64,000 nt of DNA from Enchytraeus crypticus (Eukaryota > Annelida > Clitellata > Enchytraeida > Enchytraeidae), in contig CAJHZI010000198.1 in assembly GCA_905160935.1 (NCBI GenBank), forward strand, positions 254,501 through 318,500, in the 5' to 3' direction. Of this stretch, positions 1-64,000 are shown one piece after another. The notes under the pieces are model-generated. The model was not told the DNA's origin and did not search any database. It saw nothing but the letters and a program-made list of their open reading frames with translations. Within the stretch, counting starts at the first letter, position 1; every line of letters begins with the position of its first letter. A program made the translations under genes and the position numbers.

Positions 1-2221
1 TAAATCGGCAATGGACTAACTGCCTACCTGTTCAAGCATGATGCATCAAAAGAGATGGACATAATCATGAATGATCCTTTTAATGTATTTAACGCTTTTA
101 ATTGAAAAAAGCGTTAGCCTAATTTTTTATCGGAACGAATTTAAATCATACTTTATTTGATTCGTTACCCTTCTTCTTGTCACATAATCGCTGGCTACGC
201 CTGACTGAATGCATAGGAACTGCAATAGAATGATTATCCGCTATTATATGCAATCTAGATGTGCAAACTAATTCGAACTTTCACCTGTAATTAAAGTACT
301 ATGGGAGTTGCTGAGTAATTGGTGTGTAAACTGGACTATAATAATTTCATATCTTGAAATTTTATTTATTGAAAACTTGACTCCATAATTGCATAATCTT
401 CTATCCTTCTTAATATTATCTTGATCTAGCTAACTCAATCCTACATGTCTCTTTAGCCACTCTAAACTCAATCAAAATCCTAGTTTATCTGTTTCTTGCT
501 CCATTGAGTAAACCTGTACTGTTGTTCCTTTTAAGATGTGCGCTTGAACGTATATTGTAAATTATTATTAATTAATTTATTATTATTATCAATTATTATT
601 ATTAATTATTGCACATTGTATATTGTACATTGATATAACGGGTTTTATGAAAATTTCTCAACCGGAAATGTAATACCAGTTTAAATTTATTTTCCTACAT
701 ACTTCGACGATCTGAGATTGTTTCACATCTTTATAATGATAGAGAAAAAAGTTAGTTTTTCGATTATCTGGAATGTACACATGAATCTCCACTGATCTTT
801 GATAACAGTTCTGCCGAGATTTGTCTTCCTCTATTTGTCTGCTGAAGTTGTTGTCCTTTGATTATTTACATATATCAAATAGTTTAATGTTATTGTTTGC
901 CATTACCGCATCAGCAAAATCAACAAGCAAGCATTGTCATGCCTGAATAGGAGTATGCGCTCAATAATGATTGTTATTATGTAGCCTACACAACACAGAT
1001 AGCTCAGTATAAATAATACTTCATGCATAGTTTTAAATGCGTAATTATTTGTTGATAATTTTCATTATTAACTAACAACAATTACTTAAAAGTACATGCA
1101 AAGTATATTAAAGGATATGAATTAGCATTGCATAGTAGCTTAAATTTTCTTCTTTAGTTATAACTTTAGTGAAGCTGTCTTTTCTCTTTAAAGCTTAGAT
1201 AATCATCTCTGTATGTTCTCTTTTTCTCTTTTATGTTTAAGTGCACGTGTACATGTATATCAGTATTTCACTTATTATATTCAATTTAAAAATTCATTCA
1301 AGGAATTTATTTATTTCTCTCGTTTACGAACAAATTGATCACGTCACTAAGGCTTTAACTATTTTCGCGAAAAAATAATGCTTTTACTAATAACAAATGC
1401 AAACTGTAAGCTGATCCTCTTTTCCATTCATAAATTGCTGAGTCTTCTGCATATTATTATGGTGTAACTTTCTGTTAGCTTAAAAAAATAAAATTTCTTA
1501 AGCCGAACTTGAAATACGTTATCCGAACAAGCACTATTCTATGAAATCCGAAAACCTTTTCAATATTTTATGCAAACATACTGAACTTCATCGAGACTAC
1601 AAGAATAACACGCTAGATATTTCAATAGCAACACCTAATGGATGACTAATATGCAAACATGTGATTTAGCGAGATGCGCGCGAATTATCCAACAGGTGAG
1701 TCTCTTGAGTCGTATTAGCATTGATCAGCTGCAGCGATAGACTGTTGCAGCTGATCAGTTTTAATAGTTTTAAATCCACGTTGGAAACTTACAGAAACAA
1801 TGCTTTGCTAAAAAACGGGAGCTTGTACTTTTAATATTCATAAAACGATAGGCTTTCCAGTTCTACCACAGTGAACTGTAATACATAATATAGTGATCCT
1901 GCGCTATGGATATAGACCTTTCGGAGCATGTATTAATTGATTCTTTTATTCTTAGAACTCGCTTAGTTTGGTGCTGAACCGATCTATTGAGGCAGCAGAT
2001 GCAGTTGCATTGATTGCCCGATTGGAGTAAAGATGTCATCTGCAACAAAGGAGCTCAGAAGTTAAAGGTTCATGCAACTTTGACTGGATTTCACCCAGCC
2101 TGATCGAAAAAGACACATGAGTGAATGAGGAGAAAATGAAACTGCTCTTGCCGACACGCTGCTAGTATTTCGTAAGCGGCGACTAGAGAGCATATTAATG
2201 TAGCCTTACCCACAACTTATT
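1..2221. other. non-coding, nothing recognised
   Basis: AT-rich unique-looking sequence with one TTA-type simple repeat. CAGCTGATCAG-like inverted words at 1720-1760 are short. No gene-like frame on either strand. Confidence 0.6.
553..608. repeat. TTA/ATT-rich simple repeat
   Basis: ATTATTATTAATTAATTTAT and similar, about 55 bp. Confidence 0.8.
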
Positions 2222-2364
2222 GTATCAGAGGCTATATTAAGGTGTGGCTACACGCAGCCCTTTATGATGGGATTAATCGGATAGTCGATGAAGTGCTCCT
2301 TGTTGAGCGTGAAAGTAGAATGTGGTTAGAGACATGTACCTTGGACAAGCCACTTTTTAGAATA
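2222..2364 (+). mobile_element. family B element, 3' part
   Basis: Reads GAGGCTATATTAAGGTGTGG, CCCTTT.TGA.GGGATTAATC and finally CATGTACCTTGGACAAGCCA, running into a GA microsatellite. Matches the 3' half of better preserved B copies. Confidence 0.65.
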
Positions 2365-2368
<4 letters not shown>

Positions 2369-2407
<39 letters not shown>

Positions 2408-2455
2408 TAGAGTGAGATATAGAGAAAAAGAGAGAGAGAGAGAGAGAGAGAGCGA
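2369..2455 (+). repeat. GA microsatellite after a family B 3' end
   Basis: (GA)n with GAAAGA and GATATA interruptions, directly following the B 3' end at 2364. Confidence 0.9.
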
Positions 2456-3357
2456 GCATACATGACTAAAGTGATTTTTTGCAGACTATTTGGTGGCGTA
2501 TATTCAATATTGACAGAGGTCCGATTGTCAACTTAAGGCTATGTTGAATAACTATCAACTTTTCACTTAGCAATACTAAGTAATTAGCATTAATTAATAT
2601 ATTAGACCGACTGTAAATAAACGTATTGATTATATAAATACACGTATTTTGTTTCTTAAATAAATAAACTAAATCGATTTTTTTCTAAAGTCTATCCTTG
2701 TCATTCTAACAATAATTGTGAAGCAATAACCTCTTATAACTTTATAACTTTATAACCTCTTATAACTCAAATAACTTTGTTTCAATAACATCAGCAGTAG
2801 GCTAATGATCAATCAATCAATATGTGTATTTATAAAGAACCCCTATGTAAAATAACAACAGCTGCGCATTATGGATATTTGAATATTCGAAAGCTTTCTC
2901 AATGCAATATCTGCGTCAGTTGCTTCCAACTTACATATACAGTTATCGGTAAGTTCAATTCACCTTTTCAAAATTTACTTATCGGAAGTTTCAGTTTAGT
3001 AAGTTTTCTTGATTGGTCGTTCTTTTCATCAACGACATAAATATCAGATCACATATTTTCATTCACAGTTATGGTAATACATTCAAGAAATATAACAAAA
3101 AAATTAAATACGTTTGCCATTGCATTAAAATACCAGGAACGTATGCTAAATTTTACCACTCTAATATATTAATTAGCATTCGCCTTGCTGTAGAGTCTAG
3201 AATTAACTATTGTCAGAAAGTACTAGTAAGACAGTCAAATTTGGGCGTTAAGCAGGCTACCTCCGTTTCGAATTCCAGTTGAACGCATCAGAAAATATTT
3301 CCTGTGATACAAATACAGGCGCTAAATATGTGTTTAGAATTATGTAGTATTATATAG

Positions 3358-3726
3358 TTCTTCAGTGCACTGCCAAGTGGCAGGTTCAAGGTGCATATTT
3401 AAACTCAAATTCTGCTTTCTCGTTCCATAAGAGCACTTCTTAGATCAACAAGTTAATCCCTTTACAAAGTCTATGCCTTATCCATACCTTCTGTAGCCTA
3501 TATCTTGGGAAAAGTATGGCTTCTGAGGTGGTTTCTCGTTGCCTTTCTCAGTTAGATGGATTAATTACCATTTAATCCTGGGGAAAATATCTCATGGTGA
3601 GGTGGGTCCCCTCTTGCCATCCTCAGCTCCTACCTTTAGTCGCCTCTTACGTACACGCGGCAGATTGTTTTGCGGTTGCCCTATTCTGCAGTGGTCCAAC
3701 CACATCCGAGCGCAACACGGGGAACA
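3358..3726 (-). mobile_element. family B element, near complete
   Basis: Minus-strand copy of about 365 bp. On the + strand: CAGTGCACTGCCAAGTGGCA (3' end), CAACAAGTTAATCCCTTTAC, CTTATCCATACCTTCTGTAG, TTCTGAGGTGGTTTCTCGTT, TTTAGTCGCCTCTTACGTAC and a head ending CGCAACACGGGGAA. It pairs block for block with the plus-strand copy at 61533. No intact coding frame; SINE-like. Confidence 0.8.
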
Positions 3727-3939
3727 CGCATTATATAGTATATTGCAGTATTAACAACGATTTCTTTTAGTTCCAGCGAAATATTTTACCTCCTCTTGAA
3801 GCGAACTCTTAACCCTTGATAAATTAGAAAGACTTCTCAAACAAGACACAAATATTCTTCTATGGGTTACAAGATTTATTTCGTAATCGTTCGTAATAAT
3901 TACGGAATCGAATTACGTAATTATATTACAAATTTTAAT

Positions 3940-4005
3940 CTCTTTCAAGAGAATTGAACCCTGGTCTCCCGTGTGAATACCTGCCACTAACTAAACTTGA
4001 CGATT
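3940..4005 (-). pseudogene. tRNA-Asp pseudogene (decayed tandem copy)
   Basis: Aligns with the intact tRNA-Asp next to it. The T arm and B box (GGTTCAATTC) and the variable region survive, but about 9 nt corresponding to CAGGCGGGG on the + strand are missing. This removes part of the anticodon and one arm of its stem. The acceptor stem is also degraded. Homology continues into the 5' flank (ttacacaa..gttgctg.tctg on the + strand), so the copy arose by segmental duplication of the tRNA locus rather than retroposition. Confidence 0.85.
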
Positions 4006-4090
4006 ATTACACAAAAGTTGCTGCTCTGAAAAACAGTGACTTTTATGGAGAAAGAATAACTGTTATCAATTGTTGTATAGTAGACTTATG

Positions 4091-4096
4091 AAAAAA
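4091..4096 (-). terminator. pol III T-run terminator of tRNA-Asp
   Basis: Six A on the + strand (TTTTTT in the sense of the tRNA) begin 7 nt after the tRNA 3' end. This is the normal distance and signal for RNA polymerase III termination. Confidence 0.85.
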
Positions 4097-4102
4097 GTTA
4101 AT

Positions 4103-4174
4103 CTCCCCGACGGGGAATTGAACCCCGGTCTCCCGCGTGACAGGCGGGGATACTTACCACTATACTATCGAGGA
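4103..4174 (-). tRNA. tRNA-Asp (GTC)
   Basis: 72-nt minus-strand cloverleaf, nearly identical to metazoan tRNA-Asp. The acceptor stem is TCCTCGA paired with TCGGGGA plus discriminator G. The A box (TAGTATAGTGGTAAG), anticodon stem-loop CCGCCTGTCACGCGG with GTC, and B box GGTTCAATTCC are intact. No intron. The acceptor base pair 7-66 is A-T, a self-consistent pairing. A run of six T follows at 4096-4091 as pol III terminator. A decayed copy lies about 100 bp further downstream. Confidence 0.97.
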
Positions 4175-5390
4175 TTACACAACAGCTTGCTGTTCTGGAA
4201 CACACAATTTTGTGAAGAAAGGCCAATTTAGTTTTCAATAGCTGTGTAGTGCACAAAGTGCATGGACATCTGCTTATAGACGGTAAGATTATTAGATTCA
4301 GGACTATTAGATTCAGGAAATACTATTAGATTCAGGAAAACAGCTTTGATTAGAATATATCTCACTCTTGTATTCAAATATAGTATTCTCTTTGCGCTAC
4401 CGATGTCTGTAAAATACATTTATATATACTTTTCATCTCGCAAGAGATCGCAAGACAAGGAATTTTTTGCTCAAATTTAATCAGAAAAAGTGCGAGTTCA
4501 GATACACGTAATTTCTGAAGTTCTAATCACATCTACTGCATATGCAAGCAATCCATTTCTCTTCTTACTTTTAGAAACACTCTTTAAAATTGTTCCCTTT
4601 CATTCATTTTTCTATGAAAGAATGTCTACATCGTTTAAAGAAATTTAATATACTTAGATTTTATCAAAACACTTCATAAAATATTGTATTCATAACTGTG
4701 GAAAATATCGGCTTTAAAGCAAATTTTAAAAACTTATCAAACAAGCAATTGCGCTTAATGATTTAGTATAAGATTAGTAATTACGTTAGACTATGTTATG
4801 TTAAAGATAAATTCATGACTTTGCATTGAGATATGCATGCTCAATACGGTGTATGTTACAAAATTAATCCATATGCTGTGGTCTTTCTACTTTAGATATT
4901 TACACCACCACCTATCTATTGACGGAGAAATAGAAAAAAAAGGTTTGCAAAATTCTTAAATATGCCTACTCCGAAATGAGCGACTCAATCATCCCATATT
5001 CGAATCATTTTGCCCTGTAAAAACCGTATATAAATATAATGAAATATTTATAACCTCGGTAAGTATGCTGAAGAATTTAAAGTTTGACTATTAAAGCTCT
5101 AATGTTAATGAAGCGACACTGCTGTGGTACGTTGTACAGAGTAGGCCTCTACAGTATATACGTATTTATTTGTGTGAATTGCTTGATTGATTTATTCGTT
5201 ACATGATTCATAGGCGAATGTATTGAGGATTCGCTTGTCAATATTAAACCGTTCTATTTCTCTCTCTCTCTCCTTCCTATTCCTCTTCACATTGAGCCGC
5301 TACAGGTTGAGATATTCCATGCTCCATGCATCCATCCATCACCTATGCTGGAGGTGACGCCACCTACCTTAGCAGACCTTAGCATCTGCT
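4175..5390. other. non-coding upstream flank of tRNA-Asp
   Basis: AT-rich. Contains a small repeat GACTATTAGATTCAGG at about 4290-4340 (three copies) and nothing gene-like. Confidence 0.55.
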
Positions 5391-5570
5391 CATGCTCCGT
5401 GACCTTATTTAACATGATATGTATCTGATACATAATCTCATCCTCCGCGCATGCTCTGTGACCTCATTTAACATTAACATGTCTGACATGTAATTTCGTC
5501 CTCTACACATGATCTGTAATCTAATTTAACATATTACCTTCTTGATGAGGAAATAAATCAACAAGTAAAT
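5391..5570 (+). repeat. about 59-bp degenerate tandem repeat, three units
   Basis: Units begin CATGCTCCGTGACCTTATTT (5391), CATGCTCTGTGACCTCATTT (5450) and CATGATCTGTAATCTAATTT (5508), each followed by AACAT and a CTCATCCTC-like end. A fourth, weaker echo occurs near 5586 (CATTGTGTAACCTCTTTTAA). Confidence 0.75.
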
Positions 5571-5631
5571 GCACTCATCTAGCAGCATTGTGTAACCTCT
5601 TTTAACCTGATAATTGAGTCTTAACTTTTTC

Positions 5632-5716
5632 AAGCTTTATGAAAGCAGTTTAATCTAACGACAATACATAATTCATTATATATTGTCTTTAGATTAAACT
5701 GTTTTTCATAAAGCTT
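5632..5716. repeat. 85-bp foldback (long inverted repeat)
   Basis: Arms of about 35 nt, AAGCTTTATGAAAGCAGTTT AATCTAACGACAATA and its near-perfect reverse complement TATTGTCTTTAGATTAAACT GTTTTTCATAAAGCTT, with a 14-nt AT loop. Only two or three mismatches. Could be a foldback/MITE remnant or a small-RNA hairpin. Confidence 0.85.
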
Positions 5717-6552
5717 TTTCATAATGCATTATACTATATAGATGTGAAAAATATTGCTTCGTATGGCATCTTCACATTTCTCAAGTCGTTTTTAATTTTA
5801 TCCTAGTCAACCATTTAGCGTGTGCAACTTACGGTTGTTCTATAACAATTTATTTTTCTTCTTCTGTGGCCTGGAACAACACAGAAAACATGCATATATA
5901 TGGCACTAAAATATTTTACTGCGACAAATTTTGAAGCTGTTACTAGCATTTAGATCAGGCTTTATGATCTTTAGAGACTGAAAATTCTTGACTGAACGGC
6001 TCATAATTAAAATTCTTCATCATACTTACGATGATTGTAAATATTTCATTAAATTTGAAATGCTGCCTCTGCAGAGTTATACGATGAGCTTACTGTGCTA
6101 AAAATATTTGCAAATATTCCATGAATTTAATTCGACATAGAGTAAAGTTCAACGATAATTCATTTTTAATGGCATGTCGCGAGCGGTCTTAATAAATCTT
6201 CACAGCCCAATAGGCCTATTAACGTTTTTGGATTTCAGCGAATGTATAACTGGTGTGAATCATGCAATATGATACGAAATGAATCCTACAATATGATGTG
6301 AAGTGAAGCTTTCGTTATGATTTTTAGCCAGTCTTAGTCGTGTGATGATTTGAAGCGAATATGAAAGTTTGTTACTACATGTTTGAGGGCAACTAAATTA
6401 AAAAGTATGCTTTTATTTGTCTCATTAAATATACTATAATATAAGTACATTGTATATTTCAACTTCGTCAATTGGTTTAAAAAAATACTACCAAGCTGTA
6501 ATCAAAATTAATTATGCAAGTTGTTGTTGAAATAAATCGAATAAATTGAGTC

Positions 6553-6556
<4 letters not shown>

Positions 6557-6633
<77 letters not shown>
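6557..6633 (-). repeat. CT microsatellite before a family L 3' end
   Basis: (CT)n with a short (CTAT)n interruption. On the minus strand it is the GA tail of the L copy at 6638. Confidence 0.9.
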
Positions 6634-6636
<3 letters not shown>

Positions 6637-6637
6637 C

Positions 6638-6722
6638 TTTCTCAGTGCACTGCTTACTGGAAGGTCCACGATTTATAACGCCTCCACTCTTCTCTGTCTC
6701 GGTTTTTCTTTTAATTTTCCTG
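6638..6722 (-). mobile_element. family L LINE, extreme 3' end
   Basis: Minus strand encodes the worn C-terminus ...DREEWRRY followed by the shared 3' end (CTTCCAGTAAGCAGTGCACT), then a CT/GA microsatellite. Heavily 5'-truncated LINE insertion. Confidence 0.6.
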
Positions 6723-6981
6723 ACAATTAATATATGAGTGTAACTTAAATTATCTTGCAATACTCATTCTTGTTGTTATATACTATTTTCTAGGGGATTC
6801 TGTTTATGCCGAGGTCATTAGCATTTATAATATTAAATATACAAAACAATGAAGACTGGGAATTGAAGACTCTCTCGTTGAAGAGGAGATAGAAGTAAAA
6901 TTAGAGAACTCAATAAGGAAACGTTTAATTGCTCTCGATCAGTATTGAAATTTTTTTCTCTTTCTCTCTCTTTCTAGTGTT

Positions 6982-7395
6982 CTAACAAGTGGCAGGTCCA
7001 AGGTACTTATTCATATTCGGGCTCTACTTTCACATGTCATGCTTATACTGGCTGGAGCCAGTGGCGACGTCGGTAAGATACTCAACCGCGGATCAGTATG
7101 TGCATGGTTCAAATTCTGGGCTCGTCCGTCACTGACATCGCTTTCGAGTGAGGAAACAGACGTTAACCTTAGCTTTACCAGCTTTTTCATCGTAAAGAGG
7201 ACTCCATAGATTGCCAAGTTAATCCCTTCACAAAGACAATGCCTCATTCATACCTTGGAAAAGGCTTGAGAAAAGTTCTCGTTTCAGAAGCCGTTTCAAG
7301 TCGCCTTCTTCAATTTTCTTGTTTAGTCACCTCTTGCGATGAGTGCAGTTAACAGTTGGTCTCTTCTTCAGTACCCCGGACACAGCATGAGAACA
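6982..7395 (-). mobile_element. family B element split by a family A SINE
   Basis: The 3' end (TTCTAACAAGTGGCAGGTCC, AAGGTACTTATTCATATTCG) lies before 7048 and the rest (CTCCATAGATTGCCAAGTTA, CAGTTGGTCTCTTCTTCAG, CCCGGACACAGCATGAGAA) after 7190. The intervening family A copy is therefore a later insertion. Confidence 0.8.
7048..7190 (+). mobile_element. family A tRNA-derived SINE, inserted in a family B copy
   Basis: Representative family A copy. The head GGAGCCAGTGGCGACGTCGG supplies a pol III A box (TGGCGAYGTCGG) and GGTTCAAATTC a B box. A shared body follows: CACTGACATCGCTTTCGAGT, GAGGAAAC(A/T)GACGTTAAC, and an end at AGCTTTACCAG. Length about 130-140 bp, no coding capacity. It interrupts a minus-strand family B element whose two halves flank it, so it is the younger insertion. 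Confidence 0.85.
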
Positions 7396-7476
7396 ATATT
7401 ATAGTTTATGCAATATACAGTATATATATATACATGTATTATATGTATATTATGTAACACTATATGTATATACATG

Positions 7477-7483
<7 letters not shown>

Positions 7484-7540
<57 letters not shown>
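7484..7540. repeat. TA microsatellite
   Basis: Long (TA)n preceded by TACATGTATAT variants. Confidence 0.92.
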
Positions 7541-7545
<5 letters not shown>

Positions 7546-8162
7546 TAATTACCAGAAAAGCTATAGTTAAAGATTTAAGATCACACAATAGACTCAAACG
7601 ACTTTTAATATATTTAACTCAGACGCTGCCGTTAATAAAACCTGGCGTACAAAATTATAACTATTGTACATTCTAAAGTCAAACATTGAACGTATTTGTA
7701 AAAGACATAAGGGTTTGAAAACGAAGCTACTAAAACAACTAAACCAAAACAGAGAAATATCTAAAATCCGGTAAGTTCTTGAGATATTAGACATGTAGCA
7801 AATTATTATCACAGACAGAGCATACTCAAATATACTCGCATATACATGTAAGCCCATATTGTACGAACATTGAGCACAAATTCTCCGTGCACATGCAAAA
7901 TCGTCTAATATTGATATGTCCAGTCTCTTTTCTTTCCGCCCATGTATCCTATTCCGCTGTGGTCCCAGTGGCCTGCACACACAAAGGAATATAAAGATCT
8001 GGTGCTTTTATTTTGTAACTGAAACAGGAACGTAGGTTCAATAATTTGCGGTTCCTAGGGCTGCCTATCATCCATATACGTTCAACGCCTTCTATAGTGC
8101 AACTTTCTTCTTCTTGACACGCGCTCGTGAAAAGTGGGCATGTAGTAACTAATAATCATTAA

Positions 8163-8352
8163 CATCGTCATCATCTTCCCTTGAATCCCTATTTAACTAG
8201 GGTCGGGATACGAATGGACATTTTTCCATTTGTTTTAGAGAATTCAAAAGCAATTTCTGGAGCCTATGCGCAAACCAACCGAAAGCCAATTCTAATGCTG
8301 ATTTTGATCATGGTGCTTTGTCGCGCTTTACGACACGTGCAGTTCACGGTGT
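8163..8352 (-). mobile_element. family C element
   Basis: Minus-strand copy. Starts with TCGTCATCATCTTCCCTTGA (the GAT-type 3' tail), continues TATTTAACTAGGGTCGGGAT, AAAAGCAATTTCTGGAGCCT and TTTGTCGCGCTTTACGACAC. The last block is the head module also found in family B. Confidence 0.68.
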
Positions 8353-8894
8353 TTAATCATGAGTAACCCTGCCACGTTCGTGCGTGACGTTATATATAAC
8401 ATATATAACTCATCTCTAGAGATCTTTGCGATCCAATCTGTGTTTACAATTCCTTTAGATCCATGCTTGATATAGCACATGCAAATCTTTATATCCCTGT
8501 TTGCTGTAACCCCTGAATGTGCAGCTCTTACGATCACTGCACTGGGTTATAGTTAAACACGTCTCAACTAGCGGCACTTGCATAAACAATCAGTCACCAG
8601 CTGCTCTCTACACAGACTACTATTTGCAAAGACCGTCGTTTCTTTCAACACAGAAAATATACTTTTCTCCTTTTAAAATTTTCAGTATTAGCTGATCTCA
8701 TTTCAGACGAGGCGGATAACCTAAATTGACGAATTTTTCTCTCAAAGAGAACGGTGCCGTCCTATGTGAATGCAACAGTAAATTCTAGAAATTTAAAAGC
8801 TGGAGAAAACGCATATTATAGCTAATAGTTAAAGCCACGTTGCAAGAAATAAAATTAAAGCCACGTTGCAAAGAAATCAGAAATTGACAAATTA

Positions 8895-8945
8895 TGAAGT
8901 GCACTGCCTGATGGCAGTTAATAGCACATTCTTGAACATTAGTTG
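8895..8945 (-). mobile_element. family B 3'-end fragment
   Basis: Only AGTGCACTGCCTGATGGCAG and a short worn continuation can be recognised. Confidence 0.35.
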
Positions 8946-9299
8946 TTATCTCACTCAATCGTGAACAAGATGTCTTCCTACCCAGTAAGAAAACTTCATC
9001 TTTATGGCTTAACGTAAAATAATAGAGTTCAATGAATTATCAACTCAGAGGTTTGCCTCCATTTTGCATGTATGCCGTTGCAGTTTGGAGTGATTGGAAA
9101 CTTCTCAATATACATGTACATGTACGCTGCCCATTCGGTGAAATAATTTATTGACAAAGAAGTGCAAGATATTTACAATTTTATTGACTGTTAAAAGTCA
9201 CCAGAAAAACAGCAATCAAGAAAGTCCTTGTCAATAGAGTAACTGGTTGATTCATTGACTATCATATCAGCCCTTATATTACAACCACAACGCCACAAC

Positions 9300-9515
9300 T
9301 ACTGGCTGGAACCAGTGGCGATGTCGGTAAAAGCTGGTAAAGCTAAGGCTAACGTCAGTTTCCTCACTCGAAAGCGATGTCAGTGACGGTGACGATCTAG
9401 CCTGATGCGGTAAGATAATCGACCGCGGATCAGTATGTACAGGGTTAAACTCCTGGGTTCGCCGTTACCGAAAGTGAGTAAACTGACGTTAGCATTACCT
9501 TTACCATCTTTTAAG
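9300..9515. mobile_element. rearranged family A SINE cluster (+, -, + blocks)
   Basis: Three abutting blocks of the same SINE. A head in + orientation (CTGGCTGGAACCAGTGGCGA) ends near 9331. A tail follows in minus orientation (AAAGCTAAGGCTAACGTCAG to GTCAGTGACGG, about 9332-9388). Then an almost complete + copy (GCGGTAAGATAATCGACCGC through GTTAGCATTACCTTTACCA). Either nested insertions or an inversion. Confidence 0.7.
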
Positions 9516-9982
9516 CAATTTCTCAATTCATTTTACAGTCAGCGTTTACATCTAAACTATGGTACGATCACTCCTAGGCTTTGAGCAGCATTAGCTACTA
9601 GCTAATAATGACATAAAATAATGAAATAAATAATGAGATATAATGCTGACTAATTTTTGAGAGTCGCATTAAATAAAATAGTAAACTTAAACTACCTAGC
9701 TGAACTACAAATACTATTTTTTCAATGAAAAATACCAAAAGAGCACTAAGAATATTAGTTTTCCAATACTGAATTTAGATTTAAGCATTAAAATGTGTGC
9801 GACTGCTCGAAAAATTATTTTTACTATTGGGCTGATAAACATTAAGCTTTATGGTATACAAGGGATTTTTTCAAATAATCAATAAAATTAATTACACATT
9901 TTAGAAATTAATATTAATTAGCACTGATAAATATAAGGGAAGGATTAACACTCACGAAGCTAAAGCCTAGCCTGTAAATTAA

Positions 9983-10120
9983 AGCTAAAATACTAATGTT
10001 AACGCCAGTTTCCTCACTCGAAAGCGATGTCCGTAACTGGGGAGCCCAGGATTTGAACCCCGCACCTTCTCATCCGCGGTCGAATATCTTACTGATATCG
10101 CCACTGGCTCCAACCAGTGA
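9983..10120 (-). mobile_element. family A SINE
   Basis: Minus-strand copy. Reading the + strand it runs from the tail (AATGTTAACGCCAGTTTCCT) through the B box complement (GATTTGAACCCC) to the head complement (CGCCACTGGCTCCAACCAG). Lies about 470 bp from the rearranged cluster at 9300. Confidence 0.85.
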
Positions 10121-10187
10121 TATTGCGATATGCTATACATTATTGTGATATACTATACATTCTTTAGCTACTAAATCAATAGAGAGA

Positions 10188-10960
10188 GAGAGAGATGTTT
10201 ATTTCAGCATCAACACCAAATCATTGACAAATACAAATAGAAATAAACATTTAAATGAAATAAAATAAAAAATTCCCAGAAACACAGGGTAACAAACTGT
10301 CTGTAAAAACAAGAACAACGGCCGTCAAGGAAGATGATACACATCTTATCTAGCTGACCACCGCCTATAACTATATTAATGTCATGTATAATGCAAAATC
10401 AACTGAAATGCAAACTAATCTCAGAATTAATGAACAAACTAAAAGAAAGGAAAATAAATCACAATTTAATCTGATTAGAAAGCAGATAGCTAAGCAACAA
10501 TTATAGCTGGACATTTACACAAAAAATGAAAATATAGACATTTACAAACCATCAAACAATATACATTTGTAACGTTTAGTGAATTCAGTTAGAGACCTCG
10601 AACTGCGGATATCAGGAGATATTTGGTTCCAAGAATTGACATGCTTATAAGGCATAAGATTTAAAAATTCTGAGGTTGTTCTAGCACACAAATAATTGGT
10701 CTCGGAGAGTATTGTATTATATACATACGAGATCTGATTGTCAATCAAAATACAACTCATGAATTCTGACAAAGTCAGATCGGGAAAATTAATACATTTA
10801 AAAAAGTTTACCAGTATGTAAGTGGAATAACTGCATAATTGGTAATACATTATAATTCATATAAAGTTGCTTAATATTATGAAATTTTTGTTTATTCTGT
10901 AAAGTTCTTAGAATACGGATACCTGCAACATGTAAGGATTAAAGCAACTGTTTGGTTGTA
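10188..10960 (-). mobile_element. CR1/L2-like LINE 3' end, decayed
   Basis: Minus strand. The ORF at 10850-10542 ends ...YKHVNSWNQISPDIRSSRSL TEFTKRYKCILF, the usual closing motif of CR1/L2/Jockey-type reverse transcriptases (W..lp..ir...sl..Fk..yk..L). Upstream, GIRILRTLQNKQKFHNIKQL and YMNYNVLPIMQLF continue in another frame, so a frameshift lies near 10810. The 3' UTR ends in TGAAATAAACAT with a short CT tract. Function is lost. Confidence 0.62.
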
Positions 10961-11557
10961 TTAGCATAAACTTCAATTTCATATTGTGTCCTTGATTGCA
11001 CCACTGAAGGGTGTAAATTTCTACGACAATTCATAGTAATAAATTCAATACTAGTTTGAAGATTGAGTTGAAAGTTGAGATATGTTGGCTAAATTTCAGA
11101 ATTCGCTGTGTAAACCATTTTTCGTTATTTTTGCATAAAATTTGCTTTAGTCAGCCGTCAGAAAGCATGTTCTATGTTTTTCAGATTTATTGTCTTGTTT
11201 CCATAATCTTTTTGCTTGGTTGTTTTTAACATATTGTTCTGCATAGCATAAATTAATTTTTCTGTGAAATCAAGTAACCAAAAATTATAATGCATCAAAA
11301 TAGGCAATCTGCTTTAAACTACGCTCTAAGTTCAAAGTTTTAATTTAATTTACAGATTGCACACATAAAAATTTAAACGACTACGGAGAAAATGTTAAAT
11401 GAAATAGAAATGTGAAATGCGAAAATCTGCGCTACGTAACTTAGCTATAACTAGGTCATGCTGCGTCATTGTGGGACGCTCGTCTAGGTAAGACCTACAT
11501 CGTCTATTATTGCTCCATGTGGTGAACCGTAGAGAAAGTCGTGAACTGCATTAAAGA

Positions 11558-11621
<64 letters not shown>

Positions 11622-12203
11622 AAGAGAGATATTCTTAAAGCATTTTCAAATATTTCTAGATTTTTAAGCGAAGCAGCCAACAGTTGCAGAATGTAATTTA
11701 TTTTGAATGTATTTTGAATTGCTGCAGAATATTTTAAAGAATGACTGATAAATTATTTCATGCCATTCAGACTGCGCTGTGTATTTCTTTAAATCTTGAA
11801 GAGGTTTCCTTGTCTTTTAGATTCTATGCTGAGAGGAACTTATCTTCTAAAATTAAAATAACATGCTATTGAGATATAAATGTATATATTACAGCTATCT
11901 GAATATAAGAAAATTTTCGTATTATTGTGTAAGCTTGTATGAAATACACATGTATGTACAATTATTCGTGTAATAGAATAGTTAATTGAATTAATATTGA
12001 ATTAACTATTACTGTGAAAGGGGCCTCAGGTTCGGTGCCAAGCCGAGCGTGTGACTTGGCAGGAGAACTTTTATAAATAAAACGAGGTTTTTGTCGGGTC
12101 TTACATGCTACATGTAATAGACATGAAAATTGATAACTTTCTGATAAAATAAATCCTTTAAATTTAAAAACGAAATGCCTTTTTGCTCAATGAAATTTCC
12201 TAT
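10961..12203. other. mostly unassigned, possibly older LINE sequence
   Basis: The minus strand just beyond the CR1-like fragment may still be the same LINE but its frame is lost. Nothing else recognised apart from the GA tract. Confidence 0.4.
11555..11630 (+). repeat. GA microsatellite
   Basis: (GA)n with GAAAGA variants. Unlike most GA tracts here, only a weak CTGCATTAAAG precedes it, so its link to family B/L is doubtful. Confidence 0.85.
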
Positions 12204-12280
12204 GGTGCGGTAGAATTTTCAGTGGTAGGTAGCACGCTTGTCTCTAGAACGAGAGGTGGTGAGTTCGACACTGAGCTCCT
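12204..12280 (+). pseudogene. tRNA-like sequence (tRNA pseudogene or SINE head)
   Basis: Contains AGTGGTAGGTAGCACGC (A-box/D-arm-like), a pairing anticodon arm CTTGT-CTCTAGA-ACGAG and a B-box-like GAGTTCGACAC. The seven-base loop places CTA in the anticodon position (reads UAG). The T-stem does not pair well and the acceptor ends do not match, so this is not a working tRNA. Another copy was not seen in the window, so the choice between SINE and pseudogene is open. Confidence 0.4.
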
Positions 12281-13074
12281 GCAAGAGTTTTCTCTTCATA
12301 GGACGCAAAATCACCCAGTTGTGTACACCTTCTGATGTCAGGCCGAAGTAGCCTATAGCCGATCTTAAAATTCAATTTATTATCCAGATCTCTCCGTTTT
12401 GACATAAAAATGGGAAAGTTATAGCGGCACAATTAAAAGCAGACCTGTCAAATCTTTCAGAGAAAACTGAACATCATTTCAAAGAAATGATAAAATGAAT
12501 CCTCCAAAGAATAGTACAATAGGGCAAATGTTAAATATCATCAAGGATTGAATAGGCCTATATTTAAAATTAGATATCAGACTTTTGGGACACTATACGT
12601 GAAGCTATATAATATCTGCAGTTTTATTACCTCAAAAAATAAATTTTTAACCAAATCATTATTAAGTAAGCAGTGTTTTAAGATTCCTAAACTCTGACTA
12701 TACTCCTTTGATTACTATATAACATACAATTGATATTTTCAGAAACGGGAATGTTTATTACTTTATTAGTGATATCGGTATCTTCATTTCTTATTTCTTC
12801 TGATATATACCAGTGGTATTCGATAGGACACTACATTAGACAAAATAGTAGTCAATATGTCAATATTTATGGTAAAATCGATATATTTAAACGACTACTG
12901 AATTTTTTTTAGTGCCAGTAAATTTAATTTTTAGACTTCGCTGATCATTGAATATATTTTATAATATTTCGAATTTTTGAATAATCTACAGAATATTTTG
13001 AATAAGCTACATGCTATATTGTGATCTCCGAATAATTAAATGTATTGAACAAAGAAGAGCGTTCTTTTATATCT

Positions 13075-13242
13075 ATGCTTATTTATTTATATTTATATTT
13101 ATTTATTAATTTATTTATTATATATTCATATATATATTATATATATATTATATATATAATACTCTATATATATAATATATATGTATATATATATAATATA
13201 AATATATATATAATAATAATATATATATAATATATATATATT

Positions 13243-13274
<32 letters not shown>

Positions 13275-13316
13275 TATATATATATATATTTAAATATAAA
13301 TATATATATATTTATA
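13075..13316. repeat. TA/TTTA-rich low-complexity tract
   Basis: TTTATTTATATT-type units followed by (TA)n with ATATTATAT interruptions. The frames here are Tyr/Ile-rich artefacts. Confidence 0.9.
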
Positions 13317-13392
13317 TTGAGCTAAACATTACTGAAATTAAAGCATTGATATAGCTGCTTAATAATCTATTGAGGAATGTAGCTATTTATTC

Positions 13393-13470
13393 TGAGTAAG
13401 CTCTCGGAATGGCCAAGTCGATTGCAACCTTGCATGGCAAGAAAACTATTACGAATTCGATTTCCAACTA
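13393..13470 (+). pseudogene. weak tRNA-like sequence
   Basis: AATGGCCAAGTCGATTGCA resembles an A box of the Ser/Leu type and AATTCGATTTCC a B box at about the right distance. The stems do not close convincingly. Possibly the head of an old tRNA-derived SINE. Confidence 0.22.
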
Positions 13471-16400
13471 GACCTTTTCTGTCCGCGTATTTGTGGTTCT
13501 AAATCGAACGTATTTTCCGAGTATATTTTGTAATACAAAATTCACATCTTACTGCTTTTTTAAGTTAAATTATTAAAAGTGGCAACAAATTATAAATCAT
13601 GACGGCATCGTTTGATTATCAAAGCAACTTTCTGCATATTAGTCAGCATTCAAGGAACCAAGAGTGGCGTTGAAAGACAAACACAAAGCCTTTCTTTGAC
13701 CTAGTAACTCAAAATTTTCACCTATGACTAAGTAAATAGGCCTATCGGTGAAGAAACGTTTGTTGGATATATATCTGATTAATCTCATGACTTCCATTAG
13801 GGAAAGATAGCCCATTAATTACAATAAATCAATCAATCAATCAATAAGAATATAACGCCCGGTTCCTTGCCATAAGGCAATGTCGGGGACAATTTAATTA
13901 CAGTGGTGCTTTGATGTTTTTGTTGAGACACCCGAGAGACAGAGCACGTGGTGCAGAGTTTTCTTATTTAGGTATTTCTAGAATTTATTGAATGATTGAA
14001 TGTTTAAATGATTGAATGAGAGTAACCACGTAGCCAGTTCTACCCCTTAACTATTAAGAAATATTGAGAAAATGTTCAAATATTCTTAGAGACGAACATC
14101 TAAAGCATGGCTTTAACAATTAAGCAGACGTTTTGATGTCAGAAGGCGTCGACAGCGACGGTTAAATGACAGAAGCAAATAGTACGGTATACACGTAATA
14201 TTAAGCTGCCGCATGAACATTACCTGAACGATCAGCTGAAGCAAAGCAACACAATCATACGGCGACAACAAGCTGTCATCTGACTCGATACAATCATCAT
14301 GAAATGTGTTTAAATAAAATACTTCCTTGAAACAACTCAGGATATTTGCTAAAGTTCTAAACTCAAAGTATCGCGTACTCATTCAATCCTCTTATTATTT
14401 GCATTGAACAATTTAGCTAATATGTCAGATTTTCTGCAAATTCAATCTGGAATTTTTTGGAGACTTTGATAGTCTGTAATGGCTCGTTGTCAAAGCAGTG
14501 CTATGAGGGCTCATCTCGGAGAGAGTTCCGTGGTAACGGTCAGCCTGGCGACACTGGATCAGAGCTAGCAGCTTGGTCTTCCTGTGCTCGTGGACTGTGT
14601 AGAAGCAGAGTAGCTTTCTGCTGTCTCTACCTCTTCAGGCTTCTAGCTATATTTTAGAGTAAAGAGTAAATTTATTTTCCCGAAAAATGTAAAATCTAAT
14701 AATTCAGACTAGCTTAGGTAATTATAAGTCCAAAAGTCAACGAATTTATTTATTTTCTGAAGCAGATTTAAGTGCTTGTCTATGTGAGTAACTGTATTGG
14801 TTTTACTGTATTTATCAAACATCTATTTAATGTTTGTGTAAGTGTTTTTAAGAGAACTATCAGTTTTTAAATACAATACTTCTAAACAATTGGAATAATC
14901 ATGTATCTGAAATGTTAAAATGATTTATGCATAGTTAAGTCATGAATATGAATCTTGAAAGGCATGGTTTTAGACAGAAGATGAAATGGTTTGAAAGAAA
15001 ATTTCACTGAACACGGTTTGAACCAAATAGTTCAGTCTTATGCAACTGAAAGTACAGATCGATGTAATATCAAAGAGATAGGTATAGGATTTGGACCCTA
15101 ACTTTCATGGCGCCGATATTCTTTTGAATATGAACATAATTTAAGCTTTCATTTAGTTATTTCACTAAGTAACTTTTCCAGGCCCCAAAATATTCAAAGT
15201 AATGATATTTACTTTGATATTTAAAATGATATTTAGTTAAATTTGACTAGGGCTACTACACTCAATGTTAATTAAAGTGTTAATTAAAGTGGTAATTAAA
15301 ATGGTAACCTCATGACATAGATCAGAGTCCATCAGTCAGTGAGGGTTTAACTTCAAGATTCAATTCTAGCGCTTATCAGGTATTGTTGAGTTTTAATTTC
15401 CTCATCAGGGCGAGAGTATTACGAGATAAGTAATTCTGCATAATATTCTGAGATTCTAGGCAATTTTGTGCCTTTATACAATTTTACGCAAAAGCGCAGA
15501 ATTAACTTCTTTAAATATCATAAGAGTAATTCTTTATATGGCGAATTCAATCAACTGGGTTTCGATTCATAATTCAGAACTTATTTTCTCTCTTATTTCA
15601 GCTGTACAAATAAAGTAACAGTTGTGAAAACTGTTAAGCTCATTATCCGAGATCATCTTATGCGATCAATCGATAATATAATGAACCAGCCAGCCTTCGG
15701 TGTAATAAGAACTTGCGTGATTTATAATTTGAACAATCCTGCAATACAGAAACTTTGTTATCCATAATCACAACGCACATCATCTAGTTCTTTCTCTTCA
15801 TTAACCTGAAGAGTATTAAATTAAGAGACACAAATATAGTGCTAGTGTCTTTAGAAAACTCTTCGATATTGCTACTCTCTCTATGAAATATCAAGGTAAT
15901 ATTAGCTACTGCTAAACAGTATCTAGTTAACTTTTTCCGTTTATGATAGCATGGAGCTTTCTTTGTTAGTTTCTGCAAGGCGCTAAGTTGAATTTAGCAT
16001 TTGTAACGACCAGCTTAGTAAAATATTGCTTAGGTTTAGGCTGTGTTCAAATCAAGAACTTAATAATAACCTATGAATAACCTCCAAAAAAGTTCATAAT
16101 ATACTCTTAACTCTTACAGAACTGTAAAGCACTTCTTAGAAAATAAGACAAAGCAGCAAATGTAGTTTATTTTAGAGTTGATTAAAAGTATAATACGTAA
16201 GAAAGTCGACACCAGTCAAATAAATAGTCACATTTGGCGTCTGTCTGTGCCGAATATCATAAAGTTAATTTAGTCTCTTTACTTTATTGTGGAGGAGCCA
16301 TCAGTAACCGGTTGATTTAGTACTAGGTCTGTGCTTCTTTAATATACACTTGGTAAGCTTAATATTTGGCTGGAAAAGAAATAATCTGGTTAATACTTAA

Positions 16401-16639
16401 TTTTAGTCATGAATAATTATTTAAATAATAATTATTGTTAATGATAATTATTATTTTATTTTATTTACATAATGTTATCTTATTTTCCCTCGAGGGATCT
16501 GCAGAATATACCAAAGGTATACAGCGCCTGATCTATTGAAGTTCTCAATAGTTCAGATTGTAGAGAGACAAGTGAAGTCGTGAACTTAAGAATGGCTGTA
16601 CTTGACTGATAAATTCAAAGTCGAGCTTATCAGAAAGTA
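13471..16639. other. non-coding, nothing recognised
   Basis: Unique AT-rich sequence. Short open frames at 14113-14382 and 14457-14657 show no known domain or splice context. Confidence 0.5.
15265..15308 (+). repeat. short tandem repeat (GTTAATTAAAGTG)n
   Basis: Three copies of a 13-14-bp unit (TGTTAATTAAAG, TGTTAATTAAAG, TGGTAATTAAAA), then TGGTAAC. Confidence 0.7.
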
Positions 16640-16750
16640 GTCTCACAAACCGAATGCCTTTTCTGATATTGGTTTGGATCATAGTGCTTTGTCGTCTTTT
16701 ACGACACATACGCCGCCGTAGGTCTATTCTTCAGCAACACTGTCTTAAAA
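16640..16750 (-). mobile_element. family C fragment
   Basis: CCGAATGCCTTTTCTGATAT, TGGTTTGGATCATAGTGCTT, TGTCGTCTTTTACGACACAT and GGTCTATTCTTCAGCAACAC match the head part of family C. The GAT tail is missing. Confidence 0.6.
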
Positions 16751-16804
16751 CGGGTAAATATAGTGTATAAATATTATACATGAATATTGCACATTAAACA
16801 TCTC

Positions 16805-16975
16805 ACTATATTTCTATCTGTCCATAACTTAAGTAGCCCATATCTTGTGAAAATTAGGGTCTCTGAGGTGATTTTGTGAATTCTCCATGTCTTCCTTGTT
16901 CTTGCTTAATAGTTTTTGACAGCTTATGCAGTTAACGGTTAACCCATTCTTCAGTGCCAAAATCACAACACGGGA
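16805..16975 (-). mobile_element. family B element, 5' part
   Basis: AGTAGCCCATATCTTGTGAA, GGTCTCTGAGGTGATTTTG, GCAGTTAACGGTTAACCC and CACAACACGGGAAATAATG match the head half of family B. The 3' half is absent. A TA tract follows immediately. Confidence 0.65.
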
Positions 16976-16987
16976 AATAATGAGATA

Positions 16988-17042
<55 letters not shown>
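16988..17042. repeat. TA microsatellite
   Basis: (TA)n of about 50 bp, adjoining the truncated B copy at 16805-16975. Confidence 0.92.
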
Positions 17043-17044
<2 letters not shown>

Positions 17045-17649
17045 GATGCATATATATTTACACTTGAATATGTAGGCCTATACATGTATTTATAGGCCTA
17101 AAACTTGTTTTTTTCTTGACAGGAAGAAAAAATAGATTTTCACATGATGATATATAGGATACCGCACGGTGAAGAGCTGAGCGAGATTAAATGTAATCCC
17201 CACAGATAGATTCCTCGTGGCGGATAAATCTTTGTATAGTCCGGTGATCTGACCAAGGAATCATTTCTAGATGTGGTGTTAGGATAGGCTGGAATACTGA
17301 TCATCAGTACTATTTGAAGATTGGGCGATTGTAATGTATGAATATAATGTTCAATCTATGCGCATCAAGTGCATGTAATTTCTGCATATACACGTATCCC
17401 CCCTACATTGAAGCTTGAAGGTTGCCAACTAATATAAATGTAAATAAAAATATTAATTTATGTAATGCGATATTAGTCACGAAATGTTTTAGATGTTCTG
17501 CACAGGTAATGTTTATTTCCTTTTGTTTTTTTACAGGTATTAACAAAGCTCTACTTAAAATTGATATTGAGAGTTTAACGCTAATTGAATGCTCAATATC
17601 AACTGAATGAGGCTGCTAAAGTCCATATCGTCGAATATTGTAAAACTAC

Positions 17650-17750
17650 ATACATGTATACATGTATATATATATATATATATATGTATATAAATAATGA
17701 AATAATGAGATAGTGTATATATATATATGTGTGTGTCTGTGTGTGTGTGT
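17650..17750. repeat. TACATGTA/TA/TG microsatellite
   Basis: TACATGTATACATGTA, (TA)n, then (TG)n with CTGTG. Confidence 0.85.
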
Positions 17751-18384
17751 AGGCCTATACATTTATTGGTGCACCTATTGATTTAATTCGCCTTGATTTT
17801 TGTAATATTAAGTAGTCTATATATCTTCTGCATTAATGTATTTGGACGATGCTTTTAATATTTTTATAGTTACCTTCTATATCTGAAATTTACTACAAAT
17901 TTCAACTATTTTGACTTTATCGATTTAAATGCGGAATAAACTAGTTCTAGGATGTTCCATCCAATCTGTATAGATTCTCTTTCTTAAGCTCCAACTAATG
18001 GAATTGATTCACACCTACGCCTGACAAATGACCCTTTGGAAAATAATCGGCATGAGTTCCTGACGAACGAATCGAGGACTAGTGTCCAGTTGCTTTGATT
18101 GATGACTCTGGCATCGACTGATTAATTTCTTGTCGTCGAACATCTGACATAAGACGTTGAGATCAAGTAATGATCGGCAAATTAAATTCGCTAAAGTTGT
18201 GCCAATAGAAAGTGTCAAATTAAAATACCGGTAATTAGTGTAGCTATTCCGAAAAAGTAAGAAGTAATTATTTTTCCTTTCGTATCCCTAGGATTAAAAA
18301 TAAATGATAACTGCACGTTTTAGAATAGGTAAGAAGTTTCGTATGTTACACTAAAACATAAGTCGGACCGAAGTAGGCTCCTAT

Positions 18385-19134
18385 GTAGGAGAATTTCATA
18401 AGCAAAGCAGATCCTTCGGTAATAAGGTAGAGCTTTTAACAAAAAATGTAAAGAAGGCTAAAGGAGTAACGATACTGAAAAGTTTTGTATGGAAAACGTA
18501 ACTACATGGATGTGAAACATGGATCTTAAGGAAATTTGGCATCAGAAAACTTGAAGCTTTGGAAATATTGATATGTTAAAGATTGGAAAAGATTAGCTGA
18601 ACTCAAAAAACTGTTATAGTGTAAGATAAGTATTTGAAACTCCTTATCTGATCCAATCTCAGATGTGTATCATTTATTTAAATTCTTAACTATATGTATT
18701 AAACAATATATTTTATTTTGTTACATATCTAGTATTGTGTCCCTTTCAGTAACTATTGCCTTAGATCAACCCAGTAACCATTTATTTTTCTAATTGCTGT
18801 ACTATTGTTTGTTTACAATGTAAATAAAAATAAATAAATGAATAATAATTAATGAAATTCAAAATAAAGAATTCCTGTTAGTTATTGCTACAGATAGCCA
18901 GTCGATAAATGTATAATAAAACAGGAACTGAACAGGACAAATTCTAAGAGGGGACAGTTTACCAAACGGGGAATAGAAGAATGAATGAAGGGAAATAGAA
19001 ATAGAGAATGACCAAGACTAGGATCATCAGATGACTTAAAGACTCACTCATATATTGATATGAAAAGAAAAGCAGAAGACAAAGAAGAGTGGAGGCGTTA
19101 TTGACATTGAACCTGCCATTAAGTAGTGCACTAA
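18385..19134 (+). mobile_element. family L LINE fragment with a nested insertion
   Basis: Decayed plus-strand RT C-terminal region. Readable pieces are LHGCETWILRK, EKIS*TQK, QILRGDSL, DDLKTHSYIDMKRKAEDKEE and WRRY, with stops and frameshifts between them, as in RTE/craniofacial-development-protein-2-like non-LTR elements. Between the TQK and QILRGDS parts about 280 bp of unrelated AT-rich sequence ending in AAATAAAAATAAATAAATGA is inserted (about 18605-18885). It ends at the shared B/L 3' end and a GA tract. Confidence 0.72.
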
Positions 19135-19163
19135 AAGAGAGAGAGAGAGAAAGAGAGAGAGGA
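19134..19163 (+). repeat. GA microsatellite at LINE L 3' end
   Basis: Short (GA)n immediately after TAGTGCACTAAAA of the L copy at 18385-19134. Confidence 0.85.
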
Positions 19164-20217
19164 AGAATCCTATAACATTATGCATTGTTAAATATTTCAA
19201 TGGTTAAACTAGTTCAATTGTTCATACAGCTAGTACAGCAGAGCGTCAGATAAAATAACTAAATCTTTAAATTGTTATTCCAACACTGTCGTTCAAATCT
19301 TTGATAAGAATTGAAGTCTTGATTAAGCTGTACATCGAAGCACAAACTGGATTCGAAGGCAATGTGCAGTTAGGGCCAACGTCATTTACTTCGAAATCAC
19401 AAATCATACCCATTAGAAACAATTTTCATGCTTATCATCGACATTTTTGTTCAGCGTTTTAAAAGAGAATGAAAGAACAGAAGAATTTTTATTATATTTG
19501 AGTAGATCTACTTAAATTTTTATCTTATTACATAGTTTCTATATCAATATCATATTGTTTATTGCATTTGTAATCAATAATAATGCGCATATAATATTAA
19601 GTATTGCATTATTTTATATGTGAGCAACAAATTTGGCTTTAAGTGGTTAATTTCTGTTGCTATAATTCAATAAAGGATCTGAGTTTGCTCAAACTGACAA
19701 TTTTCTTATAATTTTGTGCTAGGTAGAAAGTTGATCACAAGTTAAACATCATCTTTTACATCGAATAAAATCCAAATGAATGCAGGCACCATCCATCAAC
19801 GTATGCATTTCTAACAACAACAGATCCTTATTGCATGCATTTTAATACAATAAATTTTCTAAAACTGAGACAATTTAACTCACAGCTTTAAATCTGAGAA
19901 ACTGTGGAAAGGAGGTATTGGAACTATTTGACTCAGGCGTATTGGTTTAAAAAGTCATATGGATATGCTAGTTCCAATAGACAACAACCTGACTGCATGA
20001 AATTACCGTTAAAATTTGATAGGCTACTTTTTATCTCTAATTAGATTTAAACTAAATTTTCTTCAATTAGGCCACAACGATCAAACGTTGTTTTATTGAA
20101 ACAGTTTGGAACATTAACTGCTGAAGAAATAAACATAAATCATGGCTACAACAGTCAAGAAAATATCAGCCGTTGTTGTGGATCCAGGTATGTAAATCTC
20201 AGTCATTCTCAATATTC

Positions 20218-20282
20218 GTTTCTTTCTCTTTCACTCTCACACACACTCTCTCTCTCTCTCTCTTTCTCTCTCGCTTTCTCTA
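20218..20282 (-). repeat. CT microsatellite at family B 3' end
   Basis: (CT)n with CACACA and CTTT interruptions, adjoining the minus-strand B copy at 20288. Confidence 0.85.
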
Positions 20283-20287
20283 ATTTT

Positions 20288-20540
20288 ATAAAAGTGGCAG
20301 GTCCTAAATTATATTCCTACTCATCCTGCTGACTTGCTGCTCAAAAGCACTCCATAGATCATCAAGTTAATCTCTTCGCAAAGGTTATCCCTTATCCACG
20401 CCTCATAGACTAGCTTTAACAATACTGATTTTTTTGTAATTTGCCATTAGCTTCCTATGTTACAGCCTAGCCGTCTCTTACGGCACGTGTAGTTTACAGT
20501 TGGCCAATTGGTCAGTGTCCCGGACACATTACGAGAATTT
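20288..20540 (-). mobile_element. family B element
   Basis: Minus-strand copy beginning at a CT microsatellite: AAAGTGGCAGGTCCTAAATT, CACTCCATAGATCATCAAGT, TAGCCGTCTCTTACGGCAC, CAGTTGGCCAATTGGTCAG, CCCGGACACATTACGAGAA. Confidence 0.75.
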
Positions 20541-21138
20541 TTTAAATAAAATAAAATAAACTAATATTTCTATAACTTGCCTCTTAATAATAATATTAAT
20601 ATTTATAAAGGCTTAATGTCCGTTTAATCATCCTAGGATAATGTCAGGATGTCCCCACAGAATACATCACTGAAGATCAATTCACCCAAACCAATCTGCA
20701 AAAGACATGTGCTGAAGAGAATGTTAGTGATAGTATTGTTAATGATAGTGATTGTTAGAATCTTAATGATATTTGTTTGCGTCAATATACTTTAACATTT
20801 TCGCTTACTCCAATTGTTTTTTTCTAATTTGCCTAACCAGTTAAATTATCTACTGTTTCCATTTGTGATATCATATCTTAAACGATATTTGCAACTGCCT
20901 TATTTATTTCTAAAAAAATTGCTTTAAAAACTATGAAAATTGCTAATAAATATGACAATTTCTTTCAATTGCCTTATTCATTGTCAATTGTCAAATTTAT
21001 TGCTAAAGCAGCTTTCATGACATTTTCCCTTAATTTGTAAATCCATATTAAGCTGTAATTAAACAGTGTATTAATGATTAATGGTATTTAATCCATAAAA
21101 CACGATGTAGTGAAAGAAAAGACGAAAGCAATATAAGC

Positions 21139-21262
21139 AAACAATAGATTTAAACAATAGATGTAAATAATATACGTATACAATAGACGTAACAATATCT
21201 TTAAATAATAGACGTAAAAAATAGATGTAAACAATAGATGTAAACAATAGACGTAAACACTA
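21139..21262 (+). repeat. 14-bp degenerate tandem repeat (AACAATAGAYGTAA)n
   Basis: Nine or so copies of AACAATAGATGTAA-like units, some shortened, over 124 bp. Confidence 0.85.
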
Positions 21263-22079
21263 GAATTAGAACGAAGGATAGCCGATCCAGAAGGCTAGAT
21301 AGATCCACTATGAGACTGTGGTCAAACTCAGTCTATGCGTCACATTGTGGTGTCATGTGATTTCTTCAAGGCTAGTGCCCTGGTGTGTTGATGGTAATTA
21401 ACGGGGGTGAACCAAGTGTTCTTCAGTCGTTAATGAATTATGGCTTTCGCGAAGAAGAAATAAGGCAGTTTATACCTTTTAAGTTATATTCATACTTGTA
21501 AATTTTAAATTGCTAAAGATTTATGCTTAAGATATACGTTAGCTATTCTACTGTATACGTCACTTTCCTTTTCGCTCTCTTTAAAGTTTTACAAGTTCGT
21601 GGATCTCAGTTTCAAAGTCAATCACAGTTACATTTTTAAACCATCAGCTTCAGAGAGGCAAGTACGCAAATGTATTAATTAATTAAATAGTGATTCTAAA
21701 TTTAAAAGTGAAGAAATAGTAAAAAATGATAAGAAAGTATATTTAATTAGTGTTAAAATGTTACATTATGTAACGTGGTAAAGAAATTATTTCAGCTTAT
21801 TTGAACAAAAGGATATATGTTAAGGTTTTGCAGGAATATTAAGAATTTAGCGCACAAATCTCATCGGCGCAGCTGGACGAATAATTAGCTTTACGATGTT
21901 GGCAAGATGAAACTGCTCTGCTGCGAATACTAGAAAAGATTTCTCGCCTACGAGCAGTGGTTAGGGATATCTTTCAAAGTCCGATTCGCACCACGGACCT
22001 CTAAATTACTAATGTCGTTCCAACCATGGATGCTTTATTGACCTGATGAGATCAGTCAATACATTACAATACAGTGAAG

Positions 22080-22130
22080 ATTTAGCGTCCGGTTTCTCAA
22101 CCGCAAGCGATGTGGTATAGCCTGAATGAC
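22080..22130 (-). mobile_element. possible family A SINE fragment
   Basis: AGCGTCCGGTTTCTCAACCG followed by CAAGCGATGTGGTATAGCC resembles the tail half of family A (cgtccgtttcctcactcgaaagcgatgt). Only about 45 bp is recognisable. Confidence 0.3.
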
Positions 22131-23799
22131 CATGAGAAAGTAAGCATATAACTTATGATATTTTAATGAACTGATGGAGTATTATTGCAAAAATATCAGA
22201 TAAAACATTTTTTGAGGGTTTCTGATTTATGAAATTTTCCTTTTGATTGAATAATAAATTAAGCATCGTTTACTAAGCCGGCTACAATTTCTAATTTATA
22301 AATTTCATTTAAATTGTTCGCCACATTAATGTACAACAGGGTGATCATAATTTAGAAACGTTTACTTCACAGATTCAAATTATATCACTCCAAAAGTCTA
22401 ACTTATTTAACAAAAACACATAAAAATGGCAAACTATTTAATTTTCATCTAAGATGACATATTTTTACATCTGTTTTACATGTTCTACATTATTCCAGAC
22501 ATTTAACACATTTTTATAGCAAATCTCAATGATTTCTTGTGAAATTTATGAAATCAGTGGCTTTTGAATTTATGTAAAACTATGCAGTTTGTTGGTTGGC
22601 ATAGTTCCTAATAAATAGCTTATTGATTCTCTCTGCTCCTGTGAATGTATGCAATTGGAAACAAACTGCAAAACTAATTGTAAGGTTTAATATTATTTGT
22701 GATACCAATTTGCTATATCCTTATTGCGGTCAAAACTACTTCCATGGAAGGAACTTCACAACCAGTCCTGTTCTTCTCATTGCTTCCTGTTCTATTCCAT
22801 AGAGAAAACAACAGGAAGTCCGTCTGTCATTTGTCATCAAGAAGGAAAACATTATTGCTTCGTTAAATAAATTACTTAATGGGTTTTAGTTAGTTGAAAA
22901 TTTAAATTATATTCATGAAGTAGTTAATAAAATAGTGCGAATTTCAAGCTAAGTGAGATTGACACCTTGTTGCAGCTGCCTCAATGTTAGACAATAGCTT
23001 AGAGATCTTGCTTTACGTTTATGTAATAACGCTAAAATGAAAACGCAATTAAATTAATACGAAATTTTGCTTTTGTTTACCTCCTCCAAGTTAAATCCCT
23101 TAATCTCTTAAACCTGCAGCAAGAGAGCCACCACTGTTGACAAAACGGGCGTTAAAGCTTTTTAATTTTAAAACGAAAACGACGTAAAGTGATTGTAATA
23201 CTGTCCAAAATTGTCAATCACCACAAAGTAATTTACTTAATTGCATGTATTTATATTATCCATTAGCGAAAAACAACTACTCATCTTAAAATATAGGCCC
23301 CGGTATACGATAAAGTGTATAGTGTGTTTAATTTCCTTAAATTAATTCATGAACTACATACTTGTAATCATATAGAAAATATCATTGTGATTTGCGTGCA
23401 AAAGGTTTTTTTATTAATTCATTTTCGGTGTTTACAATGAGAAAATTCTGGAACTTTTTATGCATGTTGTTTAGTTTTGTTCCTTAGAAAATAAGGCAGT
23501 TTGAGAAAATATCATTTATCGGTGTCGCTATTGTAAATTTTGCAGCGATGAAAAGTCACATCAAAAACATAGACAAGTAATTGATTTGATAATTTCATGC
23601 CGACGAAAAATATCAACAAATTCCTTATTTATAATACATTAAACTGTCAACGAGGTTGTTCTCATTTCATCAAGTTAAATATTAAAGTAATCCAGCAGAA
23701 TAATGGGCACGTTCCTGCAACTAAAGAAGCGACTACGGAGTTGATGTAGATACTAATAATAGTATGTCAGCATTCTTCTTTTATATACTACAGTTGTTT

Positions 23800-24090
23800 C
23801 ATTTTTTGTTAGCATATTTACACACATGACATATTGCATGTACGAGAGAGTTTCCTATATTGGCTCCTGTTTTTGTAGTTGTCGATATTTCCTCCTTTCT
23901 CTCCATGGTTATTAGTACTCATTGCTTTGTGTTGGCGCATCGATTGCAGCAGGCACGGATTTATGAATAATCTTCTAACACCCTCGGGATTACTTCATTC
24001 AAATCTGTCGACACTCGGTCTTCCAAAGTGGTCACCCACAAAAGTGCTAACGGGGCGGGTCATAGCTTAACCTCGTTCAACTGCTACGCA
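23800..24090 (-). mobile_element. family D 5S rRNA-derived SINE
   Basis: Minus-strand copy. In its own sense it reads GTTGAACGAGGTTAAGCTAT, CCGTTAGCACTTTTGTGGGT, GACCACTTTGGAAGACCGAG and TGTCGACAG. This follows the internal-control half of 5S rRNA (GAAGTTAAGC...GGTTAGTACTTGGATGGGTGACC...). Then a body with ATCCCGAGGGTGTTAGAAGA and CCATGGAGAGAAAGGAGGAA, and an end GTCATGTGTGTAAATATGC plus A-rich tail. The 63-aa + frame across it is not a gene. Confidence 0.82.
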
Positions 24091-24727
24091 GCTAAAAAGA
24101 ATGTGCAAATCAACCCCTTACAGTGTAAATATGTTGTTCATATTCAGGATTTCCTAGTGGAATAATGCTTATTTCACGCAAGTTAAATATGCAACTACAG
24201 TATAAAGAAGTCTTAACGTGTAGGTATAACATTAAGTTATAGCGTTTAATTTGATATGATGACCTCAAGTGACCTCAAGACACATATATGATTTTATTAA
24301 TTTCTTATTAGCCAATGTTGTCTCTTGCTGTGCTTGAAGACAGACTGTAAGAATTTATGCCGTGGAACTGAGACTGGGCAGAAAACTAAATTTGTTCATT
24401 TTTTAAGTTGCTTCAGAGTAAATTTTTGTCTTCTCTATATTCTTTCCGGTTTCAGTTTTTCATTAGAAAGCCCTGTTCTACGCGTGTATTTAGATTCTAT
24501 TTCTTTTTAATTTCATATGAAAACCAGGTGTATTCAATCAAGTTGGTGTTTAGTTCTATGTAAATAGCCTTTCATTCAATCCTTGAATATCGACTGTAAT
24601 TGGCATCTCGCAGCAATTAACCAAAAATAGCATAGTTTTCTATTAGTTTGTCATTCTTAGTTGCTTTGATTTCAAGCCTTACGGCTATGACATTGGCCAT
24701 TGTAAGCCCACAAACGTCTGATAAAAT

Positions 24728-24858
24728 GCTGGTAAAGCTAATGTTAACGTCAGCTTCCTCACTTGAAAGCGATGTCAGTGACGGACTAGCCCAGGGTTTG
24801 AACCCCGTACATACTGATCCGTGGTCGAATATCTGACCTATTTCGCCACCGGCTCCGG
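24728..24858 (-). mobile_element. family A SINE (first of three in a row)
   Basis: Well preserved minus-strand copy: tail CTAATGTTAACGTCAGCTTC, B box complement GGTTTGAACCCCG, head complement TTTCGCCACCGGCTCC. Preceded by the phrase AACGTCTGATAAAATGC, which also occurs in the spacer before the next copy. Confidence 0.88.
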
Positions 24859-25089
24859 CTAAAACGAAGCAAAAACAAAAAAAATAAAGTATTAATTTAT
24901 AATACAACACATGAACTTCTGAACAAAATATAATTTAAAATAATTAAATGATAATGCAGCCCAAAAACGTCTGATAATAAAATATTATATTAATAGCTAA
25001 TACTACATATAACAATCTTCTGATCACAAAATATAATATTAATAGACAATAATGCACAATTATAACAATCTTCTGATAAAAAGCTAAGG

Positions 25090-25212
25090 CTAAAAAAGCT
25101 AATGTTAACGTCCGTTTCCTCACTCGAAAGCGATGCAAGTGACGGGCGAGCCCAAAATTTGAACCCCGCGCCTACTGGTCGAGTAGCTTACCGACTTCGC
25201 CATTGGCTTCTG
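25090..25212 (-). mobile_element. family A SINE (second of three)
   Basis: Minus-strand copy with tail CTAATGTTAACGTCCGTTTC, B box complement ATTTGAACCCCGC and head CTTCGCCATTGGCTTC. The spacer from the first copy contains ATCTTCTGAT and TATAATATTAATAG repeats and a matching CGTCTGATAA phrase. SINE plus flank may have been duplicated together. Confidence 0.82.
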
Positions 25213-25337
25213 AAGCTTTGAATAGCAAAAGACAGTGTTAAAAGACAGCACAGATACTACAAACAAAAGATAGTTCACGCCTGATTTAAAAAAAACATAA
25301 TATTAATTGATATTAACGTTTTATTTTAAAAACATGT

Positions 25338-25450
25338 TCAACGTCAGTGTCTTTTCTCGAAAGGTTGTCAGTGATTGGCTAGTATTGAATTCGACCTGAA
25401 CCTACTGATCCAAATTTGCACATCAACCCAATCATGCCACTGGCTTAGCC
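25338..25450 (-). mobile_element. family A SINE, diverged (third of three)
   Basis: Older minus-strand copy. AACGTCAGTGTCTTTTCTCG, then AAGGTTGTCAGTGA and CTACTGATCC, ending at GCCACTGGCTTAG. The B box is badly worn. Confidence 0.65.
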
Positions 25451-25814
25451 CAAATATAAAATCTAGAAGGTGACTTGGTTATTATCGCTGAGGTTCGATG
25501 CTATGTTATTTATGAATGCTGTACGGATTGTCAAGCTTCTGCACCCGTCGCTAACATGATTGGAAGCAACTCATGAATATTTTACCCTCGGGAAGTTTCT
25601 GGTAAGCCGCAGGTTATCTCTGAATTAAAAGTATCTAATAGGATAGTGGGGCCAACATTCTGGAGTTATATTTTTACGGTTTGAAGAATGAGTAGCATTT
25701 GGTTTGCGATGAAAGGTTTTACTGCATTTAACGTGGTAGAATAAGTGAACAAATTAACGTGTAATAATATTTAAGAATATTTAATACGTAGTTATAATAA
25801 TACTACAATAATAT

Positions 25815-25980
25815 TATTATTATATATAAACAATATATACAATTATTATATATAATTATATATAATATAATATATATATATACACACTGTATATATACAA
25901 TAATAATATTATTATATATAAATAATGCATATATATATATATAATATATATACACTGTATATATTATATATAATATAGTG
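25815..25980. repeat. TA-rich tract with AATAATATTATT palindromes
   Basis: Alternating (TA)n and CACTGTATATA motifs occurring twice, at 25882 and 25953. Confidence 0.85.
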
Positions 25981-26719
25981 ATAATACGTAATAGATAATA
26001 CTTAGGGCGATAATATGCTATGTTGTACATCTAAGCTTCCGAAATTCGCCAGGCACTTAATTATTATAATTATTGTGCCTAAAACAAGTTTAGGTAGAAT
26101 TAATCGTTTCTATAGTTGATTTAGGAATTTAATTTCTTGTCATTCTCTTTCTCTAACCTGTTTAATGATTCATTCTGAATGGTCTTGTTAAGTAGACTTT
26201 TACTTAGAAATTACTAATTCTATCTGCGATTGCTCACAAATAGAAAAATTCTTCTATAATAATGCTTCTCATTTACTTCTTTGAAGGTGCATCATAACTA
26301 GAACCTGCGCTGCTTCAAGAAGACTTCACAATTGTTGGACATTGGCTTCATATGTATTATATGCGCTCGTAGGTTGATGCATCGTATGTTGTGATGTAAA
26401 AATTGAAATGTCTAAATAAATAGAATTTAATAAAACATGATGCTTTGCTCTATAAATTCATGGAGACCAAATTTTGTTGTTGAACGTATGCGTTGATGCA
26501 TAAGTTCACGACCTTCGTGAACTTACGCATGTGACTTAATCTCCCTAATTCCTCCGCATCTGAATATATAACAATATTTTTCACGCTATGATCATTGTTG
26601 GACTTGAAAATACTTCTAAATCGCTGATTGATCGATTTGTTAACAATTTTTTGCGCTGAGTGTCTAAATTAACCTTACTAGCAAATGATTAATTATCTGC
26701 ATCAGTCAGAATTCCCAGG

Positions 26720-26860
26720 TGTAAGTTTTGGGCGATCCGTCAGGTTCTTTCCAGCGGTTCGCTGTCCTAAAGTCGACCTTAACGTTTGAGTGCCTGCGGC
26801 CTTTAGCGAGTTGCGGCAGAAGACATTATGACGGAAGACGACAAACTGTCGCATCTAGCT
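26720..26860. other. small CpG-dense patch
   Basis: About 12 CpG in 130 bp (GGGCGATCCGTCAGG, CAGCGGTTCGC, GCGGCCTTTAGCGAGTTGCGG). No reading frame of note and no sister copy seen. Confidence 0.35.
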
Positions 26861-28779
26861 TTAGAGAAAATCTATCAATCTGCCGAAGTGAGATTTAACG
26901 TATAAGCTGACTACTTATAAGTCTAATCGTATAAGGCCAACATTTTACTGCCTGAAGACATCACCTGCGACTACGAACAGCTCAAATTATGATCGATATG
27001 TCATAGAACATGTGATGAAAAAGTTTTGAAATATTTACAAGAAGGAGATGATATTGTGTCTTCTGTGTTCTTAAATAGAGTCTATCGCGTTTTAGTTTAA
27101 AATGACTTTCCCAACGTTCTACTCTTTTTCTGTTGAATAGAGTGTATTCACTTCTAAGGTGAATATAATCCATTTCTTGTTCTGCAGAAAGCTGATGACT
27201 ACTTTGAATCGGCTTCGTCCTCAATCTAATAAGTTCACGAAATGTTTTTGAGTGTCATTATGGACTGATATTTATAGAAAGACATTTTATTGACTGCCAT
27301 TTAATGATTTATTTATTATTACATTGACACATCTATTGAAATTAACAAAATGTTTTTGATTTCGACAAGGATTTAACATAAGAAATGTCGTCATAATAAA
27401 ACTGATCAAATATAGGCATGCATAGAAATAATGGCCGTAAAGTATAAATATTGACCAAAGGAAATGAACGGTGAACGTGGTTCAACATACTTGTATACAA
27501 AATGCTATGTAGTAAAACGAAGAGCATTAAACTGTAAGCTTAAGAACAGAAGGAAACATGGAATAATTTAAAATAGAGGTCAATACAAATTGATGTAGAT
27601 TGTGGATAATTGATTGAGAGACACACATTTCTAAAATATATAGTTTTATTCAATATTGCCGTAGCATTTAGAAAAGTTGGAATACATGTCGTGAATTCAA
27701 ATGTAGCATGGCAAGTTCAAATTTACAGCGGGAGGAAACATATAGTAGTTGGATCATAGTATTATTTATTTTGTAAACTGAGAAGCATTTTTAGAAATTG
27801 ATAGCTTGTATTTTTAGGAAACTAATTTTGAAATCAGAGACATGAATTATTGCGCATATTTTCCTCGCTGTTATTGGTTAAAATAATGGTTGAGGTATGA
27901 TGGCCATATTACCAACAAACTATAATTAAAATCGCATTCGCTCTTAAAGATTTGCCATTATTTGGATTTAATAATAACAAAATTGACGACAAGAACTATA
28001 TAATGCGTCACAAACCATTAAGAAATTTCATTCCCCTCTTCCAGGGCTATTATAGACAGTGACTTCCACAAGCGCGGAATAATATGTGCATGGTTGGAAG
28101 GAAATGCTGTTTTTATTATTTGACGGTGTTGTCCGTGAACGTAAACCAAGCACCAGTAACGCCTCGTCACTTCCACACACGACAAACGAGAATACTATAT
28201 TTACCAGATAGAGCACATCTCTCTGCTGCCGGCGTGATACTCAATTGTGGTACTTTCAATGGTTTCACCTGAGAAGATTGGGCTACAGCTTTCTGTATGA
28301 TTTTGTTGTTGACATATTTCAAGCTTTCGTCTGGACTAATTAGATTAAAAAGTTGATATATTTTATACAACTGCACCAGCTTTAGTCAGTAATGGTAGTC
28401 TGCGAGCCAATTCAGTTCCCTCTCAATGTAACCTTAGTCTTTAGTATGTTATTATGCAAATTGCTGTAGTGTCTAATATCGATTTCTCATGTAGGAAGAA
28501 GCTAAATTCTCACTAATAGCTTACTAACTCTCAGTAATAGGAACATTCCTCACTACTCAACAATTAATGGTAAAGCTAAAGGGGATAAAACCTATTTTGA
28601 AGTCTGTTTTTGTCCATAAATCAAATCAATGAAGTGACGCTCACTGGATTTCACTGCTCTCACCTATGCTCTCACTCTGCACCTATGATCAGCAGTCGGA
28701 ATACTTACCGGCATGCTAGCGGCTCAGCCAAATTAACGTCAATTTCTGAAAATTACTTCAGACTTTCAATTTCTTGCAA

Positions 28780-28892
28780 GTTTTTCAACTTTGTTTGTAC
28801 TTTGAATAGACAATCAGTTGACTGTTAACTTGAATAGCCTTCAATCAGTTAACTTCTTACAACCTAGAGCCAATCAGATGACTTCTAACAGT
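28780..28892 (+). repeat. degenerate tandem repeat around CAATCAGTTRACT
   Basis: CAATCAGTTGACTGTTAAC, TCAATCAGTTAACTTCTTAC and CCAATCAGATGACTTCTAAC follow each other at about 35-bp spacing. Confidence 0.5.
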
Positions 28893-29103
28893 GATATATA
28901 ATGAACCTTATAGCACTTCAAATGTGACTGTGAGCGTATCGTACAATCCAACAAATATAACATTTTGATGATATTTTGGTATACGGCGACACCAATAGTT
29001 TTACGGGACGCATGAAACATTTTACGGAGCAATAATTTCTCAGTACGTGTTATGTCCCAGCAGAAAGTCATTCTAAATGTGGACATAGGCGGTTGCTGTA
29101 GAA

Positions 29104-29395
29104 TATCGACATCATCATCATCTTTCCTTCAATCCCAGTTTAACTAATGTCAGGACACGGATAGACCTCCTCCATTTCTCTCTGTCTCACACCATATCAT
29201 CAGCCAACCTCCTACTTAATTGCAAACTTTCCATTATTTTTAGAATTTTTAAAGCAATTTCTGGAGCCTTGACGTTCACTAACCTAATGCCCTGTCTGAC
29301 TTTGGTTTGGATTTTAGAACTTTGTCGCCTTTTACCACATTTGCAGTCCGCGGTTGGTCTATTTTTTAGCAACCCGGACATAAAATGGGTAATGT
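29104..29395 (-). mobile_element. family C element, near complete
   Basis: Minus-strand copy with tail CATCATCATCATCTTTCCTT, then ATCCCAGTTTAACTAATGTC, CACACCATATCATCAGCCAA, AAAGCAATTTCTGGAGCCTT, GGTTTGGATTTTAGAACTTT and the head GGTCTATTTTTTAGCAACCC. Mirrors the plus-strand copy at 53518. Confidence 0.75.
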
Positions 29396-29635
29396 CGAAT
29401 ATCATATTACCAAGCTTATACATCATATAATGGACTTAAATATAGCAAGCTTAATATCATATAATAATAGCAATATTGATGTAGACTATCTGCAGTAACT
29501 GAGAATATCTTCGCAGTTGTAATTATTTAACGATAAATTTTAGTATCTTCGAATTTTTGTGGAAATAAAATCTTTTTTATGTTACAAATGTTTAATTGTA
29601 CTGCAATTTATCTGTCCACTAATCTATTCCACTGG

Positions 29636-29911
29636 TTCGTAATATCAATGCACTAACATACTGGAGAAAGTTAATAATATCGGTATCACAACCTATTCAA
29701 AAGGATGCTCATATAGTAAATAGAAATATCCTAACTAACGTTTTCGTTCGACTAAATTGTTTGCACGTTTTGTAATTGTTTCGTAATATCAATGCACTAA
29801 CATACTGGAGAAAGTTAATAATATCGGTATCACAACCTATTCAAAAGGATGCTCATATAGTAAATAGAAATATCCTAACTAACGTTTTCGTTCGACTAAA
29901 TTGTTTGCACG
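29636..29911. repeat. tandem duplication, two identical copies of about 131 bp
   Basis: The block from TCGTAATATCAATGCACT to CTAAATTGTTTGCACG occurs at 29637-29767 and again at 29781-29911 without a visible mismatch. The period is 144 bp with a 13-bp spacer (TTTTGTAATTGTT). A very recent duplication, or an assembly artefact. Confidence 0.93.
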
Positions 29912-30447
29912 CACCTAACATCACCCTGTGCCTGTTCTAATTAGACTGCCATTTACTGTTAATCCATCTCTACGGCTGAATTGATTGTATTTCTTGAACT
30001 GAGATTCTATGGAAGGGACAGGCCCTGTCAAATGGGCTGCATTGAATGCCAGTAATTAATCGCGATCGTACTTCCGGGGACATGTTCTGCAGTTCTTTCA
30101 GTATGTCGATGCTGAATCGAACCCGGGGTTCACAACAATACGAGAGCTACCGTCGAAAAAGCGACATTACAGCCATAAATCTGACTGTGAACAGCAGGTG
30201 AGACCGATTTTTAGAAGCCTTCTATTGTATCACGACGCTGCAGATGTTTTGATGAGATTCAAAGCGGACAGTTTTGAATGCTATGTGTTGAATATGCTGC
30301 ATATTGTAGCAAAATTGGTAAATTTTTATGCTGATGACATTAAAGGTTTGCATATAAGATTATCAGAATTTCTGTCCTTTGTTTTCTTTTCCGTTCGATT
30401 TCGAGCAAAATGTGTCAGTCTACGGATTTATGTCATCCGTATATTTC

Positions 30448-30476
30448 CTTGCCCAAACTATGATAGTTTGGGCAAG
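30448..30476. repeat. perfect 13-nt hairpin
   Basis: CTTGCCCAAACTA TGA TAGTTTGGGCAAG: two perfect complementary arms and a 3-nt loop. Start of a palindrome-rich stretch that extends to 30625. Confidence 0.9.
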
Positions 30477-30528
30477 CCTTAATGAATTAAGGCATTATGT
30501 GCTAAGCCTTAATGCATTTAGGCTTGGC

Positions 30529-30588
30529 ATGTTCCAAGTGGCTTGGCATGTTCCAAGTGGCTTGGCATGTTCCAAGTGGCAACTTGGC
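30529..30588 (+). repeat. 19-bp tandem repeat, three copies
   Basis: GGCTTGGCATGTTCCAAGT three times in a row. The unit is itself partly palindromic (ACTTGG..CCAAGT-like ends). It is flanked by GCATTATGTGC on the left and TTGGCACATAATGTGCCAA, a second perfect palindrome, on the right. Confidence 0.88.
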
Positions 30589-30599
30589 ACATAATGTGC

Positions 30600-30645
30600 C
30601 AAGCCACCTGGACCCTGCCACTTGGCAGTACACTGAAAAGAGAGA
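30600..30645 (+). mobile_element. family B/L 3'-end fragment
   Basis: ACCTGGACCCTGCCACTTGG then CAGTACACTGAAAAGAGAGA is the shared B/L 3' end, next to the hairpin cluster at 30448-30625. The upstream part of the element is missing. Confidence 0.6.
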
Positions 30646-31209
30646 AGATAGATCGTTGCTTTACGCTTGGTACATATGAATTATGAGATTGGTTGTTCTG
30701 TCTTTACTTATTCACCTAAGATACGATGCATACTACTAGAAAATTGCTCTTGGTCAATTCTTCAGTATCCTGGTCACATCACCAGGCATTTATGACTTGA
30801 TCTGAGACATTAAACTACGATCACTGCACGCCTTCATAGAAATAAACTTATTGTGGAAAGCCTTCTCTCTTTCAGACTTCATGAAAATTTATCAGAACAC
30901 ACTAGGAAGCAACATTTAATTAATGAAAGCAAATAGGACGCAGTTAAATTCCACAAGACACGCATCTTTTAGTACTCTATGGTCTCAGTGGGATAGTAAA
31001 CCTTGCTTTGAGTCTGCCGGGTCGTGTTTACAGCTCCACCCGATTAGAATTCCTTAATTGGAATTTATTGACGCTGTATAAGAGAAAACCGGCTCAAACG
31101 AGTGGAATCTAGTGATGAAGTCTCTGCTGATAGTATAACAGAGTTGCTTGTGCTTCTTTAGTGTAAATCAATGCAGATATAATAACTTATGTATTATAAC
31201 TGCAGAACC

Positions 31210-31249
31210 TATGGCAAGTATATGTCTTTATAGACACATACTTGCCATA
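31210..31249. repeat. 40-bp hairpin
   Basis: TATGGCAAGTATATGTC, loop TTTATA, GACACATACTTGCCATA. Seventeen-nt arms with a single mismatch. Confidence 0.85.
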
Positions 31250-31644
31250 TATTCTACAGTATTCAGTAGCATGGAAGACAATTAGCAAACGAATTTGTTA
31301 TTCTTAGTAATTGCTACTGACTGTATTACCTCACAAAGCTTAGATTCTATCGTGGTAAACCCCTTCCTGATTATTTGTTTAGTCTCTATGTATTTGTAGT
31401 TTATTATGACATGAAAATAAATACATAACAAAAATAAAGAAACCATCTATAAACACGCCATTTGATTTAGTTTTATGCAAGTTATGCATATAATGTAGGC
31501 CACCAAGTACCACTAATGCGCTAGCGAAACATAAACACAGCTTTTGTATTATAAGTGTCGACACAATATACATACATGTATATACAAAAATATTTGATTT
31601 ATAACAGCAATCATAATCAAAACATGTAATTAGTTCCAAATTGA

Positions 31645-31900
31645 TCTTTCTCCAATGTTCTGCTAAGTGGCAGGTCCACGGTACATATTCATAGTCCGCT
31701 GTCAAGCTCAGTGGAGAGCACTCCGTCGATCAACGAGTTATTTCATTAACTAAAGGCTATGCCTTATTCACACGTTTATGCAGCTTATATAGACTGGAAA
31801 TATTGAATTATTTGGTGGTTTTATTATTTGAATTTATGTGGTGGTTTCTCGCTACTTTCGTTGAGAATTTTCTATTTTCTGTTATTTGATTCTTCATAAT
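31645..31900 (-). mobile_element. family B element
   Basis: Minus-strand copy: TGTTCTGCTAAGTGGCAGGT, CACTCCGTCGATCAACGAGT, GGCTATGCCTTATTCACACG, GTGGTGGTTTCTCGCTAC. The 5' head is lost. An open frame on the minus strand here ends in the element's 3' region and is not a host gene. Confidence 0.7.
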
Positions 31901-33768
31901 CTGTTGTCAAATGACCGATTCAATCAAGAATGATATTTTGCAATAGTAAGTTTTAACTTGTTGCAATCACTAGTGCTAACTCTAAAAAGCAAATACTGCA
32001 AACATTTAAAACGGATCCTGCCTTCTGAAAAGCATCCAAATTTAGCATTTTTCTTCGGAGTTTTGTTCTTTATCTTAGGATCGTTGACAATATCTGAGGC
32101 AATGACGCGAGTTCAATTCTCGGTTTATCTATTGTAAAATGCTACCCACCCTATGTACATTTACTAGCATAGCAGCAAGAAGAAATTCACTGAAACTATG
32201 CTGATATGACCTGTAAGAATATCTTTAGAGAGAAATAATTTTCGTAGATCCTTGATTGACGGCTGTGTAAATGTCAGACGGTGGAGAGCGTTCCATTTTA
32301 CGCACAGATTAACTTTCCGCTCCTTTTCTTCCATCCCTCCAGACCTCACAGCCAGAGAACCAAATGGATGGTAGACCCGTCATGCCTTTGAGCCAACCTG
32401 TTCTAGTTTGCTCAGCTGACAAATACCGTCCGTGGATAATTCAATCGTAAAACTCATGTCAAAATATTAATATCTTCTACCTGAGTAAAACAGCGATAGG
32501 CTATTACTTAGTCTATTCTAAATTGTTATTTTAGTTTGGAAGCATCATAAGTAGACTACTTAAGTTTTGAAATAATAAGGTCGAAATAATGTTGGAGGAG
32601 TTAAGCGTAATATATAATATCTTTCAATATGTTCGATAAATTTTAATTTATAATTAAATCAGTGGCAAGATATGATTATCATTAAATCGTAGTATGAAGA
32701 AAAACCCTGATGCTTGAAAGTTACAATTTAGCCTCTGTAGCATCTCAGCTTACCAAAATTGTTACACAGCGATGATTGCAAACTCATATTTGATAGAGCA
32801 CCAACAAATTAAACTGAACCTGTTTTACAATTATTAACGTTGAATAGGTAAAGAAATTTATCCTTCTTCGTAGCACAAAATTTATGGATATCACGGGGAT
32901 GCTCTAGGCTTAATATAGACTTTCTCGCTTAGGCTGAAATGAGTTTTTTTCTAGTTAGATTTTCCTTTATATGACATTATTATTACTACAGTTTTATAGA
33001 ACATAATAACGTAGAATTAGTATCAAAGAGGATACTGAATTTTGGTCAAGGAATTTATTTCATGTCGTTTATTTTCTAATGTCTTCGATTTATAGACCTA
33101 AATAAATAATAGTAAAGTCTTCTTCAATTTTGTTAATTTAAACAGTGTAAATGTATGTATTGATTTAGATTTATTGTGTCATTGTTTTGGTGGTATTTTA
33201 GGAAAAACAAGTAAAAAACAACTAACCCTTATCAGTTTACTTAGTCAATCTATCAAGACATAGCTAATAGCTAGCATTCAATTGCTAGCTACCTCCATCT
33301 CGGAATATAAATCTTCTCATCTATTCTAGTAAATGACGCTTACATGGAACGATCTTATTATAAATGTATTGCGTAATTGCTGCGAGACTGGCGGTCTATC
33401 TACATGTATGGTGAAGCCTGGAATAAACTGGAATTCCCTGCGAGAGCGTCAGCGTTATTTAATTTATTACAGCCGAGAGTCAAGCTGAATCTGCTTACCG
33501 TTCCACAGTTAAGAGACGTTTAGGCTGTTGCAGTTACAAGTAGGCCTACATGTCCAGTTTTGGGCTAGTCTGTCAAGACAAAGGCATAGTAAACGTAGAA
33601 GTTTGGTGTTCTAACTACTAAATATTTAGCAAATTTATGCGGTTATTTGTTTAAGTACGTGCACGTTCCTATTGTTTGTATAATCTGTGCTGTGATGAAC
33701 AAATAAACGATACTAAGCGAAAAAACGAAAAAATAACACAGGAAGTCATAAGCAAGTTCATCGCCACA
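31901..33768. other. non-coding, nothing recognised
   Basis: AT-rich unique-looking sequence without gene-like frames. Confidence 0.5.
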
Positions 33769-33900
33769 GACTGGAGCCAGTGGCGATGTATGTAAAATAA
33801 CTGACCGTAGATCAGTACGTGCGAGGTTCAAATCTTTGGCTCACCGTCACTGACATCGCTTTCGAGTGAGGAAACAGACGTTAACATTATCTTTACCTTT
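33769..33900 (+). mobile_element. family A SINE
   Basis: Plus-strand copy with head CTGGAGCCAGTGGCGATG, B box GAGGTTCAAATCTTTGGC and the full body CACTGACATCGCTTTCGAGT to TTAACATTATCTTTACC. The head sequence ends an open frame on the opposite strand, which is not a gene. Confidence 0.87.
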
Positions 33901-35514
33901 TTGCCTGTAGATTGCTTGTTTATTTTTACTTTTTATAATTCTCAAATACAATATCTTTATTGATTTAGTTAGTATCTAAGCTGAAATTGAGAAGTCAAAG
34001 ATAAATCACCTCAGACACGGAGGCCTTAATTTCCAAAGCCAAGTGAGTTATATAAGTTTAGTGCGAAACATTAATTTTGTGATGTCACCAATGATAGTAG
34101 GACTGGATAGAATGTTAAATCTATGACCTTTACAAGTTGGAAAGCATAATAATTTCAGAAGGAGTATGTATGTAAATTGAATCTGCAATTTGATAGAACA
34201 AAAGAGACAGAAACTGAAATACTAACAGCCATGCTTTAATGTTCTGTTTTAACTGGTCTACCATGTCGAAAGACTGTAAGTGAATTGTATACATACAAGT
34301 CGTTGTGAACGAATGACAACACAGTCATTAAAATATTATCAGTTTCATTGCAACCGGTTAAATGCTATCGATTAAAATTCTGCAATGTCAGAGAGTTTCA
34401 ATCGAAATAAGTTTTATTTACATTTAATGCTCCTGATATAAAAGTGCAGGTAATATTTTCTCCGGCCTTATGATCCATATAATGACGTTGAATATTTAAT
34501 GCTGTCTGCAAGTATATAACGGAGAGAAGTGAGAAAAGAGACTCTTGATTTCTTTCAGGGCATCATTCCCAGTTGACTCATCACTCAGGATTTCTTATCA
34601 AACCAATACCACGCTTACACTTTTTATAAGGCGGCATATTTTATATAGTGTGTCCAGAAAATAAAGATAGACAACCAGTAAAGATCATGGAATCTAACTT
34701 GTTCGTTTGCACAATAGGTCACCCTGTAAATTTCCTACAAGGAACTCCAAGCGATGTGCAATCGGACGCTATTAAGGAGATACTGGTCCTATTTCTGCAC
34801 ACATCTTCGCTAACGTTGATTTATAGATAGTTGGAAAATTTCCAAGATTACTTATTAATTTACGTATTTTCGTGCACGATTTTTGCAGTATGATCCTAGT
34901 GAAATTCACAAACATAAATGTAGAAAAAACTTTTTTAAAACAATCAAACACGAATGGCGTTAACTCTGATTTCTGCTCTGCTCTGATCTGGTATGCATTG
35001 CATATATTCAGAAGGTTTACAAAATGACATATTTCTCATTACTCATTAGATTTAAGGCTGGCATTTTGATATTTTCTTTGAAAATGCTATTAAATACTTG
35101 GTTTTAATTTACAGTAGAAGGGCAATTATAAATGGCGAAAGTGAGCTTCCTTATTTTCATCACAACACGAGGAGAGAATTGAATTGAATATATTCCATGA
35201 ATTATTTGACCAACTACAAGTTAGTTCCGCTCATAGGTGGAATACCTTCATCACGTATTATTATATGCATTACATGAATATATATGTATTACTCATGTAT
35301 TACATATTTTGAAATTTTGAACAATACCTCGGTTAATTATTATAGAGTACCAAGATTTATTTAAGAACTCAGTATTTTTACAGACAGTGATGTTATGTCA
35401 ATATTTTTTACCGAATATCATTTTATGAGAAACTGCCTATTGAGTAACTTTCATAATGCAATTATGTTATAAGCTGTCTGCCCGTTAACGTGTTCAAGAA
35501 AAACTTTAAAATCA

Positions 35515-35642
35515 TAGGTACCGGATGACAGTCAGAGCACTAGTCTCAACGCAGAATCACTTGATGTTCGAATGTAGTGCCCGATCGTCACTGATGTCCT
35601 TTCAGAAGATGAAACTAATGCAAAATTTAGCATTCTCATTGT
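35515..35642 (+). mobile_element. family A SINE, old copy
   Basis: Diverged plus-strand copy. TGATGTTCGAATGTAGTGCC stands at the B box, followed by CGTCACTGATGTCCTTTCAG and a tail AAACTAATGCAAAATTTAGC. Sits just before the CpG-dense patch at 35735. Confidence 0.5.
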
Positions 35643-35734
35643 GTATTCAGAATCCGAAACTTTGAGTTCTTTCCAATGATGTAACATGTCCATATACTTC
35701 GTCGATCCTACAGTTATGTTTCCGGATAAATTCC

Positions 35735-35985
35735 ACGGGACGAGCTAAGCTATCTTTCAACAACCAAGCGAGGGACCGAACTAAATCGGTGTTGGTCGCT
35801 AAATGGCCCGCACTGCAGTCATAAACTTCCCCGGCCAGCCTTTGCCCCCACGACCCGCCGAATCGGCGCTCGATTACCCCCGGTCAACCGTTCATCAAAC
35901 GGCGAACACGAGACAAGTCGACAAAACACCGACCACAGCCTGCAGCTTGGCGTCTCTATGTTTAAACCTACTTTTCCAGAAAACT
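35735..35985. other. CpG-dense, GC-rich patch of unknown nature
   Basis: About 250 bp with roughly two dozen CpG by eye, in an AT-rich, CpG-poor setting. Both strands hold short frames: + 90 codons from ATG 35803 (MARTAVINFPGQPLPPRPAE...) and minus 60 codons. No family recognised for either. Could be a promoter/first exon of an undetected gene, an exon of a transposon, or unmethylated DNA. Confidence 0.5.
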
Positions 35986-36075
35986 CGTGGAAGAACTGCA
36001 AGCACTAGAAATATGAAAAGAAGCGCTTTATACACGTGGTATGTTCACATTGAGATAATATTGTTAATTTCCTAA

Positions 36076-39000
36076 AGACGTTACTGAAAATAAATTGAAG
36101 TAGAATTTTGATATTGTTATCCAATAAATATTCTAATATCCTAAGGACAAAATAGATTTTACACAATTTTTGTTCTTGCTTTAATTGGAAACTGAATATG
36201 TTCCACAGGGTACGACCATCTCATATATTCAGCTATTAATCACATCAGAAGCTATATAAAGCAAAAGTAAAATGTCATTTAGAATAGTAAGCTATTGACT
36301 AGACATTAAAATATACGCATCTATGATTAAGCATTCCAATGTGAGTAAATTTGTCAATATTATTGCAAATTGTTGGTCATAGATAATTGTAAAATCGTTT
36401 AGTGTAAAATGAACACTAAATAGTAATTTTAGTAATTAGACAATTGCATCCGTGCTGTAAACTTTGAAGCCCATATAAATTGTCATTCATTACTAATGCA
36501 AATTTAAAGCCATTTTCTTCGTATGAGAATGATATCACGAACGTCTCAAATTCACAAAATCACCACGAACTGTTTCGCCCCACAGATTTTCAGGAAAACG
36601 TGCTGAAGAAAACTATTTTAAAAGAAATTGCGAACGTAGAACGCGGGTAATTTACTCAATGCTAGCCAGTACTAAATTATATTTGTAGATTTGAAACTGA
36701 ACGAACTAAAAGGCAACATCTTTCAGAGTACAAGCGTTTAGGAAAGAGAAGCGGATACAATTTCCTTACAAACACAAGTTCTCTCGGATTACATGGCGCG
36801 AGTTGGTCAAGCACGTTCGTCAGGGAAACCTTCCTTCAATCAGAGAAACAAACAAATATTGACTGAGTTCAACACCAAGCGAGTCTGGCATCTGCTCTTC
36901 GAAGAGAAATCACACGAATTTAGCGAGATTTGTGTTTTGAAGTATCCCAAGATAGCTTTTTAAATAACTCAAAACTGGGTTAATTTGATACCTTTCTTGT
37001 CATCGACAAATGACATAAGAAAGGAAACGGCGTATGATGGGTGATTTGAGTTTCACAAACTTTATTTGCAAACTTTTCTAAAGCCGATTCTTCCAAATTA
37101 TGTCAGTAAAGGCATTGAGTTCCATATTTCATCCTACCACGAACTACTCCGAATTTGAGCATTTGAACCAGTTCATAGACAGATTAGGTGTATAATTTAG
37201 TTGATTGATTCTACTGTATGAGCTGCTGTAGAAGGACGTGTGTATCGTGGTTGCTTCATATGTAGATCTTAATAAGGAAATTTCAGTAGCTTCTTTGTGA
37301 TAGTCAAATATTTTTGATAACGCTTAGTTTTCTCTACTTTAATGTTACGTATTTTGTTTACTTCCAATTAAATTCTGCCTAAAATTTCCTTGCATATTCG
37401 AAATATTCGTGCTCGCAATTAACTCTTGATTATGCTGCCATTATTTGTGCTTCTATGGCGCCTGTAGGTTTTACTGCAGCAATTCTTAGTTCTTGAATTA
37501 ATCATGGTCAACTAATCATTCAATTATAGCAATATTACTAACGTGTATTGTTTCCTCAATACTCAAAGAACTCACTGCTCGACATGACCTCTCTCTAGCA
37601 TGTGAATAAATAATTGCTCGCAAACATATTCCATAGTTCTCTCTAAAGAGTTATCTAATTTGCTTATAATGGGTCGCTTACTTGAAATTCTAGACTTGGA
37701 CTGGTTATGAAATTTCAGTTTTCTAACATTTAATTATTAATTTTTATAAGCCGCATATCGGATTCGCTGTGATTGAATTTTTACTTCTACTGTCAGCATA
37801 GAAGGCTTTAGCACTCATATTCTTCTTATGCAACGTGTTGCTTTTCGGGTCAACTTATATTGTACTTACAGTAAAAACGTGTAAATTGTTGATGCTTACG
37901 AAGGCTGTGTATATTTTTTAGAGAAGACCTATTCCAAATGAATTACAATCATTTTATTTCTAGTGAATTCAGATTCTTCCATTTGCTTCGATTTCCGATA
38001 TTCACTAAATATTTATTCACTAAATATAGATGAAGGTCTACTTTGCGACACGGAATAAGACCAAAACTCGAAAGTGGAATATCATATGTAATTCTTTCTT
38101 GTTATGCTGTAAAACAATCACTGGCGACACTTTCTCACTTCAGTCTCTCAGTGGATTCAGCAGTTCCGGATCTCAGTGAAATCAGTTTCAGATCTCAGTG
38201 AATTCAGTTCCATAATTCACATTTTAAATAACGAATAGCCTATCTATAAAAATTTGTTTTATTATATTTTATTTTGTTTTAAATATTTCACGCACTTTAC
38301 AGCTATTTATTTGAGTATATATTTAATTTTATTGATTATTCAAATATTTTAATTTTTCCAATAAGTATGTTTATGACAACACCCATTACTGTTATCATAC
38401 AATAATCCTGCTTAATAGTTGACTTTAGGTTGTCGTAAGTATGTAATTTTAAGCGAAGACTTTATAGTCTATTGTTTTAAGTGTAATATCGTATACATGT
38501 ATGAGGTATAGGTTACAATTGAATAGATCTGCACCGTCCATTTGACATCCTTGCTGTATACAGTGTCACGTGACCAGAGACCCATCTAGTTTTGTTTACT
38601 TTCACGCCACTCAATTCACTCTAAATCTGTCATACAGGATGATCCATTGACAGTTGTAAGACTGCACAACCACTATATCAGTCATCCTTCGAAAATATTT
38701 ATATAAATTCTGTATAGATTTTGGAATGATATTGACGAAGTGTGATTACTGACAAATTAAATATAGCAACGTATGCAGTTGTTTATGTCTGTTGACACGT
38801 CAACCAATTCAATCAATCATCAAAGTCTCTGAATTTAATCTCTAGAATAACGTGGAAGTAGTTCAAACCTGAAATAAGCGATCTACGAAACAAATAAAGT
38901 AAAATCCTTATGGTTGGCTTAATTATATAAAGTGACAGCAAGATTGCAAGATCAGGTAGATATTATCTATATCCAAATAAGCTTATTCGAATATTTTATT

Positions 39001-40494
39001 TCAATCCTTCTGATCGTATTTTGAACATATATAAACACAAAGCATTTTTATTTATTGTTAGAGGTAAATGACGAGAATTCTATAGTGAAGGGTAGTTGAC
39101 TATTGTCATGAACTTTTACATGGACTATTTCTCAATGGAATCCAGACTATACTGTACATGTGTAGAATTGTGACTAAAAGGTTAAATTTCAGTTTATAAA
39201 TATTATAGTAGCAGATAGTTGCAATATTTATGTCGTATACCGATTTTATATCTATGCTTTCATTTATCTAAATAAAAGGTCAAGGCATACATTTATGAAC
39301 GCTACAGCGCTTCTAAGGCATTTAAATATGCATGTATATTCATTTGAGCATCCGTTGATCTCACGAGCTTATAACTAGGACTCTAGTGTAATTCAAATAG
39401 CACCACTTGCAGCATAGAAGGGTTTGGAAGTCTTGTGATGTCGCGTATTAAATTGAATCTTAGCATCGAACAAGTGCCTTGCTATCTTAATTTGATCTGT
39501 TCGTTATAAATGGTTTATGGATTTAATGTGAGTCATTCTGAAGAAGGTTCAGCTGTTTAGTAGTCCGTATGCATTCACTAAAATTCATATCTTTATAGTT
39601 CGATGGACTCGAATGGCGAGAAGGTAATTCGATAGAGAAGCTTATCAACGTTATCAGCTTTCAATCAGAATACATAGAAAGCTTCGTTTCCTATATTCTA
39701 GCTCTCGATAGTATTCCTAAACCAAGGTACAAATTCCAATCAAGTATTTGTTTTCAGCAGACTATTCTTAAATACTTATTCAATAAACCAGCAGGCTAAT
39801 GTCATTGAAGATGGCTATGTCTTTAAAGTATCAAGTGATACTATTTCAGCGAGATATTTTCCTTTAGTCTAAGTCCCTGTGTGGGATATTAGTATTTATT
39901 TCCAAATGGAAGACAGATGAACTTTTATATCAATTGGACTTTGTATGAGCTTTTAAAGAAAAGCTTGATATATACATTGAGATGTATACCAATATAAGTG
40001 AATAATATTTGGTTCACTAACTACTGTATATTTACATGGGATCTCTCTCTCAGTATATTGCATATTCAATAGACCAGGTACTAGTTCAAATTCAGAAAAT
40101 CTGTCATTACTCTCTACAATTCAGACTTCATTTAGTAATCGCCGAATATAAAAATTACAATATCTAACTCGGTTTCTATAGCTTGGAAATGCAGTTTTCT
40201 ACTTTCACCGGCTCTAATTTTTATCACTGCGACAACATTTTCACTTAAAAATATTAAAACTACTTTTAAATTTAAACGGTAATATGTTATGAGCCTGGTG
40301 TGAGTCGCTGCTCATCCTGTCAGACATTTCTTATGAGTCTGGTAAGAGGGACTGCTAATTGCTCAAAGTCTGAGACATTTTTAGATTTCAGCAATGATTT
40401 CGTTGCATCGTCTTTAGGTCCTGAGAGTTGTAGTGAATTTTTTGTCCATGAATTATAAAATAATCCACTAAGACAAACTATCGAATCTCTAACC
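36076..40494. other. long non-coding stretch, nothing recognised
   Basis: About 4.4 kb without a recognised repeat family copy and without open frames of note. Short echoes only, e.g. GGATCTCAGTGAAATCAGTT and CAGATCTCAGTGAATTCAGT near 38.2 kb, and ATGAGYCTGGT repeats near 40.3 kb. Confidence 0.5.
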
Positions 40495-40614
40495 CTTTTA
40501 TACTTTTGCCCTTTGAAAATCTGGCCTTTTTAGACTCTGGCTCTTTCAAACTCGGGAACCTTTAGATTCTATCCCTTTTAGACTCAAGCCCTTTTATAGA
40601 CTCTGGCCCTTTTA
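40495..40614 (+). repeat. degenerate tandem repeat (CCCTTTTAGACTCTGG)n
   Basis: Six or seven units of 17-21 bp such as GGCCTTTTTAGACTCTGG, CCCTTTTAGACTCAAG and CCCTTTTATAGACTCTGG. Confidence 0.7.
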
Positions 40615-41261
40615 GCTTTCTACATGTATGTAGTACTGTTTATCAATTACTATAATTGCACTTAGCTGCAATATTTGTGTGATATACGGTTTATATATCT
40701 ATGGTTTCATTTTTCTAAATAAAGGGCCAAGATGTAAATTGATATACGCTGTAGGAATCTTTAGAGAGCTCATCAGCATAAATTGAGAGATTCTGTCTCA
40801 TAACATAAACTTTGTCTATTTGTTAAATGACGCTGTAGTTTGGTAAATATGCTATCATAAGAGTTTTTAATATTAAGCACTTTGCATCTAGCTTAGTCTA
40901 CTTTTAAAAGCACTGAGTTGCAATTATATGGGCAGAAGATCTTTTAAGACTATTTTTATTACACAGAAATAATAACGCCAGAACATAAATCTGTCGTTAA
41001 CGACTGCATATCGTGTTAAACAGTCGACTAGCTACGCCTCTAAATAATACCATAATTTATATACCATGTGTGGAGAAGCCAGGATTTAAAATGTGATTTA
41101 AAATAAACGATAAGCGATTGCTAGGCCAGCTCTCAGCAGGAATTAGTCTGTCAGAGTAATAAGAGCAATGCCAAAGATTGCTTTTGCACATCTAAGTAGA
41201 GCAACTACTGATTGCAATTTTAGCAGTACTTTCATTGATCTCCACTAGAAACAACTGTGTC

Positions 41262-41967
41262 CTATGTCCTGTGTCCGGTGTCCTGTGTCCTGTGTCCAGT
41301 GTCCTGTGTCCTGTGTCCTGTGTCCTGTGTCCTGTGTCCTGTGTCCAGTGTCCAATGTCCAATGTCCAGTATCCAATGTCCAGAATCCTGTGTCCAGTGT
41401 CCTGTGTGTTGACTAATGTGTCCAGTGTTCCTTGACCAGTGTCCCGTAAACAGTGTTCAGTGTCCAGTATACAGTATCCTATGTCCTGTGCCCAGTGTCC
41501 AGTATCCTGTGTCCAGTGTCCTGTGTCCTGTGTCCTGTGTCCAGTGTGCTGTGTCCAGTGTCATGTGTCCAGTGTGCTTTGTCCTGTGTCATGTGTCCAG
41601 TGTCCAGTATCCTGTGTCCAGTGTCCTGTGTCCAGTGTCCTGTGTCCTGCGTCCAATGTCCAGTGTCCAGTGTCCTGTGTCCAGTGTCCAGTGACCATGC
41701 AGTGTCCTGTGTCCAGTGTCCTGTGTCCTGTGTCCAGTGTCCAGTGTCCTGTGTCCAGTGTCCAGTGTCCTGTGTCCAGTGTCCAGTGTCCAGTATCCTG
41801 TGTCCTGTGTCCAGTGTCCTGTGTCCAGTGTCCAGTGACCATGCAGTGTCCTGTGTCCAGTGTCCTGTGTCCAGTGTACAGTGACCATGCAGTGTCCTGT
41901 GTCCAGTGTCCAGTGTCCTGTGTCCAGTGTCCAGTGTCCTGTGTCCAGTGTCCTGTGTCCAGTGTCC
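41262..41967 (+). repeat. 7-bp minisatellite (TGTCCTG/TGTCCAG)n
   Basis: About 700 bp of tandem TGTCCWG heptamers, with variants such as TGTCCAA and TGTCATG. Three interruptions GACCATGCAG at about 41693, 41837 and 41883 mark a higher-order pattern in the distal half. The period is not a multiple of three and neither strand of the unit makes stops, so long open frames (92-177 codons) appear in all frames on both strands. They are artefacts of the repeat. Its GC content stands out from the AT-rich surroundings. Confidence 0.95.
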
Positions 41968-42195
41968 AGTAGACACGGTGATTCTCTTCTATCACTACAA
42001 GGACGACAGTAAGGATAGTAAATGTTTTACGAATGTTTGTGTTGCACTGCAATCATGATGACAGAACGTAAATCTGTCATTAACAACTCGTTATCACGTA
42101 TTACAGTCGCCGAGCTGAGCCTCAGTGACGAAGAGTGGCTAGACCATATATGTACAGTGTCGCATAGGATTAACACCCCAGATGTTGTCATGTTT

Positions 42196-42199
<4 letters not shown>

Positions 42200-42226
<27 letters not shown>
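42200..42226 (-). repeat. CT microsatellite at LINE L 3' end
   Basis: Pure (CT)13 before TTAGTACACTGCTTACCAG of the L copy. Confidence 0.88.
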
Positions 42227-42405
42227 TAGTACACTGCTTACCAGCAGGTCCATGGTATGTAACGCCTCCACTCTTCTCTGTCTTCCGCTTTCACTTTCAT
42301 TTCCACATATGCATGGGTCCTTAAATCATTTAACATACCTAATCTCGGCCTGCCCCTGCCTTTTTTCCCTTCCATACTCTCTTCTTTTTTTGTTAAATAA
42401 ACTTA
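42218..42405 (-). mobile_element. family L LINE 3' end
   Basis: Minus strand: the C-terminus with (A)EIRYVK-type region, MEMKVKA-like and EEWRRY, then the 3' end (CTGCTGGTAAGCAGTGTACT) and a GA/CT tract. It matches the copy at 46383 nearly throughout. 5'-truncated near a T-rich run at 42385. Confidence 0.65.
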
Positions 42406-42895
42406 AAATATAGTTGTCAATGGTTTATCGCATGGGTATTCGAGGTGAGAGTCAGGGTTTGATTCCTATCAGATTTAAGCAGAAGCCGCTAATATTTATT
42501 TCAGCTGCTTCTCTATATGTCCAAATTGTTACTGCTTCTAAATGTATACATGTACATTACACGGCAAACCTAACTGTCTATCCTGTCTCTATCATTGAAT
42601 TCGTCATTTTAAATAATTCACTTTATAAATTTTCCTTAAGATTTTATATAGCACATTCTGAAATCGAAAAGAATCTTAAGACAAGCAAAGCTCACCCTAA
42701 CAAATCGATTATATATCTCCGTAAGCTTAGAAACGGAACAATCAATATGCATCCCACTACATGGAAGTCACTGCTCGGTCTACTTTAAGCTTCGCTGCAG
42801 TGTCTGCGTGTGTTGACCCTTACGAGCAATGTGGTTTTCGACTGATCGATATATTCTCAGACGTACCGGGTTCCACAGAGAATAATGAGAATGCA

Positions 42896-43089
42896 GTAAT
42901 AATAATGCTAATAATGCTAATAATGATAATAATAATAATAATAATAAATAAATAAATAATAATAATATTATTATTATTAATATTATTATTATTATTACTT
43001 TTTTAAACCTGGGGTTTGATAAAAATGATTCAAGCAATACGTGCTGAATCGCCGCCCGGTGAATTATTATTATTATTATTATTATTATA
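42896..43089. repeat. (AAT)n and (ATT)n trinucleotide tracts, inverted
   Basis: (AATAAT)n from 42896, then (ATT)n to 43000, a short unique piece with CGCCGCCCGG, and (TTA)n to 43089. The AAT and ATT runs can fold back on one another. Confidence 0.88.
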
Positions 43090-43904
43090 AGCACATTTGC
43101 AAAAGTTCTGGATACTTGTATAAATTATTACATAAAGCAATACTATGTCGTAATCACGACTTAATCATCCGTTATGTCCGAGCTATTGTACCTTAAAGGC
43201 TTAAACCATTAAATCGCGTAGTTGAGGCGAACAATAGAGAACTGAGGACGGTAAAAGATATTCATCTCTAAAGCTAGATTTTTTCAAGTTACATGTTGCA
43301 TTAAATTTTGCTGATGATGAGGCATAGTTTTGTGAAGATATTAACTTGTAGGTCGATGACTCCATATTATATTAGCTCTATATTTATATTATATTATATC
43401 TCTATATTAACCAAAATAGCAGCGAATACTTTAAACCTGAAATTTCTCCAGAACACTGTAGAGAGGCCCAACACACTAATATGCTAATATTTACATTAAC
43501 ATTCAAAAAACACTATATAACTACATAGTATTTAGGCATTTTAAGGTAAGTTAAGCTTAACAGACTAAATATGAACGTAAAATATTCGATCTATATATGT
43601 GCTTGTAATTTCCGAGTTAGTTGACAGAGCTACTGAGAAAGATCTCTTTTCAATTATCGCATGAAGCGAGTAGAAGCAATTTATTCCTTGTACATCAACC
43701 TATTACTTCGCCTTCATTGTTGTCGAAGTAGCATACACAATGAAAATAAATCGGCACCGTAGGGACGCAAACTAATTTCAATTATGGACATTGCTGGAAT
43801 AGAGTTGACAGAAACGAATGTTCATTGTGCGGATAAAGGATCGCTGTTGCAACAATTTACGTAGTGATAATACAACTAGAGTTTGTCTCAGTTGTGCGTG
43901 CTTT

Positions 43905-44035
43905 GGACTGGTTTTATGGATTTTGGTTTTTTGTACCGCTTTTTGCTCTATGTTTTTACATCGACTAGGATTTGTTTCAAAGGATTTAAATGTTGTCACT
44001 GACGACAATAACACTTTGCTTTTGTTTTTAGTGCA
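43905..44035 (+). repeat. low-copy dispersed repeat, copy 1
   Basis: TTTGGACTGGTTTTATGGAT TTTGGTTT and GTCACTGACGACAATAACAC resemble 52845-52970 (TTGATTGGTCTTCTGGATTT, GTCATTGACGACAATACCAT) in the same order and orientation. Unknown type. Confidence 0.4.
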
Positions 44036-44275
44036 AAATTTGTGACAAGTATTTAGATGAAATTCGGTTTGGAAATTAGAGATTTTGGCCAGATATTATG
44101 AGTGACGGGACATTACATTTTGATAAAAGCAATAGAATTACTCTCTCTAGATAGGTCTTTCCAAGGCATACAACGCAGTACATTATAAAATTCGTATAGA
44201 ATGTGCTTTCAATAACTAAAGTCAAGTTTTTCTTAATCTACTTTACATTACTTTCATTCTGCAAGTAATTTCGTT

Positions 44276-44598
44276 AAATTTTTTTTGTTCGCATAGTTAC
44301 ACACATGACATACCGCATGTGCTACATAGTTTCCTTTCTTGGTTTCTGTTTTTGTAGTTTTCGTTATTTCCGCCATTCCTCTCCATGGTTATTAGTAATC
44401 GTTGCCTTTTGTTGGCGCATCAATTGCAGCCTGCGCGGATTTAAGAATAACCTTCCAACACCCTCGGGATTTTTTCTTTCAAAGCTGTCAACACTCGGTC
44501 TTCCAAGGTGGTCGCCGACAAAGTACTAACCGGCGCGATGGAGCTTAACTTCGTTCAACTGACGCACAGCTTAACCGAGTGCGCTAATCCCGCCCCAT
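44276..44598 (-). mobile_element. family D 5S rRNA-derived SINE, best copy
   Basis: Most complete copy. In its sense: GGCGGGATTAGCGCACTCGG TTAAGC (tRNA A-box-like), then the 5S-like part GAACGAAGTTAAGCTCCATC, CGGTTAGTACTTTGTCGGCG, ACCACCTTGGAAGACCGAGT and GTTGAC. A body follows with ATCCCGAGGGTGTTGGAAGG, GCTGCAATTGATGCGCCAAC and CCATGGAGAGGAATGGCGGA, then GTCATGTGTGTAACTATGCG and an A-rich tail. About 300 bp. Box A and box C of the 5S internal promoter are visible; the 5' half of 5S is replaced. Confidence 0.85.
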
Positions 44599-44989
44599 TT
44601 TCAATTTCAAGAATGTAAACAACTTCATAACAAATTAATAGAACACGTGACATTTTCCTTTATCAGATTTACACGCTCAGTTCGCTGCAAAGTAAACTGC
44701 ACACAGCAAGTGATTCCTTCGTGCTTCGTTACTGTTGGCTTTCCATTGTTTTCTCTAAAGAATCTGCAGTTAAGCATTCAATATCTGAAATCTCAAATAA
44801 TTTAAGTTTTGCATTTTTTGTTTTTGCTCACGAATTAATACAGGAGTAAAAGAAGCTGCTTTCACATTCGCTAAACGGCATTTCTAACGACATAGACTGT
44901 ATATACTCATATCTTAGACTTATTTAATTTATTAAATATAAATATAACTTTGGAATAAGTTACTTGATTTGTGTTTGTGAAAATATATT

Positions 44990-45062
44990 TCTGAGGCGGG
45001 TTCTAATTACCTTCATCAACTCCTGTTTAGTCGTCTCATACGACACACTGGCTAGGAGTTTT
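44990..45062 (-). mobile_element. family B fragment
   Basis: CTGAGGCGGGTTCTAATTAC, CTTCATCAACTCCTGTTTAG and TCGTCTCATACGACACAC match the middle of family B. Confidence 0.5.
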
Positions 45063-45339
45063 TCTCATTTACTAAGCAGCGAATGCAACTTAACGCATAA
45101 TACAGCATTCCTAACTACACTACTACATGTGGATTTTATCCTTGGATAACACCCACATTTAATATTTATTTTACTCATTCATAAAATTCCAATTACCCCG
45201 CATCCGATGATCCATTTCGTCACTATTTCTTTCATCATTAGACACACTGTTCTCTCAGCAATAACGAAATTGTGTTAAGATAAGATGAGCGTCACGAAGA
45301 ATTATGAAGCGCCATCAATTACCGGCGACGTCTCGGATG

Positions 45340-45396
45340 TAGCCGAGAAAGTGAAGATAAAGTGAAGAGAAAGCGAAGAGAAAATGAAGGGAAAGT
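45340..45396 (+). repeat. purine-rich 10-12-bp tandem repeat
   Basis: GAGAAAGTGAAGATAAAGTG AAGAGAAAGCGAAGAGAAAA TGAAGG: four to five copies of (A)GAAAGTGAAG. Confidence 0.7.
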
Positions 45397-45513
45397 ATTT
45401 CTAGTGTGGTTTATGTAGAAGCGATGATGACGGATAATGAGTTTTCTGATTTCTCGCAAACAGCTTGTTGAGTGGCCAGAAGAAAACCCAGAGGCGCCGT
45501 GGAAACAATGCTG

Positions 45514-45607
45514 CAATCAGCTGAAGCTTGTTATATAGACTGGATTGAACACTTCGACCAATCAGCTGAAGCAGACTTGTTATATAGACCGGAATTAACA
45601 CTTCGAC
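45514..45607 (+). repeat. 45/49-bp tandem duplication
   Basis: Two adjacent copies of CAATCAGCTGAAGC...TTGTTATATAGACYGGA...AACACTTCGAC. They differ by a 3-bp insertion, one more base and a few substitutions. The open frame running across it is short and unrecognised. Confidence 0.8.
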
Positions 45608-45947
45608 TTACGCAATTTAAAATACAAAGTGCTCTTAAATTAAATGTGAACTGGCCTTTAAGTTCCGATGGACATTCAAACCTTTGGGCATCATACAGGT
45701 AAAGTGTCCGACGGCAGATTATTAAGCGTAAAGTTCATGTACGTGCTCGGCTCTTCATCGATATGCCTACGAGACAGGAAATTAGCTTTAGCTCGATATT
45801 CTCTGGGATTCCCGACAAGTCTAGAATTAGAGGACGTAATGGAAGCTTCAATAAAGGTAGTTTTTGATATACAATGTTTACTAATTTCACTATATCTGAC
45901 AATATAGTCTTGTAATTATAATTTTTGAAAAGACAATGCATACTTAT

Positions 45948-45949
<2 letters not shown>

Positions 45950-45986
<37 letters not shown>

Positions 45987-45987
45987 A
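45950..45987 (-). repeat. CT microsatellite
   Basis: (CT)n next to a possible B/L 3'-end remnant. Confidence 0.88.
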
Positions 45988-46020
45988 ATATTCTGGTAAG
46001 TGATAGATCAGTGCAACTAT
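45988..46020 (-). mobile_element. possible family B/L 3'-end remnant
   Basis: ATATTCTGGTAAGTGATAGA next to a CT tract is consistent with the shared 3' end, but very short. Confidence 0.25.
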
Positions 46021-46382
46021 TTTCTAATATAGTTTAGCTAACTGAAAGGTAGCTCTGAAATATTCAACAGCTGAGTAAAATCAAGTGTCTCTTTTCCTTC
46101 TGGACACATACAGAGTTCTCATGAACGTTTACGCATAATTTGCGCAATAAAGAATACAATGAAGAAACAATATCGGATATAATTGTAGTAGGCCTATATC
46201 ATGAAGAATACGATGAAGTATATAATATCAATTTGACCATATAATGCTGAACATATGAATATTGTATTAAAAAGGCAAAGAATGAAATTAAGAAATGAAA
46301 TGAAAATGAATTTCGAAATACAACGAATAATGCAATGAAGATTACGATAGCATTTACAGTGAATAATGTGATAAGGAATCTC

Positions 46383-46718
46383 TTAGTGCACTGCCTACTG
46401 GCAGGCCCATGGTACATAACGCCTCCACTCTTCTCTGTCTTTCGCCTTCCTCTTCATTTCCACATATGAGTGGGTCTTTAAATCATCTAACATACCTAAT
46501 CTCGGCCTGCCCCTGCCTCTTTTCCTTCCATTCTACCTTTTATGACCTCTTTTAATAGACCTTCCCCCCTTAGAATGTGTCCTATCCATCTCTTCTTCCT
46601 ATTTCTTAATACATTTATCAACTGTCTATCTGTGCCAACTCTCTCCAGGACTTCCTCATTTGTAACTTTTTGAGTCCAGCTAATCCTCTCCATTCTTCTC
46701 CAAATCCACATTTCGGTG
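46383..46718 (-). mobile_element. family L LINE 3' end, best copy
   Basis: Minus strand encodes MWIWRRMERISWTQKVTNEE, VLERVGTDRQLINVLRNRKK and RWIGHILRGEGLLKEVIKGR, then after a one-base frameshift GRGRPRLGMLDDLKTHSYVE, MKRKAKDREEWRRYVPWACQ and a stop inside the 3' end GGCAGTGCACT. This is the reverse-transcriptase C-terminal tail typical of RTE/craniofacial-development-protein-2-like non-LTR retrotransposons. The 5' part is absent, so it is a dead, truncated insertion. Confidence 0.83.
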
Positions 46719-47817
46719 ATAAGGAATATAATGGATAATACAATGAAGAACAGATTGAGGAACATCGTGATAGTAGACAGTACAGTTACAGACCTGAAGC
46801 AATTCTACAGTCAGAAAAAAGGAAGATAAGTGAGAGTGAAATTGTCAGGGAAATTAATTTGCATCGGACAAGTACCTACAAGTCGTTGTTTGCAGTGATG
46901 CTCGATGAAGCGATAGACCAGATGTGACTTGCGTTTTATGAATTGCGATCTACAAGTACATGTATTCTATGTAAAAGTTTTTGAGGCATTGATACAACAG
47001 GGCTTTAAAGTAAACTTCGCAGGCAAATAAAAAGTTTCGATCTTTAAGTATTTCAATTTCTGATATTTTAATTTATGAGTCCCCGACTGAGCTTTAATTT
47101 TTAGTTTTTTAAATTTATTTGGTACTAATGCATTTAATTTTTCACTTCTTTCATTTTCTTTCATTCATTCTGTGTCATGCTTATCGTTTATTCGAAAATA
47201 GAATCGTTTCGAGGTTTTCTTGGCCTTCCTCTATACTATTATGTTTAAAACAGAGTTTAAGGACAACTCCTGTAAAACAACTTCTTGTAAAAATATTTTT
47301 CGTTACTGTTTATGATTAGCTTACTTGAATCAATGTGTGTGACTAAGATGATGGTGTTAGTTGATAGTATACATATGATGCTATACGATAGTGTTATTTA
47401 AAATGCCAAGTGTTATATGATAGTGTTATTAGTATCGCTATTAGAAATTATTCCATTTAGTATTTCAACAATATACTTGAACATGTAGATTTTTATTCAA
47501 AAATTAACCCGAAAAATTCGCAAAATGAATTCAGTGATAATAAATAAGCATCACGTGGAAATGATGTTGATTTAAAAAATATATGTTGTAAAACCTAAGA
47601 AACACCATTTTACCACATACTCGGATTGGGAGAATCATTCATAGATTACGATTTAAATAAAGCAATTTACATATATTTACTATGTTTTAATTATATTATA
47701 TAATTGTATTTTTTTAATTAAATCAAATTATCGTTGATTCCAATACATTTACAGTTGATAAACTAATTATGAAATATCTATAAATTAAATAATGGTTAAC
47801 TGGAAGGGAAGTATCGT

Positions 47818-48015
47818 AATAGTCAAAGACTAAGCAAGAACTGAAGAAGACAACGGAGAATCACCTCAAAAGCAATAATTTTCCAAAGCTATAGGCTGCA
47901 CAACGTATGGCCAAGACATAATATTTTGTGACTTGTTAATATATGAAGCTCATGAAAACAGACTCTGAATTTGAAGATATACCATGGATAAGTCACTTGG
48001 CACAACACGAGAGAG
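47818..48015 (+). mobile_element. family B element
   Basis: Plus-strand copy: GAAGAAGACAACGGAGAATC, CACCTCAAAAGCAATAATTT, CCAAAGCTATAGGCTGCACA, AAACAGACTCTGAATTTGAA, CACTTGGCACAACACGAG. The 5' head is missing. Confidence 0.65.
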
Positions 48016-49232
48016 ACAAAATAATTGAAAAACTAACAGTAGAGCGACGCTAATTTTTAAAAGTGATGACTTATTTCGTTTCATTATTCAATCGACCTCT
48101 CGAGTCTTGCCAAATTCTCCTATATATCTCCACACTGCCTCCACTACACAGCAATATCCTGATGGGATTCCTCACCGCTTAATCCGGTGCTTTGAAGCCG
48201 GAGATGTCCACTGATGGAGGGGTTGAATGACATTAGGGTTTCATCTGCATAACATTATAGCACATTCCACAGAGCTCAACACTCTAACGCTTTTCTACCT
48301 TAAGAAGCGCTTTTCTGAAAGAAATGATTTCTTTCAATTAATTAAGATTGTTCGCCTATAGGTTTGCCTATTTAAAAGTTGTTTGAAACACTATTCCATC
48401 ATCACAATGATACTGCAAGAGATGTAAAGTCAAGTGCGTATCACCATGATTGTCAGGTAAGTTAAAAGAAAACTCGGACAATCGTTTAATGTTAATTTTC
48501 AATTATAGTCTGATCTCAACTGTATTTTTTCAACATATATATTTGAGTATGCATTCATCAGTCATTTAGGCCTATAAAATACACAAATATGCAGGTATAA
48601 TCTTTATTCGCCAAATTCAAATTAATAGCAGTATGAAACACAATAAAATACAAATCAAACATCACAAAATTGATAATATAATTGAGGGGTGGTCAACTGG
48701 ATAGGTTACTTGTGACCTCTTTGACGGCCTTGTTTGTGTATGTCACTGCATATTTTTAGTGTATCGAAATAAACAGTTCCCTCTCTTTCTCAAATTGTAC
48801 ATTAACATTAAGAATATAAAAAAGTAAACGCTTATAGCAAGAATACCGAAGGCAATCCCAGTTCAAATATCATTTCCGATATTTGTGGCAGTAACTGTTT
48901 AAAATAATTGCTTCTTTCGAAAATCACTGAACCTCAATCGATTGGTCTCTGATGGTTGGGGTACATATCTTTAGCAAGGGTTTGATTTAGCAGTCTCAAG
49001 TGAACCAGCACTAGTGATTTAGTACGTTAAAATCAGTTAATTAAGATTAAACAAGTAATTAGTTAAATTACTGCAGTAAAATGTAGACTATTTGAGTAAT
49101 AATAGAATGGCCCGGAGGATTTGATGTCCGATTATAGGGTTAAAGTGTTCGTCAAAATGTAGAAAATGTTTTCTAAATAGAGTAGGCTGTTGTTTAATTT
49201 ATAGATTATATTAGTGAGGCCCCGAGTATTAT
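48016..49232. other. non-coding, nothing recognised
   Basis: AT-rich. A LINE-type 3' end echo at 48596 is the only hint. Confidence 0.45.
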
Positions 49233-49330
49233 ATATAATCTTTATTTCACCAAAATAATGGCAGTAAACAAACAACGAAAATAGAAAAATAAACAAGTAT
49301 CACCTATAGATACAACATAAAGATATTCCT
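49233..49330 (-). mobile_element. possible LINE 3' end, partner of 51465-51758
   Basis: ATATAATCTTTATTTCACCA AAATAATGGCAGTAAAC is the reverse of the ending near 51740. A weaker relative stands at 48596 (TATAATCTTTATTCGCCAAA). The element body was not resolved. Confidence 0.3.
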
Positions 49331-49967
49331 TTTGATAACAAATAAATCTCAACAGAACTAAAATTCTTTTTAAATATCTAATTGGTTAAACCATAATTTA
49401 CCTATTACGTATTTAAAACCATATTTTCTTCATAACAAAAACCTAACCACAAAACAGCCTATCATTAACAATACATGGTACAATAGCTTCAACCTGAGGT
49501 TCAAAACAACTGGTACGTGATCATATAGATTGTCAAAAATTTTAATAGCAATTAACGAATGTACAAATTTCATATTAATATAACTGACAAAAAATGATCA
49601 ATATATGAATAAGCATTACGCTTATCCAGTATTACGCTTCTCCATGTCGAAAGTATATTTAATTTCACTAGGATTCTCAAGATGTGCATTGCACAACTTG
49701 ATTCAAGTCAACCTTGATCAGGAGTCAACCTAGACTATTAAGTTAAATCTGGTATTAATATTTATGGATTGATTATTCGTCTTCAACAAATTGCAATTCA
49801 TGTCACCCACTAATTATTGCATAGCTATAATTATTTCAAGCAATATCGAACTCTAACCTACTGAAAGCTAACTCCAACTCGTCACGATTATAGCAGAAAA
49901 TTTCGAGTTAACATTACCAAAACATGCATAGAGGTCTAGTACGTTTTGAATAGATGACCAAAAGCAG

Positions 49968-49968
49968 G

Positions 49969-50042
<74 letters not shown>

Positions 50043-50065
50043 GGATATATGACTAGGTATATATC

Positions 50066-50113
<48 letters not shown>
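49968..50113. repeat. long TA microsatellite, two blocks
   Basis: (TA)n 49968-50041 and again 50071-50110, separated by GGATATATGACTAGGTA. Confidence 0.92.
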
Positions 50114-50114
<1 letters not shown>

Positions 50115-50874
50115 ACATGTATTTTATATGCATGCATATTGTAGGCATATGCATGCATATTGTACTTTATATGCATTATATTGTGAGAATGACAATTCCG
50201 GCAATTTAAAATACATCATGAACAATACTATATTGAAATGAAATGAACACTATGTGTGGTAATATGCAATATAAATGAATTATATGAGAATAAGGAATAT
50301 GCCCAACTGTGTGATAGTTCATTGATATGCATTGCATGCAGGCCGGAAGTCTGAGCAATTTCTTGATCTCTGCTTGTTTTATGCCAGATATACATGTACA
50401 TGTACATATCCTGGAAGAGATACCAATTGTTTGATGGCAAGATGTGTTAAGTATGTTTATAAGGTGAGTATAGTGCATTTAGCAGATTTGTTATCCAGGC
50501 TAAGAAATCAAGAAGCAGAAATAAGTCTGAATCTCAGAACGAGAGAGAAATAATCCTCTTGGTAAGCCTGACATCAAGAATTCATATGACATTCGTCGGA
50601 GCTTCGTTCTTCTTCACTCTTGGGACGAAACTTGAATTGTTTTCTTCTGAAATTGATTATTGCAATTCTGCTGCTTGTAGCATTGCCAAAGTTTGGCAAT
50701 GAAATTAAATGTAACTAATTGTGAATTGGAAGTGTAAATATCAAAAGACTAGTAGGCCTATTATAGTGAAGTCTTAATGCGAAAATAAAGGTTTTCTCGA
50801 TTAACTAATATTTAGACGGTGTGTGTTTCCTATATTTTCGTAGCTGACATCAATTTGCACTAGGATCATAATAA

Positions 50875-51065
50875 TCTGTAGGATAATATGGTCCCTAAGA
50901 CAATATCATTTCTATGGCATTATAATCTCTAAAACATTGTAATCTAAGACATTACTTTAAGCAAGATGTTATTATCTGTAAGACATTATAATCTGTAAAA
51001 CATTTAAATCTGTACGAAATTATCATATGTAAGACAATATATAATATGTTGGACATAAAATCTCT
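50875..51065 (+). repeat. 17-bp degenerate tandem repeat (ATAATCTGTAAGACATT)n, part 1
   Basis: About ten worn copies of ATTATAATCTGTAAGACA. The same unit resumes at 51755, about 700 bp later, after a possible LINE 3' end that may have split the array. Confidence 0.75.
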
Positions 51066-51464
51066 GCGACATTGCGGCATAATAGGTGCAATTACCAATC
51101 GAACTAAATCGTTAAATGTCACTTAAATGATAACAGAGGCAAATTCTACGCTGCAGTTAATGTGATCCTGGGGAGATTATGTTTAAAAGCAGAAATTGAT
51201 ATAGGTCTACTGCTGAAACTAACACACTCTGCAACGGTTCCTTAGTTACTTTATGGTATTACTGCCTTATCTCCGTCTAATTCTGAACTTCATGACTTCT
51301 GTAATACTTACAATAATATCTATAAAATATTTACAAATTTTGATAAAGGTGCCGTATTGTTTTGCAATGGTATTGTGTTCTTTGACCATTTGAATTACTA
51401 TATCATTATGACAGATGTAATGTTTACATAAGCTAAATGTCTCTGAATGCTTGGATAGCATGTT

Positions 51465-51758
51465 AGATTTTGTTAGACTAATGCTGATTATATGGATTAC
51501 GCTAAAAATGGAAAATAAATATTCTATTCAGAGAAATGATTTTATTGGTAAAATGCGATACAAATTGTGGACTTACTTTGAAGGAATATTGCAATAAATT
51601 GATTACTGGACCAATTAGCTAATCCAATGGAGTCTACGGTTATTTCAAAGTAGTCTATTCAAGGTTTAATCCGTATTTTCTGTTACTTTAGTTATTATCT
51701 CTCATGTCTTTTTCTGTTCTTACTGTCATGTATTTTGGTGAATAAAGATCATATATTA
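51465..51758 (+). mobile_element. possible LINE 3' end
   Basis: AT-rich stretch closing in TGTATTTTGGTGAATAAAGATCATAT. The same ending appears in reverse at 49233 (CTTTATTTCACCAAAATAATGGCAGT). Two independent copies of a 3' end with a polyadenylation-like AATAAA suggest a retrotransposon 3' UTR. No coding region recognised. Confidence 0.3.
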
Positions 51759-51835
51759 TCATATGTAAGACATTACAATCTGTAAGACGTTATCATAGGT
51801 AGGACGTTGTCTGTAAGGTACATTTATTACATTCT
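51755..51835 (+). repeat. 17-bp degenerate tandem repeat, part 2
   Basis: ATTATCATATGTAAGACATT ACAATCTGTAAGACGTTATC and further copies. Same unit as at 50875-51065. Confidence 0.7.
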
Positions 51836-52661
51836 GTACCCCGCTTCCACCAGTCTAGAATCATCTAATTCACAAGAGGTTCAGGTCAATGTTTATCATC
51901 TCGCTAGATGAGACATTCTTCCATAATGACATCATAATCAATCATAAAACGGAGCGTTCGACGAGGTAACCCTTCCCTCTTCTCTCTCTATCCCATCTCG
52001 AACCCGCCTGTACCAATCCACTATCCCATCCCCTCCTTGGTTCGACCGTTTATCGCTCCAATGGCCTCCTTTGACATTTCATCGAAATATCAAGAAGCCC
52101 GGAGCGATGAAGACTTGAAGGGTGATAAGACATTAAGCCTCATCGTATACTCTCTGTTCTACACCTTGGAGTAATTATAGGCGTTTGCAAAAGGACATTT
52201 CGAAAACAGAATTATGTTCAAATAGCTCAATGTGACATTTGAACTTTAACTCAGGTCACATCATGACAATTTCAATGGCTGATGCTGATTTGAATTGAAC
52301 TCTCTAGGGTGAATTCCTGAACGAGATGATCAGAGATTAATATCGCGGACAGTCATATAATAAGTAAATGAATAATTGACAGTAAGCTGATTAACGGATA
52401 GACCTATGTAATTTATGACAGATATCGTCAAAATAATGATCATTTCATTCCATTTTAAATGTTTAAACTTTTTTTCTTATTGAAAGTCCAATAGTAACTG
52501 CCAATTTTCAGTAACAGAACAACAAACATATGGTGAGTGGTAACTGAAACACATATGCCTTTGCTTCCTTATAAACAGTATCATAGGCAGGTAAAAACCT
52601 AACTTTTCTATTCTTTTCGATTCTAACTTTACTATGCCTCTTTACAATTTATAATCCTTAT

Positions 52662-52795
52662 CTTGGCTGAAGCCAGTGACGATGTCGGTAAGTTATTCGA
52701 CTGCAGATCAGTATGTGCGAGATTCGAATCCTAGGCACACCCGTCACTGACATCGCTTTCGAGTGAGGAAACTGACGTTAAGATTTAGCTTTCCA
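52662..52795 (+). mobile_element. family A SINE
   Basis: Plus-strand copy with head TGGCTGAAGCCAGTGACGAT, B box GAGATTCGAATCCTAGG (very close to the pol III consensus) and body CACTGACATCGCTTTCGAGT to GACGTTAAGATTTAGCTTTC. Confidence 0.87.
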
Positions 52796-52844
52796 TGATT
52801 TCCAAACCTTACGTAAACTTTCTTATTCTTAGTTCCCATTCTTT

Positions 52845-52970
52845 TGATTGGTCTTCTGGATTTTGGATTTAGAATTCGTTTTGGATGTTCTGTGACTCAC
52901 GGATGGGAAATTTAGTCCATTTGTGATAGATTTTGTCATTGACGACAATACCATTGCAATTCGTGGAGTT
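52845..52970 (+). repeat. low-copy dispersed repeat, copy 2
   Basis: Partner of 43905-44035. It follows a family A SINE directly, so it might be flank carried along in a segmental copy, but no family A copy is seen at the other locus. Confidence 0.4.
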
Positions 52971-53467
52971 GTTGGCGTTGTTATTGCAAGTATAAAGCAT
53001 CCATCATAATTTTTATATTTACATTTTTCCAGAAAATAAGAACCAGATTAAAGCAGTTGCAAATAAATCTGTTTTAAAACAGGCAAAGCATTAACTCTAT
53101 TTCAGCAATAGTGTGGCGATGCTTTTAAGGGCGGTAATAATTTCATAGGTTAACATGTGTTCAGCTTTCACGCATGTGAAGCCATGCAGCTGCTTTTACA
53201 CTGTACAAATTAATTATTTGATCATAATGGAGTGAAGTAGGGGTGGCGCAAATCAAAACAAGATAACTTTTATTGAATCAATATATTTTCAAAAATAGTT
53301 AGTGAGCATTACTGGCCGTTTATATTGCTGAAAAATATTTGATCGTAAAGCTTATTCAAAATATCGCTTAGTTAAATATCCAATAAACACGTAAAGCCGT
53401 GCAACCTTTTATATAAGTACAATATAGATACACACATGTCGGCCTATATACATGTATATATGTACAG

Positions 53468-53503
53468 TATATTATATATCTATATATATATATATATATA
53501 TGT
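53468..53503. repeat. TA microsatellite
   Basis: (TA)n preceding the family C copy at 53518. Confidence 0.85.
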
Positions 53504-53517
53504 ACTTGTAGATACAA

Positions 53518-53805
53518 GTAGAGTTCCCCGTGTTGTGTCCGGGTTGTTTGAAGAATAGACCAACCAGTGACTATCCGTGTTGTAGAATGCGACTAAAGCT
53601 CTTAGATCCAAACCAACGTCTGAAAGGGCATTCGGTTGGCGGGTGCTTGACTCCAGAAATTGTTAAAAAAGTCATAAACGAATGGAATAGATCATAGGGG
53701 ATTAACTGATGATATGGTACGGGGCAGAGAGGAGTGGAGAAGGTCTATTCGAATCCTGACCCTAGTCAAACTGGGATTAAGTGAAGAAGATGATGATGAT
53801 GATAT
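53518..53805 (+). mobile_element. family C element, near complete
   Basis: Plus-strand copy. Head TTCCCCGTGTTGTGTCCGGG and GAAGAATAGACCAACCAGTG, then AATGCGACTAAAGCTCTTAG, GATCCAAACCAACGTCTGAA, a B-box-like TCTATTCGAATCCTGACC, AGTCAAACTGGGATTAAGTG and a (GAT)n tail. SINE-like, about 285 bp, no protein. Confidence 0.78.
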
Positions 53806-53871
53806 ACAAGTACAGTATATGTAAACAACGTTTCACATATGGTTATATATATATATATATATACATTCATA

Positions 53872-54212
53872 TATACTAGTATATTATATATACATTTATA
53901 TATACTAGTATATTATATATGCATTTATATATACTAGTATATTATATATACATTTATATATACTAGTATATTATATATATACATTTATATATACTAGTAT
54001 ATTATATATACATTTATATATACTGGTATATTATATATACATTTATATATACTAGTATATTATATATACATTTATATATACTAGTATATTATATATACAT
54101 TTATATATACTTGTATATTATATATACATTTATATATACTAGTATATTATATATACATTTATACATACTATTATATTATATATACATTTATATATACTAG
54201 TATATTATATAA
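53872..54212. repeat. 29-bp AT-rich minisatellite
   Basis: About 11-12 copies of a 29-bp unit containing CTAGTATATTATATATACAT followed by TTATATATA. Unit length is constant with a few single-base changes and one small insertion. It follows a TA tract and sits about 70 bp after the family C element. Confidence 0.9.
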
Positions 54213-56284
54213 TATTATATCTACTTATAATGAATCAACAATTACATATTTTTAATAACAGGAAATTTAAAGATATGTGAATTGGAATTGGGTCAAATAA
54301 GAACTTTCCAATATTCGATTACTACACGTTACTCGCAGAGTAAGTTTAGCCACGGCAATATGCATGCATCTCATATTGACAAAATATTGTACATAAATTT
54401 ATGTGCCTTAGAATTATCACTGCTTCTTAATTTGAAAATAGAAAATGTAAACCTCACAATAAGTTACATTAGCTAGTCAAAAACCCTCAGACAGTTCCGC
54501 GATACTTACTAAATGATTTTTAATATGAATAAGGATGCAGTTTGATATACTTTAGAAATAGTTCTGCTTAAATAAATGCGCACTATACTCTAACCGCCTT
54601 ATTTTCTAAAGAAAAGCTGAGGGAAAATTTCAAAACCTACGCCTTTGTGTTCTAACAGGCATTGTATCAGTACAATCTCTCAATCCGGATCCGTGTATCA
54701 CGGGAGTAGGTAAACCCATATTTATTCCACACCGCTATCTAGGCCGTCGCCAACATCGAGTCCCACGGAGTCCATAAACCATGCGCGTTAGGCAAGATAG
54801 AGGGTTTCACAGCCTCAATTCTTCAGAAAATAATTATTCCAAGCAGAGTTACGACCAACTAGAGATTAACATCTTCTTGCAGAATGAAAATAGTTTTTCT
54901 GATGTTGACATTGATAGACATGTGGCTATATGATAAAATAATAAACTTCGTTACATATAGTTTTTTAATGTACTTTGGGCCGATAAGTTTAGATATAAAT
55001 GTGCTAAAATGATTTCAGCGATATATTTACCAGAATTCTATAATGATACTTCAACCTTCTTATACTACAAACTAATTATGGAAAGCTTGTACTCGAGTTG
55101 AATTGGAGTTTTGTTATCTCTGAAGATTTTGCAACTATACATGTACGGATTCTTAATAATTGATATTCTTGCAATTTGTATTAGATAGCCTAGCACCTCT
55201 AAAATATTTTAAAAAAAACTACATTATGTCTCTATCTTACATTCTTGCTATACATGTATCCTTCTCTTCCCTCAGTCTATGAGAGATCTATCTTTTTATT
55301 TCTTTCCAGGTCCCAATTCTCTCCACGACCGTAGATATTTCACGAATCTTCACTTGTTATTACTTCCGGAGTCTTCTCATGGATGAGAAATCACGCTCGT
55401 TGCGGGAATGGAAACACCTCCATTCACCAGAGTGTTTGATTAACGTGCTAACATACACCAGTCCAACAGTAATAACGCATTCGTTATTCTTTCGTTTTCT
55501 AATGATTAAAAATTACAATGACGGAACGTCAGAGAAAGAAAAAAAATAAAGTCTATCTTTAAGTCGCAAGATCTCATTACAATGGAGTTTGCCTATAAAT
55601 GTCAGCCATGCATTGTACAATTTTACAAATCTAATGCGTAGATTTGTACGAAAGAGACAGGTTTATTTAACTTTTACAGACGTGTCTGGTAGACGTTCAA
55701 TAAAATTCATTAAAATAATCATGGGTAATAATAATAATTGAACAACATTTTAATTGAAAGAAATTCGTGATATTGCATTAAGATGAACTCGTCGACAAAA
55801 AGATGCGTGGCCGTTTCGTACTGCACAGATTAAAGCTGAAAAATTGACAATTTATACTTGCCATCAATGTTAATTATTATTATTTGTTAATTCTATAAAT
55901 TTTTATGGAATTTCATGAAGTAGCAATTTTAAAAGGTTGATTATTGCCAGTGAGTTTCCATCGCTTTTAACAACAAATTTAGTTTATGTTTTCTTAATTC
56001 AAATTTAAACAGCGTCTTAATGAAAGAGCCGTAGAGAAGTTCTTCAAATCCCATGTGTCTACAAAAGTTACGTTGTATTTTGATGGGCTCTCCACTGACT
56101 CAATAATTCGTTAAGAATTTCTCTCCTTTTAGGAGATTTTGTGCCCTTTTCTTAGCCGTTCTCAAACAGCAAATCAATTCCCAAGTTACAGTTTCTTGCT
56201 ACCGGCTTTCTTTTCAATTTGTGTGCATATCTAAATAAGGCCACAAAGCTAGGTTTCCGTACCTCAAGAGCCACTCAAAGAAGG
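54213..56284. other. non-coding, nothing firmly recognised
   Basis: A moderately CpG-containing part at 54655-54830 (CAATCCGGATCCGTG, TAGGCCGTCGCC, ATGCGCGTTAGG) is unexplained. No domain-bearing frame. Confidence 0.45.
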
Positions 56285-56352
56285 CCCAGATGGGATTAGA
56301 ACCGGTGGCCTTCTGCTTATTGATTGAGTGTGTTACGAACGTGACTATCCGA
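56285..56352 (-). pseudogene. weak tRNA-like sequence, minus strand
   Basis: On the minus strand GGTTCTAATCCCATCTGGGC looks like a B box followed by an acceptor-type 3' end, with GATAGTCACGTTCGTAAC upstream as a poor A box. Probably a degenerate tRNA-derived SINE head. No sister copy was noticed. Confidence 0.25.
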
Positions 56353-56924
56353 TAGGATAATTCGGTAACACTGAAATTTTCCTCGATGGAGGCAATTTCA
56401 GTTTATAATTTTATATTATTATAAATTTTCATTGTCTTTAGTTATCAATTGCATTATACAAGTGTATGGTTATCAATTTCATTAGTTATACTCCATAAGT
56501 AAACTCGGATCAGTTGACTCAGACATATGAGCCTATACCTTACATAATTGCAGTGCTGATATGTGTATTAATTTTCCGACGAAATATTAATGACTATGTT
56601 TTTGGGAAATTTCCTATTTTTGCGGCAGTGGCTAAATTGATTATGACATATGACAGCAAAATAAAAAAGAGATAAACATTATAAATACATGCAAGTGATG
56701 ACATAATGTACATTTAAATAGTGTATAGGCGTCCATAAAATGACTGACTATCGTTAAGACGATAGAGTAGGTCTTAACGACGATGACGGTTTGCCGGTAG
56801 GCAGCGGAAATACGAATTAAATTGATTCATTATCAACACACTCGGTAGAGTAGCTCTCTATAATTGAAATACTTTCATATTAAGCCGACTTGCAACCGAA
56901 AATGATATGAAATCCAACTGTTGC

Positions 56925-57280
56925 CTTCAGATGGCAGACGTTGCTCGAGGCTTTCAACGGCGGAAGCTCTATAATTCTACTCCTGTCGTCTGCTAATGCT
57001 GCGCAGTTATTTCTTATTTGCGCAACTCGGCGGTGAAGAATGGCGCGGACTTTTATTCCAACAAATTCAATCCAACAATTTTCTGTTACTCTCCTGTACT
57101 CGATATGGCCTCGAAGTCTGTTAGTGACCCACTTTTGTGCGCAACCCTTCCTTTTTCATCCTCCTCTTTCAGGCTATGATTACACCACCCCTCTACATGT
57201 ATATTACTCACTCGTTTGCCTTGAATTTCTGCAACTCAACGTTATTGAGTACTTCGTCTATTATTTCGCTAACTAGGTAT
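56925..57280 (+). other. CpG-richer stretch upstream of the stomatin-like gene
   Basis: Locally enriched in CpG (CTCGAGG, CAACGGCGG, GCGCAG, CTCGGCGG, GGCGCGG) and about 1.5 kb before the first visible stomatin-like exon. A 78-codon + frame starts at 57040 but shows no known domain and no clear donor in the needed phase. Candidate promoter or 5' UTR by position only. Confidence 0.3.
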
Positions 57281-57565
57281 TTTACTAGCTTAACACTCGA
57301 ACAGTAACAACATAAAATTTCGTTAATTTGACCTCAAGAAAAATAATTGAGCTTGAGATCATTCACTAGAATTTATTGGAGGACAACGAACGCGAAATTA
57401 TTGAGCTATAAAGTTTTAGCATAACTAACAGGTGGCTGCACAATACTGTAATTTAAAAGACTCAAAAAAGCTTCCATTACTTACCAAGATAATATTCCAT
57501 TTAAAAGTATATCTAATACCATATATTTACATGTATCTGAGAGAATTCAATTTTTGGCCCATATG

Positions 57566-57819
57566 GTTAGGCACATGACAACCGCATGTGTTTCAAAGTT
57601 TCCTTTATTGGTTTCTGTTGTTTTCTTCGTTATTTCCTCCTGTCTCTCCATGCATGGTTACTGGTAGTCGTTGCCTTTTGTTTGCGCATCCATTGCAGAA
57701 GGCCATAATTTACGAATAACCTTCCTACACGATGTGGATTTGTTTTCATTAAAAGGCTGTCAACACTCGGTCTACCAGAGTGGTCACCAACAAAGTACTA
57801 ATCGAAAACGAAGTAGCTT

Positions 57820-57821
<2 letters not shown>
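57566..57821 (-). mobile_element. family D SINE, 5'-truncated at a TA tract
   Basis: Minus-strand copy with GTTAAGCTACTTCG, GATTAGTACTTTGTTGGTGA, CCACTCTGGTAGACCGAGTG and TTGACAGCC. Its head is lost where a TA microsatellite begins. Lies about 0.8 kb upstream of the first visible stomatin-like exon. Confidence 0.78.
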
Positions 57822-57863
<42 letters not shown>

Positions 57864-57896
57864 GAATACACACACAGACACATACAGTATATATAT

Positions 57897-57954
<58 letters not shown>

Positions 57955-57972
57955 TATATATATATAATGTAT
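57821..57972. repeat. TA microsatellite with CACACAGACACA insert
   Basis: (TA)n replaces the head of the family D copy at 57566. It contains ACACACACAGACACATAC and ends in the palindrome ATACATTATATATATAATGTAT. Confidence 0.9.
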
Positions 57973-58623
57973 ATATCTGATTTTGCAATATAATTTTCAA
58001 GGATCACGTTTTCATGGATGTTAAGAAAGGCAATCATCACTTCATGGATTCATATCGTTTACTGCTCTTGGTTTCTGACATTAATTTGGTTTGGTCTCAA
58101 CTTTTTACGCTGGAACTAAACAAAAGAAAACACTTCTATTATACACTTTCCTCTTTTACTCAATTTGGCGTACACAGAATGATCTTGTTGCATTTAAATA
58201 TATTCTAAAGGTCCGCAATTATTTTCAGTGATTTAATTCAACGAAAGACTTAATTCAGTTGTACGCTTTTGGTGCATGAAAATTTATATTTAATCTCATA
58301 CCAGACACATGGTTTTGGAAGCTGTTTAATTAATGATTAATAAGGTAGCGGAAAATCACTTTAGAGTTCAGAATGTTAAAAGAATGTCTATATTGAATTA
58401 CCTCAGAAAATAATTGTTTTGGTACGATCAACATTTCGTCTCTATGCAGAAATTATTGCGAAATATTAAAATGAATTTATGCAATCCATTATCTGCCATT
58501 CTCTGCAAACTAGAATAAATTACATGCACAAATGAATTTATTTTAATTGCTTTTACATCGTGTAAGGTTTTAAGACTTTATTGATTTGTTGTGCTTAATT
58601 TATTTAGTTTATATATTCTGTAG

Positions 58624-58742
58624 GTCACCTGCCTCTAGACAACAAGAGTATGGATAAGAGTTGCTGCGGATTTGTTCTCACTGTTCTCTCGTATATGCTC
58701 ATTGGTCTCACTCTGCCCTTCTCGTTGTGTTTGTGCCTTAAG
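58624..58742 (+). CDS. stomatin-like gene, membrane-hairpin exon
   Basis: Exon with acceptor ...attctgtag and donor AAG|gtatac. After a 2-nt split codon it reads HLPLDNKSMDKSCCGF, then a hydrophobic stretch with the family's central proline, ending LCLCLK in phase 0. A second acceptor (cctctag, ending 58638) would start the exon at 58639 in the same phase and drop five residues. The ATG at 58650 could be an initiator, but the frame is open to the acceptor and relatives have 20 or more residues before the hairpin, so an upstream exon is more likely. The Cys residues beside the hairpin fit the S-palmitoylation known in the family. Confidence 0.88.
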
Positions 58743-59629
58743 GTATACATTATTGTCTCTATTACACTAGTCTTCTCTTTGCTATTAAACGTAGAGAAAT
58801 ACAGTATAACAAAGTCATTATGCAACATAACAGCACACTGGGTCGGGAAGCAGAGATGCCTGTTTAAGACCCATTTCCTCCTTCCTCTCCATGGCTATTA
58901 GTAATCGTTGCATTTTGATGGCCAATCAATTGCAGCCGGCACCGATTTAAAAATAACCTTCCAACACCCTAGGATATTTTCGTTCAAACCTGCCAACACT
59001 GGATCTTCCAAGGTAATCATCAAACCATGTATTAATTGAGGTTAATGGAGCTTACTTCGATAATTGGCGCGCATCTAAACCAGCTATATACATGAACGTT
59101 ACATGAACTATTATCTATAACTGAATACGTGCAAAATTTTAGAAAATTAGAAGCCATCCCGGGTTTTCTTGCTCAAAAGCGGTGACAAAAATATGAAAAA
59201 ATATGATTAACTTAGTTAATTTAGGTATTTAAATAACAATTATCAAATGCAGTTAGCTAGCTCGATTACGTTTCTTTGAATCGCATACGGTAAAGCGAAA
59301 CCCATTGCCAATTAGCAGCGCGCGAGTTGATAAGAATTGAAAATGTTTAATATGAGTGATGTTTTCCGTTTTGTGTGCGGGATGCAAAATAATAGACCTA
59401 TGTTAAATTGTATGTGTCATAAACAGCGACTGAGCAAAAACTGAGGAAGTCAACGGAAAACCACATCAGGCAGGATTCACATTGTTACCATTGGCTACAT
59501 TGATGTGTGGAGAATGCATAGCCTTTATAAATAATTAACCTGCTGATCAATTGAGTGCACTCTATGGACGGTGAAATGCGGCGTATGAGAAGGATTATGT
59601 ACCTTGGACCCGCCACTTGTCAGAACATC

Positions 59630-59662
<33 letters not shown>

Positions 59663-61390
59663 GTGGGGAAGTACAGCGTTTAAGAATGGTAGCAAGAATT
59701 AAGTTAGCTCCTGAGAAATGTTAAAATACGGATTTTAACTTGGACAAAACTGATTCATTTCTAATTTAGATACATTTAGTTTAAACGATATATATTCTGA
59801 ATTTTCTGTTTTGTTCTATAACGCTTAGAATATTTTCAAAAATGGTTTTGAAACTTATATGATTTGCATATTTAGTATATTGGCAAGTTATATTCAATAA
59901 TTGAATAAGTATAATTGTTAAATACTGATTGATTGATCGAGTAATTTAAAACTGCCTGTAAGACTAGAATGTTAATTATTATTGACTGTTACTTATTGCT
60001 TGGCAGTTCAGATAATTTAATGATTGATTGATTTTAGGTTGTGCAGGAGTACGAGAGAGCAGTAATATTTCGCTTGGGTCGTCTGCTTTCAGGAAGCGCC
60101 AGGGGTCCTGGTAAGTTCACAAGATTAATAGTTGTCCTGAAGGTACATAGTATATGACAAACTTCATCTTAAACAGAGAATAAGCAATTCCAATCCTAAC
60201 CTGAACTGCTCTGATTGTATCCCTCTGGGGATGCAAATAGAATCTACTCATAGCTTTACTTCTTGCTTTTGCAAGTTAGATTTACACTTATAACGAGAAT
60301 GATGAAGTCATTTCTCGTAATTGTTAGTGATTATCTAAAACTATTCTTGAAATGCATACTTTTAGTAGAATCGGTTAAGCTTACTGTATGTGAACTAATT
60401 GCTGATGATATTTATGACTGCACTAAAGATTACCATTTCATTAAGAATTTAATAATTGTTTCACTGCGTTAATTGTTTATGAAATTAATATTCATTTTAG
60501 TATTATTTATGAATACTGAACTGAATAATGACTTATGAATCCATGCTTGACACGTTTATATATGTTTCAGGCTTGTTCTTCATCATTCCATGCACGGATT
60601 CGTACACCAAGGTTGATCTTAGAACCGTTTCCTTCGACATTCCGCCGCAAGAGGTCTATAGAAAAATCTACGATAAATTTAAATTTCTTAAAATTATTCA
60701 TATAATAATATTAAATTATTTTATATGTCTGTAGAAATATAAAATAGAAAATATAAAATAGAATTATCCGCGAATAAAAGAAGGAAAGAGAGTACGAGAA
60801 GAAACAGACACTTGTTAATTTTATCGGAAAATCGTAGGACAATTCTAGTATTGGTCTGCTAGAACTGATTGAGATAGGCCAAAATTTGTAATATCAACGA
60901 AACCTTTCAAATTTCGAATTTTTCTACTTAAATATGATATTGTAAATAAATTACAATAATATTAAGAACGACACAATTAAACCACCATAATATTAAGAAT
61001 GCTACAATAGCGCTTTAACATTCATTTTGTCATTAGAAGCTGATGCAAGAAATGTCAAATTAAACGCGATATTCATGAGTGAAACATTGATTACGTATGA
61101 ATTGGCTGATAAAGCTATCTTTTACTTACCATTATATCACGGCCTAAATATTGATTTATCATTCTAATTGATTGATTATTGATTAGATCCTGTCAAAGGA
61201 CTCAGTGACGGTGGCAGTGGATGCTGTGGTCTACTATAGAGTATCAAACGCTACCATCTCCATCACAAACGTCGAGGACGCTAATCGATCCACTAGGCTC
61301 CTCGCTCAGACAACTCTCAGGAATGTCCTAGGCACAAAAAATCTCAGTGAAATTCTCTCTGACAGAGAAAACATCAGCCATTTCATGCAG
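58624..61390 (+). CDS. stomatin/MEC-2-like SPFH membrane protein, partial gene (four exons joined)
   Basis: Four exons splice in frame into about 159 residues that closely follow the stomatin family. Order: a hydrophobic hairpin rich in Leu and Cys with the central Pro (LTLPFSLCLCLK), the post-membrane motif EYERAVIFRLGRLL, the PCTDSYTKVDLRTVSFDIPPQE segment (split across an exon), then KDSVTVAVDAVVYYRV, STRLLAQTTLRNVLGTKNL and EILSDRE. Family members are monotopic, cholesterol-binding scaffold proteins of the inner plasma-membrane leaflet. They oligomerise and tune ion channels; MEC-2 acts with touch-sensing channels. The N-terminal exon(s) were not found upstream, and the second half of the SPFH domain plus coiled coil (normally about 280-300 residues in total) lies beyond the window. 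Splice phases agree at every junction. By memory the sequence looks closer to MEC-2/vertebrate stomatin than to the fly-specific paralogues. Which paralogue it is remains open. Confidence 0.93.
58866..59084 (-). mobile_element. family D SINE, diverged, in a stomatin-like intron
   Basis: Minus-strand copy inside the intron after the hairpin exon. CCTTCCTCTCCATGGCTATT, AGTAATCGTTGCATTTTGAT, AATAACCTTCCAACACCCTA and CCTGCCAACACTGGATCTTC (+ strand) match the other copies. The 5S part is worn but AGTAAGCTCC and the distal head GATGCGCGCC remain. Confidence 0.72.
59365..59636 (+). mobile_element. family B element in a stomatin-like intron
   Basis: Plus-strand copy in the intron between 58742 and 60038. 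TTCCGTTTTGTGTGCGGGAT (head), GAGGAAGTCAACGGAAAACC, CTGATCAATTGAGTGCACTC, TATGTACCTTGGACCCGCCA, CTTGTCAGAACATCAGAG, then a GA microsatellite. Confidence 0.75.
59634..59661 (+). repeat. GA microsatellite at family B 3' end
   Basis: (GA)n then GGTGGGG, at the end of the intronic B copy. Confidence 0.88.
60038..60110 (+). CDS. stomatin-like gene, exon encoding VVQEYERAVIFRLGRLL...
   Basis: 73-bp exon between acceptor gattttag and donor CTG|gtaagt. It enters in phase 0 from the hairpin exon and leaves in phase 1. It encodes the highly conserved segment just after the membrane hairpin (EYERAVIFRLGRLLSGSARG), the start of the SPFH domain that lies on the membrane. This is one of the most invariant stretches in stomatins. 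Confidence 0.93.
60571..60653 (+). CDS. stomatin-like gene, exon encoding LFFIIPCTDSYTKVDLRTV...
   Basis: 83-bp exon from acceptor tatgtttcag to donor GAG|gtctat. The split Gly codon (G|GC) restores the frame and the exon ends in phase 0 at DIPPQE. It encodes the early SPFH domain, PCTDSYTKVDLRTVSFDIPP. The reading frame stays open into the intron for about 80 bp by chance, but the homology stops exactly at PPQE and resumes with ILSKDS in the next exon. Confidence 0.93.
61187..61390 (+). CDS. stomatin-like gene, SPFH core exon
   Basis: 204-bp exon (68 codons) beginning ATC after acceptor attgattag. It encodes ILSKDSVTVAVDAVVYYRV, then the SNATISITNVEDANRSTRLL region and TLRNVLGTKNLSEILSDRE, the SPFH core. 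Homology fades after HFMQ, where relatives continue with (S/T)xLDEAT. The best-fitting end is a GC donor, CAG|gcatgt. A GT four bases later (GCAT|gtttat, phase 1) would also fit the family's next residues. No downstream exon with the DEATDxWG motif was found in the remaining 2.6 kb. Confidence 0.9.
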
Positions 61391-61532
61391 GCATGTTTAT
61401 TTCTACTACTGTTACTCCTTCCGTTTTACTTAAACAACTATAACATTAATAACAACAATTAGAACGGTATGATGTTTTGTTATGTTATTATTCCTATGTT
61501 ATTATCGATATGCTATTATCGATGTTATTATC

Positions 61533-61850
61533 TGCCGCGTGTACGTAAGAGGCGACTAAAGGCAGGAGCTGAGGATGGCAAGAGGGGACCCACCTCACTA
61601 TGGAATATTTTCCCCCAGGATTAAATGGTAATTAATCCACCAAACTGCGGAAGGCAACGGGAAACGAACCACCTCAGAAGCCATATTTTCCCAAGCTATA
61701 GGTTACATAAGGTATGGATAAGGCACAGACTTTGTAAAGGGATTAACTTGTTGATCTAAGGAGTGCTCTTATGGAGCGAGAAAACAGACTTTGAGTATGA
61801 ATATGTACCTTGAACCTGCCACTTGGCAGTGCACTGAAGAAGAAGACTGA
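61533..61850 (+). mobile_element. family B element, well preserved
   Basis: Best plus-strand copy. CTGCCGCGTGTACGTAAGAG, GCAGGAGCTGAGGATGGCAA, GAGGGGACCCACCTCACTAT, ATTAAATGGTAATTAATCCA, GGTATGGATAAGGCACAGAC, GTACCTTGAACCTGCCACTT, GGCAGTGCACTGAAGAAG. Lies downstream of the last visible stomatin exon. Confidence 0.82.
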
Positions 61851-62377
61851 AGAGATTTTCGATAAACAATTGATGTTATTATCATCCATGAAAATGTATA
61901 GCAAGGAGAAATGAAAGCCGCGCAATGGAGTAAAAAGGACCAAAATCGAAGCAATCTTCTTTGAATATATCTGCACGAAGTTAGTAGTGCAGTGATTTGC
62001 AATGCAGCTGTGGGATTATTCAAAGCTGAACCAAAGTTAAAGTGATTACCAGACATTGATCAAGAAAAGCGAAACAAAAAATTAGGCAGTATGAAATTCA
62101 TGGAGAAGAATGAGGTAAAAGGTTCCTGATGAATCTGAAATGTGAATTGGAAGAGAGACATGGTGCGCTCTCTCTTGAGGGATGACATTGTGTGTGTGAC
62201 TCACACAAAGAGAAAGATATAGAGAAGTGCGCACGTGGGATTTTATAGTATGATGGGTACGCATTTTCTCACATAAGGAACCAGACTAGGGTCACCAAAT
62301 AGAGGAGGCTAAATTGGGGGCGTAATCCTGGTCCCCTATATATATGTATTTATATGCACATATACATGTACATATAT

Positions 62378-62378
62378 A

Positions 62379-62431
<53 letters not shown>
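62378..62431. repeat. TA microsatellite
   Basis: (TA)n directly upstream of a family A SINE. Confidence 0.92.
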
Positions 62432-62432
<1 letters not shown>

Positions 62433-62438
62433 GCCAAT

Positions 62439-62570
62439 GGCTGGAGCCAGTCGCGATGTCGGTAAGATATTCGAGCGCGGATCAGTATGTGCGGGCTTCA
62501 AATCCTGGGCTTACCCGTCACTGACATCGCTTTAGAGTGAGGAAACTGACGTTAACATTAGCTTTACCAG
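62439..62570 (+). mobile_element. family A SINE between two TA tracts
   Basis: Plus-strand copy in the region after the last visible stomatin exon. Head GGCTGGAGCCAGTCGCGATG, B box-like GGCTTCAAATCCTGGGC, full body to AGCTTTACCAG. Bordered on both sides by long TA microsatellites. The tail AACTGGTAAAG reappears at about 62614, beyond the first part of the 3' tract. Confidence 0.87.
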
Positions 62571-62610
<40 letters not shown>

Positions 62611-62683
62611 ATAACTGGTAAAGTTATATATATATATATATATATATATACCTATATATATAGTCTATATAGTTTATATAGTC

Positions 62684-62756
<73 letters not shown>

Positions 62757-62760
62757 ATAT
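62571..62760. repeat. TA microsatellite, several blocks
   Basis: (TA)n blocks split by TTTGTATAACTGGTAAAG (a repeat of the preceding SINE tail) and by TAGTCTATATAGTTTATATA. Confidence 0.9.
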
Positions 62761-62779
62761 GAACAATGGATTGAAAGTT

Positions 62780-63060
62780 GGCGAGCTGATCATATAATTT
62801 AGGGGGGCTTAGACCAACCCCCTAGTGTCGTCTCTGTCCCACCTCGCGTGATTTGGATGCTCTGAGATGACTCGAACCATTAACCTTGAGATCCATATTA
62901 AACTCTCATTCCAGGAATGATCCTCAGGATCGCCGATATCGTTTTGTCACGCACTTGGAGCGACGAACTTCAAAAAAAGTAATTCCAGATTCCACCCTTT
63001 TCGGGGGGTGGGCGAGTGGTTTCAGTTTCTCGGGTGTTCCTAATTTCAAAGCACTTTGTT
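62780..63060. other. GC-richer unexplained block after the last visible exon
   Basis: About 280 bp with many CpG and short palindromes: TCATTCCAGGAATGA at 62906, GATCCTCAGGATC at 62919, CGATATCG at 62934. Also GGGGGGCTTAGACCAACCCCC at about 62803. No frame or RNA family recognised. Possibly an unknown repeat. Confidence 0.4.
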
Positions 63061-64000
63061 ATTGAATTAGTCTTTAGAACAGAGTTTTGATGTTGTTGTA
63101 TAAAAATGCATAATAAAAGTTATAGAATTTTTCCACATATCTACAGGTTCATGTCTTCTGCTCTGCTCTCTTTTCTACTTAGGAATATTAAGTAATCTAA
63201 TACTATTGCCCTTATATTCCTAAATATTTTTCATTCTCTTTTATTGTCTTTTTTGGCAAGCCAATGCCCAGAAACTGTCCAATACCAGTTCATATAGATA
63301 CAATGATATTACTTTCTGAGGTTTGGTCCGTTCAACTACATGTAATTGGTATCATTCTCATAGATATATTGAGCAGCTTTTAGTGTCTCAATTTACTACA
63401 TCCTCCTTCTTTTCTGTTCAAAATTATAGGAGTGTAGTCAGTACTAGGCCTATTTGTTTTCCTTGGGGGCTTTGATTTGTAGAGGTTCATTCATTTTCTT
63501 GAAAGCTTTCCTTTTTCTTTAATTTTATTGTGTACTAAAGTTTTTGTTTCCTATCATCAGATAACAGAACTAACAACCTGTTAATCTAGTTTACCGTTCA
63601 GTGTGACATTAACTTCTCCTTTTTTCATAATTATATCCAGCGCTTTAGTAGCTTTTGATGATGAATTCCTGCCGGTTTCCGGCAGCAAATAAAAGCTGTG
63701 ACGTTCCATAATCCTTAGCAGGTTAATTCTGTTCGCGGTAATCACTTATTAGTTATCTGCAAATTTTATATCTCTCATGAAATTAGTTTACATTTTTATA
63801 TTTACCCTCTTTCCACTTCATTATAACTGCCTATTATTAATGATGTATGAGTAGATTTAATTATTTAAAAATCATCTTGCACTCCTACTATTTGAACTTT
63901 TTAAAATACTTCTATTTAAATTTTAACATAATATATTTCTTGCAGAACGAACAAACTCTACATTTTTCATCTGGAAATTCAGTCAACTTCAATGTTTCTG
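63061..64000. other. region after the last visible exon, nothing recognised
   Basis: AT-rich with pyrimidine runs. TTTCTTGCAG at 63945 looks like an acceptor, but what follows does not encode the next stomatin motif in any frame. Confidence 0.45.

What the first reader, a model, noticed from the sequence alone, without database searches (positions are those of the whole stretch)
44276..44598. 5S rRNA-derived SINE with a possible tRNA-type box upstream (family D)
Four minus-strand copies (23800, 44276, 57566, 58866) share a segment that follows the 3' half of 5S rRNA: GAAGTTAAGC, CGGTTAGTACTT, GGYGACC, CCTTGGAAGACCGAGTGTTG. The best copy also has ATTAGCGCACTCGGTTAAGC ahead of it, which looks like a tRNA A box. 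5S-headed SINEs (SINE3 class) and 5S/tRNA chimeras are known in vertebrates. Here the tRNA-like part would precede the 5S part, the reverse of what I recall for AmnSINE1.
Basis: partly seen in the sequence, partly recalled or inferred. Interest (0 to 1): 0.75.

Follow-up and report, generated by a model that had tools for sequence, protein, structure and literature searches.

The report
Short jumping element with 5S-rRNA promoter
Four old copies of a roughly 310-base non-coding mobile element in an animal genome carry a promoter copied from the 5S ribosomal RNA gene; this is a known kind of element, and the suggested extra piece of tRNA at its front is possible but not proven.

Summary
Four same-strand copies of one ~310-bp repeat are present (blastn from the best copy: E 4.8e-83, 2.8e-54, 5.8e-44). 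About 73 nt follow 5S rRNA positions ~48-121: a 5S query over the whole window returned three hits at E<=10, all in family copies, two significant (3.7e-5, 3.2e-4; third 0.42). The majority sequence scores 89 against 5S, shuffles 36.9±4.3. Best reading: a 5S-headed SINE (SINE3 type) with a degraded pol III type 1 promoter, an unrelated body and an A-rich 3' end; a known kind.

The tRNA claim stays open. The ~43 nt upstream lie inside the element but do not resemble 5S 1-47. Likeness to tRNA 5' halves depends on copy and boundary: majority p 0.045-0.065 with a reverse-complement control slightly higher; with a few more bases, p 0.002 (best copy) to 0.33. No B box, no tRNA-profile hit, no Rfam tRNA hit. 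No convincing target-site duplication and no partner LINE were found. The host genome could not be searched, so no genome-wide consensus exists.

The parts
44279..44596 (-). best copy (D44) of the 5S-headed SINE, about 318 nt, near full length
   Evidence: majority sequence aligns 44589-44281 at 95.8% of 310 (D44 served as tie-breaker for that majority)
44553..44596 (-). upstream segment of D44 (44 nt) with the A-box-like TAGCGCACTCGG at 44586-44575; origin unresolved
   Evidence: shared with D24 (32 of 48 aligned columns, a few flanking bases included) and, less surely, D58 (19 of 36); blastn extent; tRNA tests
44481..44552 (-). 5S rRNA-derived segment of D44 (box A, IE, box C)
   Evidence: 55 of 72 aligned positions identical to recalled human 5S 47-121; nhmmer E 3.7e-5
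44279..44480 (-). body and A-rich 3' end of D44
   Evidence: alignment of copies; no further homologue in the window at E < 2 with the majority as blastn query
23802..24117 (-). second near-full-length copy (D24); 5S-like part 24074-24001
   Evidence: blastn E 4.8e-83; 5S query E 3.2e-4; 86.1% of 316 to the majority
57561..57824 (-). copy D57; lacks the upstream segment and the start of the 5S part; an (AT)n array abuts its 5' end
   Evidence: blastn E 2.8e-54; 80.3% of 264 to the majority; tandem array 57823-57976
58872..59097 (-). copy D58; ends within the body (3' part missing), head strongly diverged; 5' end uncertain
   Evidence: blastn E 5.8e-44 from 59081; nhmmer from 59094; 83.5% of 212 to the majority

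Best explanation
A family of 5S rRNA-headed SINEs (SINE3 type) in an animal genome, represented here by four old, degraded copies. Shown: a repeat of ~310 nt with common ends, a segment homologous to 5S rRNA ~48-121 placed after ~43 nt of other sequence, a non-5S body and an A-rich 3' end. Inferred: the 5S part served as an internal pol III type 1 promoter (bound by TFIIIA, then TFIIIC/TFIIIB); the transcript read through to the 3' end and was copied into new sites by the reverse transcriptase of a LINE that recognised the tail. The first ~43 nt replace 5S 1-47 and are either fully diverged 5S sequence, a captured tRNA 5' piece, or something else.
For: Copies far apart in the window, with flanks that give only short local matches (150-nt flanks, three pairs at each end, scores 13-17, no shuffle control). 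5S homology significant over the whole window and confined to family copies; majority 5S part 89 vs mean 36.9, sd 4.3, max 55 of 5000 shuffles. Boxes collinear with 5S: D44 box A 10/15, IE 5/6, box C 12/18 (box positions recalled). No TTTT in D44 or in the majority sequence, as a pol III transcript that must reach its 3' end would need. A-rich 3' end in the three copies that reach it. The same anatomy, promoter boxes better kept than the part upstream, is reported for lepidopteran SINE3 (PMC10886601, passages), and a 5S head on a body and tail shared with another SINE for HaSE3 (PMC3272025, passages).
Against: No convincing target-site duplication: the search for pairs of 8 nt or more with at most one mismatch gave one near-flush 7-of-8 pair in D44, two 7-of-8 pairs in D24 and AT-rich pairs in D57; D58 was not tested. 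No partner LINE or tail match found in the window. D24, D57 and D58 do not by themselves exceed the highest of 2000 shuffles against 5S. Rfam's 5S model stays far below its gathering score on D44 and reports nothing on D24 or in the whole-window run. T-runs of four or more: two in D24, two in D57, one in D58. Box identities in D57 and D58 are poor (IE 2/6 in both). D58 differs from D44 and D24 more in the head than in the body, so subfamilies may exist that four copies cannot resolve.
Confidence: 0.85

Rival explanations
1. Within the SINE3 reading, sub-hypothesis 1, tRNA/5S chimera: the first ~43 nt come from the 5' half of a tRNA, joined near 5S position 47 by template switching or RNA ligation, so the head is tRNA 5' half + 5S 3' part.
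For: D44 upstream vs 23 recalled tRNA 5' halves: best 37 (Ile, Asn), p 0.023 for the maximum of 23; Met alone p 0.0007; by-eye majority p 0.013. Earlier single tests for D44: Ile (picked by eye) p 0.0017, Rfam tRNA consensus p 0.012. With a few further bases: D44 42, p 0.002 (reversed and reverse-complement controls 30 and 29); D24 38, p 0.0145 (26 and 27); majority 39, p 0.0135 (32 and 35). Of 272 43-nt slices of the majority, the best (37-39) start at positions 3-12; the best starting after position 45 is 34. No similarity to 5S 1-47. Lead: in mammalian LINE-1 chimeras 5S pieces often end at position 46 and tRNA pieces are halves (PMC13174262, passages).
Against: Rule-based majority without the extra bases: p 0.065 (mono) and 0.045 (di), and reverse-complement tRNAs score 35 against 34. 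D24 p 0.29 and D58 p 0.23 in the first maximum-of-23 test; D58 p 0.33 in the second (its query held only two further bases). D44 vs the window's tRNA-Asp p 0.95. Different best tRNAs by copy. No tRNA-profile hit, no Rfam tRNA hit, best B-box match 7 of 11 in each of three copies. The further bases belong to the 5S-like part, and several boundaries were tried without correction. tRNA references are recalled human-like ones. In the LINE-1 chimeras the 5S piece kept is the 5' one and mostly antisense, here it is the 3' one in sense.
Confidence: 0.35
2. Within the SINE3 reading, sub-hypothesis 2: plain SINE3 with a full-length 5S head whose 5' 47 nt have diverged beyond recognition.
For: Upstream length (43-44 nt) is close to the 47 nt of 5S before the same motif; the gapped alignment of D44 runs collinearly to 5S position ~6; greater divergence upstream of the promoter is the published pattern in lepidopteran SINE3 (PMC10886601).
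Against: No residual similarity above shuffles: local p 0.59 (D44), 0.79 (D24), 0.47 (D58); majority 0.91 (mono) and 0.83 (di).
Confidence: 0.35
3. LTR of a 5S-promoter TRIM (like Ajax of nemerteans) rather than a SINE; D57 and D58, same strand and about 1 kb apart, would be its two LTRs.
For: 5S promoter pieces do occur in TRIM LTRs (PMC10886601, passages); D57 and D58 lie close together in the same orientation.
Against: D57 and D58 are the least alike of the six pairs (123 of 193 columns); they cover different parts of the model (38-298 and 2-225); D44 and D24 have no second copy nearby; the ends are GGGG and A-rich.
Confidence: 0.04
4. The 5S likeness is chance within an unrelated repeat.
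For: D57 and D58 alone lie within the range of shuffles; Rfam score is low or absent.
Against: Whole-window 5S query hits only family copies; z about 12 for the majority 5S part.
Confidence: 0.02

Closest known systems
Lepidopteran 5S-derived SINEs (HaSE3, PxSE4/5, CsSE2, LaSE2; SINE3)
   Same: 5S-derived head with box A, IE and box C (PMC8010984, PMC3272025, passages); PxSE4/5, LaSE2 and CsSE2 are 294-389 nt and PxSE4/5 share about 63% identity with 5S; upstream part more diverged than the boxes (PMC10886601)
   Different: no sequence compared directly, as their consensus sequences are not on hand; listed tails of PxSE4, PxSE5 and CsSE2 are short tandem repeats such as (TGA)n, here the end is A-rich; host here unidentified
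AmnSINE1 / Deu-SINEs
   Same: a 5S-derived part inside a SINE
   Different: recalled order is 5S first, tRNA-related after; here any tRNA part would come first; presence of the Deu domain could not be tested
MEG SINEs of fruit bats, including MEG-TR, a tRNA/5S hybrid (MEG-TR recalled from Gogolevsky et al. 2009; paper not held; the name occurs in 0 of the 13 papers listed)
   Same: MEG SINEs are called 5S rRNA-derived (PMC7547651, passages); MEG-TR would be the precedent for a tRNA/5S hybrid
   Different: not compared; mammalian; structure of MEG-TR recalled only
Ajax and Cassandra (TRIM LTRs with a 5S promoter; PMC10886601, passages)
   Same: 5S promoter boxes on a short non-autonomous retroelement
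   Different: those are LTR elements with paired repeats; no pairing seen here

Membership tests
SINE3 (5S rRNA-derived SINE) | head homologous to 5S rRNA including box A, IE, box C | tested here: met
   strongest in D44, weak in D57 and D58
SINE3 (5S rRNA-derived SINE) | short (about 100-600 nt), dispersed multicopy element with an unrelated body | tested here: met
   four copies, about 310 nt, flanks without long matches; copy number beyond the window unknown
SINE3 (5S rRNA-derived SINE) | target-site duplications | tested here: inconclusive
   only 7-of-8 pairs in D44 and D24 and AT-rich pairs in D57; D58 not tested; copies are old
SINE3 (5S rRNA-derived SINE) | 3' tail shared with a partner LINE or oligo(A) | tested here: inconclusive
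   A-rich end seen; no tail match elsewhere in the window; no repeat library available
SINE3 (5S rRNA-derived SINE) | pol III transcription | not testable with these tools
   no expression data; absence of TTTT in D44 and the majority is compatible
tRNA-headed part (SINE2-like) | A box and B box at tRNA spacing | tested here: not met
   A-box-like 11 of 12 in D44 only; best B-box match 7 of 11 in D44, D24 and D58; D57 not scanned
tRNA-headed part (SINE2-like) | sequence homology to a tRNA | tested here: inconclusive
   p 0.002 to 0.33 by copy and boundary in the maximum-of-23 tests; no profile hit, test of low power
AmnSINE1 / Deu-SINE | conserved Deu central domain and 5S-tRNA order | not testable with these tools
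   no Dfam or Repbase; Deu sequence not recalled reliably
TRIM with 5S promoter (Ajax) | two near-identical LTR copies per element | tested here: not met
   D57/D58 63.7% identical, the lowest of six pairs; D44 and D24 have no second copy nearby

The most novel reading that the evidence does not exclude
The head is a fusion of a tRNA 5' half (about 40 nt, A box kept, B box absent) with the 3' part of 5S rRNA starting at about position 47, the reverse of the order recalled for AmnSINE1, formed by joining two processed RNA pieces; the A box of the tRNA piece may add to the type 1 promoter.
Probability: 0.3. Interest if true: 0.5.

Novelty: new member of a known kind. Interest (0 to 1): 0.3.

Why it matters
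5S-headed SINEs are much rarer than tRNA-headed ones (so stated in PMC10886601, passages), and how a 5S piece becomes a working SINE head is little known. If the tRNA-first fusion were proven it would show that halves of two pol III RNAs can be joined into one promoter. As it stands it adds one more old SINE3-type family in an unidentified animal.

Tried and rejected
Chance 5S likeness: rejected. TRIM LTR pair: disfavoured. 5S 5' half in the upstream segment: no residual similarity, though divergence beyond recognition stays possible. Relatives elsewhere: three exact patterns from the element gave 0 contigs each in viral contigs. Of two patterns against genome contigs one gave 0; the other, a 20-mer, gave five prokaryote contigs in which the match around the 20-mer is 20-32 nt long; judged chance. 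The antisense reading frame of D44 (44278-44526) had no candidate in the protein search. A 35-codon open frame in the body starting ACCATGG has no Pfam match at E<=1 in 2 of 2 versions tried and stays open in 7% of shuffles. Two weak extra hits of the family model at 13971-13928 and 14589-14542 (E 0.67, 5.8) were printed and not counted. The host was not identified: of 10 frames (picked from 346 listed as less repetitive) scanned against Pfam, one, a stomatin/MEC-2-like exon, matched. Of its 1991 protein hits 120 were shown; the only organisms named there are Elysia chlorotica (87%) and Plakobranchus ocellatus (90%), molluscs by recall, while unnamed entries match at 100% over 75% of the query. 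The literature searches served to find relatives; I claim no absence from print.

Full report
What is there. Four minus-strand copies of one repeat lie at about 44596-44279 (D44), 24117-23802 (D24), 57824-57561 (D57) and 59097-58872 (D58). With the D44 region as blastn query the other three are found at E 4.8e-83, 2.8e-54 and 5.8e-44, and the next match has E 0.037. A profile built from the four finds them again (circular) and two weak others, E 0.67 and 5.8. D44 and D24 are near full length (about 310-318 nt). D57 begins inside the 5S part, next to an (AT)n array. D58 stops in the body. Flanks of 150 nt, three pairs at each end, give only short local matches (scores 13-17, no shuffle control). 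The copies are old: against the majority sequence they are 95.8% (D44, which also served as tie-breaker), 86.1%, 80.3% and 83.5% identical over 310, 316, 264 and 212 columns for D44, D24, D57 and D58.

The 5S part is real. A recalled human 5S sequence run as an nhmmer query over the whole window gives three hits at E<=10, each in a copy of this family (D44 3.7e-5, D24 3.2e-4, D57 0.42); D58 is not found. The majority sequence of the region scores 89 against 5S; 5000 shuffles average 36.9 (sd 4.3, max 55). Identity of the copies to 5S 47-121 is 55 of 72, 48 of 74, 47 of 73 and 42 of 74 positions for D44, D24, D57 and D58. The promoter boxes (positions recalled) are in order but damaged: box A 10, 8, 9, 8 of 15; IE 5, 4, 2, 2 of 6; box C 12, 11, 10, 10 of 18. 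Against the reading: Rfam reports no 5S in the whole-window run at E<=10, gives D44 alone only 15.6 bits (gathering 38) and nothing on D24; D24, D57 and D58 on their own do not pass the highest of 2000 shuffles each (z 4.2, 2.6, 1.7; D44 z 9.8).

The upstream segment. About 43 nt precede the 5S part. They belong to the element: blastn from D44 covers 37 of the 44 nt in D24 and the last ~24 nt in D58. They are its least conserved part (32 of 48, 19 of 36 and 20 of 36 columns identical for D44-D24, D44-D58 and D24-D58, a few flanking bases included). They do not resemble the 5' part of 5S: local p 0.59, 0.79, 0.47 for D44, D24, D58, 0.91 and 0.83 for the majority. For tRNA the result depends on how the test is set. 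Against 23 recalled tRNA 5' halves, taking the best of 23 and comparing with shuffles: D44 p 0.023, D24 0.29, D58 0.23, by-eye majority 0.013; rule-based majority 0.065 (mono) and 0.045 (di), with reverse-complement tRNAs at 35 and reversed ones at 32 against 34 for the true strand. With four further bases (two in D58) and 48-nt halves: D44 0.002, D24 0.0145, D58 0.33, majority 0.0135; controls for D44 30 and 29 against 42, for D24 26 and 27 against 38, for D58 22 and 24 against 29, for the majority 32 and 35 against 39. The further bases belong to the 5S part, so this last set favours the tRNA reading. Of 272 slices of 43 nt along the majority, those starting at 3-12 score 37-39, and the best starting after 45 scores 34. 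Single-reference tests before these gave D44 p 0.0017 (Ile, picked by eye), 0.012 (Rfam tRNA consensus) and 0.95 (the window's tRNA-Asp); D24 0.22, 0.88, 0.998; D58 0.042, 0.23, 0.023 (local). A profile of the 23 halves finds the window's tRNA-Asp (E 0.0025) and three weak places elsewhere (0.12 to 3.4), but none of the element copies; it is a weak test. Rfam's tRNA model reports nothing on D44 or D24. The A-box match of D44 is 11 of 12, reached or passed at 40 places in the window; the best B-box match is 7 of 11 in each of three copies. I leave the origin of this segment open.

How it most likely works. By anatomy it is a SINE whose internal pol III promoter is of type 1, taken from 5S rRNA. 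Transcription by pol III, recognition of the 3' end by a LINE reverse transcriptase and insertion by target-primed reverse transcription are inferred. Compatible facts: no run of four T in D44 or the majority (D24 has two such runs, D57 two, D58 one) and an A-rich 3' end. Facts that do not help: no convincing target-site duplication (a near-flush 7-of-8 pair in D44, two 7-of-8 pairs in D24, AT-rich pairs in D57, D58 not tested) and no partner LINE found. An LTR origin is unlikely, because the two neighbouring copies D57 and D58 are the least alike of the six pairs (123 of 193).

Comparison with what is known. [quoted passage not shown] In lepidopteran SINE3 the promoter region is better kept than the part upstream (PMC10886601, passages), which is the pattern here. 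HaSE3 is called a chimera because a 5S head sits on the body and tail of a tRNA-derived SINE; that is another kind of chimera from the one proposed here. Papers on fruit-bat hybrids, LINE-derived SINE bodies and mollusc SINEs were not held. I recall a tRNA/5S hybrid named MEG-TR in fruit bats; the name occurs in none of the 13 papers listed. Mammalian LINE-1 chimeras often contain 5S ending at position 46 and tRNA halves (PMC13174262, passages), a lead for how such a head could arise; but there the 5' piece of 5S is kept and is mostly antisense, here the 3' piece is kept in sense.

Limits. Only four copies, in one window. Whether the family is already in Repbase or Dfam is unknown.

Verdict. 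An ordinary kind of element, correctly spotted: a probable SINE3-type family. The tRNA-first fusion is the interesting part and is not settled.

Noticed in passing
window 23802-24117 and 44279-44596 (body), minus strand: The body holds a 35-codon open frame beginning ACCATGG (MERKEEI...CHVCNYANKK in the majority); by eye it is open in D24 up to a TGA and broken by a one-base shift in D44. It may be chance (open in 7% of shuffles) or a piece of a LINE reading frame. No Pfam match.
   Followed up: partly
window 61187-61459, plus: Exon-like frame of a stomatin/MEC-2-type protein (Pfam Band_7, E 1e-10); shows that the window is from an animal.
   Followed up: partly
window 46499-46804, minus: Frame with 83 protein hits, best 90% over 69% of it, none with an organism name, no Pfam match; by recall it resembles the C-terminal part of an RTE-like LINE, a possible partner for SINEs.
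   Followed up: partly
window 7039-7189, 52654-52804, 62428-62578, with inverted copies near 9993, 24723 and 25086: Another dispersed repeat family with a B-box-like stretch (GGTTCAAATTC in the first copy), perhaps a tRNA-headed SINE.
   Followed up: no
window 3358-3665 and 61530-61841: Inverted pair of a repeat; arms of 156 and 86 nt are 93% and 95% complementary, so apparently younger than the family studied.
   Followed up: no
window 41257-41970: About 103 copies of a 7-base unit GTGTCCA; the three frames over 150 codons in the window lie there and look like a product of the repeat.
   Followed up: no
window 29636-29911: Perfect tandem duplication of a 144-nt unit, 1.9 copies.
   Followed up: no
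window 4103-4174, minus: tRNA-Asp (GTC), Rfam 60.3 bits, apparently intact.
   Followed up: no
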